In this document: positions 1-64,000 of the stretch, in pieces
Numbering within the stretch: position 1 is the stretch's first letter
Layout: the number at the start of each line of letters is the position of its first letter
DNA from: Microvirga arvi
Lineage (GTDB): Bacteria > Pseudomonadota > Alphaproteobacteria > Rhizobiales > Beijerinckiaceae
Direction: 5' to 3'
DNA: 64,000 nucleotides
Assembly (NCBI RefSeq): GCF_016892765.1
Contig: NZ_JAFEMD010000027.1
Location: 1 to 64,000, forward strand
Notes under the pieces: generated by a model
The model's database searches: none
The model's input: the letters and a program-made list of their open reading frames with translations, nothing else
What the model was told of the DNA's origin: nothing
Position numbers and translations under genes: made by a program

Positions 1-1450
1 CATAGCTCGTGCCGCTCATGCGGGCATCGGACAGGCGCAGCATGTCACGCACCCCCTGCTTCACGAGCTTCTTCGGGATCGGCAGCATGCCCCATTCCGG
101 CATTCCGGGGCCTCCCTGCGGGCCTGCATTGCGCAGGACCAGAATATGATCCGCCGTCACATCGAGATCGTCATCGTCGATGGCAGCCTTCATGGACGGG
201 TAGTCATCGAAGACGAGGGCCGGCCCTGAATGCTTGCGCAGGCGCGGCTCGCAGGCGCTCGGCTTCATGACGCATCCGTCCGGCGCAAGATTGCCCTTGA
301 GCACGGCCAGCGCGCCTTCCTCGTAGATGGCATTGTCGACCGTGCGGATGACATCGTCGTTGTAGACTTCCGCGCGAGCGATGTTCTCGCCCAGGGTCCT
401 GCTGGTCACCGTGAGGCAGTGGAGGTGCAGATGCCCTCCGATGCGCGTCATGAGCGCCGGCAGCCCTCCTGCGAAATAGAAGTCCTCCATCAGGTAGGCT
501 GCACCGCTCGGACGCACGTTCGCGATCACCGGGACCTTGCGGCTGGCGATCTCGAAATCGTCGAGGCCGATATCGTGCCCGGCCCGGCGGGCCATGGCGA
601 TGAGGTGGATCACGGCGTTCGTGGAGCAGCCCATGGCCATGGCGACGGCGATTGCATTCTCGTAGGCAGGCCGAGTCTGGATCCTGTCAGGCGTAAGGTC
701 TTCCCACACCATCTCGACCGCACGCCGGCCTGCTTCCGCGCACATGCGGATGTGGTTGACGTCGGCGGCAGGAATGGAGGAAGCCCCCGGCAGCGTCATG
801 CCGATGGATTCGGCGATCGCCGTCATGGTGCTGGCCGTGCCCATGGTCATGCAGTGTCCGTGACTGCGGGCAATGCCGCCCTCGACCTCCACCCAATCCT
901 CCTTGGTGATGTTGCCGGCCCGGCGCTCGTCCCAATACTTCCAGGCATCGGAGCCGGAGCCCAGAATCCTGCCCTTCCAGTTTCCGCGCAGCATGGGCCC
1001 GGCCGGGATGAAGATCGACGGGAGGTTGGCGCTCGTCGCGCCCAGGAGCAGGCCGGGGGTCGTCTTGTCGCAGCCGCCCATGAGGACGACACCATCGACC
1101 GGATGGGAACGAATGAGCTCTTCCGTGTCCATGGCCAGCATGTTGCGGTAGAGCATGGTGGTCGGTTTGACAAAATTTTCCGACAATGAGATCGCAGGCA
1201 GCTCGATGGGAAAGCCGCCGGCCTGAAAGACGCCGCGCTTCACGTCCTCGACACGCTGCTTGAAGTGGGCATGGCAGGGATTGATGTCCGACCAGGTGTT
1301 GATGATCGCGATGACCGGACGTCCGACCCAATCCTCGGGAGCGTAGCCCATCTGCATGATGCGGGAGCGATGACCGAAACCGCGCAGGTCGTCGGGGGCG
1401 AACCATCGCGCGCTACGGAGGTCTTCAGGCCTTTTCGTTTTGGCTGTCAT
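1..1450 (-). CDS. IlvD/Edd-family sugar-acid dehydratase, L-arabinonate dehydratase-like (C-terminus outside window)
   Basis: This is the N-terminal 483 codons of an Fe-S dehydratase that removes water from a sugar acid to give a 2-keto-3-deoxy acid in the cytoplasm. The ATG at 1450 opens a frame that stays open to the window edge. Cysteines fall at residues 59 (in WSDINPCH), 127 (in MGGCDKT) and 200 (in HCMTMG). As I recall, the Rhizobium L-arabinonate dehydratase uses the same numbering for its [2Fe-2S] ligands, which favours the sugar-acid branch over IlvD of isoleucine/valine synthesis. The family is usually about 580 residues, so roughly 100 are missing here. The gene lies 52 bp downstream of tctA on the same strand and is probably co-transcribed with the tct transporter, which would import its substrate or a related acid. 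The exact substrate is inference. Confidence 0.85.
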   Translation of the reverse strand, partial: MTAKTKRPEDLRSARWFAPDDLRGFGHRSRIMQMGYAPEDWVGRPVIAIINTWSDINPCHAHFKQRVEDVKRGVFQAGGFPIELPAISLSENFVKPTTMLYRNMLAMDTEELIRSHPVDGVVLMGGCDKTTPGLLLGATSANLPSIFIPAGPMLRGNWKGRILGSGSDAWKYWDERRAGNITKEDWVEVEGGIARSHGHCMTMGTASTMTAIAESIGMTLPGASSIPAADVNHIRMCAEAGRRAVEMVWEDLTPDRIQTRPAYENAIAVAMAMGCSTNAVIHLIAMARRAGHDIGLDDFEIASRKVPVIANVRPSGAAYLMEDFYFAGGLPALMTRIGGHLHLHCLTVTSRTLGENIARAEVYNDDVIRTVDNAIYEEGALAVLKGNLAPDGCVMKPSACEPRLRKHSGPALVFDDYPSMKAAIDDDDLDVTADHILVLRNAGPQGGPGMPEWGMLPIPKKLVKQGVRDMLRLSDARMSGTSY

Positions 1451-1502
1451 GGGACTAACGCTTTGCCTTTGAAATCGAATGATGCGGGATCAAAGAGGAG
1501 GC

Positions 1503-3008
1503 TCAGCCCTCTTCCTGGAAGGCCTCTTCGCGCTTCCGGCGAACAACCGGAGCGAGGACGGTTGCGAGCAGAACGAGCGCCAGGATCAGCATCGTCGCGC
1601 TGATCGGACGGCTCAGGAAAACCGTAGCGTCGCCCTTGGAGATCAGCATGGCCCGGCGCAGGTGCTCTTCCATCATGGGCCCAAGGATGAAGCCGAGCAG
1701 CATCGGAGCCGGTTCGCAATCGAGCTTGCGGAAGACGTACCCGAGGAATCCGAAGATCGCCATCAGGTAGACGTCAAAGGTCGCATTGTTGAGACTGAAC
1801 ACGCCGATGGCACAGAAGACCAGGATAGCCGGATACAGGAAATGGTACGGCACGGAGATCATCCGCACCCATAGTCCGATCAGCGGCAGGTTGAGGACGA
1901 GAAGGAAAAGATTGCCGATCCACATGGAGACGATGAGCCCCCAGAAGAGCACCGGCTGCTCGGTCATCACCGAGGGACCCGGCTGAATGCCCTGCATGAT
2001 CATCGCGCCGATCATCAAGGCCATGACGGGGTTGGATGGAATGCCAAGCGTCAGCATCGGGATGAAGGATGTCTGCGCACCGGCATTGTTGGCACTCTCC
2101 GGTCCCGCGACACCCTCGATAGCGCCTTTGCCGAACCGCTCCGGAGTTTTCGAGACCTTCTTCTCGAGGGTGTAAGCGGCAAAGGAAGCGAGCATGGCGC
2201 CACCACCCGGCAGGATGCCCAGCATCGAGCCGAGAGCCGTTCCGCGAAGAATGGGCGCGGCGATCCGTTTGAGATCATCCCTTGTCGGCATGAGGCCGGT
2301 GACGCTCTTCAGCATTACCGTGCGCGTGGATTCATTCTCCAGATTGCCGATGATCTCACCGATGCCGAAAACTCCCATGGCCACGACGACGAAACCGATG
2401 CCGTCCGCCATCTGCGGCAGCCCGAAGGTGAACCGGGTTGTTCCGGAATTCACGTCAGTGCCGATCAGGCCCAGGAGAAGGCCCAGGATGATCATGCCGA
2501 AGGCATGCAGCAGGGAGCCATGGGCGAGCACGATGGAAGCAACGAGCCCGAGCACCATCAACGAGAAATATTCCGCTGGTCCGAACCGCAGGGCGAGATC
2601 CGCAAGCGGCGGAGCGAAGATGGCCAGGAGGATCGTGGCGACCGTACCGGCGAAGAAAGATCCGATGGCGGCCGTCGCAAGAGCCGTGCCTGCCTTGCCC
2701 TGACGGGCCATCTGGTAGCCGTCGAGAGCGGTGACAACGCTGGATGATTCACCAGGCAGATTGACGAGGATTGCAGTTGTCGAGCCCCCGTACTGCGCGC
2801 CGTAATAGATGCCTGCCAGCATGATCAGCGCCGATACGGGCGGGAGCCCGAAGGTGACCGGAAGGAGCATCGCAATCGTAGCGACCGGCCCAAGGCCCGG
2901 GAGCACGCCGATGGCGGTGCCGAGGAACACCCCGATCATGCAGTAGACGAGGTTCCAGAAGGATAGAGCCGTCTCCAGCCCAAGCCATAGATTCGAAAGC
3001 GTTTCCAT
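1503..3008 (-). CDS. tctA: Tripartite tricarboxylate transporter, large membrane subunit TctA
   Basis: This is the large permease subunit of a TTT-family secondary transporter, which takes up a carboxylate delivered by a periplasmic TctC protein. It has 501 residues, the usual family length, and about ten to twelve hydrophobic segments. The first is at residues 15-45, with the conserved TctA glycine/proline pattern GVLPGLGP. A second family motif, [13 protein letters not shown], lies near residues 85-97. The gene sits 11 bp downstream of tctB on the minus strand and is followed by a sugar-acid dehydratase, so the cargo is probably a sugar acid or dicarboxylate. The family assignment is firm; the substrate is inferred from context. 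Confidence 0.93.
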
Positions 3009-3019
3009 CGTCCGGGCCT

Positions 3020-3484
3020 CTACTCACCAAACCACGAGCCGAGGAGCGGCAGTGGAACGCCGAGCCCCTTGACAAAGACGAGGGCGCAGAACGCAACCAG
3101 CAAAACCAGCCCGATGGATGCCTTGAGCTCGATACGGAAATGCTGGCTGGCAGCGGCGCTCACCAGCACAAGGACGATCAATGCAACCGCAAGCCCCAGG
3201 GTCTGGAGCAGAACCCCGAACAGAGCCGTGGCCCCGACGATAAGGAGAAGCGGCTTCCACGCTATTGCGCCGACGGCCTCGCCTTCCTGGAAGAAGGATC
3301 GCGCCACGGACGCAAACCCGATGAGGACAAGGGCGACGCTCAGAACAGCGGGGAAATAGCCGGCACCCATGCGCACCGACGAGCCCATCGGGTAATCACG
3401 CCCGATCCAGAAGGCGGCCGCCCCGAGGGCAATGTAGAGAGCGCCAGCCCAGAAATCCTTTTTTTGGAGCACGTATGACATCAC
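3020..3484 (-). CDS. tctB: Tripartite tricarboxylate transporter, small membrane subunit TctB
   Basis: This is the small, four-helix membrane subunit of the same TTT transporter. Its 154 residues match the family. Hydrophobic stretches lie near residues 12-30, 42-62, 78-110 and 115-140. Sequence conservation in this family is low, so the assignment rests on size, topology and position between tctC and tctA. A 147-bp gap with a hairpin separates it from tctC. Confidence 0.88.
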   Translation of the reverse strand: MMSYVLQKKDFWAGALYIALGAAAFWIGRDYPMGSSVRMGAGYFPAVLSVALVLIGFASVARSFFQEGEAVGAIAWKPLLLIVGATALFGVLLQTLGLAVALIVLVLVSAAASQHFRIELKASIGLVLLVAFCALVFVKGLGVPLPLLGSWFGE

Positions 3485-3595
3485 GAGCGTCCTCCCGAGG
3501 CAGTGATCCTAAAAATCGATTCGTGCGCCGCAGCGGCGATGGAGCTGGTTGGTCCTCAGGGGACGAGCGGTGCACTTGAACAATATGAGAAAGCA

Positions 3596-3616
3596 GGACA
3601 GCCGCTCAGGCTGTCC
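3596..3616 (-). other. Intercistronic hairpin between tctC and tctB
   Basis: An 8-bp perfect stem (GGACAGCC / GGCTGTCC) with a 5-nt loop lies just after the tctC stop codon and before tctB. On the minus strand it is followed by a weakly T-rich stretch. It may be a partial terminator or an RNA-stabilising element that lets the binding protein be made in excess over the membrane subunits. The structure is seen; the role is inferred. Confidence 0.6.
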
Positions 3617-3631
3617 CGCAAAAGTTGGGCC

Positions 3632-4603
3632 TTATTGATCTGCCGTGATCTTTCCGGTCTCGACGACATTTTTCCAGCGGTTGATTTCCTGGCCGAGGAA
3701 TTCGGAGAATTGTCCACTCGTACTGGCGACGACCTCGAAGCCGATGTCGCTGAACTTGCCCTTCACGTCAGGTGAGTTCAGGGCGGCCGTCAACGACTGC
3801 TCGAGTTTGCCCTTCACATCGGCCGGAAGCCCCTTGGGGGCGGCAACAGCCTGCCAGGAATAGACCTCGACACCCTCGACTCCGGCCTCCTTCATCGTCG
3901 GCGTGTCCGGGAAGGCCGAATTCCGCTTATCGCTCGTGATGGCGAGGAGCTTCAGCTTGCCAGCCTTGATATGGTTCGATACGGCCCCGAGGTTCTGGAA
4001 GGACACCTCGGCATGGCCGCCGATCAGGTCTGTGATCGCCGGAGCACCGCCCTTATAAGGCACATGGACGCCTGTGGTGCCCGTCTTCTGCCAGAACAGG
4101 GCTGCGGTCAGGTGATCGGACGAGCCTGCACCGGACGAGGCGAATGTGACCTTCTCAGGATTCTTCTTCAGGTAGGCAACGAGTTCCTGAACGTTGTTGG
4201 CGGGGAAGCTGGGATTGGCCACGAGAACGTTCGGGGTGCGCACCGCGACCGTGAGGAGATCGAAGTCCTTGGTCGGATCGTAGGGCAGGCTCTTGTAGAG
4301 AGCCGGGTTGATGGCATAGACGCCGATCGAGCCCACGATCAGGGTGTAGCCGTCGGGCTTTGCCTTTGCGACCTGACCGGCCCCGAGGGAGCCGTTCGCA
4401 CCAGGCTTGTTTTCGACTACGATGGGTTGTCCGAGGCTTTCCTGCATCTTCTGAGTGGTGACGCGGGCCGTCGTATCGGAGGCTCCGCCTGCCGGGAAAG
4501 GCACGACCACGGTTACAGGCTTTTCCGGATACCCGGCAGCGAGCGCAGGGGCAGAGATCGCAACGCCCAGGATAGCGGCGGACAACAGTTTCAGCGCGGT
4601 CAT
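3632..4603 (-). CDS. tctC: TctC/Bug-family periplasmic solute-binding protein
   Basis: This is the periplasmic binding protein that captures the carboxylate and hands it to TctBA. It has 323 residues, with a Sec signal peptide over residues 1-22 (hydrophobic core LLSAAILGVAISAPALA) followed by YPEKPVTVVVPFPAGGASD. The YPxKPV...PFPAGG pattern is a signature of Bug proteins. It is the first gene of the minus-strand operon and diverges from a GntR regulator about 190 bp away. It is followed by an intercistronic hairpin. Confidence 0.93.
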   Translation of the reverse strand: MTALKLLSAAILGVAISAPALAAGYPEKPVTVVVPFPAGGASDTTARVTTQKMQESLGQPIVVENKPGANGSLGAGQVAKAKPDGYTLIVGSIGVYAINPALYKSLPYDPTKDFDLLTVAVRTPNVLVANPSFPANNVQELVAYLKKNPEKVTFASSGAGSSDHLTAALFWQKTGTTGVHVPYKGGAPAITDLIGGHAEVSFQNLGAVSNHIKAGKLKLLAITSDKRNSAFPDTPTMKEAGVEGVEVYSWQAVAAPKGLPADVKGKLEQSLTAALNSPDVKGKFSDIGFEVVASTSGQFSEFLGQEINRWKNVVETGKITADQ

Positions 4604-4696
4604 GCGCTTCCTCCTATGGTTCGAATAAGTTGGCGATCACCCGTCTCTGCGGGCTTGCGTCTGGATATTCCAATGGGAATGTTGGTCACTAAAACT

Positions 4697-4708
4697 CTAA
4701 TGCATTAG
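4697..4708. promoter_or_regulatory. Candidate operator palindrome in the tctC/gntR divergent region
   Basis: A perfect 12-bp palindrome, CTAATGCATTAG, lies between the divergent tctC and gntR genes. Two direct copies of TTCTGATG at 4723-4730 and 4736-4743 lie beside it. Such a site is the expected place for the neighbouring GntR regulator to bind. Binding is inferred. Confidence 0.4.
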
Positions 4709-4790
4709 TCTGTCAACTTGTATTCTGATGCAGCTTTCTGATGTAATGACGCTTCAATGGTCGGGCAGGAATCCGAGAAAGGACAAGGTA

Positions 4791-5489
4791 ATGGATACCT
4801 TAACGGTGAGCTCGTTGCGGCCCCGGGACAGGTCGCGCCATGCGGCGCCCCAGGTTTTCGAGCATTTGCGAGAAGCTATTCTCTCTCTCGCATTGACTCC
4901 GGGAACGGTGCTGAACCGCCTCATCCTGCAGAAGGAATTCGGCCTTAGCTCAACTCCGATCCGCGATGCTCTCCTGAAGCTCCAAGAGGAAGGCTTGGTC
5001 GAGATCTTCCCGCAGCATGCGACAATGGTCAGCCCGATCGACCTGACGCTTGCCCACCAGGCGCACTTCCTGCGCCGTTCTTTGGAGCTTGAGATCGTTC
5101 GGAGCCTGGCACTCGCGCCTGATCAGAGGCTGATCGCAAGGCTCCAGGGGTTCCTCGCCCAGCAGCAGGCGCTTATGGAGGCCGAAGATTTCGAGGCCTT
5201 TACGGTGGCCGATCAGGCGTTCCACCAGCATCTCTACGAAGCCGCCAAGATGCACGATCTCTGGACACTCGTACGCAGCCGCAGCGGACATATCGATCGT
5301 CTACGCCGCCTGCACCTTCCCACTCCAGGCAAGGCTCAAGACATCATGCATCATCACAGGCTGATCGTGCAGGCCATCGCCGATGGCAAACCCAACGAGG
5401 CGCAGCAGCATTTGCGGGAGCATCTCTCCGGGACATTGGCTCATGTGGACGAGATCAAGGCCAAATATCCCGGATACATCAGGTCCTAG
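4791..5489 (+). CDS. GntR-family (FadR/FCD-type) transcriptional regulator
   Basis: This is a predicted ligand-responsive repressor of the divergent tct/dehydratase operon. The 232-residue form starts at the ATG at 4791, which has an AGAAAGGA ribosome site about 8 bp upstream; an ATG at 4728 lacks one. The winged helix covers residues 18-80 (VFEHLREAIL, then LSSTPIRDALLKLQEEGLVE). The C-terminal FCD ligand domain covers about 90-225, with the usual metal-binding histidines in the DQAFHQHL and MHHHRLIVQAI segments. The inducer is probably the imported acid or its dehydration product, which is inferred from context. Confidence 0.88.
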   Translation: MDTLTVSSLRPRDRSRHAAPQVFEHLREAILSLALTPGTVLNRLILQKEFGLSSTPIRDALLKLQEEGLVEIFPQHATMVSPIDLTLAHQAHFLRRSLELEIVRSLALAPDQRLIARLQGFLAQQQALMEAEDFEAFTVADQAFHQHLYEAAKMHDLWTLVRSRSGHIDRLRRLHLPTPGKAQDIMHHHRLIVQAIADGKPNEAQQHLREHLSGTLAHVDEIKAKYPGYIRS

Positions 5490-5571
5490 AATGCTGCACC
5501 GTCCATGACCACGTCAGGAAGCTTCCGGCTAGGTTAAAGCAATCGATCGACGATGAGCGCCGGCACTGCTT

Positions 5572-5940
5572 GATGGCGTCTCAGGCCCTCCTGCCGCAGG
5601 CCTCGCGACTCTCGACATCTATGCGGACGAGTCGCTGCTGACGCGGAGTTCCTCCCTTGGGACATGCAGCAAGCCGTGCACAGCCTCAGGAGTTGTCAGC
5701 ACGTGAGCGACATCCGGAATATCGGCCTTGTGGCAGGAGTCGGGCTGGCGTCCCGCGACCGCACCGAAAGCCCGCACCTACGATGTATTCCTTGAGTGCT
5801 CCGCCTGCGGATTGCTTATTCGGGTCACAGGTGACATTCTTGCCTTATCGCCACCCTTAATAGTCGAGCGCGGGCATATCGGCACCATGATATCCGTTCT
5901 CTCGGGCGTGTCGACGAGCCCGTGTAAGTGCCGCGTTTGA
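5572..5940 (+). pseudogene. C-terminal remnant of a class III omega-amino acid:pyruvate aminotransferase, two frameshifts
   Basis: Three consecutive pieces in two frames match the C-terminal end of beta-alanine/omega-amino acid:pyruvate transaminases. At 5581 the first frame reads GLATLDIYADE. From about 5646 a second frame reads AVHSL, then DIRNIGLVAGV. From about 5740 the original frame reads ARTYDVFLEC, then GLLIRVTGD and ALSPPLIVE. The N-terminal two thirds, including the PLP lysine, are absent. The fragment ends just upstream of alanine dehydrogenase, which would recycle the alanine such an enzyme makes, so an intact pair may once have existed here. The match is from memory of the family. 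Confidence 0.75.
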
Positions 5941-5964
5941 CGACAAGAAACCGTGAGAAGAGCC

Positions 5965-7080
5965 ATGCGCATCGGTGTTCCCAAAGAGATCAAGAACCAC
6001 GAGTACCGGGTTGGTCTCGTGCCCTCCTCCGTCGCAGAACTTGTTCATCACGGGCATAGCGTAATGGTCGAGCGCGGCGCAGGGCTCGGCGCGGGACTGG
6101 CGGATGGCGAATACGAAGCTGCAGGTGCCGTCATCGTCGATGGACCGGGTCGGATCTTCATGGAGGCCGAGATGGTCGTGAAGGTCAAGGAGCCCTTGCC
6201 GGAGGAGCGCAGGCGCCTTCGCCCTGAACAGATTCTGTTCACCTATCTTCATCTTGCTCCAGACCTTGAACAAACCAAGGACCTGATGGCCAGCGGCGCC
6301 ACCTGCATCGCCTACGAGACAGTAACCTCGCCCTCGGGCGCGCTTCCGCTCCTCACCCCGATGTCGGAAGTAGCTGGACGTCTTGCGCCTCAGGTGGGCG
6401 CGCATTGTCTCGAGAAGGCGCAGGGTGGACGCGGTGTTCTCCTGGGCGGCGTACCCGGAGTGCCCGGCGCTGAAGTCGTCATTCTCGGGGGTGGTGTCTC
6501 AGGCTCCCATGCCGCCGCCATTGCACTCGGCATGGGAGCCCATGTGACTGTCATCGACCGCTCGGCGGACGTGCTGCGGCGTCTCTCGTCGCAGTTCGGC
6601 TCGTCCGTACGCACGTTGTTCTCGACCCGAGAATCCATTGCCCAAGCGGTGCGTCAAGCGGACCTTCTCATCGGCGCCGTCCTCGTGCCGGGGGCAGCCG
6701 CGCCGAAGATCGTCACGCACGATATGGTGCGGTCGATGCAGGCCGGATCCGTCATCGTCGACATCGCCATCGACCAGGGCGGATGCTCCGAAACCTCGCG
6801 CCCGACCACGCATTCCGAACCAACCTACATCATCGACGACGTGGTCCATTACTGCGTGACCAATATGCCCGGAGCCGTGGCACGCACCTCCACCTTCGCG
6901 CTCAACAACGTCACTTTGCCCTTCACGCTGGCGCTGGCGGACAAGGGGTGGCTTCAGGCTGTGAAGGATGATCGGTTCCTGCGTGACGGGCTCAATGTTC
7001 ATGCGGGCAAGATCGTCTGCCGTCCGGTAGCGGAGGCGCATGGCCTCCCCTACACGCCTGCCGAGGAAGTACTGGCTTAA
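5965..7080 (+). CDS. ald: Alanine dehydrogenase
   Basis: This cytoplasmic NAD-dependent enzyme interconverts L-alanine and pyruvate plus ammonia. It has 371 residues, the usual length. I chose the ATG at 5965 because it yields the family N-terminus [16 protein letters not shown] and has GAGAAG just upstream; a GTG lies at 5953. Visible landmarks are the active-site region KVKEPLPEE near residues 74-82, FTYLHLAPD with the catalytic histidine near 96, and the Rossmann motif VILGGGVSG near 172-180. It stands alone after a decayed aminotransferase and ends 160 bp before the convergent dioxygenase gene. Confidence 0.95.
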
Positions 7081-7242
7081 GCTCTCAGCAACGGTCGCAA
7101 CTTGCCATTGCTTCATCGGCAGCGACATCGGGAAATCAGCAAGAGCAAGCACGCCTATCGGCTCGGCCGAGCGCTCCCCGCCGTCTCTGCAGCTCGGCGT
7201 GAGACGTTCAAATCTCGAGAGTTCAGATATCAGAGGCTTGAG

Positions 7243-8211
7243 TCAGCCTAAATCCTCCACAGGCGGGGTTCCATAGGTGTGGAACGACTCGACCGTCTTC
7301 ATGCCCCAGGCCTGCCCCTTCTTGCGTTCCTCCTCCGTCCAGACGATCGGCTTCCAGTCCGGTGCGAGGATCAGGCGGGCGCCTGCGTTGCAGACCTCGA
7401 CCCGGTTGCCGCCCGGCTCGTAGACATAGAGGAAGAAGGTCTGCTGAACCGCGTGCTTGTGAGGGCCGGATTCGATGGGAACGCCCGCTTCGAGAAAGAT
7501 GTCTGCCGCTCTTAGGACATCCTCCCGGCTGTCGAGGGCATAGGTCAGATGATGGAAGCGCCCCTTCGCGTTCGTGTGGTCGCGGGTGAAGGCGAAGTCG
7601 TAGCTCTTGTTGGTGAGCGTCATCCACATGCCAGCCTCGGTTCCGTCGTTCTGAACGATCTGCTCGGTGAGGCGGCAGCCGAGATACTGCTCGAAGAAGA
7701 TGCGGTTCGCGCGAATGTCGGACGCAAGACAGTTCAGGTGATCGAGGCGGCGCACGCTGACGCCGCGCGCCGGAAAGCGCTGGGCCTGGTTCTTGAGGGC
7801 AGGCTTCAGTTCGGGCGGCGCGGCATACCACTCGGTCTCGTAATAGAGCTCGATTTGGTGTCCGTCCGGATCGCGGCAGAGGAAGGCCGGACCGTGGCCG
7901 AGATCGCCGTCCGTCCAGCCGATGTCATAGCCGGACCCTTTCAAAGCCGCGACGCGGCGCTCCAGCGCCTGCCGGCTTCTCGCCCGAAAAGCCATGTGCC
8001 CCATGCCGGGTTTCTTCGAGGCGGTCAGCTTGAGCGAGTGCCGCTCGTAATCGTCCCAGCCGCGGAGATAGACGGAGTCGCCCTGCCGGCCGCTTTCGGT
8101 CATCCCGAGCACGTCGATGAAGAAGCGCAGGCTCTCGTCCGGTTTCGGCGTGAGCAGTTCGAGATGTCCCAGATGGGCGAGATCGAGAACCTGTTCGTCC
8201 TGCATCGTCAT
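7243..8211 (-). CDS. Type I extradiol ring-cleavage dioxygenase (VOC fold, catechol 2,3-dioxygenase-like)
   Basis: This Fe(II) enzyme opens catecholic rings next to the diol. Its 322 residues form two VOC halves. The C-terminal half carries the expected iron ligands: His in RRLDHLN (about residue 157), His in GRFHHLTY (about 219) and Glu in GNRVEVCN (about 270). It is the last gene of the minus-strand block that also holds the liv transporter and the Rieske pair, 67 bp after a MetE-like gene. No ring-fission hydrolase or semialdehyde dehydrogenase follows it, so its product must be handled elsewhere. The true substrate is unknown. Confidence 0.88.
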   Translation of the reverse strand: MTMQDEQVLDLAHLGHLELLTPKPDESLRFFIDVLGMTESGRQGDSVYLRGWDDYERHSLKLTASKKPGMGHMAFRARSRQALERRVAALKGSGYDIGWTDGDLGHGPAFLCRDPDGHQIELYYETEWYAAPPELKPALKNQAQRFPARGVSVRRLDHLNCLASDIRANRIFFEQYLGCRLTEQIVQNDGTEAGMWMTLTNKSYDFAFTRDHTNAKGRFHHLTYALDSREDVLRAADIFLEAGVPIESGPHKHAVQQTFFLYVYEPGGNRVEVCNAGARLILAPDWKPIVWTEEERKKGQAWGMKTVESFHTYGTPPVEDLG

Positions 8212-8234
8212 GTCTTTCGCTTCAGCACTCTCAT

Positions 8235-8273
8235 GACGGGAGCCCGGAACGGCAAGCGCTCCGGGCTCCCGTC
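8235..8273 (-). other. Strong intercistronic hairpin between the MetE-like gene and the extradiol dioxygenase gene
   Basis: A perfect 14-bp GC-rich stem with an 11-nt loop fills the gap between the two genes. There is no T-tract on the minus strand, so it looks more like an RNA-stability or processing element than a terminator. Confidence 0.6.
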
Positions 8274-8278
8274 GGCAA

Positions 8279-9412
8279 TCAGGCCGCCTTCCTGGCGCCA
8301 GAGCCGGGGCTGCCCCAGACCTCCTCGGCGAGCTCGACGATCATGCGCAGCTTCGCCCACTGCTCCTCTTCGGCGAGCGTGTTGCCCTCCTCGGTCGAGG
8401 CGAAACCGCATTGCGGCGAGAGACAGAGCTGGTCGAGGTCGACATACTTGGACGCCTCGTCGATGCGGCGCTTGATGTCGTCCTTCTTCTCAAGGACGCC
8501 GGTCTTGGAGGTGACGAGACCCAGGACCACGGACTTGCCCTTCGGCAGGAAGCGCAGGGGTTCGAAGCCGCCGGCACGGTCGCTGTCCCACTCCATGAAA
8601 TAGCCGTCGACCGGCATGCGGTTGAACAATACCTCGGCCACGGGCTCGTAGCCGCCGGATGCGATGAAGGTCGAGCGGAAGTTGCCGCGGCACAGATGCA
8701 TCGTGATCGTCAGATCGTCCGGCTTGTCCTTGAGCGCCTCGCGCACCATGCCGGCATAGATCTCGGGCTGCCTCTCCGGGTCGTCGCCGCGCTGGCGCAG
8801 CATCTCGCGCTGCTCCGGATCGCAGAGATAGGCGAAAGAGATGTCGTCGAGCTGAAGGTAGCGGCAGCCCGCATCGTAGAAGGCATGCACCGCCTTGTTG
8901 TACGCCCTGCCGACATCGGCATAGAAGTCGTCCATGTTCGGATAGACGCCCATGTTCATCATCTTCCGCCCGCCACGGTAGTGAAGCATGCTCGGGCCCG
9001 GAATGGTCATCTTCGCGACGCGGTCGGTGTTGTCCTTCACGAAACGAAAATGGTCGATCATCGGGTGTTGGCCGGAAAATCCCACCTTTCCCGTCACGCG
9101 CAACGCCTTCGCAATGCCGACGCCACCCTTGAAGTTCATGCCGGAGTCCGCCTCGACAGAGGTTACGCCGTCGAGATGCTCCAGGAAATCGAAGTGCCAA
9201 TAGGCGCGGCGGAACTCGCCGTCCGTCACGGCCTGCAGGCCGATCTCCTCCTGGCGCTTGATCAGAGCGCGGATCTCACGGTCCTCGATCTCCTTCAGGG
9301 CTGCGTCCGAGATCTCCCCCTCATGGTGCTTGTGACGGGCGTCCTTCAGCGCCGCGGTGCGCAGCAGGCTGCCGACCATGTCGGCGCGGAAAGGCGGTTT
9401 GGTGCGTTGCAT
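8279..9412 (-). CDS. MetE-like (cobalamin-independent methionine synthase core) methyltransferase
   Basis: The 377 residues correspond to the catalytic C-terminal barrel of MetE only; the N-terminal domain of full MetE (about 750 residues) is absent. The zinc site of the family is present: His239 and Cys241 in MHLCRGN, a glutamate in the FMEWDSDRAGGFEPL segment, and a cysteine in LSPQCGF. Such short MetE homologues transfer a methyl group to a thiol, usually homocysteine. Its position in an aromatic-acid operon containing a Rieske demethylase hints at a link to methoxyl metabolism. That is inference, because Rieske demethylases normally release formaldehyde. An ordinary methionine synthase role remains possible. 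Confidence 0.8.
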   Translation of the reverse strand: MQRTKPPFRADMVGSLLRTAALKDARHKHHEGEISDAALKEIEDREIRALIKRQEEIGLQAVTDGEFRRAYWHFDFLEHLDGVTSVEADSGMNFKGGVGIAKALRVTGKVGFSGQHPMIDHFRFVKDNTDRVAKMTIPGPSMLHYRGGRKMMNMGVYPNMDDFYADVGRAYNKAVHAFYDAGCRYLQLDDISFAYLCDPEQREMLRQRGDDPERQPEIYAGMVREALKDKPDDLTITMHLCRGNFRSTFIASGGYEPVAEVLFNRMPVDGYFMEWDSDRAGGFEPLRFLPKGKSVVLGLVTSKTGVLEKKDDIKRRIDEASKYVDLDQLCLSPQCGFASTEEGNTLAEEEQWAKLRMIVELAEEVWGSPGSGARKAA

Positions 9413-9436
9413 GGATTGATTCTCCTGTTCTTCACT

Positions 9437-10171
9437 TCAATGGGATGCCGCGCGCATCGGCTTCTTCTTCGCCGTCACGCCGAGATGCTGTTCGAGGGCC
9501 GTCGGGTCCTCGATGAGTGCCCTGCTCGAGCTCGCATGGACGATCGCGCCACGATCGAGAATGAGCGCGCTGTCGGTGACGCCGAGAATCTTCTGGGCAT
9601 GCTGCTCGACCACGATCGCCGACATGCCCTCCCCGCGAATGATCCGCGTCAGGGCCGCGAGCAGTTCCTCGATGATGATGGGTGCTAAGCCCTCCGTCGG
9701 CTCGTCCAGCAGCAGGAGCTTGGGATTGAGCACGAGCGCACGGGCGACCGCCAGCATCTGCTGCTCGCCGCCGGAGAGCTGATTTCCCAGATTGGACCGG
9801 CGCTCCTTGAGGCGCGGAAACATCTCGTAGACCCGGTTCACGTGCCAGGGGCCCGGACGAGCCACAGCCGTCAGATTTTCTTCGACGGTAAGGGATTTGA
9901 AGATGTTCCGCTCCTGCGGAACCCAGCCGATTCCGGCCAGAGCGCGCTTGTCGGAGCGGGTCGCCGTCAGGTCCTTACCCCCGAACATGATCGAGCCGCC
10001 GCGCTGGCGGGTCACACCGATGATGGTGTTGAGGAGCGTCGTCTTGCCCGTGCCGTTGCGGCCGAGCACGGCCAGGGATTCGCCGGGCTTGAGATGCAGA
10101 TCGATGTTCGAGATGACGACAGCATCGCCATAGCCTGCGGAGACCTGCTGCAGGGTGAGAAGATCACTCAT
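9437..10171 (-). CDS. livF: Branched-chain-type ABC transporter ATP-binding protein LivF
   Basis: This is the second ATPase of a liv-type (HAAT) importer. The 244-residue form starts at the ATG at 10171 (MSDLLTLQQVSAGYG) and overlaps the livG stop by 8 bp, which suggests translational coupling. Walker A is GRNGTGKTT near residues 36-44, the ABC signature is LSGGEQQM near 135-142, and Walker B is LLLLDEPTEGL near 155-165. With LivG it powers LivHM. The cargo is probably an aromatic acid, judged by the surrounding catabolic genes. Confidence 0.92.
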   Translation of the reverse strand: MSDLLTLQQVSAGYGDAVVISNIDLHLKPGESLAVLGRNGTGKTTLLNTIIGVTRQRGGSIMFGGKDLTATRSDKRALAGIGWVPQERNIFKSLTVEENLTAVARPGPWHVNRVYEMFPRLKERRSNLGNQLSGGEQQMLAVARALVLNPKLLLLDEPTEGLAPIIIEELLAALTRIIRGEGMSAIVVEQHAQKILGVTDSALILDRGAIVHASSSRALIEDPTALEQHLGVTAKKKPMRAASH

Positions 10172-10916
10172 CGACACTCTCCCCGAGATAGACGGCGCGG
10201 ACCCTCGGGTCGGTCGAGACCTCCTCGACCGTGCCTTCCGTGAACAGCGCACCGTTGACCAGAACCGAGATGCGGTCTGCAAAGCTGAAAACGAGATCCA
10301 TGTCGTGCTCGATCAGAAGAACGGACACGTCCCGCGGGAGCGCCGCCACCGTTGCGAGCAGCTCGTGCCGCTCCGCTTCCGGCACGCCGGCAGCAGGCTC
10401 GTCGAGCAGAAGCACCCGCGGCCGGCAGGCGAAAGCCACCGCGATCTCCAGAAGGCGCTGCTTGCCATAGGCCAGGTTCGATGTGCGCTCGTCGAGCACA
10501 TCCATGAGGCGGAAGCGCTGCGCGACCTCGACGATCTCGTCGACTATCTCGTGCTTCCTGCCGGTCACGCGCCACCAGTCGCGCCCTCCTCCCAGGCGTT
10601 CGGACACCGCAAGCCCGATGGTCTCGAGCGGCGTCATGGCCGGGAAGAGCTGGTTGATCTGGAACGTGCGGGCAAGCCCCCGCTGCACCCGCAGTTCCGA
10701 CCTCAGGCCCGTGATCTCCTGCCCTTCCAGAAAAATCTGCCCCGATGTCGGTTTGAGAACCCCGGTGAGCAGATTGATGAAGGTCGTCTTGCCGGCGCCG
10801 TTCGGACCGATGAGAGCATGGCGAGCGCCCTGCTCCAGCTTGAACGACACATTGTCTGTGGCCTGGAGGCCGCCGAAGCGCTTGACGAGACCTTTCGTTT
10901 CGAGAGCGATGGCCAT
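10164..10916 (-). CDS. livG: Branched-chain-type ABC transporter ATP-binding protein LivG
   Basis: This 250-residue ATPase is the partner of LivF. The ATG at 10916 directly follows the livM stop and gives MAIALETKGLVKRFGG; a longer frame upstream would overlap livM. Walker A is GPNGAGKTT near residue 38-46. Walker B, RVLLLDEPAAG, lies near 160-170. The segment AYGKQRLLEIA replaces the usual LSGGQ-type signature, as is common in LivG proteins. It acts at the inner face of the cytoplasmic membrane. Confidence 0.92.
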   Translation of the reverse strand: MAIALETKGLVKRFGGLQATDNVSFKLEQGARHALIGPNGAGKTTFINLLTGVLKPTSGQIFLEGQEITGLRSELRVQRGLARTFQINQLFPAMTPLETIGLAVSERLGGGRDWWRVTGRKHEIVDEIVEVAQRFRLMDVLDERTSNLAYGKQRLLEIAVAFACRPRVLLLDEPAAGVPEAERHELLATVAALPRDVSVLLIEHDMDLVFSFADRISVLVNGALFTEGTVEEVSTDPRVRAVYLGESVDE

Positions 10917-10917
10917 G

Positions 10918-11952
10918 TCAGATCTCCCGAGCGGAGGTTGCCGGCAGCGGCTCATTGCTTTTCGTGGTCCGGCCGGCCATGCCCTTCCAGAGAGTTCTCA
11001 CACGCTCCGTCAGCCGCTCGCGTCCGGCGAGCACGATGATGACGAGGATCAGGCCGATCCAGAACTGCCAGTATTGCGGCGTCCAGGCCGAGATGACGTC
11101 CTGCAGCACCTTGAAGACGATGGCGCCGATGAGGCCGCCATAGAGATATCCGACGCCGCCGATCACAAGCACCAGCATCACGTCAGCAGACCGGTGAAAG
11201 GCGAGCACGTCTAGGGACACGAACTGGGTTGTCTGGGCCAGCAGTGCGCCGGCCACGCCGGCGTAAGCCGCAGCAAGGGTATAGACCGCCACGAGGCGGC
11301 GATTGACCGGAATGCCGACAGCGCGGGCCCTCAGGGGATTGTCGCGGATCGAGCGCAGCGAGAGGCCGAAGGGCGACACGACGATCCTGCGCGCGAGGAT
11401 GAAGAGCAGGAAGGTCACCGCGAGGCTGTAGGCATAGGCCGTGGTGCCGAAGATATCGAACTCGAACAGGCCGAGGATCGGCCCCATGGAGATGCCCTGG
11501 AGGCCGTCGGCACCGCCCGTGAGCCAGGATGCCTGGTTCGCGACCTCGCCAAGAACGAGCGCCACGCCCAGCGTCACCATCAGCTTGGTGAGATCCGAGC
11601 CGCGCAACACGAGAAAGCTTGTCGCGAAACCGAGGATCGCTGCGGCAATCGCGGCTATCACCAGCCCGAGCAGAGGATCGGCAAATCCGTATTTCGCCAG
11701 AATTCCGGCGGCATAGGCGCCCAGCCCGAAGAAGGCCGCGTGGCCTAGAGATACGATACCGGCATAGCCGAGGATGAGATCGAGGGAGAGCGCGAACAGA
11801 CCGATGATCGCGATCTCGTTGAGGATAAGATGCCGCTCGGGCAGGAAATACAGGGTCGAGGCGGCGATCAGCCAGAAGAGGATCTCGCCAATCCCCCATC
11901 GCCCTCTTCGGACCAGGGTGGTTCTGACATAATCGGCGATGTTCGACGACAT
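10918..11952 (-). CDS. livM: Branched-chain-type ABC transporter permease LivM
   Basis: This permease subunit has about nine membrane segments in 344 residues. The ATG at 11952 has an AGGA site about 10 bp upstream; an alternative start at 11982 would overlap livH. The family segment LGYAGIVSLGHAAFFGLGAY lies near residues 55-75, and the cytoplasmic EAA-like loop is near FGLSLRSIRDNPLRARAVG. The C-terminus is extended and basic. It lies between livH and livG in the operon. Confidence 0.92.
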   Translation of the reverse strand: MSSNIADYVRTTLVRRGRWGIGEILFWLIAASTLYFLPERHLILNEIAIIGLFALSLDLILGYAGIVSLGHAAFFGLGAYAAGILAKYGFADPLLGLVIAAIAAAILGFATSFLVLRGSDLTKLMVTLGVALVLGEVANQASWLTGGADGLQGISMGPILGLFEFDIFGTTAYAYSLAVTFLLFILARRIVVSPFGLSLRSIRDNPLRARAVGIPVNRRLVAVYTLAAAYAGVAGALLAQTTQFVSLDVLAFHRSADVMLVLVIGGVGYLYGGLIGAIVFKVLQDVISAWTPQYWQFWIGLILVIIVLAGRERLTERVRTLWKGMAGRTTKSNEPLPATSAREI

Positions 11953-11971
11953 GGGTTCGGTTCCTGTTGGA

Positions 11972-12847
11972 TCAGCGCGCACGTTCGAACAGCCCCTGCG
12001 GGCGCAGAACGAGAACGACGATCATCAGCGTGTAGATGACGAAGGCACCGACGCTCGGCACGTAGTACTTGCCCGCCACATCGGCGATCCCGAGCAGGAG
12101 CGAGGCCAGAAATGGCCCGGTGATGCTGGTCGTGCCGCCGACCGTGACGACGATCAGGAAGTAGATCATGAACTTGAGCGGGAATGTCGGGTCGAGGCCG
12201 AGAATTTCCGCGCCGAGCGCCCCGCCCAGGCCCGCAAGCCCGGAGCCGAAAGCGAATGTCGCGGCAAAGATCAGGCTCACATTGATGCCGAGCCCGCGAG
12301 CGACGCGGGGATCGTCCACGGCGGCTCTCAGGCGGCTGCCGAAACGGGTCTTGGTCAGGATCAGCTGCAGGACGACCACGAGCGCGCCGCAAATGGCGAT
12401 GATGAAGCTGCGGTAAAGACCGACCTGAACGCCGAGCACATCGATGCGGCCCTGAAGCCACGTCGGAAGCTGGATCAGTTGCTGCTGCGACCCGAAGCTG
12501 TAATCGATGGCGGCCACGGCCATGAAGACGAGGCCGATGGAGAACAGCACCTGATCGAGATGGCTGCGGGTATAGAGCCGCTTGTAGAGGGTTCGCTCGA
12601 GCACCAGGCCGAGAAGAGCCGGGCCGATGAAGGCGAGCGGCAGGGTCGCCAGGAACGGCACGCCCATTCGGTTCATCATTACGGCCGTGATGTAGCCGCC
12701 CGCCATGGCAAAGGCGCCATGGGCGAGATTGACGAAGTTCATCAGGCCGAGCGTGACGGCCAGTCCGCAGGCCAGCACGAACAGCAGCATGCCGTAGGCA
12801 ATGCCATCGAAGAGAATGGTCAGCACCGCGTTCTCCGAAAAACTCAT
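11972..12847 (-). CDS. livH: Branched-chain-type ABC transporter permease LivH
   Basis: This 291-residue permease subunit has eight or so hydrophobic segments and the family motif GLAVTLGLMNFVNLAHGAFA near residues 28-47. It is preceded by a hairpin and by the first binding-protein gene. It starts the livHMGF run, all on the minus strand with tight spacing. Confidence 0.92.
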   Translation of the reverse strand: MSFSENAVLTILFDGIAYGMLLFVLACGLAVTLGLMNFVNLAHGAFAMAGGYITAVMMNRMGVPFLATLPLAFIGPALLGLVLERTLYKRLYTRSHLDQVLFSIGLVFMAVAAIDYSFGSQQQLIQLPTWLQGRIDVLGVQVGLYRSFIIAICGALVVVLQLILTKTRFGSRLRAAVDDPRVARGLGINVSLIFAATFAFGSGLAGLGGALGAEILGLDPTFPLKFMIYFLIVVTVGGTTSITGPFLASLLLGIADVAGKYYVPSVGAFVIYTLMIVVLVLRPQGLFERAR

Positions 12848-12851
12848 GAGA

Positions 12852-12872
12852 GACGCCGCGATGAACGGCGTC
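12852..12872 (-). other. Intercistronic hairpin between binding-protein gene 1 and livH
   Basis: A 7-bp stem, GACGCCG / CGGCGTC, with a 7-nt loop sits in the 41-bp gap between the binding-protein stop codon and the livH start. No T-tract follows. Differential expression of binding protein over permease is the likely role, by inference. Confidence 0.5.
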
Positions 12873-12878
12873 CCTCTG

Positions 12879-13175
12879 GTTGTTGCGCTCAGTTGGCCTT
12901 GGCGGCCTTGACCGGATCCTTGACGTTCGGGATCGTGGCGAACTCCACGTTGTAGAGCTCCCCGTCCTTGCGCTCGACTTTCCGCACATAGATGTTCTGG
13001 ATGATGTCACGCGTCTGCGGGTCGATCGAGACCGGCCCGCGCGGGCTGGTCCAGCTCATCCCCTTCATGGCATCGATCAAGGCCTGGCCGCCCTGGCCGT
13101 TGGTCTTCTTCAGCCCCTCGTAGATCAGGTGCATGCCGTCATAGCCGCCCACCGCCATGAAGTTCGGCCGCATGC
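12879..13175. repeat. 3' identical block of the duplicated binding-protein genes (copy 1; partner 17135-17431)
   Basis: By eye, 297 bp covering the last ~95 codons, the stop codon and 10 bp beyond are identical to 17135-17431. The two copies diverge inside this boundary, starting with a 3-bp indel. Together with the 5' block this brackets a diverged centre. Confidence 0.8.
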
Positions 13176-14064
13176 CGGGATTGGCCTTCTTGAACGCCTC
13201 CACGAACGCCTTGTTCTCGGGGCTGTCATGCGACGCGGAATAGTGCTGCGTCGTGATGGCGCCCAGTGCCACATCGCCCATGCCATTCAGGATGTCGTCG
13301 TCGGTTACGTCGCCGGGGCCGATCAGCTTGACGCCGCTCTTGTCGAGGCCGCGCTCCACGAACTGCTTCATGAACTGTGCGCCGATGCCTGACGGCACGA
13401 ACACGAACAGCGCGTCGGGCTTGGCGTCGGCGACCTTCTGCAGGAAGGGCGAGAAGTCGGGGTTCGCCAAAGGCACCCGCAGATTCTCCACCTGCCCGCC
13501 CTTGGCCGTGAACGCGCCGGTGAAGGCTTTTTCGGCATCGATGCCCGGGCCGTAGTCGGAGACCAGCGTCACCACCTTCTTGATGCCGTTCTGCGAGGCC
13601 CACTCCGCCATCGGCACAGTGGCCTGCGGCAGGGTGAAGCTGGTGCGCACGATGAAGGGCGAGGCCTCCGTGATGGTCGCCGTGGCGGCTGCCATGACGA
13701 CGGCCGGCACCTTCGCCTGGGTGGCGAGCGGCGCTGGAGCAAGAGCCAGCGGTGTTAGGCCGAAGCCTGCCATGACGGCGATCTTGTCGTTGACGATCAG
13801 CTCCTGCGCCAGGCGCTTGGTCACGTCCGCCACGCCCGTGTCGTCCTTGACGATCAGCTGGATCTTCTTGCCCCCCACCGTGTCGCCCTGCTGCTGCATG
13901 TACAGCTTGGCCGCCGCCTCGATCTGCCGCCCCGTCGAGGCAAACGGCCCCGTCATCGGCAGAATCAGCCCGATCTTCACCGCCTCCTGCGCCAGGGCCG
14001 CCCCGCTCACGGCCAGCGTCACCGCCGCGGCGCCCGCAGCCCCTAAAAATGTCCGACGTCGCAT
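12889..14064 (-). CDS. ABC transporter substrate-binding protein (HAAT/LivK type), copy 1
   Basis: This periplasmic binding protein has 391 residues. Its N-terminus MRRRTFLGAAGAAAVTLAVSG resembles a Tat- or Sec-type signal, cleaved near AALAQ. The mature part begins VKIGLILPMTGPFAST, typical of Peripla_BP_6. It is directly upstream of livHMGF. A second copy at 17145-18317 has apparently identical 5' and 3' ends but a diverged middle. The mid-region of about 600 bp, which should line the ligand cleft, holds all the differences. The two copies may therefore serve one transporter with different ligands. The cargo is inferred to be an aromatic acid. Confidence 0.92.
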   Translation of the reverse strand: MRRRTFLGAAGAAAVTLAVSGAALAQEAVKIGLILPMTGPFASTGRQIEAAAKLYMQQQGDTVGGKKIQLIVKDDTGVADVTKRLAQELIVNDKIAVMAGFGLTPLALAPAPLATQAKVPAVVMAAATATITEASPFIVRTSFTLPQATVPMAEWASQNGIKKVVTLVSDYGPGIDAEKAFTGAFTAKGGQVENLRVPLANPDFSPFLQKVADAKPDALFVFVPSGIGAQFMKQFVERGLDKSGVKLIGPGDVTDDDILNGMGDVALGAITTQHYSASHDSPENKAFVEAFKKANPGMRPNFMAVGGYDGMHLIYEGLKKTNGQGGQALIDAMKGMSWTSPRGPVSIDPQTRDIIQNIYVRKVERKDGELYNVEFATIPNVKDPVKAAKAN

Positions 14065-14078
14065 CCTCTTCTCCCTTT
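13780..14078. repeat. 5' identical block of the duplicated binding-protein genes (copy 1; partner 18033-18331)
   Basis: By eye, 299 bp covering the ribosome site, signal peptide and first ~95 codons read the same in both binding-protein genes. Identity stops abruptly on both sides. The matching block at 18033-18331 is in the same orientation, 4253 bp away. Confidence 0.8.
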
Positions 14079-14105
14079 TTCTCTATGGCGTATTCGCCTT
14101 TGCAT

Positions 14106-14867
14106 TCAGGCGCGGATGCGCCTCTTGATGAGCACGGAACCAGGCACGAGATCCATGTCCCTTTGGTTGGTCAGTGCGCGTTCCAGATTGCGATGAGCGA
14201 TGCGGGCATGCTCGCGCATGATCGCTTCGGCGCGGGCCCCCTCCCGCCGCTCGATGGCCGCAAGGACGCAGTGATGCTGGTCCTGCGCTATGGTCAGGAT
14301 GTGGTTCATTTCCGGCGATCGCGACTGCACAGGCACCAGGGCGCTGGGCGAGGCGAACGGCAGCGCGCTCACCCTTTCGAGCTGCCGGGCCAGGGCCTGG
14401 CTGTCGGCCATGCCGATCAGGATGTCATGGAACCGGGCATTCAGCTCTACATAGCGCAACAGGTCGATCTCGGCCTTGTCGCGGCGCACCACCTCGTCCA
14501 TGGCCTCGAGGCAGTCGGCGGCGTTGCGCAGATCCGTCCGGCTGACGCCTCGCTCGGCCGCCAGACGCGCCGCCAGCCCCTCGAGGGTTCCGCGGATCTC
14601 GATGGCCTCGAAGACCTCTTTCTCCGAGAAGGTTTTGACGGAGAAGCCGCCGGATGGGATCGCTTCCAGCAAACCCTCTTCTTCCAGTCGTACGAGAGCC
14701 ATGCGGACCGGCGTCCGGGAAACGCCGAGGCGCTCCACCATCTGCAGCTCGGAGACCCGCTCGCCGGGGTTGAGTTCGCCGCGCAGCACGAGGTCCCGCA
14801 GGGCGAGTTGCGCTCTCACGGTCTGCGTCACCGAGCGGTCGTTGCCTTTCTCCGCGGCCTTGATCAT
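14106..14867 (-). CDS. GntR-family (FadR/FCD-type) transcriptional regulator
   Basis: This 253-residue regulator has an N-terminal winged helix (VRAQLALRDLVLRGEL, then LGVSRTPVRMALVRLEEEGLLE, residues 18-75) and an FCD domain over about 85-235. The helix contains the hallmark SRTPVR. It lies between the Rieske-system reductase and binding-protein copy 1 on the minus strand. It is therefore a good candidate regulator of the demethylase/transport operon, perhaps through the TGTATACA sites upstream of the Rieske gene. Confidence 0.9.
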   Translation of the reverse strand: MIKAAEKGNDRSVTQTVRAQLALRDLVLRGELNPGERVSELQMVERLGVSRTPVRMALVRLEEEGLLEAIPSGGFSVKTFSEKEVFEAIEIRGTLEGLAARLAAERGVSRTDLRNAADCLEAMDEVVRRDKAEIDLLRYVELNARFHDILIGMADSQALARQLERVSALPFASPSALVPVQSRSPEMNHILTIAQDQHHCVLAAIERREGARAEAIMREHARIAHRNLERALTNQRDMDLVPGSVLIKRRIRA

Positions 14868-14903
14868 GGTCTCCCTTCTCTCTTTGCGCTCAAGCTAAGC
14901 ACA

Positions 14904-15878
14904 TCATGCGGCTCTGTCAGCCGTGTCGATCGTGATATCCCCGCCCGCGACCCTGGACACGCAGGTGCAGAGCTTCCTGTTCTCCGCCTTTTCCTCGTCG
15001 CTGAAGAACACATCCCTGTGGTCGACGACCCCCGTCGTCTCGATGATATACAGGGCACAGAGACCGCATTCGCCCCGACGGCAGTCGGAGATCATCGCGA
15101 CACCGGCAGCCTCCAGAGTATCGAGCATGGTCTTGTTCTGAGGAACCTCGACCTCTATCCCGAGCCGGGGGATCTTCACCTTGAAGGCCTCGGTGGCGAA
15201 GCGGCCGCTGTTGCCGAAGGTCTCGAACCGCAGCTGGTCCACGGGTCGGCCGCTCTTCTGCCAAGCACGCTTGGCCGCCTCCAGCATTCCGATGGGGCCG
15301 CAGACATAGAGTTCGCCCCCGGGCGCCAGCCGCGCGATCTCCGCATCAAGGTTTACGCGAGCCCCCTCATCGTCGAGGAACATCTGCAACCGATCGCCCA
15401 CCTGGGCGCGCATCTCATCGGCAAGGGCCATGTCCTGCCGGCTCCGGCAGGCATAGAGCACGCGGAAGTTCGCTCCGGCATGCGCGAGAGCCAGAGCCAT
15501 GGTGAAGATCGGCGTGATGCCAATGCCGCCCGCGAGCAGGAGATATTCCGGCCGCCCCAGGCTCAGATCGAAGTGGTTGCCCGGCGTCGAGATGCTGAGC
15601 TGTGCGCCGGGCGAGAGGTTCCACATGTAGAGCGATCCACCGCGGCTGTCGGGAAGGCGCTTCACGGCGATCCGGTAGAGTCCGTCCGTGCACGGTCCGA
15701 CAACAGAATAGGATCGCACATCCGGCCGCCCCCCGATCTGCACCCCCACATTGATGTGACTTCCCGGCGTCGGAGCAACGAACTCGCCCTCCGGCTCGAT
15801 TTCGAAGAGCCGGATATCCGGGGTGAGGTCCCGCACCGAGCGCAAGATCCCCTTGCCCCATTCGACCTGCTTGCTCAT
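14904..15878 (-). CDS. PDR/VanB-type oxidoreductase (FNR-like domain plus 2Fe-2S ferredoxin)
   Basis: This electron-transfer partner of a Rieske oxygenase passes electrons from NAD(P)H through flavin and a plant-type [2Fe-2S] cluster. The 324-residue form starts at the ATG at 15878, 8 bp after the oxygenase stop, with AGG about 7 bp upstream. An FAD/FMN-binding barrel covers residues 1-105 (RSYSVVGP). A nucleotide-binding part with LLAGGIGITP lies near 112-121. The C-terminal ferredoxin has CRRGECGLC and a later cysteine in LCTC. This domain order is that of vanillate demethylase reductase. The gene adjoins the Rieske gene, so the pair is VanAB-like. Confidence 0.9.
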   Translation of the reverse strand: MSKQVEWGKGILRSVRDLTPDIRLFEIEPEGEFVAPTPGSHINVGVQIGGRPDVRSYSVVGPCTDGLYRIAVKRLPDSRGGSLYMWNLSPGAQLSISTPGNHFDLSLGRPEYLLLAGGIGITPIFTMALALAHAGANFRVLYACRSRQDMALADEMRAQVGDRLQMFLDDEGARVNLDAEIARLAPGGELYVCGPIGMLEAAKRAWQKSGRPVDQLRFETFGNSGRFATEAFKVKIPRLGIEVEVPQNKTMLDTLEAAGVAMISDCRRGECGLCALYIIETTGVVDHRDVFFSDEEKAENRKLCTCVSRVAGGDITIDTADRAA

Positions 15879-15885
15879 CGCGAAC

Positions 15886-16968
15886 CTACTCGGCCGCCTC
15901 GCTGGGCGCATGAGCCACTTGCCCATGCTCGGCTTCCAGCATCGTGTCGATCAGCTTGCGGGCCCAGAGGGCACCGGCATCGATGTTGAGGTTGTAAAAG
16001 GGCAGGCGCGGGTTCTTGTCGATGGCCACCTGCTGCGCCTCGAGCACCACGTGATCCTGGTCGTAGACGCCCTTGCCTTCGTTGACATGGGCCTTGTTGA
16101 TATCGCGCGTCAGCTGCTCGTCGTCCGTGCGGAAGGTTCGCGCGAAGTTCCAGAAATAGTGGCAGCTCTTATCAGTCTCTGGGGTAATAGCTGCCAAGAA
16201 AGCACCATTGACACCCTGCGAGCGGTCCCCCTGCGGAGCGCCGGTCCCGGTTACGGCCACGCCCACGTCCCCGACCACCGTCGAGGGTGCCTGGAAGTAG
16301 ATGATCTGCCACCGGTCCACATGCGCGCCCGGCCTATCGAGCTGCTTCGCCCAGAAGGGCGGCGGCTCAATGTTGATCATCCAGCGGGTCACGGTCGCCG
16401 TACGGTCGGTATGCGTCACATCGAAGGGCGCGCTGGTGATCGCCTCGTCGCCGATACTCCCGGCATGGACATAGGTCTCGTGCGTCAGGTCCATCAGGTT
16501 GTCGATCACGAGCCGGTAATCGCATTTCAGACTGTAGAAGGTGCCGCCTTCGCCGACCCATTCGGTGCCGTCGTTCCAATGGAAATCGGGGATCGTGTCC
16601 GGATTGGCGAGGGCGGGATCTCCGGGCCAAACCCAGACGAGACGATGGCGCTCCTCCACCGGATAGGCGCGCACGCAGGCAGACGGGTTGATGGTCTTCT
16701 GGGCCGGCATGTAGGTGCAGCGACCGGCAGCATTGAAGACGAGGCCATGGTAACCGCAGACCACCTCATCGCCCTTGAGATGCCCCATGGAGAGCGGCAG
16801 CAGGCGGTGCCAGCACGCGTCCTCGAGCACGGCCACCTGACCGTCCGAGCGGCGATAGAGCACCATATCCTTGTTGCAGATCGTCCGAGCCGCCAGCTCA
16901 TGCTTGATCTCATGGCTCCAGGCTGCGGCATACCAGGCGTTCAGCGGAAACAGGCGTGCATCTGTCAT
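15886..16968 (-). CDS. Rieske non-heme iron oxygenase, VanA-like (aromatic O-demethylase)
   Basis: This oxygenase component has 360 residues from the ATG at 16968, which has a GGAGGAAG site. The Rieske motif is CWHR at about residues 46-48 with CGYH about 18 residues later. The mononuclear iron site is in NLMDLTHETYVHAG near 155-168, with the two histidines and a later aspartate. Length and architecture match vanillate O-demethylase VanA and its relatives that act on syringate and 3-O-methylgallate. The reaction would remove a methyl group as formaldehyde and leave the free phenol. Downstream LigAB and Gal enzymes fit a syringate or vanillate route. The exact substrate is inferred. Confidence 0.9.
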   Translation of the reverse strand: MTDARLFPLNAWYAAAWSHEIKHELAARTICNKDMVLYRRSDGQVAVLEDACWHRLLPLSMGHLKGDEVVCGYHGLVFNAAGRCTYMPAQKTINPSACVRAYPVEERHRLVWVWPGDPALANPDTIPDFHWNDGTEWVGEGGTFYSLKCDYRLVIDNLMDLTHETYVHAGSIGDEAITSAPFDVTHTDRTATVTRWMINIEPPPFWAKQLDRPGAHVDRWQIIYFQAPSTVVGDVGVAVTGTGAPQGDRSQGVNGAFLAAITPETDKSCHYFWNFARTFRTDDEQLTRDINKAHVNEGKGVYDQDHVVLEAQQVAIDKNPRLPFYNLNIDAGALWARKLIDTMLEAEHGQVAHAPSEAAE

Positions 16969-16991
16969 CGTCTTCCTCCACGGATGCAAGG

Positions 16992-17022
16992 TGTATACAG
17001 GATTGTGCGTAGAACAATTATA
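16992..17022 (-). promoter_or_regulatory. Promoter -10 and operator-like palindrome upstream of the Rieske gene
   Basis: On the minus strand a perfect TATAAT (17017-17022) lies about 50 bp upstream of the Rieske start. The 8-bp palindrome TGTATACA at 16992-16999 lies just downstream of the expected transcription start. No good -35 is seen at normal spacing, which suggests an activated promoter. GTATAC-centred palindromes are typical for FCD-type GntR regulators. Confidence 0.45.
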
Positions 17023-17085
17023 CAAAGGGCTATTGTGGCCAAATTCCGTTGCTGCAAAGCAACAAACAAGCCCCGATGCAGCTTG

Positions 17086-17095
17086 GTGTATACAC
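17086..17095. promoter_or_regulatory. Second GTATAC palindrome upstream of the Rieske gene
   Basis: GTGTATACAC is a perfect 10-bp palindrome about 95 bp upstream of the first TGTATACA copy. The two copies bracket the Rieske promoter, a layout that would allow repression by looping. Binding by the GntR protein encoded at 14106-14867 is an inference. Confidence 0.4.
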
Positions 17096-17104
17096 AAAAG
17101 AAAA

Positions 17105-17124
17105 GCGCCGCCTTTCAGCGGCGC
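17105..17124 (-). terminator. Rho-independent terminator after binding-protein copy 2
   Basis: A 7-bp perfect stem, GCGCCGC / GCGGCGC, with a 6-nt loop lies 20 bp downstream of the binding-protein stop codon. On the minus strand it is followed by TTTTCTTTT. This separates the binding-protein unit from the Rieske promoter. Confidence 0.8.
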
Positions 17125-17144
17125 CTCACGTCCTGTTGTTGCGC

Positions 17145-18317
17145 TCAGTTGGCCTTGGCGGCCTTGACCGGATCCTTGACGTTCGGGATCGTGGCGAACT
17201 CCACGTTGTAGAGCTCCCCGTCCTTGCGCTCGACTTTCCGCACATAGATGTTCTGGATGATGTCACGCGTCTGCGGGTCGATCGAGACCGGCCCGCGCGG
17301 GCTGGTCCAGCTCATCCCCTTCATGGCATCGATCAAGGCCTGGCCGCCCTGGCCGTTGGTCTTCTTCAGCCCCTCGTAGATCAGGTGCATGCCGTCATAG
17401 CCGCCCACCGCCATGAAGTTCGGCCGCATGCTGTTGGCCTTCTTGAAGGCTTCGACGAAGGCCTTGTTCTCAGGGCTGTCGTGGGCGACCGAGTAATGGT
17501 GCGTGGTGATCGCACCGAGAGCCACGTCCCCGATGTTGTTGAGCAGATCGTCGTCCGTCACGCTGCCTTCAGCCAGGAGACGAATGCCGCTCTTGTCGAG
17601 GCCGCGCTCCACGAACTGCTTCATGAATTGCGCACCAACGCCGGATGGCACGAAGGCCAGAAGCGCGTCGGGCTTGGCGTCGGCCACCTTCTGCAGGAAG
17701 GGCGAGAAGTCCGGGTTTGCCAGAGGCACCCGCAGGTTCTCTACCTGGCCGCCGGCCTTGGTGAAGACGTCCGTGAACGCCTTCTCCACGTCGATGCCCG
17801 GACCGTAGTCCGAAACGAGAGTGACGACCTTCTTGAGGCCATTCTTAGCGGCCCAGTCAGCAAGAGGAACAGTGGCTTGCGCCGCCGTGAAGCTGGTGCG
17901 CACGATGAAGGGTGAGGCTTCCGTAATCGTTGAGGTCGCCGCTGCCATCACCACGGCAGGAACCTTGCCTTGGGTCGCCAAGGGACCCGACGCGAGCGCG
18001 AGGGGTGTCAGGCCGAAGCCTGCCATGACAGTGATCTTGTCGTTGACGATCAGCTCCTGCGCCAGGCGCTTGGTCACGTCCGCCACGCCCGTGTCGTCCT
18101 TGACGATCAGCTGGATCTTCTTGCCCCCCACCGTGTCGCCCTGCTGCTGCATGTACAGCTTGGCCGCCGCCTCGATCTGCCGCCCCGTCGAGGCAAACGG
18201 CCCCGTCATCGGCAGAATCAGCCCGATCTTCACCGCCTCCTGCGCCAGGGCCGCCCCGCTCACGGCCAGCGTCACCGCCGCGGCGCCCGCAGCCCCTAAA
18301 AATGTCCGACGTCGCAT
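17145..18317 (-). CDS. ABC transporter substrate-binding protein (HAAT/LivK type), copy 2
   Basis: This 390-residue periplasmic binding protein is paralogous to the product of 12889-14064. The ATG at 18317 has the same ribosome site and the same signal peptide as copy 1. Residues 1-95 and the last ~95 are identical in both, while the central part differs at many positions; for example copy 1 has NPGMRP where this copy has NSMRP. It has its own terminator and is not followed by permease genes. It probably delivers a second ligand to the same LivHMGF. Confidence 0.92.
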   Translation of the reverse strand: MRRRTFLGAAGAAAVTLAVSGAALAQEAVKIGLILPMTGPFASTGRQIEAAAKLYMQQQGDTVGGKKIQLIVKDDTGVADVTKRLAQELIVNDKITVMAGFGLTPLALASGPLATQGKVPAVVMAAATSTITEASPFIVRTSFTAAQATVPLADWAAKNGLKKVVTLVSDYGPGIDVEKAFTDVFTKAGGQVENLRVPLANPDFSPFLQKVADAKPDALLAFVPSGVGAQFMKQFVERGLDKSGIRLLAEGSVTDDDLLNNIGDVALGAITTHHYSVAHDSPENKAFVEAFKKANSMRPNFMAVGGYDGMHLIYEGLKKTNGQGGQALIDAMKGMSWTSPRGPVSIDPQTRDIIQNIYVRKVERKDGELYNVEFATIPNVKDPVKAAKAN

Positions 18318-18645
18318 CCTCTTCTCCCTTTCGTTTGTCATTGGTCTTCGCTGTGAGACGCTTATTGGTCTCTTGGTATTGGCAAAGAACAGGAGCGCCT
18401 TGTTGGGCGCTCCGCTGCAGCCCAGGCTGCGGCTCCGGCAACGACTTGCCGACGGCTAATGTTGCAACGAACAGGCCCTCTGGACATGCCGTCCGTCATG
18501 CGCAGTCTCCACCTTGGGCTCAGCTCAGTTCTATGCTGAGCCGTCTCGGCAATAAGACGCCAGCAAACGGTCCCTGAAGCAAATTAGTTTTTCGGGGTCA
18601 TTGCTTAAAGAAATTCATATATCCGCAGCTTTCGCCCTTTGCTCC
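18318..18645. promoter_or_regulatory. Leader region of binding-protein copy 2 with a LysR-regulon-like element
   Basis: This 328-bp gap holds no credible gene. At 18575-18625 it contains a copy of the element found at 21191-21241, matching at 35 of 50 aligned positions without a gap. The match includes an identical 10-bp start (TGAAGCAAAT) and an identical TTCATATAT near the end. Both copies have the same orientation relative to the minus-strand operons they precede. Confidence 0.55.
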
Positions 18646-18960
18646 TCAAGAGGTCATCGGATCGATTCGATGGGCCTGGAACCGGGCGGCCAAGGCCGTG
18701 ATCTCGATGGTTTCGACAAGACCCGCGCGGGCGAAGGGATCATTCTCCGCGAAGGTCTGAGCGGCCTCCCGCGAGGGAGCCTCCAGGATCCCGAAGTTTC
18801 CCAGCGGCGTCTCGGCATTGTCCTCTGTCAGGGCGCTGCCGATCAGCACCCTGGCGAGCCCGCCTCCACCCGTAGCGACGTGCTGGCGATGTGCATCTCG
18901 GTGATGCTCGCGCAATTCCGCCATGCCCGGCTTGTGGCGGCAGATCATGAGCCAGTACAT
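18646..18960 (-). CDS. YciI-like family protein
   Basis: This is a small cytoplasmic protein of 104 residues with the ferredoxin-like YciI fold. The pattern is MYWLMICRHKPGM at the N-terminus, REHHRDAHRQH near residues 17-27 and an LGNFGILEAPSREAAQTFAENDPFA-type second half. The histidine/aspartate pair of the family is present (HRDAHRQH and NDPF). It lies 4 bp after ligB and is surely co-transcribed. YciI-like proteins often appear in aromatic pathways, including as muconolactone-type isomerases; a role in processing a ring-cleavage product is inferred. Confidence 0.8.
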   Translation of the reverse strand: MYWLMICRHKPGMAELREHHRDAHRQHVATGGGGLARVLIGSALTEDNAETPLGNFGILEAPSREAAQTFAENDPFARAGLVETIEITALAARFQAHRIDPMTS

Positions 18961-18964
18961 GACG

Positions 18965-19831
18965 TCAAGCCGCCACAGCTGGAGAGGCCGTGGCCTTGTT
19001 TTCCATGACGATCATGCCGGCGCCCGTCATGGAAGCGGGAACGAAGTAGTGCTTGTGCCGGACGACTACGTCGCGATCCATGGCGCCGCGCATGACGAGC
19101 CACATCATCAGTTCCGCCCCCTCGCTGCCGAACAATTCCACATATTGCTCCCGGGACATGCTCGCGAGCTTCTCAGGATCGGTGGCGATGTCATTCAGGA
19201 AGGCCTGGTCCGCCTGCGGATTCACGAAGCCCGCGCGGGCCCCTTGAAGCTGGTGGGACAGACCACCCGTGCCAAGGATGACGAACCGCTCGTCAGTCGG
19301 GTAGCTCTCGATGGCTTGGCGCAGAACGCGGCCCATCTCGTAGCAGCGGCTCGGAAGCGGGATGGGATATTGGATCACGTTGACGAAGATTGGCACAACG
19401 CGCACCGGCCATTCTGCAGGCCGGCCCCAGAACAGCTCCATCGGAACCTGGATGCCGTGGTCGACCTCGATCTCCTGACAGATCATCGGGTCGAACCGGC
19501 TCTCGATCAGGGTATCGATGAAATGCCAGGAGAAATCGACGGCTCCTTTGAAGGGCGGGATCGCGCGGGGTCCCCAGCCTTCATCAACCGGGCGATATTC
19601 CTCGGCGCAGCCGACGGCGAAGGTCGGTACCTTGTCGAGGAAGAACGAGTTGCCGTGGTCGTTGAAGATCACGACCGCCACGTCGGGCTTGTGCTCCTTC
19701 ACCCATTCCTGTCCTGGGATGTAGCCGTCGAAGAACGGCTTCCAGTCCGGCGTGTCGCGCAAGCCTTTGTCGATCGCTGCACCGATCGAGGGAACATGCG
19801 ATGTCCCCAATCCGCCAATGAGCTTCGCCAT
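18965..19831 (-). CDS. ligB: Protocatechuate 4,5-dioxygenase/gallate dioxygenase-type catalytic beta subunit (LigB family)
   Basis: This is the catalytic subunit of a type II extradiol dioxygenase. It has 288 residues. Iron ligands of the LigB family are visible: His12 in GTSHVPS, His near 59 in FNDHGNSFF and Glu near 240 in FGSEGAEL. A catalytic-type histidine lies in GGLSHQLQG near 195. The gene starts one base into the ligA stop codon, so the two are translationally coupled. The neighbouring galDBC genes indicate that the product feeds the 4-oxalomesaconate pathway. Gallate, 3-O-methylgallate and protocatechuate are all possible substrates. Confidence 0.92.
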   Translation of the reverse strand: MAKLIGGLGTSHVPSIGAAIDKGLRDTPDWKPFFDGYIPGQEWVKEHKPDVAVVIFNDHGNSFFLDKVPTFAVGCAEEYRPVDEGWGPRAIPPFKGAVDFSWHFIDTLIESRFDPMICQEIEVDHGIQVPMELFWGRPAEWPVRVVPIFVNVIQYPIPLPSRCYEMGRVLRQAIESYPTDERFVILGTGGLSHQLQGARAGFVNPQADQAFLNDIATDPEKLASMSREQYVELFGSEGAELMMWLVMRGAMDRDVVVRHKHYFVPASMTGAGMIVMENKATASPAVAA

Positions 19832-20184
19832 TATACTTTCTTCCCTAAACGGTTGCGCAGAAAATCGTCGTGATCCATGCCCGCCTGATGAGCGCCGATC
19901 TCGGTGATGCGAACCGGGTCGACGGCGGAGATCTTGAGGATGAAGAAGAGATTGCCGCCGAGCCGCACCATCTCACGCCAGTTGCGCGTCATGACGGCCT
20001 CCTTCTCCTCCGGGGTGAGGCCGAAGCGGTCGAGATAGGCGCTCTCATCCTGCTTGAAGGCCTCGCGGTTCTCAGGCTTGCTCAGTCCCATCGCCATCTT
20101 GTTGATGCGGTAGCCACCCAGCGATCGCTTGCGATCGAAGAGCGGCGTATCGGGAATGCGATCCTGCCCTGGTTTCTCTTCCAT
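19831..20184 (-). CDS. ligA: Protocatechuate 4,5-dioxygenase alpha subunit (LigA family)
   Basis: This 117-residue helical subunit covers the active site of LigB. The LigA pattern appears as GYRINKMAMGLSKPENREAF (residues 24-43), FGLTPEEKEAVMTRNW and LGGNLFFILKISAVD. It lies 3 bp after the hydrolase gene and overlaps ligB by one base. In gallate dioxygenases (DesB/GalA) LigA and LigB are fused; here they are separate genes, as in protocatechuate enzymes. Confidence 0.92.
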   Translation of the reverse strand: MEEKPGQDRIPDTPLFDRKRSLGGYRINKMAMGLSKPENREAFKQDESAYLDRFGLTPEEKEAVMTRNWREMVRLGGNLFFILKISAVDPVRITEIGAHQAGMDHDDFLRNRLGKKV

Positions 20185-20187
20185 GAT

Positions 20188-20943
20188 CTACCTCCCCATG
20201 GCCGCAGCGCCTCGAGCGCCTGCGGTCTCGTTCTCAAAACCCAGCCAGCGCAGCAAGGCGCGGGACACCTGCTCGGGCTGCTCGAGCAGGGTCATGTGGC
20301 CACTGTCTTCGATCACTACGAGTTCGGCATTCGGGATCCGTGCCGCCATCTCCTCATGCTGCGCGAGCGGACTCCATCGATCCTGACGTCCAACCATGAC
20401 CAGCGTTGGGCAGGCGATGTCCGGCAGGCGCGGAACCAGGTTTGGACGGTTGAGGAGTGCCCGGATCTGCCGCTGATGCTGCTCAGGCGTAGCCCGCATT
20501 ACCATTGCCTTAAGGGGAGCAAGCAGGGCCTGATCCTCCACCCTGTCCACGTGGAGCATGGGCGGCAGCCACCGGTCGGCGAGGGTTCCCATGCCTTCAG
20601 CGAATGCCAGGTCCACTAGCACCTGCCGCTTCGCCTCCTCTCCATCCCTGCGGGAGTCGACGCCCGTGTCGATCAGGGCCATCTTCTCGATGCGCTCGGG
20701 AGCGAGGTGAACCATTTCCATAGCAACCCGCGCCCCCATGGAATGGCCGATGGCGATGATCGGTCCGTCCACCATGGCCAACGCCGAGCGGGCCATGGCC
20801 TCAAGAGAATCGTGCTGCGAATAATCCGCGACAAGAACTTGGGCATGGGGCCGCAGGGCTTCGATATGCGCGCTCCAGACGCTCGCGTCGCACAGGAGCC
20901 CGGGAAGAAGAAGAATCGTTGGACGTTCGTTCGCCGCGACCAT
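20188..20943 (-). CDS. Alpha/beta-fold hydrolase
   Basis: This 251-residue hydrolase has a nucleophile elbow GHSMG near residues 66-70, an aspartate in VGRQDRWSP near 196, and a histidine in DSGHMTLLE near 221. The oxyanion region is LLLPGLLCDASVW at 10-22. It is the first gene of the hydrolase-ligA-ligB-yciI operon and diverges from the LysR regulator. Likely roles are hydrolysis of an aromatic ester or of a lactone formed after ring cleavage. No LigI-type lactonase is in the window, so a substitute role is possible but unproven. Confidence 0.85.
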   Translation of the reverse strand: MVAANERPTILLLPGLLCDASVWSAHIEALRPHAQVLVADYSQHDSLEAMARSALAMVDGPIIAIGHSMGARVAMEMVHLAPERIEKMALIDTGVDSRRDGEEAKRQVLVDLAFAEGMGTLADRWLPPMLHVDRVEDQALLAPLKAMVMRATPEQHQRQIRALLNRPNLVPRLPDIACPTLVMVGRQDRWSPLAQHEEMAARIPNAELVVIEDSGHMTLLEQPEQVSRALLRWLGFENETAGARGAAAMGR

Positions 20944-21268
20944 CAGCGCGCTCCGTGGATATTTTCCGCTTGAACCATGATCATCGACATCCCCGGAACA
21001 TAAGGTAGAGGCGGTCAGGCCCGAAGATATGGCAATGCGTGTCGCAACTCCCCGGCGGAAGCCTGAACGAGGGGACCCGCGGATCGGGATGCGGCGGCGG
21101 GATCGTAGGCACTGACGTCATTCGGCGGCTTGGCCTCATCCTGAATCGAAAGCGGACTCATAATCCTCAAGCAATGCAACAGACCAGCAATGAAGCAAAT
21201 GGTTTGTTTTTGGCCATTGATGAATATACTTCATATATTCAGGCAGCTCTCGACATCGTGGATCCTCC
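20944..21268. promoter_or_regulatory. Divergent hydrolase/lysR control region
   Basis: This 325-bp region between the divergent operons holds no gene. Its right part carries the ~50-bp element at 21190-21241. Within it, 8-bp arms TGAATATA and TATATTCA form a perfect inverted repeat around a 5-bp spacer (21221-21241). A LysR-type protein normally binds such a site close to its own start. The left 200 bp show nothing recognisable. Confidence 0.6.
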
Positions 21269-22207
21269 ATGCGCATTGATTTCCTCGGTCTCCACGCCTT
21301 CGTCGCCATCGCGGAGCGCGGCAGTTTTCAGCTGGCGGCGGCTCATTTGAACCTGTCGCAGACAGCACTCAGTCACAGGATCCGCAAGCTGGAGGAGGAC
21401 CTTGGGGTGAAGCTCCTGTCTCGGACCACCCGGGAGGTCTCGCTGACGCAGGCCGGGCTCAATCTGCTGCCCAAGGTGAAGGGAACCATAGAAAGCCTAT
21501 CGGTATCTCTGGAAGAGCTGCGCCATGAGGGGCGCAGCCGTCAGGAAACATTGTCCATCGGTTGCCTTCCCACCATCGCCTCCGGTCGCCTTCCCCTGGC
21601 CCTGCGCCGCTTCCAGGAGCGCCATCCGGATGTGGTGTTGCGGATCTACGACAACTCCGCCACCGAGATCAGCAATCTGGTTCAGGATGGGACCATCGCC
21701 TTCGGAATCACCCTTGTCGCCGCCCACAGATGGGACTTCGACATCGAAATGCTGATCAAAGATCCGTTCACTCTGGTCTGCCCTGAAGACCACCCCTTGG
21801 CATCTCAATCTGCCGTGAGTTGGTCCGACCTCACGGAGGAGCCGCTGATCCGCATCAGCCCTCAGACCGGCAATCGCATGATCATCGACGATGCCCTGGG
21901 AAGCCGCCGAGAGGGCCTGACCTGGCGTTTCGAGGTCCAGCACATTCAGACGGCGGTTGCCTTGGTCAAGGCCGGCGTTGCGCTGACCGTCATCCCCAGC
22001 CGCGCCTTCGATTCCGTCGATGAGCGCGGCCTTAAGCTCGTGCCTCTGCGCAATCCGAGCATTACCCGTCAGCTCGGGATCGTATCCCGGCGCGGAGCAC
22101 CCTTGTCTCCATTGGCCGATGAACTCCGCAAGATTATCGTGGAGGTCTTCACTGGCGGAAAGCAAGGCTCTCAGAAGCAGAAGGCCGAAAGCCCGCAGCA
22201 GGCCTGA
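21269..22207 (+). CDS. LysR-family transcriptional regulator
   Basis: This 312-residue regulator has an N-terminal winged helix (FVAIAERGSFQLAAAHLNLSQTALSHRIRKLEEDLG, residues 11-46) and a LysR substrate-binding domain over about 90-295. It is placed between the divergent ligAB operon and galDBC. A similar element flanks it on both sides in mirror orientation, so it probably activates both operons in response to an aromatic or ring-cleavage effector. This arrangement resembles GalR of the gallate pathway. Confidence 0.9.
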   Translation: MRIDFLGLHAFVAIAERGSFQLAAAHLNLSQTALSHRIRKLEEDLGVKLLSRTTREVSLTQAGLNLLPKVKGTIESLSVSLEELRHEGRSRQETLSIGCLPTIASGRLPLALRRFQERHPDVVLRIYDNSATEISNLVQDGTIAFGITLVAAHRWDFDIEMLIKDPFTLVCPEDHPLASQSAVSWSDLTEEPLIRISPQTGNRMIIDDALGSRREGLTWRFEVQHIQTAVALVKAGVALTVIPSRAFDSVDERGLKLVPLRNPSITRQLGIVSRRGAPLSPLADELRKIIVEVFTGGKQGSQKQKAESPQQA

Positions 22208-22248
22208 AAAAAATTCATCAAAAGCCATAAACAAACCATTTGCTGCAT
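22206..22248 (-). promoter_or_regulatory. Mirror copy of the lysR-flanking element, upstream of galD
   Basis: The reverse complement of this 43-bp stretch matches 21190-21232 at all but six or seven positions, including the 15-bp run AGCAAATGGTTTGTT and the run TTGATGAAT. It lies right after the lysR stop codon and about 60-100 bp before galD. Relative to the operon each precedes, the two copies have the same orientation. Confidence 0.65.
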
Positions 22249-22304
22249 GAAGTCGTGTGATGCACCCTCCGGGCATTCACTCGCCAGCTTAGGGGAGAGG
22301 GACC

Positions 22305-23414
22305 ATTCAGCCGCGCATTCCTTGCATGATCCTTCGAGGCGGCACCTCCAAGGGCGCCTACTTCCTTGCTGACGACCTTCCTTCGGATCCGGCGCAGCGC
22401 GATGCGCAGCTCCTGTCGATCATGGGGTCGCCTGACCCACGCCAGATCGACGGCATCGGCGGCGCTCACCCGCTCACGAGCAAGATTGCCGTCGTATCCC
22501 GATCCAAACGCTCCGATTGCGACATCGACTTCCTGTTCGGCCAAGTCGGCATCGACAAGGCGAAGGTGGATGTCACGCCCAATTGCGGCAACATCCTCGC
22601 CGGTGTGGCGCCCTTCGCCATCGAGCGTGGCCTTGTGAAGGCGGTCGAACCCGTCACCCGGGTCCGTGTGCACACGGTCAATACGGGTACGATTGCAGAG
22701 CTGACGGTGCAGATCCGCGACGGTCATGTGATCTATGGTGGCGAGGCCCGTATCGACGGCGTGCCGGGCACCGCAGCACCCATCGCGGTCGAATTCCTCG
22801 ATGCCGCCGGCTCCGTCTGCGGATCCCTGCTGCCCACCGGCAATGTGGTGGATCGTGTCGCCGGTGTCGATGTCACCCTGATCGACAACGGCATGCCAGT
22901 GGTCGTGCTTGAGGCTTCAGCCGTCGGACGGACGGGATACGAACCGCGCGACGTGCTCGATAAGGACATGGAGCTGAAGGCACGATTGGAAGAGATCCGC
23001 CTCGAGGCCGGAAAGCTCATGGGCCTCGGCGATGTCTCATCCAAGGTGGTCCCGAAGGTGGCCCTGGTTGCGCACCCCGCCGCCGGGGGGCATGTCTGCA
23101 CCCGCAGCTTCATTCCTCATGAATGCCACGCCTCCATTGGCGTCTTCGCGGCTGTGACCGTCGCAACGGCCTGCGTGCTGCCGGGCTCCCCCGCATCGCG
23201 GGTGGCGCAGATCCCGCCAGGACGCGAGAAGACCCTCTCGGTCGAGCATCCGACTGGCGAGTTTAGCGTGGTCATCGAGGTAGGCGGGACCGAGGCGAGC
23301 CCTGTTGTCGAGAAGGCTGGTCTTCTGCGCACCGCCCGCCTGCTCTTCGAAGGCTATGCCTTTGCTCATGAAGCTCTCGCGGCGCCCTCCGAAGTTGGTC
23401 GAGACGCCGCCTAG
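22305..23414 (+). CDS. galD: 4-oxalomesaconate tautomerase (PrpF family), probable ATT start
   Basis: GalD converts the keto form of 4-oxalomesaconate to the enol form in gallate and protocatechuate-4,5 catabolism. The fold is a PrpF/diaminopimelate-epimerase-like double domain with MILRGGTSKGAYFLADDLP at the N-terminus. Likely active-site segments are VTPNCGNILAG near residues 85-95 and CTRSFIPHECHAS near 265. The first ATG (22326) would cut off RIPC, which is conserved in the family. An ATT at 22305 gives QPRIPCMILRGG and has AGGGGAGAGGG just upstream. I therefore call 369 residues from 22305; the ATG-started form is 362. The function is well supported by galB and galC downstream. Confidence 0.88.
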   Translation: MQPRIPCMILRGGTSKGAYFLADDLPSDPAQRDAQLLSIMGSPDPRQIDGIGGAHPLTSKIAVVSRSKRSDCDIDFLFGQVGIDKAKVDVTPNCGNILAGVAPFAIERGLVKAVEPVTRVRVHTVNTGTIAELTVQIRDGHVIYGGEARIDGVPGTAAPIAVEFLDAAGSVCGSLLPTGNVVDRVAGVDVTLIDNGMPVVVLEASAVGRTGYEPRDVLDKDMELKARLEEIRLEAGKLMGLGDVSSKVVPKVALVAHPAAGGHVCTRSFIPHECHASIGVFAAVTVATACVLPGSPASRVAQIPPGREKTLSVEHPTGEFSVVIEVGGTEASPVVEKAGLLRTARLLFEGYAFAHEALAAPSEVGRDAA

Positions 23415-23444
23415 ATCATGTGAACACATTCTCTTGAGGTCCTT

Positions 23445-24167
23445 ATGATGACTGGAAAGACCGGACTTGTCGTGACCGCCCATCCTGGCGACTTCGTCTG
23501 GCGGGCGGGCGGCGCTATCGCTCTTCATGCCAAGAAGGGCTACCGCATGAAGATTGTCTGCCTTTCCTTCGGCGAGCGCGGCGAGAGCCAGTGGGCCTGG
23601 AAGAAAGGCGACGTGTCGCTGGCAGAGGTCAAGACGCAGCGGCGCGAGGAAGCGGAGTACGCCGCTGCGGTGCTGGGCGCTGAGATCGAGTTCTTCGATA
23701 CAGGCGATTACCCGCTTCATACCACATCTGCGATGCTCGATCGCCTGGTCGACATCTACCGGGAACTCAAGCCTTCCTTTGTGCTCACCCACTCCTTGGA
23801 GGACCCCTACAACGTAGACCATCCGGAGGCGACACGCTTCGCCCAGGAGGCCCGCATCATCGCCCAGGCGGCCGGGCACAAGCCGAGCCCGGACTTGACC
23901 TACAATGCGCCGCCGGTCTTCCTATTCGAGCCGCACCAGCCCGAGCAGTGCAACTACAAGCCCAACGTGATTCTCAACATCGACGACGTGTGGGAGACCA
24001 AGCGCAAAGCCTTCGAAATCCTGGCAGCGCAGAAGCACCTGTGGGAATACTACACCCGCGTAGCGCTGAACCGCGGCATGCAGGGCGGGCGCAATTCGGG
24101 GCGAGTCATGACCTATGGCGAAGCCTACCAGCGGATCTTCCCTCAGATCGTCGAGGAACTCGCATGA
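23445..24167 (+). CDS. galB: 4-oxalomesaconate hydratase (PIG-L/LmbE family)
   Basis: GalB adds water to 4-oxalomesaconate to give 4-carboxy-4-hydroxy-2-oxoadipate. The 240 residues show the LmbE-like fold with metal-site motif TAHPGDF near residues 11-17 (AHPDD in deacetylases) and a second site [15 protein letters not shown] near 114-128. This enzyme differs from the classical LigJ hydratase, which belongs to another family. It lies 30 bp after galD and overlaps galC by ATGA. Confidence 0.9.
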
Positions 24168-24856
24168 AGCCCGTCGTCGTCACCAACACACCCCGCATCG
24201 ATCAGGTGCTCGTCGATCGGCTCGCGGAGCTTGGCGTCGCAACAGCTCATGAGGCCATGGGGCGCTCAGGTCTTATGAAGCCGTATATGCGGCCGATCTG
24301 GGCGGGGGCTCAGGTGGCGGGCAGCGCCGTGACAGTGCTGGCGCAGCCCGGCGACAATTGGATGATCCACGTGGCTGTCGAGCAGTGCAAGCCGGGCGAC
24401 ATCTTGGTCGTAGGCGTCACCACCGATAACACCGACGGCATGTTCGGCGATCTTTTGGCGACCTCGCTGAAAGCGCGCGGCGTGGTCGGCCTCGTCATCG
24501 ACGCCGGCGTACGCGACGTGAAGACCCTCACGGAGATGGGATTTCCCGTCTGGTCGCGCGCGATCTCGGCGAAAGGAACCGTGAAGGCGACGCTTGGCTC
24601 CGTCAATGTTCCTGTCGTCTGTGCGGGCGCCCTGGTGAAGCCGGGAGATGTGATCGTCGCCGACGACGACGGCGTACTGGTGGTGCCACGCCGAGAGGCG
24701 GAGGCTGTTGCAATGGCGGGCGAGGCGCGCATCGCGAATGAAGGTTCGAAGCGCGAGCAGCTCGCCTCCGGCATTCTCGGCCTCGACCTCTACAAGATGC
24801 GAGAACCGCTCGCGAATGCGGGCCTTACCTATGTCGAATACAAGGATGAGGCGTAA
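24164..24856 (+). CDS. galC: 4-carboxy-4-hydroxy-2-oxoadipate/HMG aldolase (RraA-like)
   Basis: This class II aldolase splits 4-carboxy-4-hydroxy-2-oxoadipate into pyruvate and oxaloacetate, the last step of the pathway. The ATG at 24164 overlaps the galB stop (ATGA) and gives 230 residues. The family core is [21 protein letters not shown] followed by VRDV, near residues 100-124, with the arginine and aspartate that bind substrate and divalent metal. It is also known as LigK or ProA. Confidence 0.92.
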
Positions 24857-24892
24857 GGGCAGTGTCCTTACTCCCGCTGCGGGATTGCTCAC

Positions 24893-25723
24893 ATGAACCT
24901 TGAGATCGCCTTCATCGGCTACGGAGAAGTCGGGCAGCTCTTCTCGCGCCAGCTCGCTGCCCAACCTGGAGTGCGCGTAAACGCCTATGACGTTCTCTTC
25001 GACGATCCGATCCGAGGGCCGGCTTTGCGGCAGCGTGCTTCAGATGACGGGGTCCAGACCACCGGCAGCACGGCCGAAGCCTGTGAAGCGGCTGAGGTCG
25101 TCATCTCGGCTGTCACAGCGGATTCTGCGGTCGCAGCAGCCCAACAGGCTGCGCCTCATCTCAAACCACAGCAGACCTACATCGATCTCAATTCCATCTC
25201 TCCGGCCTCGAAACGGGACGTGGCCGATCAGGTCCTCAGAGCCGGTGCGTCCTTCATCGAATTTGCGGTCATGGCGCCTGTGAGCGGATTGGGAATTGAA
25301 GTTCCCATCCTGAGTGGCGGCGCGACATCGGAGACCATGTCAGCCCGGCTCAACAAGGTTGGCATGAAGATCACGCCCGTCAGCCTTGAGATCGGAACCG
25401 CCTCCGCCACGAAACTGTGCCGCAGCATCGTCATCAAAGGCATGGAGGCGCTCATGGTGGATTTCACCCTGGCCTCCGAAAAGGCTGGCGTCATGCCGGC
25501 CGTGATGGCAAGCCTGATAGCATCCTATCCCGGCATGGATTGGGAGAACGTCGCGAAGGTCATGGTCTCCCGCGTGAAGCAGCATGGTGTCCGTCGCGCA
25601 GCGGAGATGCGCGAGGCGAGCCTCATGATCACCGAGCTGGGCCTCGACGGCTCACTGGCCAACGCCATCGCCGGCAGGCATGAGAGTTTCGCCATGTCTT
25701 CTGGCAAGACCGACACGGAATGA
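24893..25723 (+). CDS. NAD(P)-dependent oxidoreductase, 6PGDH/3-HIBADH-like with DUF1932 domain
   Basis: This 276-residue enzyme has an N-terminal Rossmann fold (IAFIGYGEVGQLFSRQL, residues 4-20) and a helical C-terminal domain with the DUF1932 pattern CRSIVIKGMEALMVDFTLASEK near 180-200, including the lysine usual for hydroxyacid dehydrogenases. It follows galC by 36 bp and is probably in the same operon. LigC, the semialdehyde dehydrogenase of the protocatechuate-4,5 route, belongs to a different family, so this is not LigC. The substrate is unknown; a keto or hydroxy acid linked to the pathway is likely. Confidence 0.8.
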   Translation: MNLEIAFIGYGEVGQLFSRQLAAQPGVRVNAYDVLFDDPIRGPALRQRASDDGVQTTGSTAEACEAAEVVISAVTADSAVAAAQQAAPHLKPQQTYIDLNSISPASKRDVADQVLRAGASFIEFAVMAPVSGLGIEVPILSGGATSETMSARLNKVGMKITPVSLEIGTASATKLCRSIVIKGMEALMVDFTLASEKAGVMPAVMASLIASYPGMDWENVAKVMVSRVKQHGVRRAAEMREASLMITELGLDGSLANAIAGRHESFAMSSGKTDTE

Positions 25724-25783
25724 ACACGCTGGTGGGTGCTCGGCCCCCTCCCGAGGAGGCTGAGCACTGGCACAAGTGGTCAT

Positions 25784-26518
25784 TCAGGCTTCCGCAGGCG
25801 CTGCAGCATGCCTCGTCGCCCAGAGCGCAGCCTGTGTACGGTTGCAGGCGCCGACCTTCTTCAAGATGGCTTTGACATGAACCTTCACTGTCGACTCGGA
25901 CAGATTGAGTTTTCGTGCAATCACCTTGTTAGGGTCCCCGTCTTTGAGGCATTGCAGAATCTGCGCCTCTCGAACGGATAGCTTTCGACCTCCTGATTTG
26001 CAGCCTTCATGGCTCCTGAAATCCGCGATTGGCAGGAGCCCGCCATGGTCCTCCCTCTGTTCAGTGATGGACATGACGAAGGCGGACGGCAAGACAACCT
26101 CACCGAGCATCACCAGCTCAAGGGACTTGAGGAGGACCTCCCGACGGCAGTTGGAGAGACAAAATCCATGAACCCCGGACTCCCAAGCCGCAGTCACCGC
26201 ATCAGGCTCAAGATGGTCCGCCAGCATCACCAGTTTCGCGTCCGCATGCCGCGATTTCAGTTGGTCGACCAGCTCTAACGTCTGATCGATGCGATCCTGC
26301 TTCTCGATGATGAAGAGAACAGGCGTTCCTTCATCAATATCGGGCAGCATGGAAAGATCGTCGATTGTTTCGGGCCAGATAATGAAACTTCCACTGGCAA
26401 GAACTGTCTCCAAGCCAATGCGCAGCAACGGATTGCTGCAAATGGGAAAAACGATTGCTGAGACTTGTGCGTCGAGTTGGAGAGCTCGCCGGTTTTGAGT
26501 CAGACTGTGCAATGACAT
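25784..26518 (-). CDS. LuxR/NarL-type regulator with a degenerate receiver domain
   Basis: This 244-residue protein has a receiver-like N-terminal half (residues 15-135) and a LuxR-type helix-turn-helix (LSVREAQILQCLKDGDPNKVIARKLNLSE..., residues 175-235). The position of the phosphorylated aspartate at the end of strand 3 reads LFIIEKQD, with no aspartate in place. The conserved lysine near LSNCRR is also missing. It is therefore probably controlled by something other than phosphorylation. The ATG at 26518 is preferred over a TTG at 26533. It lies 56 bp after the DUF1236 gene and may be co-transcribed with it. Confidence 0.85.
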   Translation of the reverse strand: MSLHSLTQNRRALQLDAQVSAIVFPICSNPLLRIGLETVLASGSFIIWPETIDDLSMLPDIDEGTPVLFIIEKQDRIDQTLELVDQLKSRHADAKLVMLADHLEPDAVTAAWESGVHGFCLSNCRREVLLKSLELVMLGEVVLPSAFVMSITEQREDHGGLLPIADFRSHEGCKSGGRKLSVREAQILQCLKDGDPNKVIARKLNLSESTVKVHVKAILKKVGACNRTQAALWATRHAAAPAEA

Positions 26519-26574
26519 GAATGGACCCGCCAATTATTTTGAGCAGAGATTCGCCCTTGTCCAAGGGTTGGCCT

Positions 26575-26931
26575 CTAATGAACGACGTAGACAATCCTGC
26601 GAGATGCTGCATCCACTATGACTCGATGCTTATTCACTACGGCGTAGCGGTAGGTTTCATGCCTCGGAATCGGATACAGATCGATATCGTCGCGCAAAGT
26701 TTCTCCTATCGATACGTCCTGTTCGACTTTGCCCGGCACTGAGGCATCCTGCCGCGGATGGGATCTCGCAGACAAATCCGCAGGAATGCTGCTGACAGCA
26801 TCAAGAAGCGTATGGTGCTGAGGCGTCATCAGAAGCGCTCCAGCATGGTTGGTTGCGTCCGGCGCTGTGGTGGGTGTTGCGACAGTGCCCACGGAGAACA
26901 CAGCGAAAGCCAGATGATACGCGGCTCGCAT
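26575..26931 (-). CDS. DUF1236 domain protein, secreted
   Basis: This 118-residue protein has a probable signal peptide (AAYHLAFAVFSVGTVA, residues 3-18). Its C-terminal half shows the DUF1236 pattern YRYAVVNKHRVIVDAASRRIVYVV (split here as YRYAVVNKHRVIVDA and SRRIVYVV) near residues 93-117. The function of the domain is unknown; it is widespread in Bradyrhizobium, Methylobacterium and relatives. An ECF-type promoter lies 35-60 bp upstream. Confidence 0.85.
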   Translation of the reverse strand: MRAAYHLAFAVFSVGTVATPTTAPDATNHAGALLMTPQHHTLLDAVSSIPADLSARSHPRQDASVPGKVEQDVSIGETLRDDIDLYPIPRHETYRYAVVNKHRVIVDAASRRIVYVVH

Positions 26932-26965
26932 GCTTACCCTCTATCACTAGCCTGGTAAGATGGAG

Positions 26966-26991
26966 AACGGATCAGCGGAGATGTTTATTCC
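26966..26991 (-). promoter_or_regulatory. ECF-type promoter GGAAT-N17-CGTT upstream of the first DUF1236 gene
   Basis: GGAAT (26987-26991) and CGTT (26966-26969) on the minus strand are separated by exactly 17 bp. CGTT lies 35 bp upstream of the start codon. It matches the GGAAC-N16/17-CGTT class of alphaproteobacterial ECF promoters and recurs at three other units in this locus. Confidence 0.6.
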
Positions 26992-27047
26992 GCCTCTCTC
27001 TGAAAAAGTCTTGCTCCTCCCGGCTCTGGCATGGGCAGAGATGTGGA

Positions 27048-27797
27048 CTAGGGCATGAACTCAGCGAGAGCCCTGGCTTCCGCCTTCTCCTCCAGAGGCT
27101 GTCCGGCACCAAGATTCTGCAGATAGGAATCCATCAGATCGCCGCCTGAGCTTGGCGTATAATCTGCGCTTTTTGCAGGATTACTTACAGCGAAGGTCAC
27201 GTTCCATTCGTTTGCCCGGCAGGCAACTGCACCAGCGGAGCGGGAAGCAGATTTAAGCTCGAACTCACGGCACAGGGCTCCGTTCGCAAGCTGATAGGAC
27301 GAGATCACCCTGAATCGCCCCATGGGCAGTTCCAGGTCGCGCCCCGACTCAAGGCGGCTTAGCTCACGTCGGATGAGAGGATCCTCCAGCTGAGCTATCT
27401 GGCTTGCTTCCCGGTCTACTTGACGTCCGAAGAAATAACCTGTGGCAACTGCGATACCGGCAAGACATGCGGCCAATGCCATTCTCATGAGTGGGAATGA
27501 TCTGATTAATCGCGTCCTCCTCACCTCATGCAGATCAACTTTTCCTGCGCTATTAACGCCCTCATGAGCCTCGATCCGTGCGGATATGGCCGCCTGAAGC
27601 TCAATCGGGACCTTGGAAGAAAGACTGCTTTCAAAGGCAGACCGGCTCAGGCGGCGGCTCTGCTGAAAGTCGACGATCCTCCTTGCCACACTCGGATCCT
27701 GAGCCATGACTTGGGCGACTGCCGCGGCCACAGACTCATCGAGCTCTCCATCTGCGAAGGCCATCAGGATCTCGTCGGTCAGATGAAGCTCCGCCAT
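27048..27797 (-). CDS. Membrane anti-sigma factor
   Basis: This 249-residue protein has a cytoplasmic N-terminal part with a zinc-less anti-sigma pattern (LTDEILMAFADGELDESVAAAVAQVMAQD, residues 5-33), one membrane helix near 103-121 (MALAACLAGIAVATGYFFG) and a periplasmic domain of about 125 residues. It starts 34 bp downstream of the ECF sigma gene. The ATG at 27797 has GGGGAG upstream. It should hold the sigma factor at the membrane until a periplasmic signal or proteolysis releases it. The subtilisin encoded 1.5 kb away is a candidate protease, by inference. Confidence 0.85.
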   Translation of the reverse strand: MAELHLTDEILMAFADGELDESVAAAVAQVMAQDPSVARRIVDFQQSRRLSRSAFESSLSSKVPIELQAAISARIEAHEGVNSAGKVDLHEVRRTRLIRSFPLMRMALAACLAGIAVATGYFFGRQVDREASQIAQLEDPLIRRELSRLESGRDLELPMGRFRVISSYQLANGALCREFELKSASRSAGAVACRANEWNVTFAVSNPAKSADYTPSSGGDLMDSYLQNLGAGQPLEEKAEARALAEFMP

Positions 27798-27831
27798 CAC
27801 GCTGTACTCCCCTATCTCACTCACCCGGCGG

Positions 27832-28323
27832 TCAGGCCGCAGCTGTCAGTTCCACCAGTCTCTTGCGGGCTCTGGCCAAGCGGCTCATGACAGTCCCTAC
27901 GGGAATGTTCAAAACCTCCGCCGCCTCGCGGTAGGTGAGATCCTCGCCGCAGACCAGGGCAAGCACCTCCTTCTGCTCCTGGGGCAGGCTATCGATGGCC
28001 TGCTGAACTTCCGCCAGAACAAGCCTGCTCAGGATAGGTTCCTCGCCCGGATCTCCAATCAGCTGCGTCTGCAGTGCCACATCTTCCATTATGCCCTCGG
28101 TTTTCATTCGTCTGAGGTGATCGATCCAATGATTGCGGATAATGCGGAACATCCAAGCATCGAATCGCGTCCCCGGTGTCCAGCTGTTTGCATTGACAAG
28201 GGCGCGTTCGCAGGCCCCCTGAACGAGATCATCCGCAAGGGGTTGGGAGCGGCAAAGCACCAATGCAAAGCGCCTAAGCCTGGGCAGAAGCGCCACAAGT
28301 TCCCGTCCGATGGGTGTCGGCAT
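27832..28323 (-). CDS. ECF-subfamily RNA polymerase sigma factor
   Basis: This 163-residue sigma factor has region 2 (LVQGACERALVNANSW, then FDAWMFRIIRNHWIDHLR, residues 33-71) and region 4 (LPQEQKEVLALVCGEDLTYREAAEVLNIPVGTVMSRLARARK, residues 113-154). It is followed by its anti-sigma gene. Its own promoter has the GGAAT-N17-CGTT pattern shared with its neighbours, which fits autoregulation. It is not the PhyR/NepR-controlled EcfG type, as no nepR or phyR is nearby. Confidence 0.93.
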   Translation of the reverse strand: MPTPIGRELVALLPRLRRFALVLCRSQPLADDLVQGACERALVNANSWTPGTRFDAWMFRIIRNHWIDHLRRMKTEGIMEDVALQTQLIGDPGEEPILSRLVLAEVQQAIDSLPQEQKEVLALVCGEDLTYREAAEVLNIPVGTVMSRLARARKRLVELTAAA

Positions 28324-28352
28324 CCCTGCTCCGCGCGACCTGATAGAAGGAT

Positions 28353-28378
28353 AACGGAGAAGCTAGCTGTTTTATTCC
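28353..28378 (-). promoter_or_regulatory. ECF-type promoter GGAAT-N17-CGTT upstream of the sigma factor gene
   Basis: GGAAT (28374-28378) and CGTT (28353-28356) on the minus strand are separated by 17 bp. The -10 lies 30 bp upstream of the sigma start codon. The site is consistent with autoregulation. Confidence 0.6.
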
Positions 28379-28464
28379 AACCTCAAGAGGGAGCGTCACT
28401 ATCTAGAGAGGAAGCGGAGTGTTTAACCTGGCGGATCATTCTTCCGCTGAGGGCTCAGGCGCAC

Positions 28465-28490
28465 AAAAAAGGGCGGCCCGAGGGCCGCCC
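28465..28490 (-). terminator. Rho-independent terminator after the second DUF1236 gene
   Basis: A perfect 9-bp GC stem (GGGCGGCCC / GGGCCGCCC) with a very short loop is followed on the minus strand by six T residues. It lies 26 bp downstream of the DUF1236 stop codon and insulates that gene from the sigma operon. Confidence 0.9.
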
Positions 28491-28516
28491 TAGCTCAATG
28501 CCGAAGCCAGTGATCG

Positions 28517-28924
28517 TTAGCGGATGACCTGCACGATCTTCCGGCTGCTCGGCTCGACGAGCACAGGGGTGTTGTTGACAACAGTATAACGGTAGCCCTT
28601 CACTTTATATTCGGCCGGAACCTCATGATAGGTCACGCCGGACTCCGGCAGGACCGCACCTACACGCACCTCTTCCTTATAGGTGTAGGACGGAACCTTC
28701 TGGGTGGTCACATATGTCCGGAATTCTGGCTGCTGCTGATCGGCAATACCGCCCACGATGGCGCCCGTGACGCCGCCGACGGCAGCACCGACCGGACCGC
28801 CAACGATCGCGCCGCCGACAGCACCCGTGGCCGCACCTGCAGCAGCACCACCCGACTGCGCAAAGGCGGCGGCGGGGGCGAGTGCGGCAAGAACAACGCT
28901 GGTGAGAAGGATCTTCTTCGACAT
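28517..28924 (-). CDS. DUF1236 domain protein with glycine-zipper segment, secreted
   Basis: This 135-residue protein begins at the ATG at 28924, with AGGAG upstream. A signal peptide (MSKKILLTSVVLAALAPAAAFAQ, shown here only as residues 1-23) is followed by a glycine/alanine zipper of repeated GGAxxG units (residues 25-60). The C-terminal DUF1236 part has YEVPAEYKVKGY-like and YRYTVVNNTPVLVEP segments. Glycine zippers commonly insert in or coat membranes. It has its own ECF-type promoter and its own terminator. Confidence 0.88.
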   Translation of the reverse strand: MSKKILLTSVVLAALAPAAAFAQSGGAAAGAATGAVGGAIVGGPVGAAVGGVTGAIVGGIADQQQPEFRTYVTTQKVPSYTYKEEVRVGAVLPESGVTYHEVPAEYKVKGYRYTVVNNTPVLVEPSSRKIVQVIR

Positions 28925-28971
28925 GATCTGGCTCCTGAATGAATCTTCGGGCTTTTCACCCGGCATCCAAC

Positions 28972-28997
28972 AACGCACCATCCTCGAAGTAGTTTCC
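28972..28997 (-). promoter_or_regulatory. ECF-type promoter GGAAA-N17-CGTT upstream of the second DUF1236 gene
   Basis: GGAAA (28993-28997) and CGTT (28972-28975) on the minus strand are 17 bp apart. The -10 lies 48 bp upstream of the start codon at 28924. It matches the other three sites in the locus. Confidence 0.58.
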
Positions 28998-29251
28998 AAG
29001 CAACGACAGAATACATTTCAAGCCAAGATCAGCTTCGATGATTCTGAATGGAACATGAACACCACTGACACAGAATATTCATTTAGCAACGATCCCTTGC
29101 AGATTTCTCCAAAGGCCGAAAACAACACGATCACAGCGACGTCGAACGAAAAAGACAGGGCCTTAGCAAAGTACATATTAGAGGTTGCCATTTTTTGAGC
29201 GCTCTTGCATTGCGATCATCTCCAAAAGACAATGAAATTTTCCAATCGTCT

Positions 29252-29278
29252 GGAAACAAAGATACTGTCTGGGTCGTT
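29252..29278 (+). promoter_or_regulatory. ECF-type promoter GGAAAC-N17-CGTT upstream of the subtilisin gene
   Basis: GGAAAC (29252-29257) and CGTT (29275-29278) on the plus strand lie 80 bp before the protease start. The spacing is one base longer than in the other three sites when counted from GGAAA. The rest of the gap between 28998 and 29357 is AT-rich and shows no gene. Confidence 0.5.
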
Positions 29279-29357
29279 ATCGTGCTTTGAGTGCGCTTTC
29301 CTTAAAGCTTGATGCAGGGACGTTGCGACCCGATGAGGTGCAACGGCAAGTCGGTAC

Positions 29358-31211
29358 ATGAAATCAAAACGACGCTCCCTCCTCATTGTCGCCTCATGCC
29401 TCGCCATCACCTGTCCGGCCAAGGTTCAAGTTGAGATCGGGCCTGGTCTAAGCTTGACACTCAAAGAATCTCAAGCTGCCGCCGAGCCGGGCGGCAATGG
29501 CAATGGCAATGGAAGCGATGGCAACAACGGCAATAGCGGCGGGAAAGGTAACAACGGCTCCCAAGCGAGCTCTAGCGGCAACGCCTCGGCCAACGGCCAT
29601 GGGGCGTCGAATGCAGATTCAGGCCAAGGCAGATCGTCTGGGCAGGGCAATCCTTCAGATGTGGGAGGAGCACAGGGCAAGGGACATTCGGCGAGCGAAG
29701 GAAGCCAGGGAAAATCTTCGAGCCAGGGCACAGGAGACGCACCGGATAAAAGCCGAGGCTCCCAATCCACACAACTTCCAGGATTGTCCGCCATCCTTGG
29801 CACCATCACCAACAGCATGCGTCCCGTCGCGACGGCTCCCGTCAGCATTCTCGAGAGAGCCATAGCTCCCAGGAGCAGCCTGAAATCCAAGTCCACAGCC
29901 AGATCTGCTCCATCAACGCGGTCGAAGGAGAGTACCTCCCGCCAAGCCGCTCAACGGAGCAAAGCCAATGCGAGCGGCAAGAACGCCGCCGGAACCCCCG
30001 CGAAGACGCCTGAAACGACCCTCAGCTCACCCCCTCCCGTTCAAACGAAGGGCGCGTCTGAGGATCCAACCCTGGTCAAGCCCAAGCAAGCGGCTCGTTC
30101 GATCGTAGCGACCGGCCTCAGTTCTAACGGCCTTGCCAGTCTGACGAGGAAGGGTTTCCAGACTCAGATGCAGACAAAGGGCTCTCTTGCGAGCGTCGTA
30201 CGGCTCCTGCCTCCCCGTGGAATGTCTCTCGCCCAGGCTCAACGGGCCGTTCGCTTGGCTGATGCAGAGGCCGCTGCCGATTTCGACCATTTCTATTATA
30301 CGGATGAAGGATCGAGCTGCCTCGGAGCCACTTGCGAAGCCGCTTCCCTCATTGGCTGGAACCTGCCGACTGTGTCTCAATGCGGGCCGGTGCCCACGAT
30401 CGGGCTCATTGATACGGGCATCGACCGTGAGCATGAGGCTCTGCAAGGGCAATCGATCGAGATCGTGTCCGGCCTTCAGCTCAACGGCACGCCGTCGCAG
30501 CGGGATCATGGCACGGCAATCGCGGCTCTCCTCGTCGGCCGAAACAAAAGCAATAACCAGGGGCTCCTGCCCGAAGCGCACCTCCTGGCAGTGGATGCCT
30601 TCTATCGCGACAACGGAACAGCGGATCGAACGGATGTAACGACGCTGGTCATGGCTCTGGAGGCTTTGGCGGACAGGAATGTGCGGGTCGTGAACATGAG
30701 CCTGTCCGGCCCACCCAACGAAGTGCTTAAGAGAGCCATTGCATCCGCCCAGGCGAAAGGCATGGTCATTGTGGCAGCCGCCGGGAACAACGGAGCTGGC
30801 GCCGGGCCATCCTATCCTGCAGCCTACCCCAGAGTAATCGCCGTCACAGCCGTGGACCGGAATCTGGATGTGTATCGCCGCGCGACGCAGGGCGACTATA
30901 TCGATCTTGCTGCACCCGGAGTCGACATTCAGGTCGCTGCACCGGGCGGTGGCTACGCAACGAGGAGCGGCACCTCATACGCCGTACCCTTCATCTCGGC
31001 CGCTGCCGCAGTCTTGCGCGCCTCCGACCGCACATTGGACCTTGCGGCCCTTCAGGTGGCACTGGAAAACCGCACACTCGACCTTGGGCAACCAGGCCGC
31101 GACAAGACCTATGGGTATGGGCTTCTGCAAGCAAAAAACCTATGCCTCCCTCAGCAGAATGAGTTGCCTGTCGCACAATCTGGTATCGGACCTGGCGCTC
31201 CAACTCCTTGA
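29358..31211 (+). CDS. Secreted subtilisin-family (S8) serine protease with Gly/Asn/Ser-rich linker
   Basis: This 617-residue protein starts with a signal peptide (RRSLLIVASCLAITCPA, residues 4-20). Residues 45-135 are low-complexity and rich in Gly, Asn, Ser and Gln. A basic Ser/Lys/Thr-rich stretch follows to about 240. The catalytic domain covers about 340-595, with Asp352 in GLIDTGID, His384 in RDHGTAIA, oxyanion Asn477 in AAGNNG and Ser540 in SGTSYAVPF. Paired cysteines near 320-345 suggest an oxidising, extracytoplasmic location. It is divergent from the sigma/anti-sigma/DUF1236 genes and shares their promoter type. Release of the sigma factor by cleavage of the anti-sigma is one possible role. 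Confidence 0.92.
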   Translation: MKSKRRSLLIVASCLAITCPAKVQVEIGPGLSLTLKESQAAAEPGGNGNGNGSDGNNGNSGGKGNNGSQASSSGNASANGHGASNADSGQGRSSGQGNPSDVGGAQGKGHSASEGSQGKSSSQGTGDAPDKSRGSQSTQLPGLSAILGTITNSMRPVATAPVSILERAIAPRSSLKSKSTARSAPSTRSKESTSRQAAQRSKANASGKNAAGTPAKTPETTLSSPPPVQTKGASEDPTLVKPKQAARSIVATGLSSNGLASLTRKGFQTQMQTKGSLASVVRLLPPRGMSLAQAQRAVRLADAEAAADFDHFYYTDEGSSCLGATCEAASLIGWNLPTVSQCGPVPTIGLIDTGIDREHEALQGQSIEIVSGLQLNGTPSQRDHGTAIAALLVGRNKSNNQGLLPEAHLLAVDAFYRDNGTADRTDVTTLVMALEALADRNVRVVNMSLSGPPNEVLKRAIASAQAKGMVIVAAAGNNGAGAGPSYPAAYPRVIAVTAVDRNLDVYRRATQGDYIDLAAPGVDIQVAAPGGGYATRSGTSYAVPFISAAAAVLRASDRTLDLAALQVALENRTLDLGQPGRDKTYGYGLLQAKNLCLPQQNELPVAQSGIGPGAPTP

Positions 31212-31269
31212 CAAACAGGGCTTCAAGGCGGACCGCAGTGATGACTTATGCATCGCCGCTTGAGGGATC

Positions 31270-32751
31270 TCAGAGCGCTCCCTTCAAGTAGCGCTGGAGG
31301 GTTGCGCGGGTACCTTCGCGCCACAGGCTGTTCAGCGCCATCTCGAACCGGGAGCGGAAAAGCGGGCTCTCGGCAACATCCCCGAAGATATCTCGCAAGG
31401 CCAAGAAGGCAGCCGGATCGTCCTTCGCCGCCAACGCGGCAGGCTTCAGGCGACCGGCGTTCGGATCATCGAGGGTGAAGGGCTCGCGCGCTTCGGTCAG
31501 GCCCGCGCAGTATCTGCACCACAATGCTGAGACCAAGGCTAATCCCGTCACATCTGCGTCTGCCTTCAGGCGATCGCGTGTCGAGGGCAGAATGAATTTG
31601 GGCTGACGGTTGGAACCGTCCTTAGCCAGACGGGGAATCGTATCCCCGACACCCGGATTGGCGAATCGTTGGGCGATCAGTTGGTAATAACCCTGCAGAT
31701 CGACACCCGGCACCGACGGAACACAGGGGATGATCTCCTCCCTCTCCAGCTTGTCGAGGAAGCCACGCATCTGCGGATCGACCATGGCCTCGTGCACGAA
31801 ATGGATGCCCAGGAGCCCAGCCGGATAAGCAATGGCAGCATGACCTCCATTGAGGATGCGCAGCTTCATCAGCTCAAATGCCGCTACATGAGGCGTGAAG
31901 GTGACGCCCACCTCCTCCAGAGCCGGCCGACCGGACGGGAAGTTGTCTTCCAGCACCCACTGGCGGAACGGCTCGCAGAAGACCGGCCAGTTGTCCTGGA
32001 TACCGAAGCGCTCGGCTAGGGTGGCGCGCTCCCGATCCGTGGTTGCCGGCGTGATGCGGTCGACCATGCTATTGGGGAAGGCCACCTGCTCGCGCACATA
32101 TTCTGCCAAAGCGGAATCGACGAGATCGGCTAGCCCCGCCACGGCCTCTCTGGCGACCTGCCCGTTGTGGGGGATGTTGTCGCATGACATGATCGTGAAG
32201 GGAGCAAGCCCCTGATCGCGGCGGCGCCTGAGAGCGGCTAGAAGTACGCCGAATACCCCTTTAGGCGCCTCCAGGCGCGCAGCATCGTGCACAATCTCCG
32301 GGTGCTCGGGATTGAAGACTCCTGTTGCCGGATCGATGCAATAGCCCCCTTCCGTGATGGTCAGAGACACGATCCTCAAGCCAGGATCGTCAAGGGCTTC
32401 CACAATGGCGCGTCCGTCCTCACCGACCGGAACGAAGCCTGTCATGACGCCGGTCACCCGGGCCACATCGGCGCCGGGCTCGAGCTCCACCACGGTGGTG
32501 AGCCAGTCCTGAGGCTCCAGCGCCTGTCGCATAGCCTTATCGCCGAAGCGGATGCCTGCGCCGATCAAGGCCCAATCATAGTCTTTGCCGGTATTGAACA
32601 GGTCGTCCAGGTACACCGCCTGATGCGACCGATGGAAGTTGCCGACGCCGATGTGCAGGATACCAGCGCGAAGCTCTGCGCGAGCGTAACTTGGCCGGGA
32701 GACGTCACGCGGCAGGTTCACCATGTTGGCGAGATTCAAGCTCTGGATCAT
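31270..32751 (-). CDS. Mannitol 2-dehydrogenase/fructuronate reductase-family oxidoreductase
   Basis: This cytoplasmic NAD-dependent polyol or hexuronate dehydrogenase has 493 residues from the ATG at 32751, the length of bacterial mannitol 2-dehydrogenases. The N-terminal Rossmann motif is LHIGVGNFHRSHQAVYLDD near residues 29-47. The family active-site segment is MVDRITP near 185-191, and the catalytic lysine region is KLRILNGGHAA near 295-305. Frames extending upstream to 32910 lack a ribosome site and family similarity. It is convergent with the protease gene and stands alone. Mannitol, arabinitol, sorbitol and fructuronate are all possible substrates. Confidence 0.88.
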   Translation of the reverse strand: MIQSLNLANMVNLPRDVSRPSYARAELRAGILHIGVGNFHRSHQAVYLDDLFNTGKDYDWALIGAGIRFGDKAMRQALEPQDWLTTVVELEPGADVARVTGVMTGFVPVGEDGRAIVEALDDPGLRIVSLTITEGGYCIDPATGVFNPEHPEIVHDAARLEAPKGVFGVLLAALRRRRDQGLAPFTIMSCDNIPHNGQVAREAVAGLADLVDSALAEYVREQVAFPNSMVDRITPATTDRERATLAERFGIQDNWPVFCEPFRQWVLEDNFPSGRPALEEVGVTFTPHVAAFELMKLRILNGGHAAIAYPAGLLGIHFVHEAMVDPQMRGFLDKLEREEIIPCVPSVPGVDLQGYYQLIAQRFANPGVGDTIPRLAKDGSNRQPKFILPSTRDRLKADADVTGLALVSALWCRYCAGLTEAREPFTLDDPNAGRLKPAALAAKDDPAAFLALRDIFGDVAESPLFRSRFEMALNSLWREGTRATLQRYLKGAL

Positions 32752-33254
32752 GGCAAACAGGCCCAAGGAGGTGGGAATGACGGATGATGCGTCGAGTGCT
32801 TCATTTTCATCCATCATGCCAGCAGCGACTGTAACAATGTCAACAATTTTATTGGAGCGCCTCCGCATGGATTCCTTCACTTGGAACAGAACCCGAGCGA
32901 TGGAATCCATAGGAAACTCTGAATCATGATCCGGATAGATCCGATGCAGCCACGGTTAGAAGGTCAGTTTCATCAGAGATGTCGATAGCTCACGGAGGCA
33001 TATATCCTTATCCTCTTGGCGTAGTCCTTGACAGCAGTTTTCAAACATCGACCATAGATCTTGGATCGTTTAGGATGACAGATGGAGCGCAAGCCCAAAG
33101 CTTGCGGCAGAAGACTTGTGTTGACTAAAGGCGAGCTCCCGGTCCGCTAAGCATGTCGTGCGATGGCTCAGCCCCCTTTGATGCAACACTGCTACTGATG
33201 CTCGACGGTTAGCGCTCCAAAGACTTTGGAAAGCCATGTGGCGGGAGGCTCGCC
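32752..33254. other. Intergenic region, no recognised feature
   Basis: About 500 bp separate the mannitol dehydrogenase gene from the divergent binding-protein gene. The first 160 bp are an open extension of the dehydrogenase frame without supported starts. I see no convincing gene or repeat; the promoter of the signalling operon should lie near 33100-33230. Confidence 0.5.
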
Positions 33255-34358
33255 ATGGAACGAGGATTATGGGGGCTCTTCGCAGCCATCGCCTTCACAG
33301 CGATGGCGACCTGTTCGGCAGGCGCAGAGATCCTGATCGGCATGGCAGGTGCTCTCACAGGTCCCAATGCTTATCAGGGAGAGCAGCAGCAACAGGGCGT
33401 AGAGGCGGCGATCGCCGACATCAACGCTGCCGGTGGCGTGCTCGGGCAGCAATTGAGACTCATCTCCGTCGACGACGCCTGCGACAGCGGTCAGGCCATC
33501 GCAGCCGCACACAAGCTTGTGGCTGAGAAGGTAGCCTTTGTTGTCGGACATCAGTGCTCTGCGGCCTCCATTCCGGCTGCCGGAATCTATGAGAGAGCCG
33601 GCGTCATCCAGATGACTCCGGCTTCGACCAATTCGCGTCTCACCGAAGAGGGTCGCGCAAATGTCTTTCGCATCTGTGGGCGCGACGACCAACAGGGTGC
33701 GATTGCAGGTACCTTTCTCGCAGAGCGTTGGCGGGATGCCAAGATTGCTATTCTCAATGATGGCTCGGTCTACGGAAAAGGGCTGACGGCGGAAACGCAA
33801 CGGCAGCTTAGAAAGCTGGGTGTTGCGGAGGCACTCTATGAAGAACTTGTGCCGGGACTGAGCGACTATTCTGCGCTTATCGCAAAACTTCAGGCTGCCC
33901 GAATTCAGGTCGCCTACTTCGGAGGCTATTATCGGGAAGCGGCCCTATTGGTCCGCAATGCCCGCGAACAGGGGTATAGCTTGCAGCTGGTGTCCGGAGA
34001 CAGCATTGCGAGTGAGGCCTTCGTACAGGTGACAGGCGAGGCTGGCGAGGGGACTGTGTTCACCTCATTCCGCGACCCGCGTCGGAACCCTGATGCAGCC
34101 TCGCTCATCGAGCGCTTCCGTCGCCAAGGGTTCGAGCCCGAAGGCTATACGCTCTACAGCTATGGCGCCGTGCAGGCCTGGGCTCAGGCGGTCGAGAGGG
34201 CGGCCTCGGCGGAGCCGAAGGCCGTCATGAATGCTCTCCGTTCTTATGAGTTCGAAACGATTCTCGGCCAGGTCAGCTTCGATTCCAAAGGCGACGTGCG
34301 GCAACCCGGCTTCGAGTGGTTCATCTGGCGGAGCGGCCGATATGTTCCCTTGGAATGA
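33255..34358 (+). CDS. Orphan periplasmic binding protein (Peripla_BP_6), probable sensor partner of the kinase
   Basis: This 367-residue protein has a signal peptide (LWGLFAAIAFTAMATCSAGA, residues 5-24) and a HAAT-type binding fold starting EILIGMAGALTGPNAYQGE. Segments such as VVGHQCSAASIPAAG and GDSIASEAFVQ fit the ligand cleft. No permease or ATPase gene is near. It is the first gene of an operon with a hybrid kinase 24 bp downstream. As in TorT/TorS, it probably binds a small molecule and presents it to the kinase's periplasmic domain. The ATG at 33255 has GGGAGG upstream. Confidence 0.9.
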   Translation: MERGLWGLFAAIAFTAMATCSAGAEILIGMAGALTGPNAYQGEQQQQGVEAAIADINAAGGVLGQQLRLISVDDACDSGQAIAAAHKLVAEKVAFVVGHQCSAASIPAAGIYERAGVIQMTPASTNSRLTEEGRANVFRICGRDDQQGAIAGTFLAERWRDAKIAILNDGSVYGKGLTAETQRQLRKLGVAEALYEELVPGLSDYSALIAKLQAARIQVAYFGGYYREAALLVRNAREQGYSLQLVSGDSIASEAFVQVTGEAGEGTVFTSFRDPRRNPDAASLIERFRRQGFEPEGYTLYSYGAVQAWAQAVERAASAEPKAVMNALRSYEFETILGQVSFDSKGDVRQPGFEWFIWRSGRYVPLE

Positions 34359-34382
34359 GGAAGGGGCTCTGCCCCTGTCACC

Positions 34383-37300
34383 ATGCCCGTCCAGTTGAGC
34401 GTCCGCTGGCGCCTGCTCCTCGCCTTCCTCGGGATCAGCGCCTTTGCCGTGCTCGCTGCAGCGACGGGAACCTACGCATTTCGTCAGATGACTTACGTGA
34501 TCGAGCGGATCACGGAGCGGCGTGTGCCGTCGGCTCTGGCGGCACTCGACCTGTCGCGGCAAGCAGAGCGCATCGTTGCCGCGGCACCGACGCTTCTCAC
34601 AGCGCGATCGCAGGCACAATATCAGGAAATCTCTGCTGCCATCACGGAGGAAGTCGAACGTCTTGAGTCTCTGCTTGCTCAGATCAGGAGCGATGTAGAT
34701 CCTCCTGCGGTTGCCGCGATGGAACCTGCGGTCGAGGGTCTGCGCCGCAATCTCACGGCTCTCGCCGGACTGGTGGCTGGACGGCTTACCGTGTCGGCTC
34801 GCAAGGATGCGCTTCTTCAGCGCCTGACCAACGCCTCGGTGGCTGCCCAGCGGTTGATCGCACCCGCTCTCGTCGTTCTGGATTCCAAGTTTGCCGCCTC
34901 GCGCCGGACAGGCCTTGGAGGACCTGCGGCTTCCGGGCCTGCGCAACCTCCCTCAGTGGTCGTGCAAGAGATTGCCGAAAATCTTCTGATGCAGAAGGCC
35001 CAGCTCGAGTTTGCTTCGATCAGTGACGGCTTGCTCAAGGCTTCACTGGCTGAGAAGCCCGCCGATATTGCCGTCATGAGCTTTCCTCTGAACCGCTCTC
35101 TGTCGACCCTGCGTCAGACCGCATCCGAATTGGCAGATCAGCGTCTGCGATCCCGTTTCGACCAGCGGATCTCCGACTTCGCCAAGTTGACCGAGGGACA
35201 GGACAGCATTCTGTCAGCAAGGAGAACGGAACTTGGCCTCGTGGAGGATGCCGAGCGTCTTCTGGTTGAGAATGCAGGTCTTTCCAATCAGTTGAGAAAA
35301 GCGGTCGACGGGCTTGTAGCGATGGCCCGAAGCGATATCCAGACGGCAAGCGGCGAGGCTCTGATGGCCCAGCGGATCGGCCGCAACATCCTCCTGGCCG
35401 TTGTTGCACTCAGCCTCCTGAGCTCTCTGCTCATCGTCTGGCTCTATGTCGACCGCAACCTCGTCGCCCGGCTGCAAAGCCTTAGCGACAGCATGCTGGC
35501 TATCGCCGGCGGCAACCTACGAGCCCCTCTGCCTGCAGATGGCGGAGACGAAATCGGTCAGATGGCGAAGGCTCTCGCAGTCTTCCGGGACACTGCGGTC
35601 GAAGTCGAGGAGAAGAATCTGCGCGAGGTCGCCAACGCCCGACAGCGCCTGATCGACGCCATCGAGAGCATCAATGAGGGCTTCGCACTCTACGATGCTG
35701 ACGACCGCCTTGTCCTGTGCAACAGCCGCTATGAAGAGCTTCTTTATCCTGGAGTCGATGTTCCTATGGCTCCCGGTACATCATTCGAGGCGGTGATCCG
35801 ACGTGCAGCGGAGCTCGGACTCATCCAAGAGGCGAAAGGCCGGATCGACGCCTGGGTCGCAGAGAGGTTGGCCCGGCACAAAATTCCGATAACATCCGAG
35901 ATCCAGCATCGCGATGGCGACCGTTGGATCCAGGTGAGTGAACGCCGGATTGCCGGCGGCGGGACCGTCGCCATCTATACCGACATCACGGAGATCAAAC
36001 GTCATGCTGCGCAGCTTGAGCTTGCCCGTGACGAAGCCATGGCTGCGACGCGGGCAAAAAGCCAGTTTCTCACCAACATGAGCCATGAGCTCAGGACGCC
36101 GCTGAATGCCATCATCGGCATCACTGAGATGCTCAAAGAGGAGGCAGAAGAGTCAGGCGACGAGCCGTTGGTGGAACCTCTGGATAGGATCGGCCATGCC
36201 GGAACGCACCTGCTGGCTCTCATCAACGAGATTCTCGACCTCGCCAAGATCGAGTCAGGCAAGCTCGAGCTGCATCCAGAGGAAGTCGAACTTCATACTC
36301 TGATGATGGAGCTCTTCAAAACCGCTGAGCCCCTTGCGGCAAAGAACAACAACAGACTTGAAGTTGAGATTGCGCAAGATCTTGGCAGAATGCAGACTGA
36401 TTCCGTGCGTCTGCGGCAGGTCGTTCTCAATCTGCTCAGCAATGCCTGCAAGTTCACCAGGAACGGAACTTTAACGCTGCGAGCCTCCCGCCTGACGGAA
36501 CCGGGAGGAGACAGCGTGATGATCTCGGTGCAGGATACCGGGATCGGCATGACGGAGGAGCAACGTGGCAAGCTCTTCCAGGAATTCAGTCAGGCTGACA
36601 GCTCGACGACGCGGAAATTCGGAGGAACCGGGCTCGGGCTTGCGATCAGCCGCCGGTTGTGCCGCCTCATGGGCGGAGATATCAGCGTGCAGAGCGCAGT
36701 GGGAGCCGGAAGCACCTTCACTGTCCTCTTGCCGACAGGAGGGCTGGCGGGCGTTCCGAATCTGCGCTCTGGCATAAGGCGAGCACCAGCCTTGTCACAG
36801 ACTCTCGGGCAAGGACAACAGGCCTTGATCATCGATGACGAACCGACCTCACGGGAGATCCTGTCGCAGATCCTGCTGCGCGAGGGCTTCGATGTGGTGC
36901 TGGCGAAGAGTGGCCGTCAAGGCCTCCAGTTGGCCCGGGAGATCCGGCCATCGATCATCACGCTCGATGTTCTGATGCCCGACCTCGATGGCTGGAGCAC
37001 GCTCCAGGAACTGAAGCGAGATGCAGACTTGCGGGACATCCCCGTCATCATGGTCACCATCGTCGACGAGGAGAACCGGGCCTACGCGCTCGGAGCAGCC
37101 GCTTATCTGACGAAACCGATCAGCCGCGAGTGCCTCCAGAAGGCGCTCGCCTCCTGCCCACTTGATCAAGCAGGCCGCAGAGTTCTGATTGTAGAAGACG
37201 ACCCTCATACCCGGGGATGGCTCGCCCGTATCCTGCGTGAGGATGGATGGGAAGTGGCCGAGGCCGAGAACGGGCGCGTCGGCTTGGATCGCCTCTTCCT

Positions 37301-37580
37301 CGTCAAGCCCGATATCATTCTCCTCGATCTGATGATGCCGGAGATGGACGGGTTCGAGTTCGTTGATGAGATCAGCCGGCACGAGGAGACACGCCATCTC
37401 CCATTAATCGTGCTGACGGCCGCCGACCTCGATCAAGAGGCCCACAGCCGTTTGAGCGGCGGCATCCGAAGAATTCTTCGCAAGCGAATGGGCGGACGGG
37501 ATGAGGTTCTCGCCACGTTGCGGGACGTGATTGCCGATTGTCTGCGGCCCGGCCGCCTCGAACATCAGGAACGGATATGA
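34383..37580 (+). CDS. TorS-like hybrid sensor histidine kinase with two receiver domains
   Basis: This 1065-residue inner-membrane kinase has membrane helix 1 at about residues 9-31, a helical periplasmic domain of about 300 residues, and helix 2 at about 334-355. These are followed by HAMP (357-410), a PAS domain (about 420-540), HisKA with phospho-accepting His568 in NMSHELRTP, and HATPase with [15 protein letters not shown] and GGTGLGL (about 680-795). Receiver 1 has Asp862 and receiver 2 has Asp982. The long helical periplasmic domain resembles TorS. It overlaps the next gene by ATGA. No Hpt domain is present, so phosphate may flow His568-Asp862/982 and to the separate receivers, by inference. 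Confidence 0.93.
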
Positions 37581-37951
37581 TTAAGATTCTCTACGTTGAG
37601 GACAACGAAGACAATGTCTACATGCTGTCACAGCGTCTGAAAAAGCAGGGCTTTGACGTCAGCATCGCCTCTGATGGCCTGGAGGGGATCGAGATGGCAC
37701 GCCGGGACAAGCCCGATCTGATCCTCATGGATCTCGGCCTGCCTTCCCTTGATGGCTGGAAGGCGGCGCGTCATCTGAAGCAGGCGCCGGACACGAGGTC
37801 CATTCCAATCCTTGCCCTGTCCGCACATACTATGCCCGGAGACCGGGAGCGGGCGCTGGCTGCCGGCTGCGATGAGTACGATGCCAAGCCGGTGATCTTC
37901 GAGAAGCTTCTTGCCAAGATCGATGCACTCGTTCGAGATCGGAGCTTCTGA
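37577..37951 (+). CDS. Single-domain response regulator (CheY/DivK-like)
   Basis: This 124-residue protein is a receiver only. Acidic residues are in LYVEDNEDN (7-15), the phospho-acceptor aspartate is in LILMDLGLP near 52, a Thr/Ser position is in LALSAH near 82, and the lysine is in AKPV near 104. The ATG at 37577 overlaps the kinase stop codon and its own stop overlaps the next ATG, so all three proteins are translationally coupled. It resembles DivK-type relays. Confidence 0.93.
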
Positions 37952-38997
37952 TGATCTATTCCGGGGTCCGCATTCTTGTCGTGGATGACAACGAGGACAA
38001 CCGGTACACCCTGACGCGTCGGCTGCAGCGCGAGGGTTGGTCGGATCTGGCAACGGCTGAAAATGGACGCGAGGCTCTGGATAAGATCGCCAAAGAGCGT
38101 TTCGACCTCGTGCTTCTCGATATCATGATGCCTGAGATCAATGGATACGAGGTTCTGAAGCGACTCAAGACGGATCCGGCAACGCGCGACATTCCGGTTC
38201 TGATGATCTCGGCCCTGTCGGAATTCGAAAGCGTGGTGCGCTGCATCGAACTCGGGGCCGACGACTACCTTCCCAAACCTTTCAACCCGGCGCTGTTGCG
38301 GGCGCGTGTCGGAGCCTGCCTGGAGAAGAAGCGGCTGCATGATCAGGAACTCAGCTATCTCGCGGAAATCGATCATCAGCGGCGGCGAGCCGAAGCGCTT
38401 CTCCACGCTATTCTACCGGTCCAGGCCGTGGAGGAACTTGAGCACTCGCAGACCGTGACGCCCCGCCGCCACGAGGATGTGGTCGTGTTCTTTGCCGATG
38501 TGGTCGGCTTCACCGCTTATTGCGATCATCTGACACCGGAGGAGATCGTCGCGAACCTCCATGTCTATGCTTCGACCTTCGAGGAGATTGCTTCGCAACA
38601 TGGCCTCGAGAAGATCAAGACGGTGGGCGATGGGCTTCTCGCGACTGCCAACCTGCTTCTGCCCAACTTGGATCCCGTGATGTCGAGCATCGAATGTGCA
38701 GCCTCGACCATCGCGTCTACCCGCCGCCTGCCCCTCCCGTGGGACGTACGCGTCGGCATTCACATCGGCCCGGTCGTCGCCGGGGTTGTCGGCCGGCAGA
38801 AGTTCAGCTTCGACATCTGGGGCGATACCGTGAACGTCGCTGCCCGTCTTGCCGGCTACGGCACTCAGAGCAGCATCAATGTCAGCGCCGCTGCCTGGGA
38901 ACGGGTCCGGACGCGTGTCGACGCAACTCCCTTAGGGCCGATTCCTATCAAAGGGAAAGGTGATGTAGAGGCATACAGGGTTGCCGCTCCCGGTTAG
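37951..38997 (+). CDS. Receiver-class III adenylate cyclase fusion
   Basis: This 348-residue protein has a receiver domain (residues 1-125, VDDNEDN near 12-18, phospho-aspartate in LLDIMMPEI near 56) followed by a class III nucleotidyl cyclase domain (about 165-340). Metal-binding aspartates lie in FFADVVGFT and TVGDG. The purine-specifying lysine in EKIKTVGD and aspartate in FDIWGD predict ATP rather than GTP. The transition-state Asn and Arg are in TVNVAARL. It should turn the kinase signal into cAMP. The last codons form a strong hairpin with the downstream gap. Confidence 0.93.
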   Translation: MIYSGVRILVVDDNEDNRYTLTRRLQREGWSDLATAENGREALDKIAKERFDLVLLDIMMPEINGYEVLKRLKTDPATRDIPVLMISALSEFESVVRCIELGADDYLPKPFNPALLRARVGACLEKKRLHDQELSYLAEIDHQRRRAEALLHAILPVQAVEELEHSQTVTPRRHEDVVVFFADVVGFTAYCDHLTPEEIVANLHVYASTFEEIASQHGLEKIKTVGDGLLATANLLLPNLDPVMSSIECAASTIASTRRLPLPWDVRVGIHIGPVVAGVVGRQKFSFDIWGDTVNVAARLAGYGTQSSINVSAAAWERVRTRVDATPLGPIPIKGKGDVEAYRVAAPG

Positions 38998-39008
38998 GCG
39001 GGAGCGGC
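38983..39008. terminator. Hairpin between convergent cyclase and lpd genes
   Basis: A perfect 10-bp stem (GCCGCTCCCG / CGGGAGCGGC) with a 6-nt loop spans the cyclase stop codon. There is no T-tract on either strand, so termination could be Rho-assisted or bidirectional. Confidence 0.55.
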
Positions 39009-39033
39009 AGTTGAGCATCGCATAGTCCTAACA

Positions 39034-40431
39034 TCAGATGTGAAGTTCGCGTCCCAGGGCCTTCAGGGCGCCCTCCTGAAAAGCCTCGCCCTGCGTCGGG
39101 TGGGCGTGAATGGTACCGGCGATGTCCTCAATCCGCGCACCCATCTCAAGGGCGAGCCCGAAAGCGGCGGAGAGTTCGGACACGCCCTGCCCGACAGCTT
39201 GGATGCCGAGGACCAGATGGTTGTCTGCCCGAGCGACGACACGGACAAAGCCTTCCTCGCCGAGTTTCGTCATGGCTCGACCATTGGCCGAGAAGGGGAA
39301 ATGTCCCGCTCGGACCTCAATGCCCGCCTTGTGAGCCTCATCCGCCGTGAGCCCGACAGCGACGATTTCAGGGTCGGTGAAGCAGACGGCCGGAATGGCG
39401 CGTTTGTCCCAGGCACGCTTGTGCCCCGCAATGATCTCGGCCACCATCTCGCCCTGAGCCATGGCGCGGTGGGCCAGCATCGGCTCGCCCGTCACATCAC
39501 CGATGGCATAGATCCCACGCATGGATGTCTGACACCTTTCATCGATGCGAATGAAGGGACCATCCGTATCGAGGACGAGTTCCTCCATACCCCATCCTTG
39601 AGTGACCGGCCTTCGTCCCACAGTGACGAGGATTTTGTCGGCAGCAAGCGACACCTCAGATCCGCTCTCGGTTTCGACCAGCAACATGCCACCGGCTTTG
39701 GCCAGCCCTTTGGCCTTTGCGTGCGTCATCACCTCGATGCCGAGTGCCTGCAGCCTCTTGGCCACTGGCCGGGTGAGTTCGGCATCATATTGCGGCAGGA
39801 TGCGCGCCTGCGCCTCCACGACTGTCACCTTCGCACCCATCTTGGCAAAGGCTGTCCCGAGTTCCAGCCCGATATAGCCGCCGCCGACGACAACCAGCCT
39901 CTCCGGAACCGATGTCAGCGCCAGCGCCTCTGTCGAAGATATGACGCTTCCGCCGAATGGCAGGTTGGGAAGTTCAACCGGAGCCGAGCCGGTTGCGATC
40001 ACGACATTATCGGCATGGATGACCTGGCGGCCCGTCTCCGTCTCTACCTCGACCGTCTTGCCGTCGCGAAATCGCGCCCGTCCTTGGACCATCTTGACCT
40101 TGGCCCGCTTGAGCAGGCTCGACACGCCGCTGTTGAGACGTCCGACGATATTGTCCTTCCAGGCGATGGTCTGGGAAAGATCGAGCTCCGGTTTTTTCGC
40201 TTTGATTCCAAAGGGATTTTTACCTGATGCGAGATGAACGATCCGGTCGTATTCCTCCGCCGCATGGATGAGAGCCTTGGAGGGAATGCAGCCTACATTA
40301 AGGCAGGTTCCGCCGGGCTTTCTCTCCTCGACGATGACCGTATCGAGCCCAAGCTGTCCGGCACGAATGGCGCAGACATAGCCGCCCGGTCCGGCTCCGA
40401 TCACGAGGAGCTTGCAGGAGATGTCCTTCAT
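39034..40431 (-). CDS. lpdA: Dihydrolipoyl dehydrogenase (E3) of the 2-oxoacid dehydrogenase complex
   Basis: This 465-residue flavoprotein reoxidises the lipoyl arms of E2 with NAD. The N-terminal FAD motif is VIGAGPGGYVCAIRAGQLG, the redox disulfide is in GGTCLNVGCIPSK (cysteines near 43 and 48), the NAD motif is VVGGGYIGLELG near 180-191, and the His-Glu pair is in HAHPTQGEAF near 445-454. The ATG at 40431 lies 5 bp after the E2 stop codon. Confidence 0.95.
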   Translation of the reverse strand: MKDISCKLLVIGAGPGGYVCAIRAGQLGLDTVIVEERKPGGTCLNVGCIPSKALIHAAEEYDRIVHLASGKNPFGIKAKKPELDLSQTIAWKDNIVGRLNSGVSSLLKRAKVKMVQGRARFRDGKTVEVETETGRQVIHADNVVIATGSAPVELPNLPFGGSVISSTEALALTSVPERLVVVGGGYIGLELGTAFAKMGAKVTVVEAQARILPQYDAELTRPVAKRLQALGIEVMTHAKAKGLAKAGGMLLVETESGSEVSLAADKILVTVGRRPVTQGWGMEELVLDTDGPFIRIDERCQTSMRGIYAIGDVTGEPMLAHRAMAQGEMVAEIIAGHKRAWDKRAIPAVCFTDPEIVAVGLTADEAHKAGIEVRAGHFPFSANGRAMTKLGEEGFVRVVARADNHLVLGIQAVGQGVSELSAAFGLALEMGARIEDIAGTIHAHPTQGEAFQEGALKALGRELHI

Positions 40432-40436
40432 CGACT

Positions 40437-41765
40437 TCAAGCCTCCACGAAGATCATTGCCGGCGCCTCCAGCAGCGTCTTGATACGCTGCACGAAAATG
40501 GCGGCATCCCAGCCGTCGATGATCCGGTGATCGAAGCTGGAGGATAAGTTCATCATCTTGCGGGGAATGAAGGTCGAGCCATCCCAGACCGGACGCACCA
40601 CGATCTTGTTGACGCCGATGATGGCAACTTCCGGATGATTGATCACCGGTGTCGTGACAATGCCGCCCATGGCGCCCAGCGAGGTGATGGTGATGGTCGA
40701 TCCGCCCAGTTCCTCACGGGTGGCAAGACCGGCCTTCGCCGCTTCCGCCAGACGGTTCAACTCCATGGCGCAGTCCCAGAGGTCCCGCGCCTCTGCATGC
40801 CTGACGACCGGAACCATGAGACCCGATCCGGTCTGCGTGGCAATGCCGATATGAACGCCGCCGTGCTGGTGAACGATTCCAGCCTCATCGTCGTAGGTCG
40901 CATTCAGGTTTGGCTGCTCGGCAATAGCTTTGACCATGGCCCGCATCAGGAACGGCAGAATGGTCAGCTTCGGTCGGTCAGTACGCTTCTTAGCGTTCAG
41001 AGCTGTCCGCAGATCCTCGAGCGCCGTGACGTCAACCTCTTCGACATAGGTGATATGCGGTATTCGCGACTTGGCAGTCGCCATCTTCTCGGCGATCTTG
41101 CGGCGCAGCCCGATCACCTTGATATGCTGGACCGAGGTGTCTTGGATGAGGCCCGGTGCCCTGGCGACTTGCGGACCATGGGTGAGGAATGCGTCCAGAT
41201 CCTCATGAGTGATCCGGCCTGCAGGACCGGTCCCTGGAATCTGCCGCAGATCGACCCCAGCCTCACGCGCTCTCAGGCGAATGGCGGGTGAGGCAATCGG
41301 CTTGGCATTGTCCGTGTGAGCGACCGGCGGTCGGTGCATCCTCACGGCCGGGCTCTGCTTCGCTTCGACAGGACGTGGTGGCGGAGCTTCCCTTGCCTGC
41401 TGCTCGATGATGGCTTCCGAAGTTCTGACCGCACCATCACCCTGGGCCTCAATCTCTCCAGACCGGGCAGGCGCCTCAGCGGCTTTCTCCGTTTTGTCGC
41501 TGCCGGAAGAGGCGCCTTCCCCACCCGCTACCTGCAGGCGGATCAGGGGGGACCCGATCGCCACGACATCTCCGATCTCCGCTCCCAGCCATAGAACCTC
41601 GCCATTGACAGGAGAAGGAATCTCCACCGTTGCCTTGTCCGTCATCACGGCCGCCAGCAAAGCATCCTCGCGGACAAGATCTCCAACCTTGACGTGCCAC
41701 TCGACGAGTTCAGCCTCGGCGATCCCCTCGCCCACATCGGGCATCTTGATCAGGTGTTCACCCAT
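40437..41765 (-). CDS. Dihydrolipoyllysine acyltransferase (E2), branched-chain 2-oxoacid dehydrogenase type
   Basis: This 442-residue E2 has one lipoyl domain (residues 3-78; the lipoylated lysine is in MTDKATVEI near 45), a flexible linker to about 140, a peripheral-subunit-binding domain (SPAIRLRAREAGVDL near 160-200), and the catalytic acyltransferase domain with SSFDHRIIDGWDAA near residue 413-426. The linker contains no second lipoyl domain. The ATG at 41765 lies directly after the E1-beta stop codon. Gene order E1a-E1b-E2-E3 and the two-subunit E1 indicate BCKDH for valine, leucine and isoleucine. Confidence 0.93.
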   Translation of the reverse strand: MGEHLIKMPDVGEGIAEAELVEWHVKVGDLVREDALLAAVMTDKATVEIPSPVNGEVLWLGAEIGDVVAIGSPLIRLQVAGGEGASSGSDKTEKAAEAPARSGEIEAQGDGAVRTSEAIIEQQAREAPPPRPVEAKQSPAVRMHRPPVAHTDNAKPIASPAIRLRAREAGVDLRQIPGTGPAGRITHEDLDAFLTHGPQVARAPGLIQDTSVQHIKVIGLRRKIAEKMATAKSRIPHITYVEEVDVTALEDLRTALNAKKRTDRPKLTILPFLMRAMVKAIAEQPNLNATYDDEAGIVHQHGGVHIGIATQTGSGLMVPVVRHAEARDLWDCAMELNRLAEAAKAGLATREELGGSTITITSLGAMGGIVTTPVINHPEVAIIGVNKIVVRPVWDGSTFIPRKMMNLSSSFDHRIIDGWDAAIFVQRIKTLLEAPAMIFVEA

Positions 41766-41766
41766 A

Positions 41767-42780
41767 TCAGGCCTCCATTGTCTCGACGAGCGCGCGGCCG
41801 ACCCGAGCAGGGCCCGGGAAGTAATCCCATTCCTGCGCATGCGGATATGGCGTGTCCCATCCTGTCACGCGAGCAATCGGCGCCTCGAGTTGGAAGAAGC
41901 ATGCCTCCTGGACGAGAGCCGCCAGTTCCGCCCCGAACCCGGATGTAAGCGTCGCCTCATGGACGATCACACAACGACCTGTCTTCTTGATGGACGCAGT
42001 GATCGTCTCCATGTCGAGAGGAAGCAGGGTGCGCAGGTCGATGATCTCCGCATCGACTCCTGTCTCCGCCGCGGCCGCCTGAGCGACATAGACCATCGTC
42101 CCGTAGGCCAGCACGGTCACGGCTGCCCCCTCACGGACGATGGATGCCTTGCCGAGCGGCAACGTGAAATGGCCGCTCGGCACCTCCCCGAGATCGTTCT
42201 TAGACCATGGCGTGATCGGACGATCGTGATGACCATCGAAAGGTCCATTGTAAAGCCGCTTCGGCTCCAGGAAGATCACCGGATCAGGATCCTCGATGGC
42301 CGCGATCAGGAGGCCTTTGGCATCATAGGGGTTCGACGGCACGACGGTTTTCAATCCAGACACATGGGTGAACAGGGCTTCAGGACTTTGACTGTGGGTC
42401 TGCCCGCCGAAGATGCCTCCTCCTGTCGGCATGCGAATGACAAGCGGACATGTGAACTCGCCGTTGGAGCGATACCGGAGGCGGGCCGCCTCGGAAACGA
42501 TCTGATCATACGCCGGATACATGTAATCGGCGAACTGAATCTCGATACAGGGGTGAAGTCCGTAGGAGGCCATGCCGATGGCTGCTCCGACGATGCCGGC
42601 CTCGTTGATCGGTGCATCAAAACAGCGTGTTTTCCCATATTTCTGCTGCAAGCCTGCTGTGCAGCGGAAGACTCCACCGAAATAACCGACATCCTCACCA
42701 AAGACGACAACACGTTGGTCGCGCGCCATCATCACATCCATCGCATCGCGAATGGCTTCAATCATCGTCATGCGTGGCAT
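41767..42780 (-). CDS. Branched-chain 2-oxoacid dehydrogenase E1 component beta subunit
   Basis: This 337-residue subunit has VFGEDVGYFGGVF at residues 26-38, INEAGIVGAAIGMA at about 58-71 and FADYMYPAYDQIVSEAARLRYRS near 82-104. These are typical of BCKDH or PDH E1-beta. It forms the alpha2beta2 E1 with the upstream subunit and decarboxylates 2-oxoacids with thiamine diphosphate. It lies 3 bp after the E1-alpha gene. Confidence 0.94.
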   Translation of the reverse strand: MPRMTMIEAIRDAMDVMMARDQRVVVFGEDVGYFGGVFRCTAGLQQKYGKTRCFDAPINEAGIVGAAIGMASYGLHPCIEIQFADYMYPAYDQIVSEAARLRYRSNGEFTCPLVIRMPTGGGIFGGQTHSQSPEALFTHVSGLKTVVPSNPYDAKGLLIAAIEDPDPVIFLEPKRLYNGPFDGHHDRPITPWSKNDLGEVPSGHFTLPLGKASIVREGAAVTVLAYGTMVYVAQAAAAETGVDAEIIDLRTLLPLDMETITASIKKTGRCVIVHEATLTSGFGAELAALVQEACFFQLEAPIARVTGWDTPYPHAQEWDYFPGPARVGRALVETMEA

Positions 42781-42783
42781 GGA

Positions 42784-44091
<1,308 letters not shown>

Positions 44092-44130
44092 TCAAGGGCT
44101 CACCTTTTGGATGTGCGGCATCAGTTCAAG

Positions 44131-44964
44131 CTAATGGGCCATCAGAACCGGCAGCTCAGCATGACTGAGGATGTGGCTGGTAGCGCCGCCGAAGATCATC
44201 TGTCTCAGACGGCTCTGAGTGTAGGCTCCCTTGACGAGCAGATCCGCATGGAACGCAGCCGTGTCCTCCAGGATCGCCTCCCCTGGAGAGCGGGTGTTCA
44301 GCCTGCGTGCCGCCGCCTCGGCCCTGACACCGTTCCGACGCAGGCGAAGGGCCAGTTCGGCACCGCTCGGCCCTTCCGTGCCCCAGCCTTCCAGCGTCAG
44401 CACGATGACACGGCCGGCTTTTGCCAGAACAGGCATGCCAAGCGCCACCGTCCGGGCCGTCTCGGTGCTGCCATTCCAGGCGATCACGATCGTCTCGCCG
44501 ATCGCTGCCGGGGTGCGCGGGGGAACCATCAGGACCGGTCGCCCGCCTTCGAACAAGGCAGCCTCAAGCGTTGCCAGTCGCGGCGGCTCGTCGCCTCGGC
44601 TTGGGCGGCCGAGCACGATCAGGTCAAACACACGGCCGAAGCTGCCGATATAGCTATCTCCGAACAGCTGATCGCCCAGCCAGCTGCAGGACGCCCCGTC
44701 CGGTGCCTCGCTCCTGCCCGGCACGTCGCAGGAGAGCATGAACTCCTCGAAGATCCGCTTCGACTTTTCCACAAGGTCCCGCTGTTCCTTCTCGTTCAGA
44801 ATGGTCCAGCCCACTGGAACGTCGAAGGCAACGACATCGGGAATATCGGGGCCGAGCGCCAAGCCCTCGACATGGCTCCCGAGGCGGGTCGCAACCAGCA
44901 GGGCCGCGTCCAGAACGGAACGGATGAAGCTGTGCTGCTCAACAGGGACCAGAAGGGTTTTCAT
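44131..44964 (-). CDS. Universal stress protein family (tandem UspA-like)
   Basis: This 277-residue protein has two Usp-type halves. The N-terminal half begins MKTLLVPVEQHSFIRSVLDAALLVA and lacks a clear ATP loop. The C-terminal half has ETIVIAWNGSTETARTV near 150-166 and GGATSHILSHAELPVLM near 258-274, close to the G-x2-G-x9-GS/T pattern. ATP binding is possible but uncertain. The ATG at 44964 has GAGGTGG upstream. It follows the E1 gene's promoter side on the same strand but about 115 bp away, so it may be separately transcribed. Confidence 0.85.
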   Translation of the reverse strand: MKTLLVPVEQHSFIRSVLDAALLVATRLGSHVEGLALGPDIPDVVAFDVPVGWTILNEKEQRDLVEKSKRIFEEFMLSCDVPGRSEAPDGASCSWLGDQLFGDSYIGSFGRVFDLIVLGRPSRGDEPPRLATLEAALFEGGRPVLMVPPRTPAAIGETIVIAWNGSTETARTVALGMPVLAKAGRVIVLTLEGWGTEGPSGAELALRLRRNGVRAEAAARRLNTRSPGEAILEDTAAFHADLLVKGAYTQSRLRQMIFGGATSHILSHAELPVLMAH

Positions 44965-45077
44965 GACAACCACCTCAGCAGCCGTCCAGCCCATGCGCTG
45001 TTTTGAGATTATACCTTGCCTGACACTCGTTCAGCAAGCAGAGGAGTAATCGGGCCCTTGCGTGAGGGGCTCGACCG

Positions 45078-45496
45078 CTAGGTATCCACGAAGACGTCCG
45101 AATGCTCGGCCAAGAAGCAGCGCAGCTCTTCCATAACAGCCTCCAGATGCGCTTCCATGGCATGACGTGCCGCATGCGCATCATGGGCCTCCAAGGACTG
45201 GGAGATGTTCCTGTGTTCAGCCAAGGTCACCGCATGGCGGCGGGGCGAGGACAGGAGTCGTCTCACCCGGTCAATGTTGGCGCGAGATGCATTGATCACT
45301 GCAGCCACGCGGGGCAAATTCAGCCCTTCGACAGGAGTATATGATATTTCAGGTCGAGGGCATAGAAGCCGTGGCGGCCCCCTCGTCGATTGCATCCTGC
45401 TGGGCAAGGAGGTTCTTGAGAAGAGCTTCGATATCCGCCGATGACAGATGCTCAGAGGCCTTCTCAGTCACCATGCGCTCCAAAGCTTGGCGGATC
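45078..45496 (-). pseudogene. GntR-family regulator remnant (FCD domain only, two frameshifts)
   Basis: Three pieces in different minus-strand frames reconstruct an FCD domain. From 45496 one frame reads IRQALERMVTEKASEHLSSA, then IEALLKNLLAQQDAIDEGA. The second reads FYALDLKYHILLSKG. The third reads LPRVAAVINASRANIDRVRRLL and runs to the stop at 45078. The DNA-binding domain is missing. Its 5' end lies at the junction with the altronate dehydratase remnant. This gene cannot make a functional repressor. Confidence 0.8.
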
Positions 45497-46018
45497 AGAT
45501 GGTGGGAGGCCTACACCGCGCACAACGGCGGTGGAATGAACAACAATCCTTCGCCAGGCAACAAAGCAGGCAGCCTCACAACGATCCTCGAGAAATCTTT
45601 GAGCGCTTCCGCCAAGGGCGGGCGCTACACGCTTCAGGCCGTGTACGAGTACGCCGAACAGGTGAAGGATCACGGCTTCGTCTACATGGACACGTCCGGA
45701 CACGATCCCGTTGCCGCGACGGGTCAGGTGGCCGGTGGCGCCAACCTGATCGCCTTCACCACGGGACGTGGATCGGCGTTCGGGTGCAAGCCCGCACCGT
45801 CCCTCAAGCTTGCGACCAACTCCGATATCTACCGCCGCATGATGGACGACATGGACATCAACTGCGGCGATATCCTCGATGGCGTCTCGCTGGAAGAGAA
45901 GGGCAAGGAGATCTTCGAGACTCTGCTGAGAGTGGCTTCAGGAGAGCACGCGAAATCCGAAGATCTGGGCTACGGCGATCTCGAGTTCGTACCCTGGCAT
46001 GTTGGGGCTGTCATGTGA
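45497..46018 (+). pseudogene. 3' remnant of an altronate dehydratase gene (UxaA/GarD C-terminal domain)
   Basis: The frame from 45497 reads RWWEAYTAHNG, then MNNNPSPGNKAGSLTTILEKS, FVYMDTSGHDPVAATGQ, NLIAFTTGRGSAFGCKP and ends EFVPWHVGAVM. This is the last third of UxaA/GarD-family altronate or galactarate dehydratases, including the conserved CKP segment. The front two thirds are absent. The frame stays open from the junction with the gntR remnant. An ATG at 45536 could still start a ~160-residue product, but I see no function for it. Confidence 0.85.
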
Positions 46019-46319
46019 CCAGCAATAGGAGAGCCCCGGCAACAGGACGTTACACCGGCCGATACTTCCGAAATGGAAGCGCCGTTTAACAGATTGTTAA
46101 CCACCATCAACCGATGATGACAATGCTGATCCGCTACGAGGATCAACACTCTCCCAAAAGCGAGCGGGGCACGGATGTACTGTCTCGCGTCGCTTTGGGA
46201 TGCAGTGTCAAGAACGGGCCGGATCCCGATCACGTTTGTCGGCTGGGATAGCCGGAACGCTGCAGACTCCAGATAGCCGATCTGCCCTGATTCTATCAGA
46301 CCGGCTCAGCCCTCTTGGA
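46019..46319. other. Intergenic region after the altronate dehydratase remnant
   Basis: This ~300-bp stretch has no gene I can support. It contains a short inverted repeat, TTAAC-AGATT-GTTAA, near 46085-46099. Confidence 0.4.
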
Positions 46320-46421
46320 TCAACCGAACACATAGAGCGCTGTGGCAACGGCGGCGATCCCGCCGACCAGGATGTACGGGTACCAGGCCGGAAAAGGCTT
46401 GTCGTGACCATTGAAGCCCAC
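46320..46421 (-). CDS. Small single-pass membrane peptide (33 residues)
   Basis: A GTG start at 46421 has AGGAGG six bases upstream. It encodes a 33-residue peptide with an N-terminal polar part (GFNGHDKPFPAWYPY) and one hydrophobic helix (ILVGGIAAVATALYVFG). An in-frame ATG at 46427 sits directly against the ribosome site, so the GTG is preferred. The ideal ribosome site and clean transmembrane design support a real gene. The function is unknown, and no known family is assigned. Confidence 0.5.
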   Translation of the reverse strand: MGFNGHDKPFPAWYPYILVGGIAAVATALYVFG

Positions 46422-46427
46422 GCACAT

Positions 46428-46812
46428 CCTCCTCACTTCAGAATCGCTGTCGGCTCCCTTCTCCTGATACAAAACGGTATTTCTGTGAAAGCCGGATGAT
46501 GGCGGACTCTCGGAGAGCGAGGCTCATTTGCCGGATACTGCAAAGGGAAAAAAGCAGAAAAAATTACTTTGAAGCCTTTTTAAAGAGGCGAAATTGCTTC
46601 CGTTCTCAAAGCTGTAGCGTCTGTTTTAGAAAGCCTCTGACTTTCGGCTAACCTATTGATCTTTATGATTTCTTTCAGATATGTGATCTGACCTACTCGC
46701 GGGAATTTTCCTGTGTTCGGGCCTTCGAGCACAAAGATGTGAGTATCGCCTTTTGTCCTTGCGAGACTGCACATGTTGCAGGGACTTCGGCACGAACAAG
46801 GAGGAAGAGTCC
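46428..46812. other. AT-rich intergenic region upstream of the exbB operon
   Basis: This 385-bp gap is clearly more AT-rich than its surroundings between about 46540 and 46690. It should contain the divergent promoters of the small membrane peptide and of the exbB operon. A lone TTTAGAA half-site near 46625 is too weak to call an Irr box. Confidence 0.4.
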
Positions 46813-47277
46813 ATGGGAACGAGTACATGGAACGAGCCGGGATATTCAGCAGGCAGCATATGGGCCTGTCTGGTGCTGCTCCTCCCGTTCAGCGGAACGG
46901 TTCTGGCTCAGGACCGCACCTCCCTCCATCCTCTGCGCATTGAATTGAACAGGATCGAAGCCGCCGGAGAGAATTGCCGAACCTACTTTCTCATCGACAA
47001 TCAGAAGGGCGAAAGCTGGCGCTCGCTGAAGCTCGATCTTTTCGCGCTCGATACGGACGGAGTCGCGGCCAAAAGGCTGGCCGTCGAGGTCGGCCCGGTC
47101 CCCGGCCGCAAGACCCTCATCAAGCTCTTCGACTTTCCGGGCTTGAGTTGCTCCCGTCTCGGACGCGTTCTCCTCAATGACGTGCTGACTTGCGAAGGCG
47201 TCATGAGCTTACGGGAGGAGTGCCTGTCAGTTGTCGAGACGGCCTCGAAGATCGACGCCGTTTCATTCGCAAAGTGA
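46813..47277 (+). CDS. Hypothetical secreted protein preceding exbB
   Basis: This 154-residue protein starts at the ATG at 46813, with AAGGAGG upstream. A signal peptide (ACLVLLLPFSGTVLAQ, about residues 16-31) is followed by a beta-rich domain with four cysteines (ENCRTYF, LSCSRLG, LTCEGV, REECLS) that could form two disulfides. It lies 10 bp before exbB and is surely co-transcribed. Similar proteins occur at the head of exbB operons in rhizobia, to my memory. A periplasmic role linked to TonB energisation is inferred. Confidence 0.75.
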   Translation: MGTSTWNEPGYSAGSIWACLVLLLPFSGTVLAQDRTSLHPLRIELNRIEAAGENCRTYFLIDNQKGESWRSLKLDLFALDTDGVAAKRLAVEVGPVPGRKTLIKLFDFPGLSCSRLGRVLLNDVLTCEGVMSLREECLSVVETASKIDAVSFAK

Positions 47278-47287
47278 GATTACCGTG

Positions 47288-47973
<686 letters not shown>

Positions 47974-47974
<1 letters not shown>

Positions 47975-48420
47975 TGGGACTGGGACCGCTCCGTACGGGT
48001 GAGCCGGACGACGGGTTCGGCGCTGCACCCATTTCCGAGATCAACGTCACCCCGCTCGTCGACGTGATGCTGGTACTCCTCATCATCTTCATGGTGGCTG
48101 CGCCACTCATGACTATTGGGGTGCCGGTGAACCTGCCGAAGTCGGCAGCAGCGAAGGCATCGCAGCCGAAGCAGCCTGTGGTGATCAGCATCGATGAGCA
48201 GGGGCAGCCGCTCCTCGACAAGGAGCCCCTCACACCGGATCTGATGATGCCTCGTCTGAAAGCGCTTGCGAACGCAGATCCGGCTCAGGTCGTGCTTGTC
48301 CGCGGAGACAGAGCCGTCCCCTATGGCCGCATCGTCGAGATCATGGGACAGATCAGTGCTGCCGGATTCAGCAAAGTATCTTTGATCGCACAAGCGCCAA
48401 GCATGCCAGCGGCCCAATGA
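47974..48420 (+). CDS. exbD: TonB-system proton channel subunit ExbD
   Basis: This 148-residue protein has one N-terminal membrane helix (VDVMLVLLIIFMVAAPLMTIG, about residues 29-49) with the essential aspartate in PLVDVML near position 30. A periplasmic domain follows, ending VSLIAQAP. It starts one base into the exbB stop codon. Confidence 0.93.
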
Positions 48421-48436
48421 ACCTGCAGCCCATTCG

Positions 48437-49315
48437 ATGTCCGTTCAGAGTATAGGACCCGCGCAGGAGCTGAGCCGGCTTGGGATTGCCTTCATGACGG
48501 CCCTTGCCCTGCACGGAGCCGTTCTGGGAGCGCTGACGCTCTGGCATTCCGATGAGGCTGTCAATCCGCCAGGCGAGCAGGAGATTACCATAGATCTCGC
48601 TCCTGCCATGGAGGAGACGGTGTCCGTCGTGCCGGCGGAGATGTCAGCAGTGGAAGCACCACTGGAAGAGCCGGAAGTGCCGCCACAAGAACCAGATGCT
48701 GCCAAGCCTTTGCCTCCGGAAGAGGTGATGGAGGCGCACTCCGAACCGGGAGACATGACCGAAGCGGCTCCCGTCGAAGCGGAGATAGAGTCGGAGCCGG
48801 AGCCTGTCGTTGCCCTGCCGCCGCCTGAAACTGTTGTCGCCAAGCCTCTCGAGGAAAAACCGGCACCGAAACCCGAAAGGAAGCCTTCTCCGAAGTCTGT
48901 GGGGCGCAGGACTCCGCTGCGCCAAACTGCGGCAGAACAGAAGGCGCGTCCGTCCGATCCACGTCGGGGACAAGCCTCCTCATCGCCGGAGAATGCAGGA
49001 GGAGCGTCTGCGTCGGCTGATCCGAACGTGCTCAATCGGTATGTGGCAAGCCTTGCCGCTGCCCTGCGAAGTCGCTTGCGCTATCCGGATGCTGCCCGGA
49101 GTCAGGAGATCACCGGCGTCGCGGTCCTTCGCTTCACCATGGACCGGTCGGGGCGCATCGTCAGCTCGACCCTAATGCGCAGTGCAGGCCATCCGTCCCT
49201 CGACCAAGCCGCACTCACGACGGCAAGTCCGGGGTCGTCCCTTCCGCCTGCTCCATCGGCCATCCCACAGCAGCAGTTCACCATTTCGGTACCGCTGCGC
49301 TTCAATCTGCGCTGA
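48437..49315 (+). CDS. tonB: TonB energy-transducing protein
   Basis: This 292-residue protein has an N-terminal membrane helix (LGIAFMTALALHGAVLGALTL, residues 15-35). A long Pro/Glu-rich periplasmic spacer covers about 60-150. A basic stretch follows, then a C-terminal TonB domain (residues 200-290; YPDAARSQEITGVAVLRF and SSTLMRSAGHPSLDQAA). It energises outer-membrane receptors. No receptor gene is in the window, so the substrate, iron chelate or other, is unknown. Confidence 0.92.
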   Translation: MSVQSIGPAQELSRLGIAFMTALALHGAVLGALTLWHSDEAVNPPGEQEITIDLAPAMEETVSVVPAEMSAVEAPLEEPEVPPQEPDAAKPLPPEEVMEAHSEPGDMTEAAPVEAEIESEPEPVVALPPPETVVAKPLEEKPAPKPERKPSPKSVGRRTPLRQTAAEQKARPSDPRRGQASSSPENAGGASASADPNVLNRYVASLAAALRSRLRYPDAARSQEITGVAVLRFTMDRSGRIVSSTLMRSAGHPSLDQAALTTASPGSSLPPAPSAIPQQQFTISVPLRFNLR

Positions 49316-49401
49316 CCGCCTCCCACCTCGACAGGGCTAACTTGACGGTCGCAGGATCGGGTTTAACCTGCTCGCAAACAGCGGCATCCGGGAGGAACAC
49401 C

Positions 49402-50358
49402 ATGGCTGAGAAGGCATTCGCCTCGACGGGAGATCTGTCCAACAAAAGCGTGTCCTTCACCGAAATCGGGCCTGATCTCTATGCCTACACGGCCGAAGGC
49501 GATCCCAACTCCGGCATCATCGTTGGCGAGGACGGCTGCATGGTCATCGATGCCCAAGCCACCCCAATGATGGCGGAAGATGTGATCGCCCGGGTGCGCA
49601 CCGTGACCGACAAGCCGATCAAGTATGTTGTGCTCTCCCACTACCATGCCGTGCGCGTGCTCGGTGCCTCGGCCTATAAGGCGCAAGGCATCATCGCCTC
49701 CAACATGACCTACGATCTGATCGTCGAGCGCGGCGAACAGGACAAGGCTTCCGAGATCGGCCGCTTCCCACGCCTGTTCCGCGGCGAGAGCAGCATCCCG
49801 GAAGGCCTCACCTGGCCGACGCTGACCTTCGAGAGCGGCATGTCGGTGTTCCTCGGCAAGCGGGAGGTGAAGCTCTTCCACCTCGGCGCCGGCCATACGG
49901 CGGGTGACATCGTCGCCTGGGTGCCGGACGCGGAGGTGATGTTCACGGGCGATCTCGTGGAGTATCACTCGGCCTGCTATTGCGGCGATGCCTATCTGCG
50001 CGAATGGCCGCAGACGCTCGATGCCATCCTGGACTTCCAGCCGCAGGCCGTCGCGCCCGGCCGCGGCAATGCCCTGCAGGGTCCGCAACAGGTCAAGGAA
50101 GCAGTGGCCATGACCCGCGACTTCGTCACGACGCTGTATGGCGCGGCCGAGCTGTCGGTTGTGCGCGGACGTTCGCTGAAGGAGACCTTCGCGGCGACCC
50201 GTGAGGTCATGGATCCCAAGTTCGGCGATTTCGCGATCTACGAGCACTGTTTGCCGTTCAACGTCTCCCGCGCCTTCGATGAAGCCTCCGGGATAGACCA
50301 CCCTGTGATCTGGACCGCAGATCGGGATCGAGACATGTGGGCCGCGCTTCAGGGCTAG
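49402..50358 (+). CDS. MBL-fold metallohydrolase with reduced metal site
   Basis: This 318-residue protein has the metallo-beta-lactamase fold. The first motif reads SHYHAVRVLG (His80 and His82 kept), but the aspartate and last histidine of HxHxDH are Val84 and Arg85. HTAGD and FTGDLVEYHS supply the third histidine and an aspartate, and the usual C-terminal GHG reads GRG. So only part of the di-metal site remains. It is the first gene of a unit with a flavin monooxygenase and a DUF2783 protein. The ATG at 49402 has GGAGGA upstream. A hydrolytic role in aromatic metabolism is inferred. Confidence 0.85.
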   Translation: MAEKAFASTGDLSNKSVSFTEIGPDLYAYTAEGDPNSGIIVGEDGCMVIDAQATPMMAEDVIARVRTVTDKPIKYVVLSHYHAVRVLGASAYKAQGIIASNMTYDLIVERGEQDKASEIGRFPRLFRGESSIPEGLTWPTLTFESGMSVFLGKREVKLFHLGAGHTAGDIVAWVPDAEVMFTGDLVEYHSACYCGDAYLREWPQTLDAILDFQPQAVAPGRGNALQGPQQVKEAVAMTRDFVTTLYGAAELSVVRGRSLKETFAATREVMDPKFGDFAIYEHCLPFNVSRAFDEASGIDHPVIWTADRDRDMWAALQG

Positions 50359-50390
50359 CACTCAGAGCGAGGTGGATGAGAGGCAGGATC

Positions 50391-51995
50391 ATGAATAACC
50401 GCAAGATCATCTACCAGTTCGGCTACCGCCGTTGCGCCGATCAGGATCGCCCCTCCCCTGCCCGGCATCCTGTTATCGTCGTAGGCGCTGGACCTGTCGG
50501 TCTTTGCGCCGCCATCGACCTCGCGCAGCGCGACATTCCCGTCGTCCTCCTTGACGATGCCGATCGAATTGGCGAAGGCTCGCGCGGCATCTGCTATGCC
50601 AAGCGCACCCTCGAGATTCTGGACCGGTTGGGTGTTGCAGCACCCTGCCTCGAGAAAGGGGTCACCTGGAAGATCGGCAAGGTTTTCCAGCGCAGCGATC
50701 TTCTCTACGCTTTCGATCTTCTGCCCGAAGACGGGCACAAAATGCCGGCCTTCATCAACCTCCAGCAGTATTATCTTGAGCATGCGCTCGTGGAGCGCGC
50801 CGCAGGGTTGCCCAACCTTGAAATACGCTGGGGCAACAAGGTCATTGGCCTGAAGCACCGCAATAATGGCGCCACGCTTAACGTCGAGACTCCCGAAGGA
50901 TCCTACGAACTCGACACTGACTGGGTGGTCGCCGCCGATGGCGCACGCTCCACCTTACGCGGAATGCTCGGCCTCGCATTCCAGGGCGAAGTTTTCGAAG
51001 ACCGCTTTCTCATCGCCGATGTAAAGATGAAGGGAGACTTTCCTCCCGAGCGATGGTTCTGGTTCGACCCACCCTTCCACGACGGTCACTCCGCTCTTCT
51101 GCACAAGCAGCCGGACGATGTCTGGCGCATCGATCTGCAATTGGGCCCCCATGCGGATGCGAAGGCTGAGCAGGCGCCCGAACGCGTGATCCCGCGGCTC
51201 CGGCAGATGCTGGGGCACGATGATTTCTCGCTCGAATGGGTATCGGTCTATACGTTTCAGTGCCGACGTCTGGAGCGTTTCGTGCATGGGCGGGTGGTCT
51301 TTGCCGGAGACTCGGCCCATCAGGTGTCACCCTTCGGTGCACGAGGCGCAAATTCCGGCATCCAGGACGCTGAAAACCTGGCGTGGAAACTGGCCCTCGT
51401 GGCCAAGGGCGAGGCTCCGGAGAGCCTGATCGAATCCTATGATCTCGAACGCTCAGCCGCGGCCGATGAGAATATCGGCCATTCGACACGCTCGACGGAC
51501 TTTATTGCTCCACGCTCGGCGCAAGAGCTTCGCTTCCGCGATTCCGCTCTCTCCCTTGCGCGTCATGCCCCCTTTGCCAAGCGGGTGGTGAACTCCGGCA
51601 GATTATCGACGCCATCCACATACGAGACACCTTTGTCGACACCCGATGCGGACACCTGGTCCGGTTCCGCCCGCCTCGGCGCTCCCCTTCCCGATGCTCC
51701 CATGCGAGACCGCAATGGACGTCCGATCTGGCTGCTAGAGGCGCTTGGCGGGAGGGAGACCATTCTGCATGTGCCCAATGGAGAACAGCCACCGACGGGC
51801 TCCCATGTGCTCATCATCGTCGACGATCTCATCGACGAGCACGGCTTCTTCGCGCAGCGATTCGACGCAATACCTGGGAGCACTTATCTCGTGCGTCCCG
51901 ATCAGCATCTTGCAGCGCGCTGGCGCCATGCGACGCCCTCGGCGTTCAAGAGCGCATCGCGCCGCCTCCGGGGATTCGAGGGAGGTCACGCATGA
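50391..51995 (+). CDS. FAD-dependent aromatic monooxygenase (class A, MhpA/PheA-like)
   Basis: This 534-residue flavoprotein has the FAD motif VIVVGAGPVGLCAAIDLAQRD near residues 26-46, the DG-type motif VVAADGARSTLRG near 178-190 and the GD motif GRVVFAGDSAHQVSPFGARG near 303-322. These define single-component aromatic hydroxylases that use NAD(P)H and FAD. It lies 32 bp after the MBL gene and overlaps the DUF2783 gene by ATGA. Its substrate is likely a hydroxylated phenylpropanoid or phenylacetate derivative, by context. Confidence 0.9.
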   Translation: MNNRKIIYQFGYRRCADQDRPSPARHPVIVVGAGPVGLCAAIDLAQRDIPVVLLDDADRIGEGSRGICYAKRTLEILDRLGVAAPCLEKGVTWKIGKVFQRSDLLYAFDLLPEDGHKMPAFINLQQYYLEHALVERAAGLPNLEIRWGNKVIGLKHRNNGATLNVETPEGSYELDTDWVVAADGARSTLRGMLGLAFQGEVFEDRFLIADVKMKGDFPPERWFWFDPPFHDGHSALLHKQPDDVWRIDLQLGPHADAKAEQAPERVIPRLRQMLGHDDFSLEWVSVYTFQCRRLERFVHGRVVFAGDSAHQVSPFGARGANSGIQDAENLAWKLALVAKGEAPESLIESYDLERSAAADENIGHSTRSTDFIAPRSAQELRFRDSALSLARHAPFAKRVVNSGRLSTPSTYETPLSTPDADTWSGSARLGAPLPDAPMRDRNGRPIWLLEALGGRETILHVPNGEQPPTGSHVLIIVDDLIDEHGFFAQRFDAIPGSTYLVRPDQHLAARWRHATPSAFKSASRRLRGFEGGHA

Positions 51996-52207
51996 GCACG
52001 CTCGTCACCGAAAATCGTTTTGCCGATCCGGACCGGGCCTATCGTGCGCTGATCGAGGCCCACCGAGGCTTGTCGGACGATGACAGCGCTGCCCTCAACA
52101 CGCGCCTTGTCCTGATCCTGGCCAACCATATCGGCGATCATTCCGTGCTGCAGGAGGCCCTTGCGCTCGCCAAGCAGAGCATGGGAACAGCGGAAGCCAA
52201 ATCATGA
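51992..52207 (+). CDS. DUF2783 family protein
   Basis: This 71-residue helical protein (ENRFADPDRAYRALIEAHRGLSD, then LNTRLVLILANHIGD) is characteristic of DUF2783. The gene overlaps the monooxygenase stop codon. In related genomes the MBL-fold, flavin monooxygenase and DUF2783 genes occur together, to my memory. It may be a small accessory subunit; its function is unknown. Confidence 0.8.
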   Translation: MSTLVTENRFADPDRAYRALIEAHRGLSDDDSAALNTRLVLILANHIGDHSVLQEALALAKQSMGTAEAKS

Positions 52208-52223
52208 GGATGGGGAAGCCGAA

Positions 52224-52928
52224 TCACTCGATACCGAGATAGGCCGCCTTCACCTGAGGATCGGCGAGAAGAGCGGAGCCTGCCCCGCTATAGGCCACCT
52301 TGCCGGTTTCGAGCACATATCCACGGTCGGCAATGGCCAGTGCTGCGCTGGCGTTCTGCTCCACGAGCAACACCGTGATTCCGTCCTTCCTCAAGGAGAC
52401 GATGGCATCAAGAATCTGATCGACAAGGAGCGGCGACAATCCGAGCGAGGGTTCGTCCAGCAACAGGAGCTTTGGACGACCCATCAGCGCCCGGCCGATC
52501 GCCAGCATCTGCTGCTGGCCGCCCGACAGCCCGCCCGCCAGAAGATGACGCTTCTCGGCCAGGATCGGGAACATGGCGAAGATGCGATCGCGGTCCTGCT
52601 CGATCTCCCGATCTCGCCGCCTGAAGGCACCAAGCCGCAGGTTGTCCTCGACGGTGAGAGGTCCGAATACCTGCCTTCCTTCGGGAGACTGGGTGATGCC
52701 CAATTCCACCCGCCGATGCGACGGCAGTCGGTCGATGCGCTGTCCCTTGAAGCGGATCTCTCCGCCGGTCATCGGCTGCACACCGGAGAGCACACGCAGC
52801 AGCGTCGTCTTTCCCGCACCGTTTGCGCCGACGAGCGCCACGACCTCGCCGTCACGAACCTCCAGGCTGACGCCCTTCAGGACTTCGATGCGGCCATAGG
52901 CGCTGCGCAGATTCTCCACCTCAAGCAC
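52224..52928 (-). CDS. livF: Branched-chain-type ABC transporter ATP-binding protein LivF, second system
   Basis: This 234-residue ATPase starts at a GTG at 52928 with GGAGG six bases upstream and overlaps the livG stop by 8 bp. Walker A is GANGAGKTT near residues 34-42, the signature is LSGGQQQML near 133-141 and Walker B is LLLLDEPSLGL near 154-164. It belongs to the second liv-type importer of the window, whose binding protein lies at 55632-56798. Confidence 0.92.
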   Translation of the reverse strand: MLEVENLRSAYGRIEVLKGVSLEVRDGEVVALVGANGAGKTTLLRVLSGVQPMTGGEIRFKGQRIDRLPSHRRVELGITQSPEGRQVFGPLTVEDNLRLGAFRRRDREIEQDRDRIFAMFPILAEKRHLLAGGLSGGQQQMLAIGRALMGRPKLLLLDEPSLGLSPLLVDQILDAIVSLRKDGITVLLVEQNASAALAIADRGYVLETGKVAYSGAGSALLADPQVKAAYLGIE

Positions 52929-53703
52929 GGGCAGCCTCCTGGGCGCCGTGCCGCCCCAGATAAGCCTCAAGGACCCTTGGGTCATCGCGCACCTCCCGCG
53001 GCGTTCCCTCGGCGAGCGGCCTTCCCCGCTCCAGGACCAGGATCCTGTCGGAAATCTTCATCACGAGCTTCATGTCATGCTCGACGAGCACGACGGCGAC
53101 GCCTCTGTCTGCGACCTGCCGGATCAGGTGATCGATCTCCTCGGTCTCGACCGCGTTGCAGCCGGCCGCAGGCTCGTCGAGAAGCAGCACGCGCGGTTCG
53201 GCGGCAAGCGCTCGGGCGATCTCGAGACGCTTGCAGGCGCCATAAGGAAGCGATCCTGCAGGAACATCGGCAACATCCTTCAGGCCGACATAGGCAAGAA
53301 GATCGAGCGCCGCAGCCCGCGTCTCCCGGTTCTGGCGCGTCACGGACGGCGTTCTGAAGAGCGCCGGCAGGAGGCTGCACTTCTCCCGGAGATGGCGTCC
53401 GACCATCACGTTCTCGCAAGCTGTCATGCGCTGGAAGATCTGCAGGTTTTGAAAGGTCCGCGACAATCCGCGCGCCGCAAGCCTGTGGGGTGCAAGGCCG
53501 GTTACGTCCTCGTCGGCGATGTGGATCGTTCCGCGGCTTGCGACATAGATGCCGGACACGATGTTGAACAAAGTGGTCTTGCCGGCGCCGTTCGGTCCGA
53601 TGATCGAGAGGATCTGGCCGGGACTCACGGAGAAGCCCACCCCATCGACAGCTTTCACGCCTCCAAAGGATATCCCGATGTCGGTTGCCTTGAGGATGGT
53701 CAT
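52921..53703 (-). CDS. livG: Branched-chain-type ABC transporter ATP-binding protein LivG, second system
   Basis: This 260-residue ATPase has Walker A GPNGAGKTT near residues 37-45, the segment LPYGACKRLEIARALA in place of the usual signature near 152, and Walker B RVLLLDEPAAG. Its ATG at 53703 overlaps the livM stop (ATGA). It is followed by livF with overlap. Confidence 0.93.
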   Translation of the reverse strand: MTILKATDIGISFGGVKAVDGVGFSVSPGQILSIIGPNGAGKTTLFNIVSGIYVASRGTIHIADEDVTGLAPHRLAARGLSRTFQNLQIFQRMTACENVMVGRHLREKCSLLPALFRTPSVTRQNRETRAAALDLLAYVGLKDVADVPAGSLPYGACKRLEIARALAAEPRVLLLDEPAAGCNAVETEEIDHLIRQVADRGVAVVLVEHDMKLVMKISDRILVLERGRPLAEGTPREVRDDPRVLEAYLGRHGAQEAARA

Positions 53704-54647
53704 GAACGCGCCCTCCGGAGGAACAGGCCTGAGAGACTCGGCACGATCCCGTTACGCATGAAGATCATGGACACGATGATGATGAGCCCGAGCAGGAGGT
53801 GCTCGTATTCGTGAAACACCGTCAGCGCCTGCGGAAGCGTCACGAGCACGGCGGCACCGACGATGCTGCCGACCACGGATCCGAGCCCTCCGAGGACCAC
53901 GATGGTGACGAGCTCCACGGAATGGATGAAGCCTGCCTGGTCCGGATTGATGAAGCCGTTCATGAAAGCAAGCGCCGAGCCGGCGAGCGATGCGTAAACG
54001 GCGGCGATCACGAAGGCCTGCAGCTTGAAGCGAGCGACATCGACACCCACCACCTGTGCAGCCACTTCGCTGTCGTGAAGCGCGCGGAATGCCCGCCCTG
54101 TCGGCGTCTCATCGAGGTTGAGCGCAATCCAGGTACCGACGAGCAGGAGAGCGCCCGTCACCCAGTACCATGTATACGAACCGCTGACCCGCCATCCGAA
54201 CAGGGTGAGCCGTTCAACCGGCATGCCATCCGGGCCGCCGGTCCAGCGGCTTTCCGTGGAGATAACAAGCGCTACGAGCACGCCGAGACCCAAGGTCGCG
54301 ATGGCAAGATAATGCCCCTTCAGCCGCAGGATCGGGCGCCCCACGAGGTAGGCCAGAACACTCGAAAGAATCGCTCCGATGAGCAACGCCGCCCAAGGCG
54401 GAATGCCGAGATGCGTCGGCCCGATCGCGACGGCATAGGCGCCGATACCGAAGAAGGCCGCGTGGCCGAGGCTGACCTGCCCCGCCTGCCCCATGAGGAT
54501 GTTGAGCCCGATTGCGGCCAGCGCCGATACCCACACAAGCGACGCGACGCGGAAATAATAGCTCGACGGGAAGACGAACGGCAGGAGGCTGATGATGACT
54601 GCCAGCACCGCGAGAGTCAGGAGCCGCTGATTGAGGAGAGCACGCAT
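53700..54647 (-). CDS. livM: Branched-chain-type ABC transporter permease LivM, second system
   Basis: This 315-residue permease has the family segment LMGQAGQVSLGHAAFFGIGAY near residues 50-70 and about nine membrane helices. The ATG at 54647 has GAGAGGG upstream; a TTG at 54653 is an alternative. It sits between livH and livG with very short spacing. Confidence 0.92.
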   Translation of the reverse strand: MRALLNQRLLTLAVLAVIISLLPFVFPSSYYFRVASLVWVSALAAIGLNILMGQAGQVSLGHAAFFGIGAYAVAIGPTHLGIPPWAALLIGAILSSVLAYLVGRPILRLKGHYLAIATLGLGVLVALVISTESRWTGGPDGMPVERLTLFGWRVSGSYTWYWVTGALLLVGTWIALNLDETPTGRAFRALHDSEVAAQVVGVDVARFKLQAFVIAAVYASLAGSALAFMNGFINPDQAGFIHSVELVTIVVLGGLGSVVGSIVGAAVLVTLPQALTVFHEYEHLLLGLIIIVSMIFMRNGIVPSLSGLFLRRARS

Positions 54648-54649
54648 TC

Positions 54650-55522
54650 TCAAACCCTCTCGACGGCCCGGCGTCCGAACAGGCCCTGAGGAGCCACGAA
54701 CAGGACGATGAGAATGACAAGGAACGCGAAGGCATCCTTATAGGTGGAACTTAAGTAGCCGGCGCCGAAGGCCTCCAGCAGACCGAGCAGGAGACCGCCC
54801 ACGACGGCGCCCACCGGATTGCCCATTCCTCCCAGCATGGCAGCAGCAAACCCCTTCAATGCCAGGAGCGTGCCGACATCGTAGCTCGTCAACGTGATCG
54901 GCGTCACGAGAATGCCGGCGACCGCTCCGATGGCGGCAGAGCCGCCGAAGGCGAGCGCCATGATCGTGGTCGTGTTGATGCCGACCAGACGCGCCGCAAG
55001 CCGGTTTGCGGCCGTTGCCAGGACGGCCTTGCCGATGAGGGTATGCTCGAGAAAGACGTAGAGCGTCACGACCACGACTGCGGCGCCACCGAGAACCCAG
55101 AAGCTCTGCGGCTGCACGGCAGCACCCAGGATGTCGATCGGCGCATCACCCGTGAAGGCAGGAAGCTTGTGAAACTGCTTGTCGAAAATGATTGCGGCAA
55201 GACCGCGGAGCAGGATCGACGCGCCGATGGTGATGATGATGAGGGTCACAGCTGATGCGCCCCGGGCAGGCTCGATGGCGAGCCGGTGCAGAAGAAGCCC
55301 AATCATGATGGAAGCAGCAACCGCGATCAGCGCCGCCAAGGGCAGCGGCACGCCGGCGGCGGACGCGAACACTGTCACCATGCCGCCGAGCATCACGAAC
55401 TCGCCCTGGGCGAAGTTCACCACGCCGGATGCGTTGTAGATCAGGGTGAAGCCCAACGCGACCAGCGCATAGACGGCTCCCACCGTCAGCCCGGAGATGA
55501 GAAACTGGAGGAACTCAGCCAT
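54650..55522 (-). CDS. livH: Branched-chain-type ABC transporter permease LivH, second system
   Basis: This 290-residue permease has the motif LIYNASGVVNFAQGEFVMLGG near residues 28-48 and eight or so hydrophobic segments. It follows the binding-protein gene after a 109-bp gap that holds a hairpin. Confidence 0.92.
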   Translation of the reverse strand: MAEFLQFLISGLTVGAVYALVALGFTLIYNASGVVNFAQGEFVMLGGMVTVFASAAGVPLPLAALIAVAASIMIGLLLHRLAIEPARGASAVTLIIITIGASILLRGLAAIIFDKQFHKLPAFTGDAPIDILGAAVQPQSFWVLGGAAVVVVTLYVFLEHTLIGKAVLATAANRLAARLVGINTTTIMALAFGGSAAIGAVAGILVTPITLTSYDVGTLLALKGFAAAMLGGMGNPVGAVVGGLLLGLLEAFGAGYLSSTYKDAFAFLVILIVLFVAPQGLFGRRAVERV

Positions 55523-55553
55523 AATTCAGTCCCGCGACCTTCAGGTTGCCGAA

Positions 55554-55578
55554 CAGGAGGCCGATGCTGGGCCTCCTG
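55554..55578. other. Intercistronic hairpin between binding-protein gene 3 and livH
   Basis: A perfect 9-bp stem (CAGGAGGCC / GGCCTCCTG) with a 7-nt loop lies between the binding-protein stop codon and livH. No T-tract follows on the minus strand. It is the third such hairpin after a binding-protein gene in this window. Confidence 0.55.
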
Positions 55579-55631
55579 CTCGATCGGTTTTTAGCGAGAC
55601 TCCCAGCAAACAGGCCTCGCACGGCGGGAGA

Positions 55632-56798
55632 TCAGCTTCCTGATGCGACCAGGTTCCAGTCACCGCCCTTGATCTCGAGCACGCGGAATGCCGAGAGATC
55701 CAGGCCGAGATGATCGGTGGGCGACATGTTCACGATGCCGCCGGTGCCCACGAAGCCCTTGGTCTTCTCGATCTCGTCACGGACCTTCTGAGGATCCGTG
55801 GAGTTCGCGCGCTTCATGGCCTCGACCAGGATGAAGAGGCCGTCATAGGCATGACCGCCGAACGTCGAGACCGGTTGCTTCGTGGCGCTCTCGTAAGCCT
55901 GCTTGTATTCCGTCACCACCTTCTTCTGCGGGTCGCTCTCGGGCAGCTTGTCGCCCACGAGCAGCGCCGCGGCCGGAAGTCTGACGCCCTCGGCGGCGGC
56001 TCCCGCCAGTTCGATGAAGCTCTTCGAGGCCACGCCATGGCTCTGATAGAACGGGATGCTGTTCATGCCGAGTTGGGCGTAGTTGCGGGTCACGATGGCC
56101 GGGCCTTGGCCGAAGCCCGGATTGACCACCGCCTGCACGCCGGCCGTGTTCTTGATCTTCGTGAGCTGAGCGGTCATGTCGCTGTCACGCGGACCGTAAT
56201 TCTCGTCGGCGACGATCTGCATGCCGTAGTTGGGCGCGACCTTGACGCATTGCGCCCGCATGGAGGCGCCGAACCCGTCTGTGCCGGAGATCAGGCCGAT
56301 CTTGGTCAGGTTGCGTTTTTTAAGATCCTCGAAGATCTTCTCGCAGGCCATCTTGTCGGTGTGAGGCGTCTTGAAGACGAATTTGCGCACGGGATCGATC
56401 ACCTCGATGGCGCCTGCGAGCGAGATGAAAGGAATCTTGGCATCTTCGAAGACCGGGATCATCGCCATGGTGGCGCCCGTCGTCGTGCCGCCGACCATGG
56501 CAACCACCTCGTCGTCCTCGATGAGGCGCGTCGCGAAGGTGCGCGCCTTGTTAGCGTCACCACCGTCGTCATAGATCACCAGCTCGATCTTCTTGCCGGC
56601 AACGCCGCCAGCCGCATTGATCTTGTCGACGTAGATCCTGAGCGTCTTGTCCTCGGGCTCACCGAGGAACGAGGACGGTCCGGTCACCGAGAGAACCGAG
56701 CCGATCTTCACGGAATTCTGCGCGAGCGCGCCTTCGGACAGGCCGAAGCCCATGACACCCGCGGCCAGCAGAATCTTGAGCGTTGCTTTTGATTTCAT
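55632..56798 (-). CDS. ABC transporter substrate-binding protein (HAAT type), third in window
   Basis: This 388-residue periplasmic protein has a signal peptide (LKILLAAGVMGFGLSEGALAQ, about residues 7-26) and starts VKIGSVLSVTGPSSFLGEPE. It is clearly different from the two paralogues at 13-18 kb. It heads the livHMGF operon that diverges from paaGIK. A link to phenylacetate or hydroxyphenylacetate uptake is inferred from this position. Confidence 0.92.
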   Translation of the reverse strand: MKSKATLKILLAAGVMGFGLSEGALAQNSVKIGSVLSVTGPSSFLGEPEDKTLRIYVDKINAAGGVAGKKIELVIYDDGGDANKARTFATRLIEDDEVVAMVGGTTTGATMAMIPVFEDAKIPFISLAGAIEVIDPVRKFVFKTPHTDKMACEKIFEDLKKRNLTKIGLISGTDGFGASMRAQCVKVAPNYGMQIVADENYGPRDSDMTAQLTKIKNTAGVQAVVNPGFGQGPAIVTRNYAQLGMNSIPFYQSHGVASKSFIELAGAAAEGVRLPAAALLVGDKLPESDPQKKVVTEYKQAYESATKQPVSTFGGHAYDGLFILVEAMKRANSTDPQKVRDEIEKTKGFVGTGGIVNMSPTDHLGLDLSAFRVLEIKGGDWNLVASGS

Positions 56799-57032
56799 CT
56801 GTTTCCTCCTGGTTTGTTATCGGCTGTTTTTCTTATTGTTGCGCAAGAAATGAGACTGCCAAGAGCCTGCAGGTCATTGCGGATGAGAAGTAATCGGAAT
56901 GCGGTGTTGGTTTCGCCCATTAAGCAAGGGCTTCTGCGTCCAGCCGCATGCAGGAATGGCGACGCGCATAGGTTGTTGATCGTCGAAGCGTGCCATCCCG
57001 TGCTACTCCCTGAAGGGCCGAGTGTTGGCTCA

Positions 57033-57060
57033 TTGACGCTGTTTCCTCAATCAATATAAT
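57033..57060 (+). promoter_or_regulatory. Sigma-70-type promoter of the paaGIK operon
   Basis: TTGACG (57033-57038) and a perfect TATAAT (57055-57060) are 16 bp apart on the plus strand, 75 bp before the paaG start codon. The predicted transcription start falls inside the operator that follows. Confidence 0.65.
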
Positions 57061-57080
57061 TGACCGGACGGTTGGTCAAT
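57059..57080. promoter_or_regulatory. PaaR-type operator overlapping the paaG transcription start
   Basis: ATTGACC and GGTCAAT form a perfect inverted repeat with an 8-bp spacer, and the inner ACCGGACGGT is itself symmetric. This fits a TetR-family site of the TGACCG type used by PaaR. Repression by the paaR product encoded downstream, relieved by phenylacetyl-CoA, is inferred. Confidence 0.6.
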
Positions 57081-57134
57081 AGTAAACAAGTCCAAGACAG
57101 CCGGCTGCCATCAGCGGAATGCGGGAGGGCCTCA

Positions 57135-57926
57135 ATGGCGAATGATCTCATCCTCACGGAGCGGCGGGACGGGTATCGCGTCCTCATCCTCAACCGGCCC
57201 GATCGCCTGAACTCCTTCAACGAGGCCATGCATGCGGAATTGATGTCCGCTCTTGTCGAGGCCGAGACGGACAGCCAATGCCGGGCGCTCGTTCTGACAG
57301 GCGCCGGACGTGGGTTCTGCGCCGGTCAGGATCTGTCGGATCGGGTCTTCAGTCCCGGACAGGTTCCGGATCTCTCCTCCACCCTTGAGCGGCTCTATAA
57401 CCCTCTCGTCCGCAAGCTCCGCGCGTTGCGGATGCCCGTCATCTGCGCCGTCAACGGCGTTGCGGCCGGCGCCGGTGCCAATATCGCCCTTGCCTGCGAC
57501 ATCGTTCTGGCAGCCCGCTCGGCGAAATTCATTCAGGCCTTTGCAAAGCTCGGCCTCGTTCCCGATTCAGGGGGGACTTGGTTCCTGCCGCGCCTCATCG
57601 GTCCGGCGCGCGCTCGCGCCCTCGCACTTCTGGCCGAGCCTGTCTCGGCGGAGCAGGCGGAGGCCTGGGGCATGATCTGGAAGGCTGTCGAGGATGCAGG
57701 CCTCATGGATGAAGCCCATCGTCTGGCCGCTCACTTCGCGACGCAGCCGACTGCGGGACTGGCGTTGATCAAGCAGGCGCTCGACGCCTCGGAAACGAAC
57801 GATCTCGACCGACAGCTCGATCTGGAACGAGACCTCCAAGGACGGGCAGGCCGCACGCCGGATTACCTGGAGGGCGTGACAGCCTTCTTCGAGAAACGGC
57901 AGCCGAAATTCACCGGGAGAGCCTGA
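57135..57926 (+). CDS. paaG: 2-(1,2-epoxy-1,2-dihydrophenyl)acetyl-CoA isomerase
   Basis: This 263-residue crotonase-fold enzyme converts the ring-epoxide of phenylacetyl-CoA to an oxepin. The oxyanion-hole motifs are GRGFCAGQDLSDR near residues 60-72 and NGVAAGAGANIALACDI near 104-120. The usual acidic residue lies in LVPDSGGTW near 139. The ATG at 57135 has GGGAGGG upstream; an ATT-rich upstream frame is not supported. It is the first gene of paaGIK and overlaps paaI by TGATG. Confidence 0.92.
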   Translation: MANDLILTERRDGYRVLILNRPDRLNSFNEAMHAELMSALVEAETDSQCRALVLTGAGRGFCAGQDLSDRVFSPGQVPDLSSTLERLYNPLVRKLRALRMPVICAVNGVAAGAGANIALACDIVLAARSAKFIQAFAKLGLVPDSGGTWFLPRLIGPARARALALLAEPVSAEQAEAWGMIWKAVEDAGLMDEAHRLAAHFATQPTAGLALIKQALDASETNDLDRQLDLERDLQGRAGRTPDYLEGVTAFFEKRQPKFTGRA

Positions 57927-58393
57927 TGGACGAGACCTCGCCTGCAATCGCCGCGCACGACCTTGCGCAAGCCTGCGCGCTGGCCATGTGGGCCGAGGAT
58001 CAGGCAAGCCAGGGCCTCGGCATGGTGGTTGAGCGTGTCTCCCCCGGCGAGGCCGTCATCTCCATGATCATCCGGCCCGACATGACGAACGGGCACGGCA
58101 TCTGCCACGGCGGCTTCATCTTCACGCTCGCCGACTCGGCCTTCGCCTTCGCCTGCAACACTTATAACCAGCGCACGGTCGCGCAGCATTGCGCCGTGAC
58201 CTTCCTGCAGCCCGGCCGTCGGGGCGATACGCTCTCGGCCTACGCGGTGGAGCGCAACCGGTCAGGCCGTTCAGGCATCTACGATGTGACGGTGCGCAAC
58301 AGCCAGGGTGAGGTCGTTGCAGAGTTCCGCGGACATTCGCGCACGATCTCCGGCACGCTTCTCGCACCCGGAATCGATGAGAACAGCCAATAA
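57926..58393 (+). CDS. paaI: Phenylacetate-pathway hotdog thioesterase PaaI
   Basis: This 155-residue hotdog-fold thioesterase removes CoA from dead-end acyl-CoAs of the pathway. The motif NGHGICHGGFIFTLADSAFAFA near residues 52-73 carries the catalytic aspartate region (LADSAF) and HGG turn. It is translationally coupled to paaG. Confidence 0.93.
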   Translation: MDETSPAIAAHDLAQACALAMWAEDQASQGLGMVVERVSPGEAVISMIIRPDMTNGHGICHGGFIFTLADSAFAFACNTYNQRTVAQHCAVTFLQPGRRGDTLSAYAVERNRSGRSGIYDVTVRNSQGEVVAEFRGHSRTISGTLLAPGIDENSQ

Positions 58394-58416
58394 GAACGGA
58401 TGAATGGGAGGTTTCC

Positions 58417-59751
58417 TTGCTTCAAATTCCGCTTCGCAAGCTTTCCGAACTCAAGCCCCAGCCGACAGCTCTCGACCGCGTTGAGCTGGCCTCGCGGGAC
58501 GAGCTCGCAGCCCTCCAGCGTGAGCGCCTCGCCTGGACCCTTCGCCATGCCTACGAGAACGTGCCGCACTACAAGGCGAAGTTCGATGCGGCAGGCGTCC
58601 ATCCCGATGATTTCAAGGATCTGAGCGACCTCGCCAGGTTTCCCTTCACCACCAAGGCCGACCTGCGGGACAATTATCCCTTCGGCATGTTCGCCGTTCC
58701 TCAAGGTCAGATCGCTCGCATCCACGGCTCGTCCGGCACCACCGGCAAGCCCACGGTCGTCGGCTACACCAAGCGCGACATCGACACCTGGGCCGACGTG
58801 GTGGCCCGCTCGATCCGAGCCAGCGGCGGGCGCCCCGGCATGAAGGTGCATGTGGCCTACGGCTATGGCCTCTTCACCGGCGGATTGGGCGCGCATTACG
58901 GCGCTGAGCGGCTCGGCTGCATGGTGATCCCCATGTCGGGCGGCATGACGGAGCGGCAGGTTCAGCTCATCAGTGACTTTCAGCCCGACATCATCATGGT
59001 GACGCCGTCCTACATGCTGGCGATCCTCGACGAGTTCAGGAAGCAGGGCCTTGACCCGCGCCAATCCTCGCTGAAGGTCGGCATCTTCGGCGCCGAGCCC
59101 TGGACGAACGCCATGCGCGCGGAGATCGAGGAGGCCTTCGACATCCATGCCGTCGACATCTACGGCCTCTCAGAGGTCATGGGGCCGGGCGTCGCCTGCG
59201 AATGCGTCGAGAGCAAGGACGGGCTTCACATCTGGGAAGACCATTTCTATCCCGAGGTGATCAACCCGCACACAGGCGAGGTTTTGCCCGACGGCGAGGA
59301 AGGCGAACTCGTCTTCACGTCGCTGACCAAGGAAGCCATGCCGGTCATCCGCTACCGCACCCGCGACCTGACGCGGCTCATGCCCGGCACGGCACGAGCG
59401 ATGCGCCGCATGGAAAAGGTCACCGGCCGCACCGACGACATGATGATTATCCGGGGCGTCAACGTGTTCCCCACCCAGATCGAGGAAAAGCTCCTGACGA
59501 TCCCGGCCCTGTCGGGGCACTACCAGATCATCCTGACCCGCGAAGGCCGCATGGACCAGATGGAGATCAAGGCCGAGATCCGGCCGGACGCCGATTATCC
59601 GGAAACCCGCAAAGCCGCCGCCGACCGCTTGAGTCAGGCCATCAAGGACACTATTGGCATTACGGCCCAGGTCAATGTCCTCGACCCTGAAGGGATCGAG
59701 CGCTCGCTCGGCAAGGCGAGACGCGTGATCGACCGCAGACCGAAAGAATAG
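58417..59751 (+). CDS. paaK: Phenylacetate-CoA ligase
   Basis: This 444-residue adenylate-forming enzyme activates phenylacetate with ATP and CoA. The AMP-binding loop is HGSSGTTGKPTVVGYT near residues 96-111. YGLSEVMGPGVACE lies near 245-258 and YRTRDLTR near 311-318. The start is a TTG at 58417, with GGGAGG five bases upstream; the first internal ATG would remove conserved sequence. It lies 24 bp after paaI. Confidence 0.94.
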   Translation: MLQIPLRKLSELKPQPTALDRVELASRDELAALQRERLAWTLRHAYENVPHYKAKFDAAGVHPDDFKDLSDLARFPFTTKADLRDNYPFGMFAVPQGQIARIHGSSGTTGKPTVVGYTKRDIDTWADVVARSIRASGGRPGMKVHVAYGYGLFTGGLGAHYGAERLGCMVIPMSGGMTERQVQLISDFQPDIIMVTPSYMLAILDEFRKQGLDPRQSSLKVGIFGAEPWTNAMRAEIEEAFDIHAVDIYGLSEVMGPGVACECVESKDGLHIWEDHFYPEVINPHTGEVLPDGEEGELVFTSLTKEAMPVIRYRTRDLTRLMPGTARAMRRMEKVTGRTDDMMIIRGVNVFPTQIEEKLLTIPALSGHYQIILTREGRMDQMEIKAEIRPDADYPETRKAAADRLSQAIKDTIGITAQVNVLDPEGIERSLGKARRVIDRRPKE

Positions 59752-59758
59752 AAGCCCC

Positions 59759-60394
59759 ATGGCCAGAACCCGCGCCACAGATTACGACGACAAGCGCCGA
59801 GCGATCCTCGACCGCTCGGCGGAACTCTTCGCCGAGCATGGCTATGACCGGGCTTCGATGAGCAGAATCGCCGAGGCGTGCGGCGTCTCCAAGGCCAACC
59901 TCTATCACTATTACAAGGACAAGGAAGAGCTGCTCTTCGACGTCATCCGCTTTCATCTCGAAGAGCTGCTCGAGGTGGTGGAGGCGGTCGACCGTCCCGA
60001 TCTCGCACCGGAGGCGCGCCTCAAGGAACTGGTTGCCGCCATCCTGGAAGCCTATCGTGACGCAGATGCCCAGCACAATGTGCAGATCAACGGCCTGCGC
60101 CTGCTGCCATCCGACCGCCAGGCCGAACTCAAGGCTATGGAGCGCGACCTGGTGCGCATCTTCTCCGATGCCGTGGCAGGCGTCGCGCCTCAGCTCAAGG
60201 GCACCAAGCTGCTCAAGCCCGTGACCATGTCCCTCTTCGGCATGGTCAACTGGCACTATCTCTGGTTCAAGAGCACCGGCGAGGTGACGCGCGCGGATTA
60301 TGCAGCGCTCGTCTCGCAATTGATCGTGGATGGCACACGCGATCTCCAAGCAGCGCCTGCCGAGGCTTCGCGGCGTGTCAGCGCGGCTGAGTAG
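59759..60394 (+). CDS. paaR: TetR-family repressor PaaR
   Basis: This 211-residue repressor has an N-terminal TetR helix-turn-helix (ILDRSAELFAEHGYDRASMSRIAEACGVSKANLYHYYKDKEELL, residues 18-61) and a C-terminal ligand domain. It lies 8 bp after paaK in the same operon. It probably senses phenylacetyl-CoA and binds the palindrome at 57059-57080. Confidence 0.9.
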   Translation: MARTRATDYDDKRRAILDRSAELFAEHGYDRASMSRIAEACGVSKANLYHYYKDKEELLFDVIRFHLEELLEVVEAVDRPDLAPEARLKELVAAILEAYRDADAQHNVQINGLRLLPSDRQAELKAMERDLVRIFSDAVAGVAPQLKGTKLLKPVTMSLFGMVNWHYLWFKSTGEVTRADYAALVSQLIVDGTRDLQAAPAEASRRVSAAE

Positions 60395-60421
60395 CCGAAC
60401 AAGAGGAAAATCGGTCAGCGG

Positions 60422-61225
60422 TCACTGCAGAGAAACCTGGTCGTCGATCTCTCGCGATGCAGGCACGGGAGCCTTCAACCCGAAATGCGAGAGGATCGGG
60501 TAAACGTGACTCTGCCATTGGGTGATGAGCTCTTCTCGAGCCTTCTGGCGCAATCCGTATTTCCGATGCTGAGCAAAATGGTCCGACGTCGTGCTGCCGA
60601 AGCTATCGGCGACGCGGGGATACCAGTAGTTGACGGAGGCCTGAGCGTCGGTCTTGTCATGACCTCTCTCCAAAGCCGCCTCCAGCCCCTTCTCACCGAG
60701 TTCTGCATGATGTTTTTCGACGGGAAGGATGCCGGCGAGGATATCCGCGAGAGGTTGGTAAGAGCCGCGGGTGAGTTCGTCGAGCTGCACCACGGTCGCC
60801 TGCCCCATCAGGCAGTTCATCACGACCGCATCGACCCAGCCATTGATGGGGTAATGGAAGACGTTGAGGCGCATATCCCCCTCCATGCGCCGGGTGCCGA
60901 GATTGACGCTGCGGTCGAGGCGCGACGCCCAAGGGTGAGCGCCGACATACTGGCCCGTATTGGCGCCGAACTGTTCCATCAGATCCAGAACCTGCCGTGC
61001 ATGATTGAACTTGTCGAAGACGATGCGCGTGGCCGTGATCCGCTCCTTCAGACCGGGCGCCAGATTGATGCAATCGGCGAAGCCTGAGGCGCCGGCCATC
61101 TCGGAATCGACGAAGATCGCCATCAGGCGCATGAGTTCGCCGCGATAGCGCGGCGTGACGTTGTCCGGCGCGCTCAATCGCCCGCCGCCGGCTACGAAGC
61201 TGACGAGGCTCTCTTCATCGACCAT
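60422..61225 (-). CDS. PaaA/PaaC-like ferritin-superfamily protein (Phenylacetic acid catabolic protein)
   Basis: This 267-residue helical protein resembles the PaaA_PaaC family. Putative metal-ligand segments are MAIFVDSEMAGASGF near residues 35-49, FDKFNHARQVLD near 68-79, and ILPVEKHHAELG near 165-176. It is shorter than PaaA (about 310-330) and is clearly different from PaaA and PaaC encoded upstream. It lies 15 bp after paaE at the end of the paaABCDE operon. It could be an extra subunit or a separate diiron oxygenase acting on a CoA ester. Function not assigned. Confidence 0.7.
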   Translation of the reverse strand: MVDEESLVSFVAGGGRLSAPDNVTPRYRGELMRLMAIFVDSEMAGASGFADCINLAPGLKERITATRIVFDKFNHARQVLDLMEQFGANTGQYVGAHPWASRLDRSVNLGTRRMEGDMRLNVFHYPINGWVDAVVMNCLMGQATVVQLDELTRGSYQPLADILAGILPVEKHHAELGEKGLEAALERGHDKTDAQASVNYWYPRVADSFGSTTSDHFAQHRKYGLRQKAREELITQWQSHVYPILSHFGLKAPVPASREIDDQVSLQ

Positions 61226-61240
61226 GGCAGCCTCCCCTCA

Positions 61241-62317
61241 TCACTTATCGAAATCGACCAGGATCTTGTCGGTCACCGGATAGCTCTGGCAGGTCAGGAT
61301 ATAGCCCCGGGCGATCTCATAATCCTCCAAGGCGAAGTTCGCGTCCATGTCGACCTCGCCCTCGACCAGCATCGCCCGGCAGGTGGAGCAGACGCCGCCC
61401 TTGCAGGCGTAAGGAAGCTCCAGACCCTCGTTCGTCGCCGCATCGAGCACCGATGCCGTGCCCTTCTCGAAGGATAGGGTACGGGCCCGCCCATCGATGA
61501 CGATGGTCGCCTCGCACAGGTTCTTGGCCTCCTCCACCTTCGCCTCTTCGGGTGTGCGCTGACGGCGGCTCGGGGTGGATGTGGCAAACAGCTCGAACTT
61601 GATCTGGCGCTTGTCGAGGCCATGCTCTTCGAGGCTCTTGGCAACACCCAGCATCATGTCCTGCGGTCCGCAGATGAAGGCGGTATCGATGGAGGATGCA
61701 TCGACCCAGTGATCGAGAAGCTGGTCGCACTTCTCCTTGGTCAGGCGGCCGTTGAAGAGATCGATGTCCTGCTGCTCGCGGCTGAGAATGTGGATGAGGC
61801 TGAAACGGTCGAGATGCTCGTTCTTGAGATCCTCCAACTCCTCGCGGAACATGATCGAGCTTGAGGCCCGATTGCCGTAGAAAAGAGTGAAGGAGGATTG
61901 CGGCTCGGAGACCAGCGTCGTCTTGACGATGCTCAGGAGCGGCGTGATTCCACTGCCTGCGGCATAGCCGACGAAGTGGCGCTTTCGGGTCTGATCCAGC
62001 GGCACGAAGAAATTGCCCATGGGGGGCATCGCTTCGATGGTCTGGCCGGGAGACAGCTGCTCGGCGGCCCAGCTCGAGAACACACCGCCTGCGATCTTCT
62101 TGATGCCGACCCGCAGCTTGCCCTCCGTCGGCGCCGCGCAGATGGAATATGACCGGCGCACCTCGTCTCCGTCGATGGTCGTGCGCAGGGTCAGGTACTG
62201 CCCCGGCGAGAAGCGGAACGCCGCCTTGTGCTCCTCGGGAACGTCGAGGGTGAGGATGATGGCGTCGCGGGTCTCGCGCCTGACATCGGCGACGGTCACG
62301 GGGTAAAACTTCGTCAT
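61241..62317 (-). CDS. paaE: Phenylacetyl-CoA epoxidase reductase subunit PaaE
   Basis: This 358-residue reductase passes electrons from NADPH to the epoxidase. An FAD domain (RSYSICAAPTEGKLRVGIK, residues 55-73), an NAD domain (GYAAGSGITPLLSI near 117-130) and a C-terminal plant-type [2Fe-2S] ferredoxin (CKGGVCSTCRAML near 308-320, last cysteine in LTCQSYP) are visible. It follows paaD by 16 bp. Confidence 0.94.
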   Translation of the reverse strand: MTKFYPVTVADVRRETRDAIILTLDVPEEHKAAFRFSPGQYLTLRTTIDGDEVRRSYSICAAPTEGKLRVGIKKIAGGVFSSWAAEQLSPGQTIEAMPPMGNFFVPLDQTRKRHFVGYAAGSGITPLLSIVKTTLVSEPQSSFTLFYGNRASSSIMFREELEDLKNEHLDRFSLIHILSREQQDIDLFNGRLTKEKCDQLLDHWVDASSIDTAFICGPQDMMLGVAKSLEEHGLDKRQIKFELFATSTPSRRQRTPEEAKVEEAKNLCEATIVIDGRARTLSFEKGTASVLDAATNEGLELPYACKGGVCSTCRAMLVEGEVDMDANFALEDYEIARGYILTCQSYPVTDKILVDFDK

Positions 62318-62333
62318 GGAGCGTCCGCTCGTT

Positions 62334-62849
62334 TCAGATGCACTTGAAGTAGTCGAAAGGCTCGAGACAATCGCGGCACTGGTACTGCGCCTTGCATGGC
62401 GTCGAGCCGAACTCGCTCACCCGAGCGGTGTTCTCGGACTTGCAGCGCGGGCAGGCAATGGTCAGAGGCTTGCGCAGGAAGCGATCGAAAGGGGACGGTC
62501 CGTCTCCCGCACTCTCGGCCGGCGGCGCGATGCCATAGGCTTCGAGCTTGCGCCGTCCGTCCTCACTGATCCAGTCCGTCGTCCAGGGCGGCGAGAGCCG
62601 GCGTTCGACCCGCAGCCGATCAATGCCTTTCATCCGCAGGGCAGACTCGATATCGAGGGTGATGACGCTGGTCGCTGGACAGCCCGAATAGGTCGGCGTG
62701 ATGGAAACGACGAGTTCGTCGTCGTCCCAGCGCACGTCGCGCACGATGCCAAGATCCATGACGGAGACCGCCGGCACCTCCGGGTCGGGAACCTCTCCCA
62801 ACCAAGCCCTCACCTGGTTCAGGTCCGGTTGTGTCAGGCTGCCAGCCAT
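62334..62849 (-). CDS. paaD: Phenylacetyl-CoA epoxidase assembly protein PaaD (MIP18/DUF59 family)
   Basis: This 171-residue protein has an N-terminal MIP18 domain (VPDPEVPAVSVMDLGIV near 20-36, YSGCPAT near 54-60) and a C-terminal four-cysteine knuckle (CPRC...CKAQYQCRDC, about residues 133-163). It is thought to help mature Fe-S clusters of PaaE. It lies 13 bp after paaC. Confidence 0.93.
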   Translation of the reverse strand: MAGSLTQPDLNQVRAWLGEVPDPEVPAVSVMDLGIVRDVRWDDDELVVSITPTYSGCPATSVITLDIESALRMKGIDRLRVERRLSPPWTTDWISEDGRRKLEAYGIAPPAESAGDGPSPFDRFLRKPLTIACPRCKSENTARVSEFGSTPCKAQYQCRDCLEPFDYFKCI

Positions 62850-62862
62850 CGGCGTCTGCCTC

Positions 62863-63621
62863 TTACCATGTCGCGTTGGGATAGGCCCGCTGCAGGAACT
62901 GGAGATCGGCCAGGATATAGCCGAGATGCTCCGAATGGATGCCGCGCTTGCCGCCCCGCTGCGCCCAACCGGGCTGCGGCAGGGTCAGCGTGGCCTCCTC
63001 CGCCGTCGCACGAACGAGGCCGAGCCAGGGCTCGTGCAACGCCGCCAGATCCGCGCCGATGCCTTCGCGAGCCATCGCCTGATCGACCTCGTCGGACTCG
63101 AACAGCTCGCCCGTATACATCCAGAGATCGTCGATCGCCGTCTGCATGCGGCGATGACTCTCCTCCGTGCCGTCGCCGAGGCGAAGCACCCAGTCGCGGC
63201 TGCGCTCCAGGTGATAGGTGACCTCCTTGAGGCCCTTGGCGGCAATCTCGGCAATCCGCGCATCCTTCGAGCCCTTCAGCTCGCGCAGCAGAAGATAGTG
63301 CCAGGCATCGAAGAAGAACTGGCGCGCCATGGTCAGGGCGAAGTCGCCGTTCGGCTGCTCGACCAGGAGCACATTGCGGAAATCGCGCGCATCGCGCAGG
63401 TAGGCGAGCTTGTCGGCGTCCCGTCCTTTGCCCTCGACCTCTCCCGCAAGGCTCAGCCAGAGCTGCGTCTGCCCGATGAGATCGAGCGCGACATTGGAGA
63501 GCGCCAGATCCTCCTCGAGCGCCGGCGAATGTCCGCACCATTCGGACAGACGGTGGCCGAGGATCAGGGCATTGTCGCTGAGGCGAAGCAGATACTCGAA
63601 GAGAGCGTCCTGCCCAGTCAT
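62863..63621 (-). CDS. paaC: Phenylacetyl-CoA epoxidase structural subunit PaaC
   Basis: This 252-residue ferritin-like subunit forms the heterodimer core with PaaA but does not itself bind the di-iron centre in the known enzyme. It starts MTGQDALFEYLLRLSDNALILGHRLSEWCG and has LEEDLALSNVALDLIGQ near 35-51. The ATG at 63621 overlaps the paaB stop codon (TGATG); a GTG lies one codon earlier. Confidence 0.93.
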   Translation of the reverse strand: MTGQDALFEYLLRLSDNALILGHRLSEWCGHSPALEEDLALSNVALDLIGQTQLWLSLAGEVEGKGRDADKLAYLRDARDFRNVLLVEQPNGDFALTMARQFFFDAWHYLLLRELKGSKDARIAEIAAKGLKEVTYHLERSRDWVLRLGDGTEESHRRMQTAIDDLWMYTGELFESDEVDQAMAREGIGADLAALHEPWLGLVRATAEEATLTLPQPGWAQRGGKRGIHSEHLGYILADLQFLQRAYPNATW

Positions 63622-63911
63622 CACATATGCCCCAGCTCTTCAGGGATCTCATAGAAGGTCGGGTGACGATAGACCTTGCTGTTGGCCGGATCGAAGAGCG
63701 GCCCCTTCTCGCTGGGAGAGCTCGCGGCGATCTCGGAAGCCTTCACGACCCAGATGCTCACGCCCTCGTTGCGGCGTGTATAGACGTCACGGGCGTTCAT
63801 GATCGCCATCTCGGCATCCGGCGCATGCAAACTGCCCACATGCCGGTGGGCCAGACCGTGCTGGCTGCGGATGAACACCTCCCAGAGAGGCCATTCCTTC
63901 TTGTCGGTCAT
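63621..63911 (-). CDS. paaB: Phenylacetyl-CoA epoxidase subunit PaaB
   Basis: This 96-residue subunit reads WPLWEVFIRSQHGLAHRHVGSLHAPDAEMA near residues 6-34 and YRHPTFYEIPEELGHM at the end, typical of PaaB. The ATG at 63911 has GGAGGGA upstream. It is needed for assembly and activity of the epoxidase complex. Confidence 0.94.
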   Translation of the reverse strand: MTDKKEWPLWEVFIRSQHGLAHRHVGSLHAPDAEMAIMNARDVYTRRNEGVSIWVVKASEIAASSPSEKGPLFDPANSKVYRHPTFYEIPEELGHM

Positions 63912-63925
63912 TCCCGTCCCTCCGC

Positions 63926-64000
63926 TCACGCAGCCTTGACCTGAGCTCGTGCCGCCTTCTTGGCCGCATAGGCATCGGCAGCCTCGCGCACCCAGCGCCC
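63926..64000 (-). CDS. paaA: Phenylacetyl-CoA epoxidase catalytic subunit PaaA (C-terminal end only)
   Basis: The last 24 codons, ending WVREAADAYAAKKAARAQVKAA, match the C-terminus of PaaA, the di-iron catalytic subunit. The rest lies beyond the right window edge. It ends 14 bp before paaB. Confidence 0.8.
   Translation of the reverse strand, partial: GRWVREAADAYAAKKAARAQVKAA

Follow-up and report, generated by a model that had tools for sequence, protein, structure and literature searches.

A binding protein-kinase-adenylate cyclase operon of Microvirga arvi as a candidate amino-acid-responsive cAMP signalling unit

The window, a stretch of 64,000 nucleotides from Microvirga arvi contig NZ_JAFEMD010000027.1, carries a four-gene operon. 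We believe it fairly probable that this operon is an amino-acid-responsive cAMP signalling unit, in which an exported binding protein (SBP) would act through a TorS-fold histidine kinase on a receiver-class III adenylate cyclase (REC-AC). A LivJ/Atu2422-like SBP would bind a small amino acid outside the cell. In one of its states the SBP would dock on the TorS-fold domain of the kinase in the manner of TorT on TorS, and this would set the balance between kinase and phosphatase activity. The phosphate of His568 would pass, most likely directly, to the receiver of REC-AC, whose state would switch the cyclase and change the cAMP available to CRP-type regulators. The single receiver and the kinase's own receivers may tune the flux, as a phosphate sink or as kinase regulators, and would not be obligatory. 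Here we infer both the phosphate route and the direction of the cyclase switch. The sequence-only reading had proposed a complete path from a small molecule outside to cAMP inside. This path gained support from the predicted TorS fold, from relatives in which the same SBP accompanies a sensor fused to a cyclase, and from a clade of cognate SBPs. The single receiver, however, is probably dispensable to it.

Operon layout and the kinase

The coordinates (Table 1) confirmed the four genes, the 24-bp gap and the overlaps of one to four bases described earlier, and the operon is intact. The gap separates the SBP stop from the kinase start. The single receiver overlaps the kinase by 4 bp (ATGA) and REC-AC by 1 bp (TGATG). 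On one flank lies a gene for a fructuronate reductase/arabinitol dehydrogenase-like enzyme that scores below the family cut-offs; the other flank is a 2-oxoacid dehydrogenase operon. No permease genes were found among the neighbours, and the SBP is thus an orphan, as had been claimed. Because orthologous gene sets occur in other genomes, the operon is not a chance assembly.

Table 1. Features of the operon in window coordinates
Feature	Position	Strand	Basis
Exported HAAT-type (LivJ/LivK/Atu2422-like) SBP, 367 aa	33255-34358	+	Peripla_BP_6, 177.7 bits
Hybrid histidine kinase, 1065 aa; TorS-like sensor-HAMP-PAS_7-HisKA-HATPase_c-REC-REC	34383-37580	+	Pfam
Periplasmic helical sensor domain of kinase, residues ~49-319	34527-35339	+	AlphaFold2 model, predicted TorS fold
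Kinase HAMP (358-403) and PAS_7 (427-541)	35454-36005	+	Pfam
Kinase core, HisKA and HATPase_c	36054-36737	+	Pfam; His568 codon at 36084-36086
Kinase receivers REC1 (815-922) and REC2 (~933-1043)	36825-37511	+	Two Response_reg stretches; REC2 limits approximate
DivK-like single-domain receiver, 124 aa	37577-37951	+	Response_reg, 81.9 bits
REC-AC, 348 aa; REC 8-120, Guanylate_cyc 171-344	37951-38997	+	Pfam

The kinase gave a partial match to TorS_sensor_domain (36.8 bits, cut-off 27). An AlphaFold2 model of the sensor, built on an alignment of two rows, had a mean pLDDT of 74.8. Its best solved match was 3o1i_B, from the TorS-TorT complex (Z 20.2, rmsd 2.6, 265/270 residues), and the second-best receptor family reached Z 15.2. 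We predict a TorS fold for the periplasmic domain, in keeping with the TorS-like helical sensor first noticed from the letters. Against the full-length profile TIGR02956 the kinase scored 397.1 bits, below the cut-off of 676.5 for a TorS equivalog. The predicted phosphoacceptor is His568 in SHELRTPLN, and in all four receivers of the operon the columns of the acidic pair, the phospho-Asp, the T/S and the Lys are intact. The earlier description of two kinase receivers without an Hpt held in the Pfam listing, which gave no Hpt match in the kinase or elsewhere in the operon. Under direct transfer, the two receivers of the kinase have no obvious role.

Phosphate route

In the window operon, phosphate would most likely pass directly from the kinase to the cyclase receiver, since receivers are missing from some related kinases and the single receiver has been lost in one sister species. 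Kinases without receiver domains adjoin a single receiver and a REC-AC at three loci (L036, L056 and L052). At L056 the REC-AC has diverged strongly (27% over the cyclase part), so this locus is weak support for the direct route. In the sister species (G442, one assembly) the single receiver has decayed to a remnant and the cyclase is kept. With home-made profiles, no single receiver was found in L144. In L136 it was scored as missing, yet it sits just past the 5.5-kb limit. The G442 remnant and L144 weaken the case for a relay that must pass through the single receiver, which is probably not required. What the sequence shows of the DivK-like product is a single receiver with an intact active site. 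DivK proteins are cell-cycle regulators.

A multistep relay, from His568 through the kinase receivers to an Hpt encoded elsewhere and on to REC-AC and the single receiver, is in our judgement unlikely. Both kinase receivers are intact, and a relay in the wider family is suggested by the L144 kinase, which carries an Hpt, and by the many relatives with an ATPase-less, DHp-like tandem domain on the cyclase. However, the window-type REC-AC has no DHp part, the operon has no Hpt, and the receiver-less kinases named above stand beside a REC-AC. Moreover, in a genome search that covered the Hpt family, all six matches lie in frames of 689-936 aa. The DHp repeat alignment comprised 58 rows, close relatives among them, and the repeats of L052, L141, L145, L177, L181 and L189 aligned poorly, which leaves their His calls unsure. 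When the tandem DHp model was used as a fold-search query, it matched unspecific helical bundles, with no Hpt or ChpT row among the matches listed.

Binding protein, fused wiring and cyclase

The Peripla_BP_6 match and the conserved backbone-binding columns agree with the HAAT type assigned to the SBP from the sequence. The SBP scored 325 bits against the PRK15404 profile, under its cut-off of 477, and its closest PDB relatives are 3ipc/3ip5 (~337 bits). The N-terminus is hydrophobic, as judged by eye. The columns that we take to bind the amino-acid backbone are kept in all 11 cognate SBPs, and the side-chain pocket is Q-C in the window genus, versus F-N in 5/11 paralogues. The ligand may be a small amino acid. 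GABA, considered by analogy with Atu2422, was dropped because the side-chain pocket differs. For branched-chain amino acids there was a mere hint from the adjoining 2-oxoacid dehydrogenase operon, and no genes of that operon were found in the stretches around the three Rhizobium/Pararhizobium copies.

The same SBP type occurs with a kinase, a single receiver and a REC-AC in a second sister species (G455), in Rhizobium sullae and on plasmids of Rhizobium sp. T136 and Pararhizobium sp. A13, where the kinase is split in two frames. G442 has the same SBP type, kinase and REC-AC. Among 15 listed genomes of the genus, only 3 carried the operon. In S. meliloti 1021 and M162 (pSymA) and in G281, G229, G1365 and G1295, the same SBP accompanies the sensor fused straight to a cyclase, without a kinase, and the cyclase is the sole output domain recognised. 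We regard this fused wiring as the best evidence for the signalling logic. Surroundings were read for 20 sensor-bearing loci; 2 had a fused cyclase and 18 had no cyclase joined to the sensor.

The cognate SBPs of both wirings (n = 11) formed a single clade (support 97/100) in a tree that also included 11 further LivJ-like proteins from four of these genomes. SBP and sensor distances correlated with r = 0.95 over 10 pairs, with species relatedness still included. Shared ancestry alone also raises this coefficient. In the sensor tree, from which the split A13 kinase was left out, one change suffices to part the two outputs (support 42/70). G161, one of the two outgroup rows, joined the window group on a long branch (93/94). 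The tree is therefore poorly rooted, and repeated output switching is not forced.

Going by adjacency and shared inheritance, the SBP may dock on the kinase sensor domain. The kinase might instead sense directly or through its PAS_7 domain, and the adjoining SBP would then act as a scavenger on its own or as the partner of a transporter. A precedent stands in the part of PMC11113362 consulted, where two kinases of P. aeruginosa did not interact with the SBPs encoded beside them, so adjacency is not always linkage. We nevertheless find a non-partner SBP rather improbable. No permease lies nearby, the cognate SBPs branch separately from the other LivJ-like proteins in the tree, and the SBP-sensor pair was kept together across two outputs. 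The known partner of TorS, whose fold is predicted here, is also a binding protein.

The cyclase residues D183, D227, K223, D288, N295 and R299 were invariant in 14/14 aligned relatives. We take them to be the metal Asp pair, the adenine-type K/D pair and the transition-state N and R. A class III cyclase with ATP-type residues had been claimed and is borne out by this invariance, and the product of REC-AC would be cAMP. The window genome has 26 cNMP-binding matches (24 above cut-off) and 41 class III cyclase matches; given the latter, the operon may contribute only a small part of the cAMP. Although DivK proteins regulate the cell cycle, it is very improbable that the cyclase yields little cAMP or serves chiefly as a scaffold while the DivK-like receiver carries the real output, since the catalytic residues are invariant, the single receiver and not the cyclase decayed in G442, and the cyclase is the only recognised output in the fused version.

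Related operons and known systems

A survey of co-occurrence in genomes had been proposed; it was run, and it found orthologous sets and related operons. The genome and contig surveys rejected the operon as a unique assembly. The gene set, first read as matching no described system, is not a one-off but one version of a widespread module with swapped sensors. The related operons keep the kinase and cyclase, and mostly the receiver, and their exported sensors come from seven families (Peripla_BP_6, Peripla_BP_5, SBP_bac_1, NMT1, DctP, phosphonate-type and c-type-haem Cache). The commonest has a stand-alone sCache_heme (DUF3365/Tll0287) protein in the SBP position, and pSymB of S. meliloti strain ml47 carries a kinase-type operon with a haem sensor.

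In whole-genome stretches, 17/61 REC-ACs had no same-strand kinase within 5.5 kb, and 12/44 kinase-linked REC-ACs had no recognised exported sensor (L098 was added by Pfam). In named contigs, among the matches listed, a kinase accompanied 23 of 60 REC-ACs, and 4 of these 23 had a profile-detected exported sensor. Since the home-made profiles came from one to few sequences, such absences are soft. Genes were called as longest frames, which misplaces starts in GC-rich DNA. The careful REC-AC tree, with 43 rows beforehand, left out L056, L144, L156 and L158. In the REC-AC trees, the label 'no exported sensor, soluble kinase' came from reading listings for five loci, not from Pfam. We judge it an even chance that such cAMP receptors make up a broad class so far undescribed, where a class III cyclase is controlled, through a kinase and receiver or by fusion, by an interchangeable exported sensor from one of seven families. 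In a large part of this class the phosphotransfer domain would be a fused DHp hairpin pair, usually with one His kept.

The TorT-TorS-TorR system, which senses TMAO, likewise has a binding protein beside a hybrid kinase with the sensor fold predicted here. The C-terminus of TorS is a REC and an Hpt. The window system differs by its HAAT-type SBP, PAS_7 domain, two receivers and lack of a kinase Hpt, and by a cyclase in place of a DNA-binding regulator as output. Atu2422, LivK and LivJ are sequence relatives of the SBP with solved structures and shared backbone-binding columns, but the window SBP has another side-chain pocket and is an orphan tied to a receptor. Cyanobacterial CyaC-type proteins share two-component control of a class III cyclase with the window operon, but each is one multidomain protein without a known exported partner. 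In S. meliloti CyaD1, CyaD2, CyaK (CHASE2) and CyaC (haem), the sensor lies within the cyclase itself, and we know of no binding protein or kinase step for them. Their likeness to the window operon, going by the available part of their description, is membrane-linked control of a class III cyclase in a rhizobium.

In the consulted part of a 2022 survey, binding proteins activate chemoreceptors, sensor kinases, c-di-GMP enzymes and Ser/Thr kinases, and adenylate cyclases are not in that list (PMC9602780). If our reading is true, cAMP would be added as an output of binding-protein-activated receptors, and a ligand class would be offered for some rhizobial cyclases. The sCache_heme proteins are Cache proteins with c-type haem, and NO-sensor properties are reported for them in the part of PMC12889525 consulted. 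The stand-alone forms hold the SBP's position in related operons but are not SBPs. Section 7 of that article, in the portion available, raises the question of a signalling role for haem Cache domains that lack a classical signalling output (Cluster 1, as we understand it), and the stand-alone proteins within these operons may bear on this question. S. meliloti carries both forms of the wiring, the fused one on pSymA and the haem-sensor kinase one on pSymB of ml47.

The four-gene operon and its distribution

The sequence-only reading described four same-strand genes joined by a 24-bp gap and short overlaps, and the gene coordinates and sequence of the window bear this out, with all four genes intact (table). 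No Pfam match to an Hpt domain was found in any of the four. The active-site columns are retained in 4/4 receivers of the operon, and His568 is retained in the kinase. The residues read as catalytic in the cyclase are invariant in 14/14 aligned relatives; their catalytic roles are our assignment, and the K/D pair is taken as ATP-type. The same 6.46 Mb genome has 41 class III cyclase matches and 26 cNMP-binding matches. Upstream of the operon a subtilase-type gene encodes a long stretch rich in glycine and serine; relatives of it at ~70% identity are also found close to the operon in sister species G442 and G455.

Features of the window and of genomic stretches around relatives (L numbers)
Feature	Location	Strand	Evidence or remarks
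Binding protein (SBP) gene	window 33255-34358	+	Pfam Peripla_BP_6; stop 24 bp 5' of kinase
Hybrid kinase gene	window 34383-37580	+	Pfam HAMP, PAS_7, HisKA, HATPase_c, 2x Response_reg, partial TorS_sensor_domain
Single receiver gene	window 37577-37951	+	Pfam Response_reg; ATGA shared with kinase end
Receiver-cyclase (REC-AC) gene	window 37951-38997	+	Pfam Response_reg and Guanylate_cyc; A of TGATG shared with receiver
Dihydrolipoyl dehydrogenase, E2, E1 beta, E1 alpha genes	window 39034-44016	-	sequence relatives
Subtilase-type gene	window 29358-31211		
LivJ-like SBP, then TorS-sensor-HAMP-PAS-cyclase protein	L293:2710-6448		S. meliloti 1021 pSymA
~1000-aa TorS-sensor-HAMP-PAS-cyclase proteins	L316:238-3246; L319:1486-4488		longer pre-HAMP region
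Tandem-hairpin N-termini of REC-ACs, examples	L170:8464-9003; L163:8374-9003; L160:3031-3594		
Single-receiver remnant (G442)	L086, around 9000-9130		
Stand-alone Tll0287/sCache_heme (DUF3365), examples	L040:4691-5515; L042:12094-12984; L295:2066-2824		by kinase-receiver-cyclase genes
2943-aa open frame (G081)	L054:9447-18275		begins with tandem DHp-REC and a partial cyclase domain

REC-AC was searched in sampled genomes that overlap one another, and the counts take in the window's own genome. It matched in 28/297 genomes of the order (E <= 1e-40), in 24/248 of the family, 17/385 of the class and 10/398 of the phylum (each at E <= 1e-60), and in three of the 15 genomes shown for the genus. REC-AC was encoded in 61 of 68 wide stretches examined around search matches, the window's own excluded. 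A same-strand histidine kinase lay within 5.5 kb at 44 of these 61 loci, and a single-domain receiver was present at at least 39 of the 44. Profiles recognised an exported sensor gene at 31/44 kinase-bearing loci, or 32/44 with L098, whose sensor is a more distant Peripla_BP_6 by Pfam. The classes at the 31 loci were Tll0287/sCache_heme (18), Peripla_BP_5 (7), window-type Peripla_BP_6 (2), and SBP_bac_1, NMT1, DctP and phosphonate-binding proteins (one locus each), with one or more members of each class confirmed by Pfam. Among named contigs, 60/80 had REC-AC, many of these being distant cyclases; a kinase accompanied 23 of the 60, and an exported sensor 4 of the 23.

The full set with a window-type SBP was found in G455, in Rhizobium sullae, and on plasmids of Rhizobium sp. 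T136 and Pararhizobium sp. A13, the last with its kinase split over two frames; G442 has this set with the single receiver only a remnant. The exact gene set, of which the sequence-only reading knew no described example, recurs in further genomes. PMC12889525 describes the haem Cache family, of which stand-alone members occur in related operons here, including one beside kinase-receiver-cyclase genes on S. meliloti ml47 pSymB.

The binding protein and the kinase sensor

A PDB sequence search placed the SBP nearest to entries 3ip5-3ipc (about 337 bits), which we take to be Agrobacterium Atu2422, followed by a Leu/Ile/Val-binding protein homologue, LivK and LivJ. The pocket was aligned over 11 cognate SBPs (those paired with a TorS-like sensor) and 11 other LivJ-like proteins. 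Because the Ser, Thr, Tyr and Asp columns, presumed to contact the amino acid backbone, are retained in 11/11 cognate SBPs, the ligand is likely some amino acid. The pair of positions presumed to meet the side chain is Q-C in the window genus and Y-C or G-C elsewhere, departing from the F-N of five paralogues and of 3ip5. The genes for dihydrolipoyl dehydrogenase, E2 and E1 beta adjoin the 3' end of the operon convergently in the window and both sister species. The E1 alpha and beta proteins of the window are most closely related to 2-oxoisovalerate dehydrogenase (entries 2bp7 and 1qs0), so that these neighbours hint at branched-chain amino acid breakdown.

The TorS_sensor_domain match of the kinase covers only residues 48-153 (36.8 bits; Pfam cut-off 27), and the only PDB sequences matched by the sensor were two entries of a single chemoreceptor, over its membrane-HAMP stretch. 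An AlphaFold2 model of the sensor, built on an alignment of two rows, has a mean pLDDT of 74.8; ten-residue blocks score 83-93 across most of residues 51-310, with lower values in 101-110 and 161-200. The best match to the model was the TorS sensor domain of the TorS-TorT complex (Foldseek E 6.9e-7; VIA-align Z 20.2, rmsd 2.6 over 265/270 residues), followed by four further TorS entries (Z 16.9-19.8). Chemoreceptor sensor domains reached Z <=15.2, and unrelated helical proteins up to 14.4. Because TorS entries match the model best, the earlier label of a TorS-like sensor is borne out, as a predicted fold, for the entire domain, beyond the partial sequence match. The kinase is not a TorS equivalog (397.1 bits against a cut-off of 676.5).

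The same sensor joined directly to a cyclase

Kinase residues 1-412 gave matches in 34 of 297 genomes of the order (E <= 1e-10), and the surroundings of 20 matches were examined. In the top two, G229 and G281 (50% identity), the gene of a window-type SBP (profile scores of 637 and 616 bits) precedes one for a single protein that combines the same sensor with HAMP, PAS_7 and a class III cyclase; there is no kinase. No such fusion was found at the other 18 examined loci. At one of the sensor relatives, in G231, an SBP_bac_3 protein is followed by a hybrid kinase and a receiver protein, and no cyclase was recognised at that locus. The SBP-fusion pair also occurs in G1365, G1295 and on pSymA of S. 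meliloti 1021 and M162; in the M162 record the genes are labelled as a branched-chain amino acid ABC transporter substrate-binding protein and an adenylate/guanylate cyclase domain-containing protein. With the S. meliloti 1021 pair, a model organism appears to have a receptor cyclase coupled to a binding protein. In the family of G281, 32/180 genomes match the fused protein (E <= 1e-60), only three of them over the whole length at >=69% (G281, G1365, G1295); G1314 matches at 39% and has a less closely related Peripla_BP_6 protein encoded alongside, and the remaining matches are partial. No SBP was recognised near the fused proteins of L316 and L319, which lie on short stretches. At the positions of the window cyclase's K/D pair, the fused cyclase carries K and T, which we assume to mark a different class III subgroup; on this basis we read one input as coupled to two cyclase types.

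The SBP tree held 22 proteins, the 11 cognate SBPs and 11 LivJ-like proteins from four of the genomes (E <= 1e-30), three of the latter being long branches. All 11 cognate SBPs, from kinase-type and fused-type loci, were separated from the others by one branch (support 97/100; present in 94% of bootstrap trees), with the Rhizobium kinase-type SBPs nested within the fused type. In the sensor tree, which is poorly rooted, one change is still enough to separate the two outputs (42/70). Across 10 pairs, SBP distances track sensor distances (r = 0.95, uncorrected for relatedness). On the REC-AC tree of 43 loci, sensor labels (seven classes and 'none') require at least 10 changes. On a tree of 39 rows 7 changes are required and the window-type group is split over two places; forcing the six window-type REC-ACs together was rejected (p-AU 0.0127). 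Because the cognate SBPs form one clade while the REC-AC tree disagrees, the SBP-sensor pair appears to move between outputs as one unit.

Phosphate route and relation to known systems

The lack of an Hpt had made the phosphate route unclear. The six Hpt matches in the window's genome all lie in frames of 689-936 aa. In the window operon we favour transfer straight from the kinase to the cyclase, because the kinases of L036, L056 (very divergent) and L052 lack a receiver domain, because in G442 the single receiver is reduced to ~30 recognisable residues while the kinase and REC-AC frames are open, and because the window-type REC-AC has no extra N-terminal domain. G442, as one assembly, would represent a natural loss of the single-receiver step. 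Many related REC-ACs carry, in ~170-230 residues before the receiver, two HisKA-like hairpins and no ATPase. Among 58 such N-termini, which include related sequences and six unsure alignments, His occurs in the second hairpin only in 46, the first only in 6, both in 5 and neither in 1. An AlphaFold2 model of the R. leucaenae N-terminus (mean 76.3, helices mostly of high confidence) has helices at 8-44, 47-72, 84-110 (broken) and 116-140, an arrangement that would be expected of a DHp dimer formed by the two hairpins within a single chain; its fold matches are unspecific. The tandem hairpins look like a fused DHp dimer serving as an Hpt. At L144, from another class of the phylum, an Hpt lies within the kinase. 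Judged from the receiver-less kinases, the tandem hairpins and this Hpt, the family seems to hold several relay solutions.

Neither this SBP-kinase-receiver-cyclase set nor an SBP-driven adenylate cyclase was found among the matches listed from open-licence full-text literature, a body that mostly leaves out subscription papers. The introduction of PMC9602780 lists receptor types activated by SBPs, and adenylate cyclases are not among them. The main warning comes from PMC11113362, in which SBPs encoded near two kinases showed no interaction with those kinases. The proposed path from an external ligand to internal cAMP has more behind it than adjacency alone, chiefly the fusion proteins and the grouping of the cognate SBPs in one clade. 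We propose that the window operon works like TorT-TorS at its input and like a two-component cyclase at its output.
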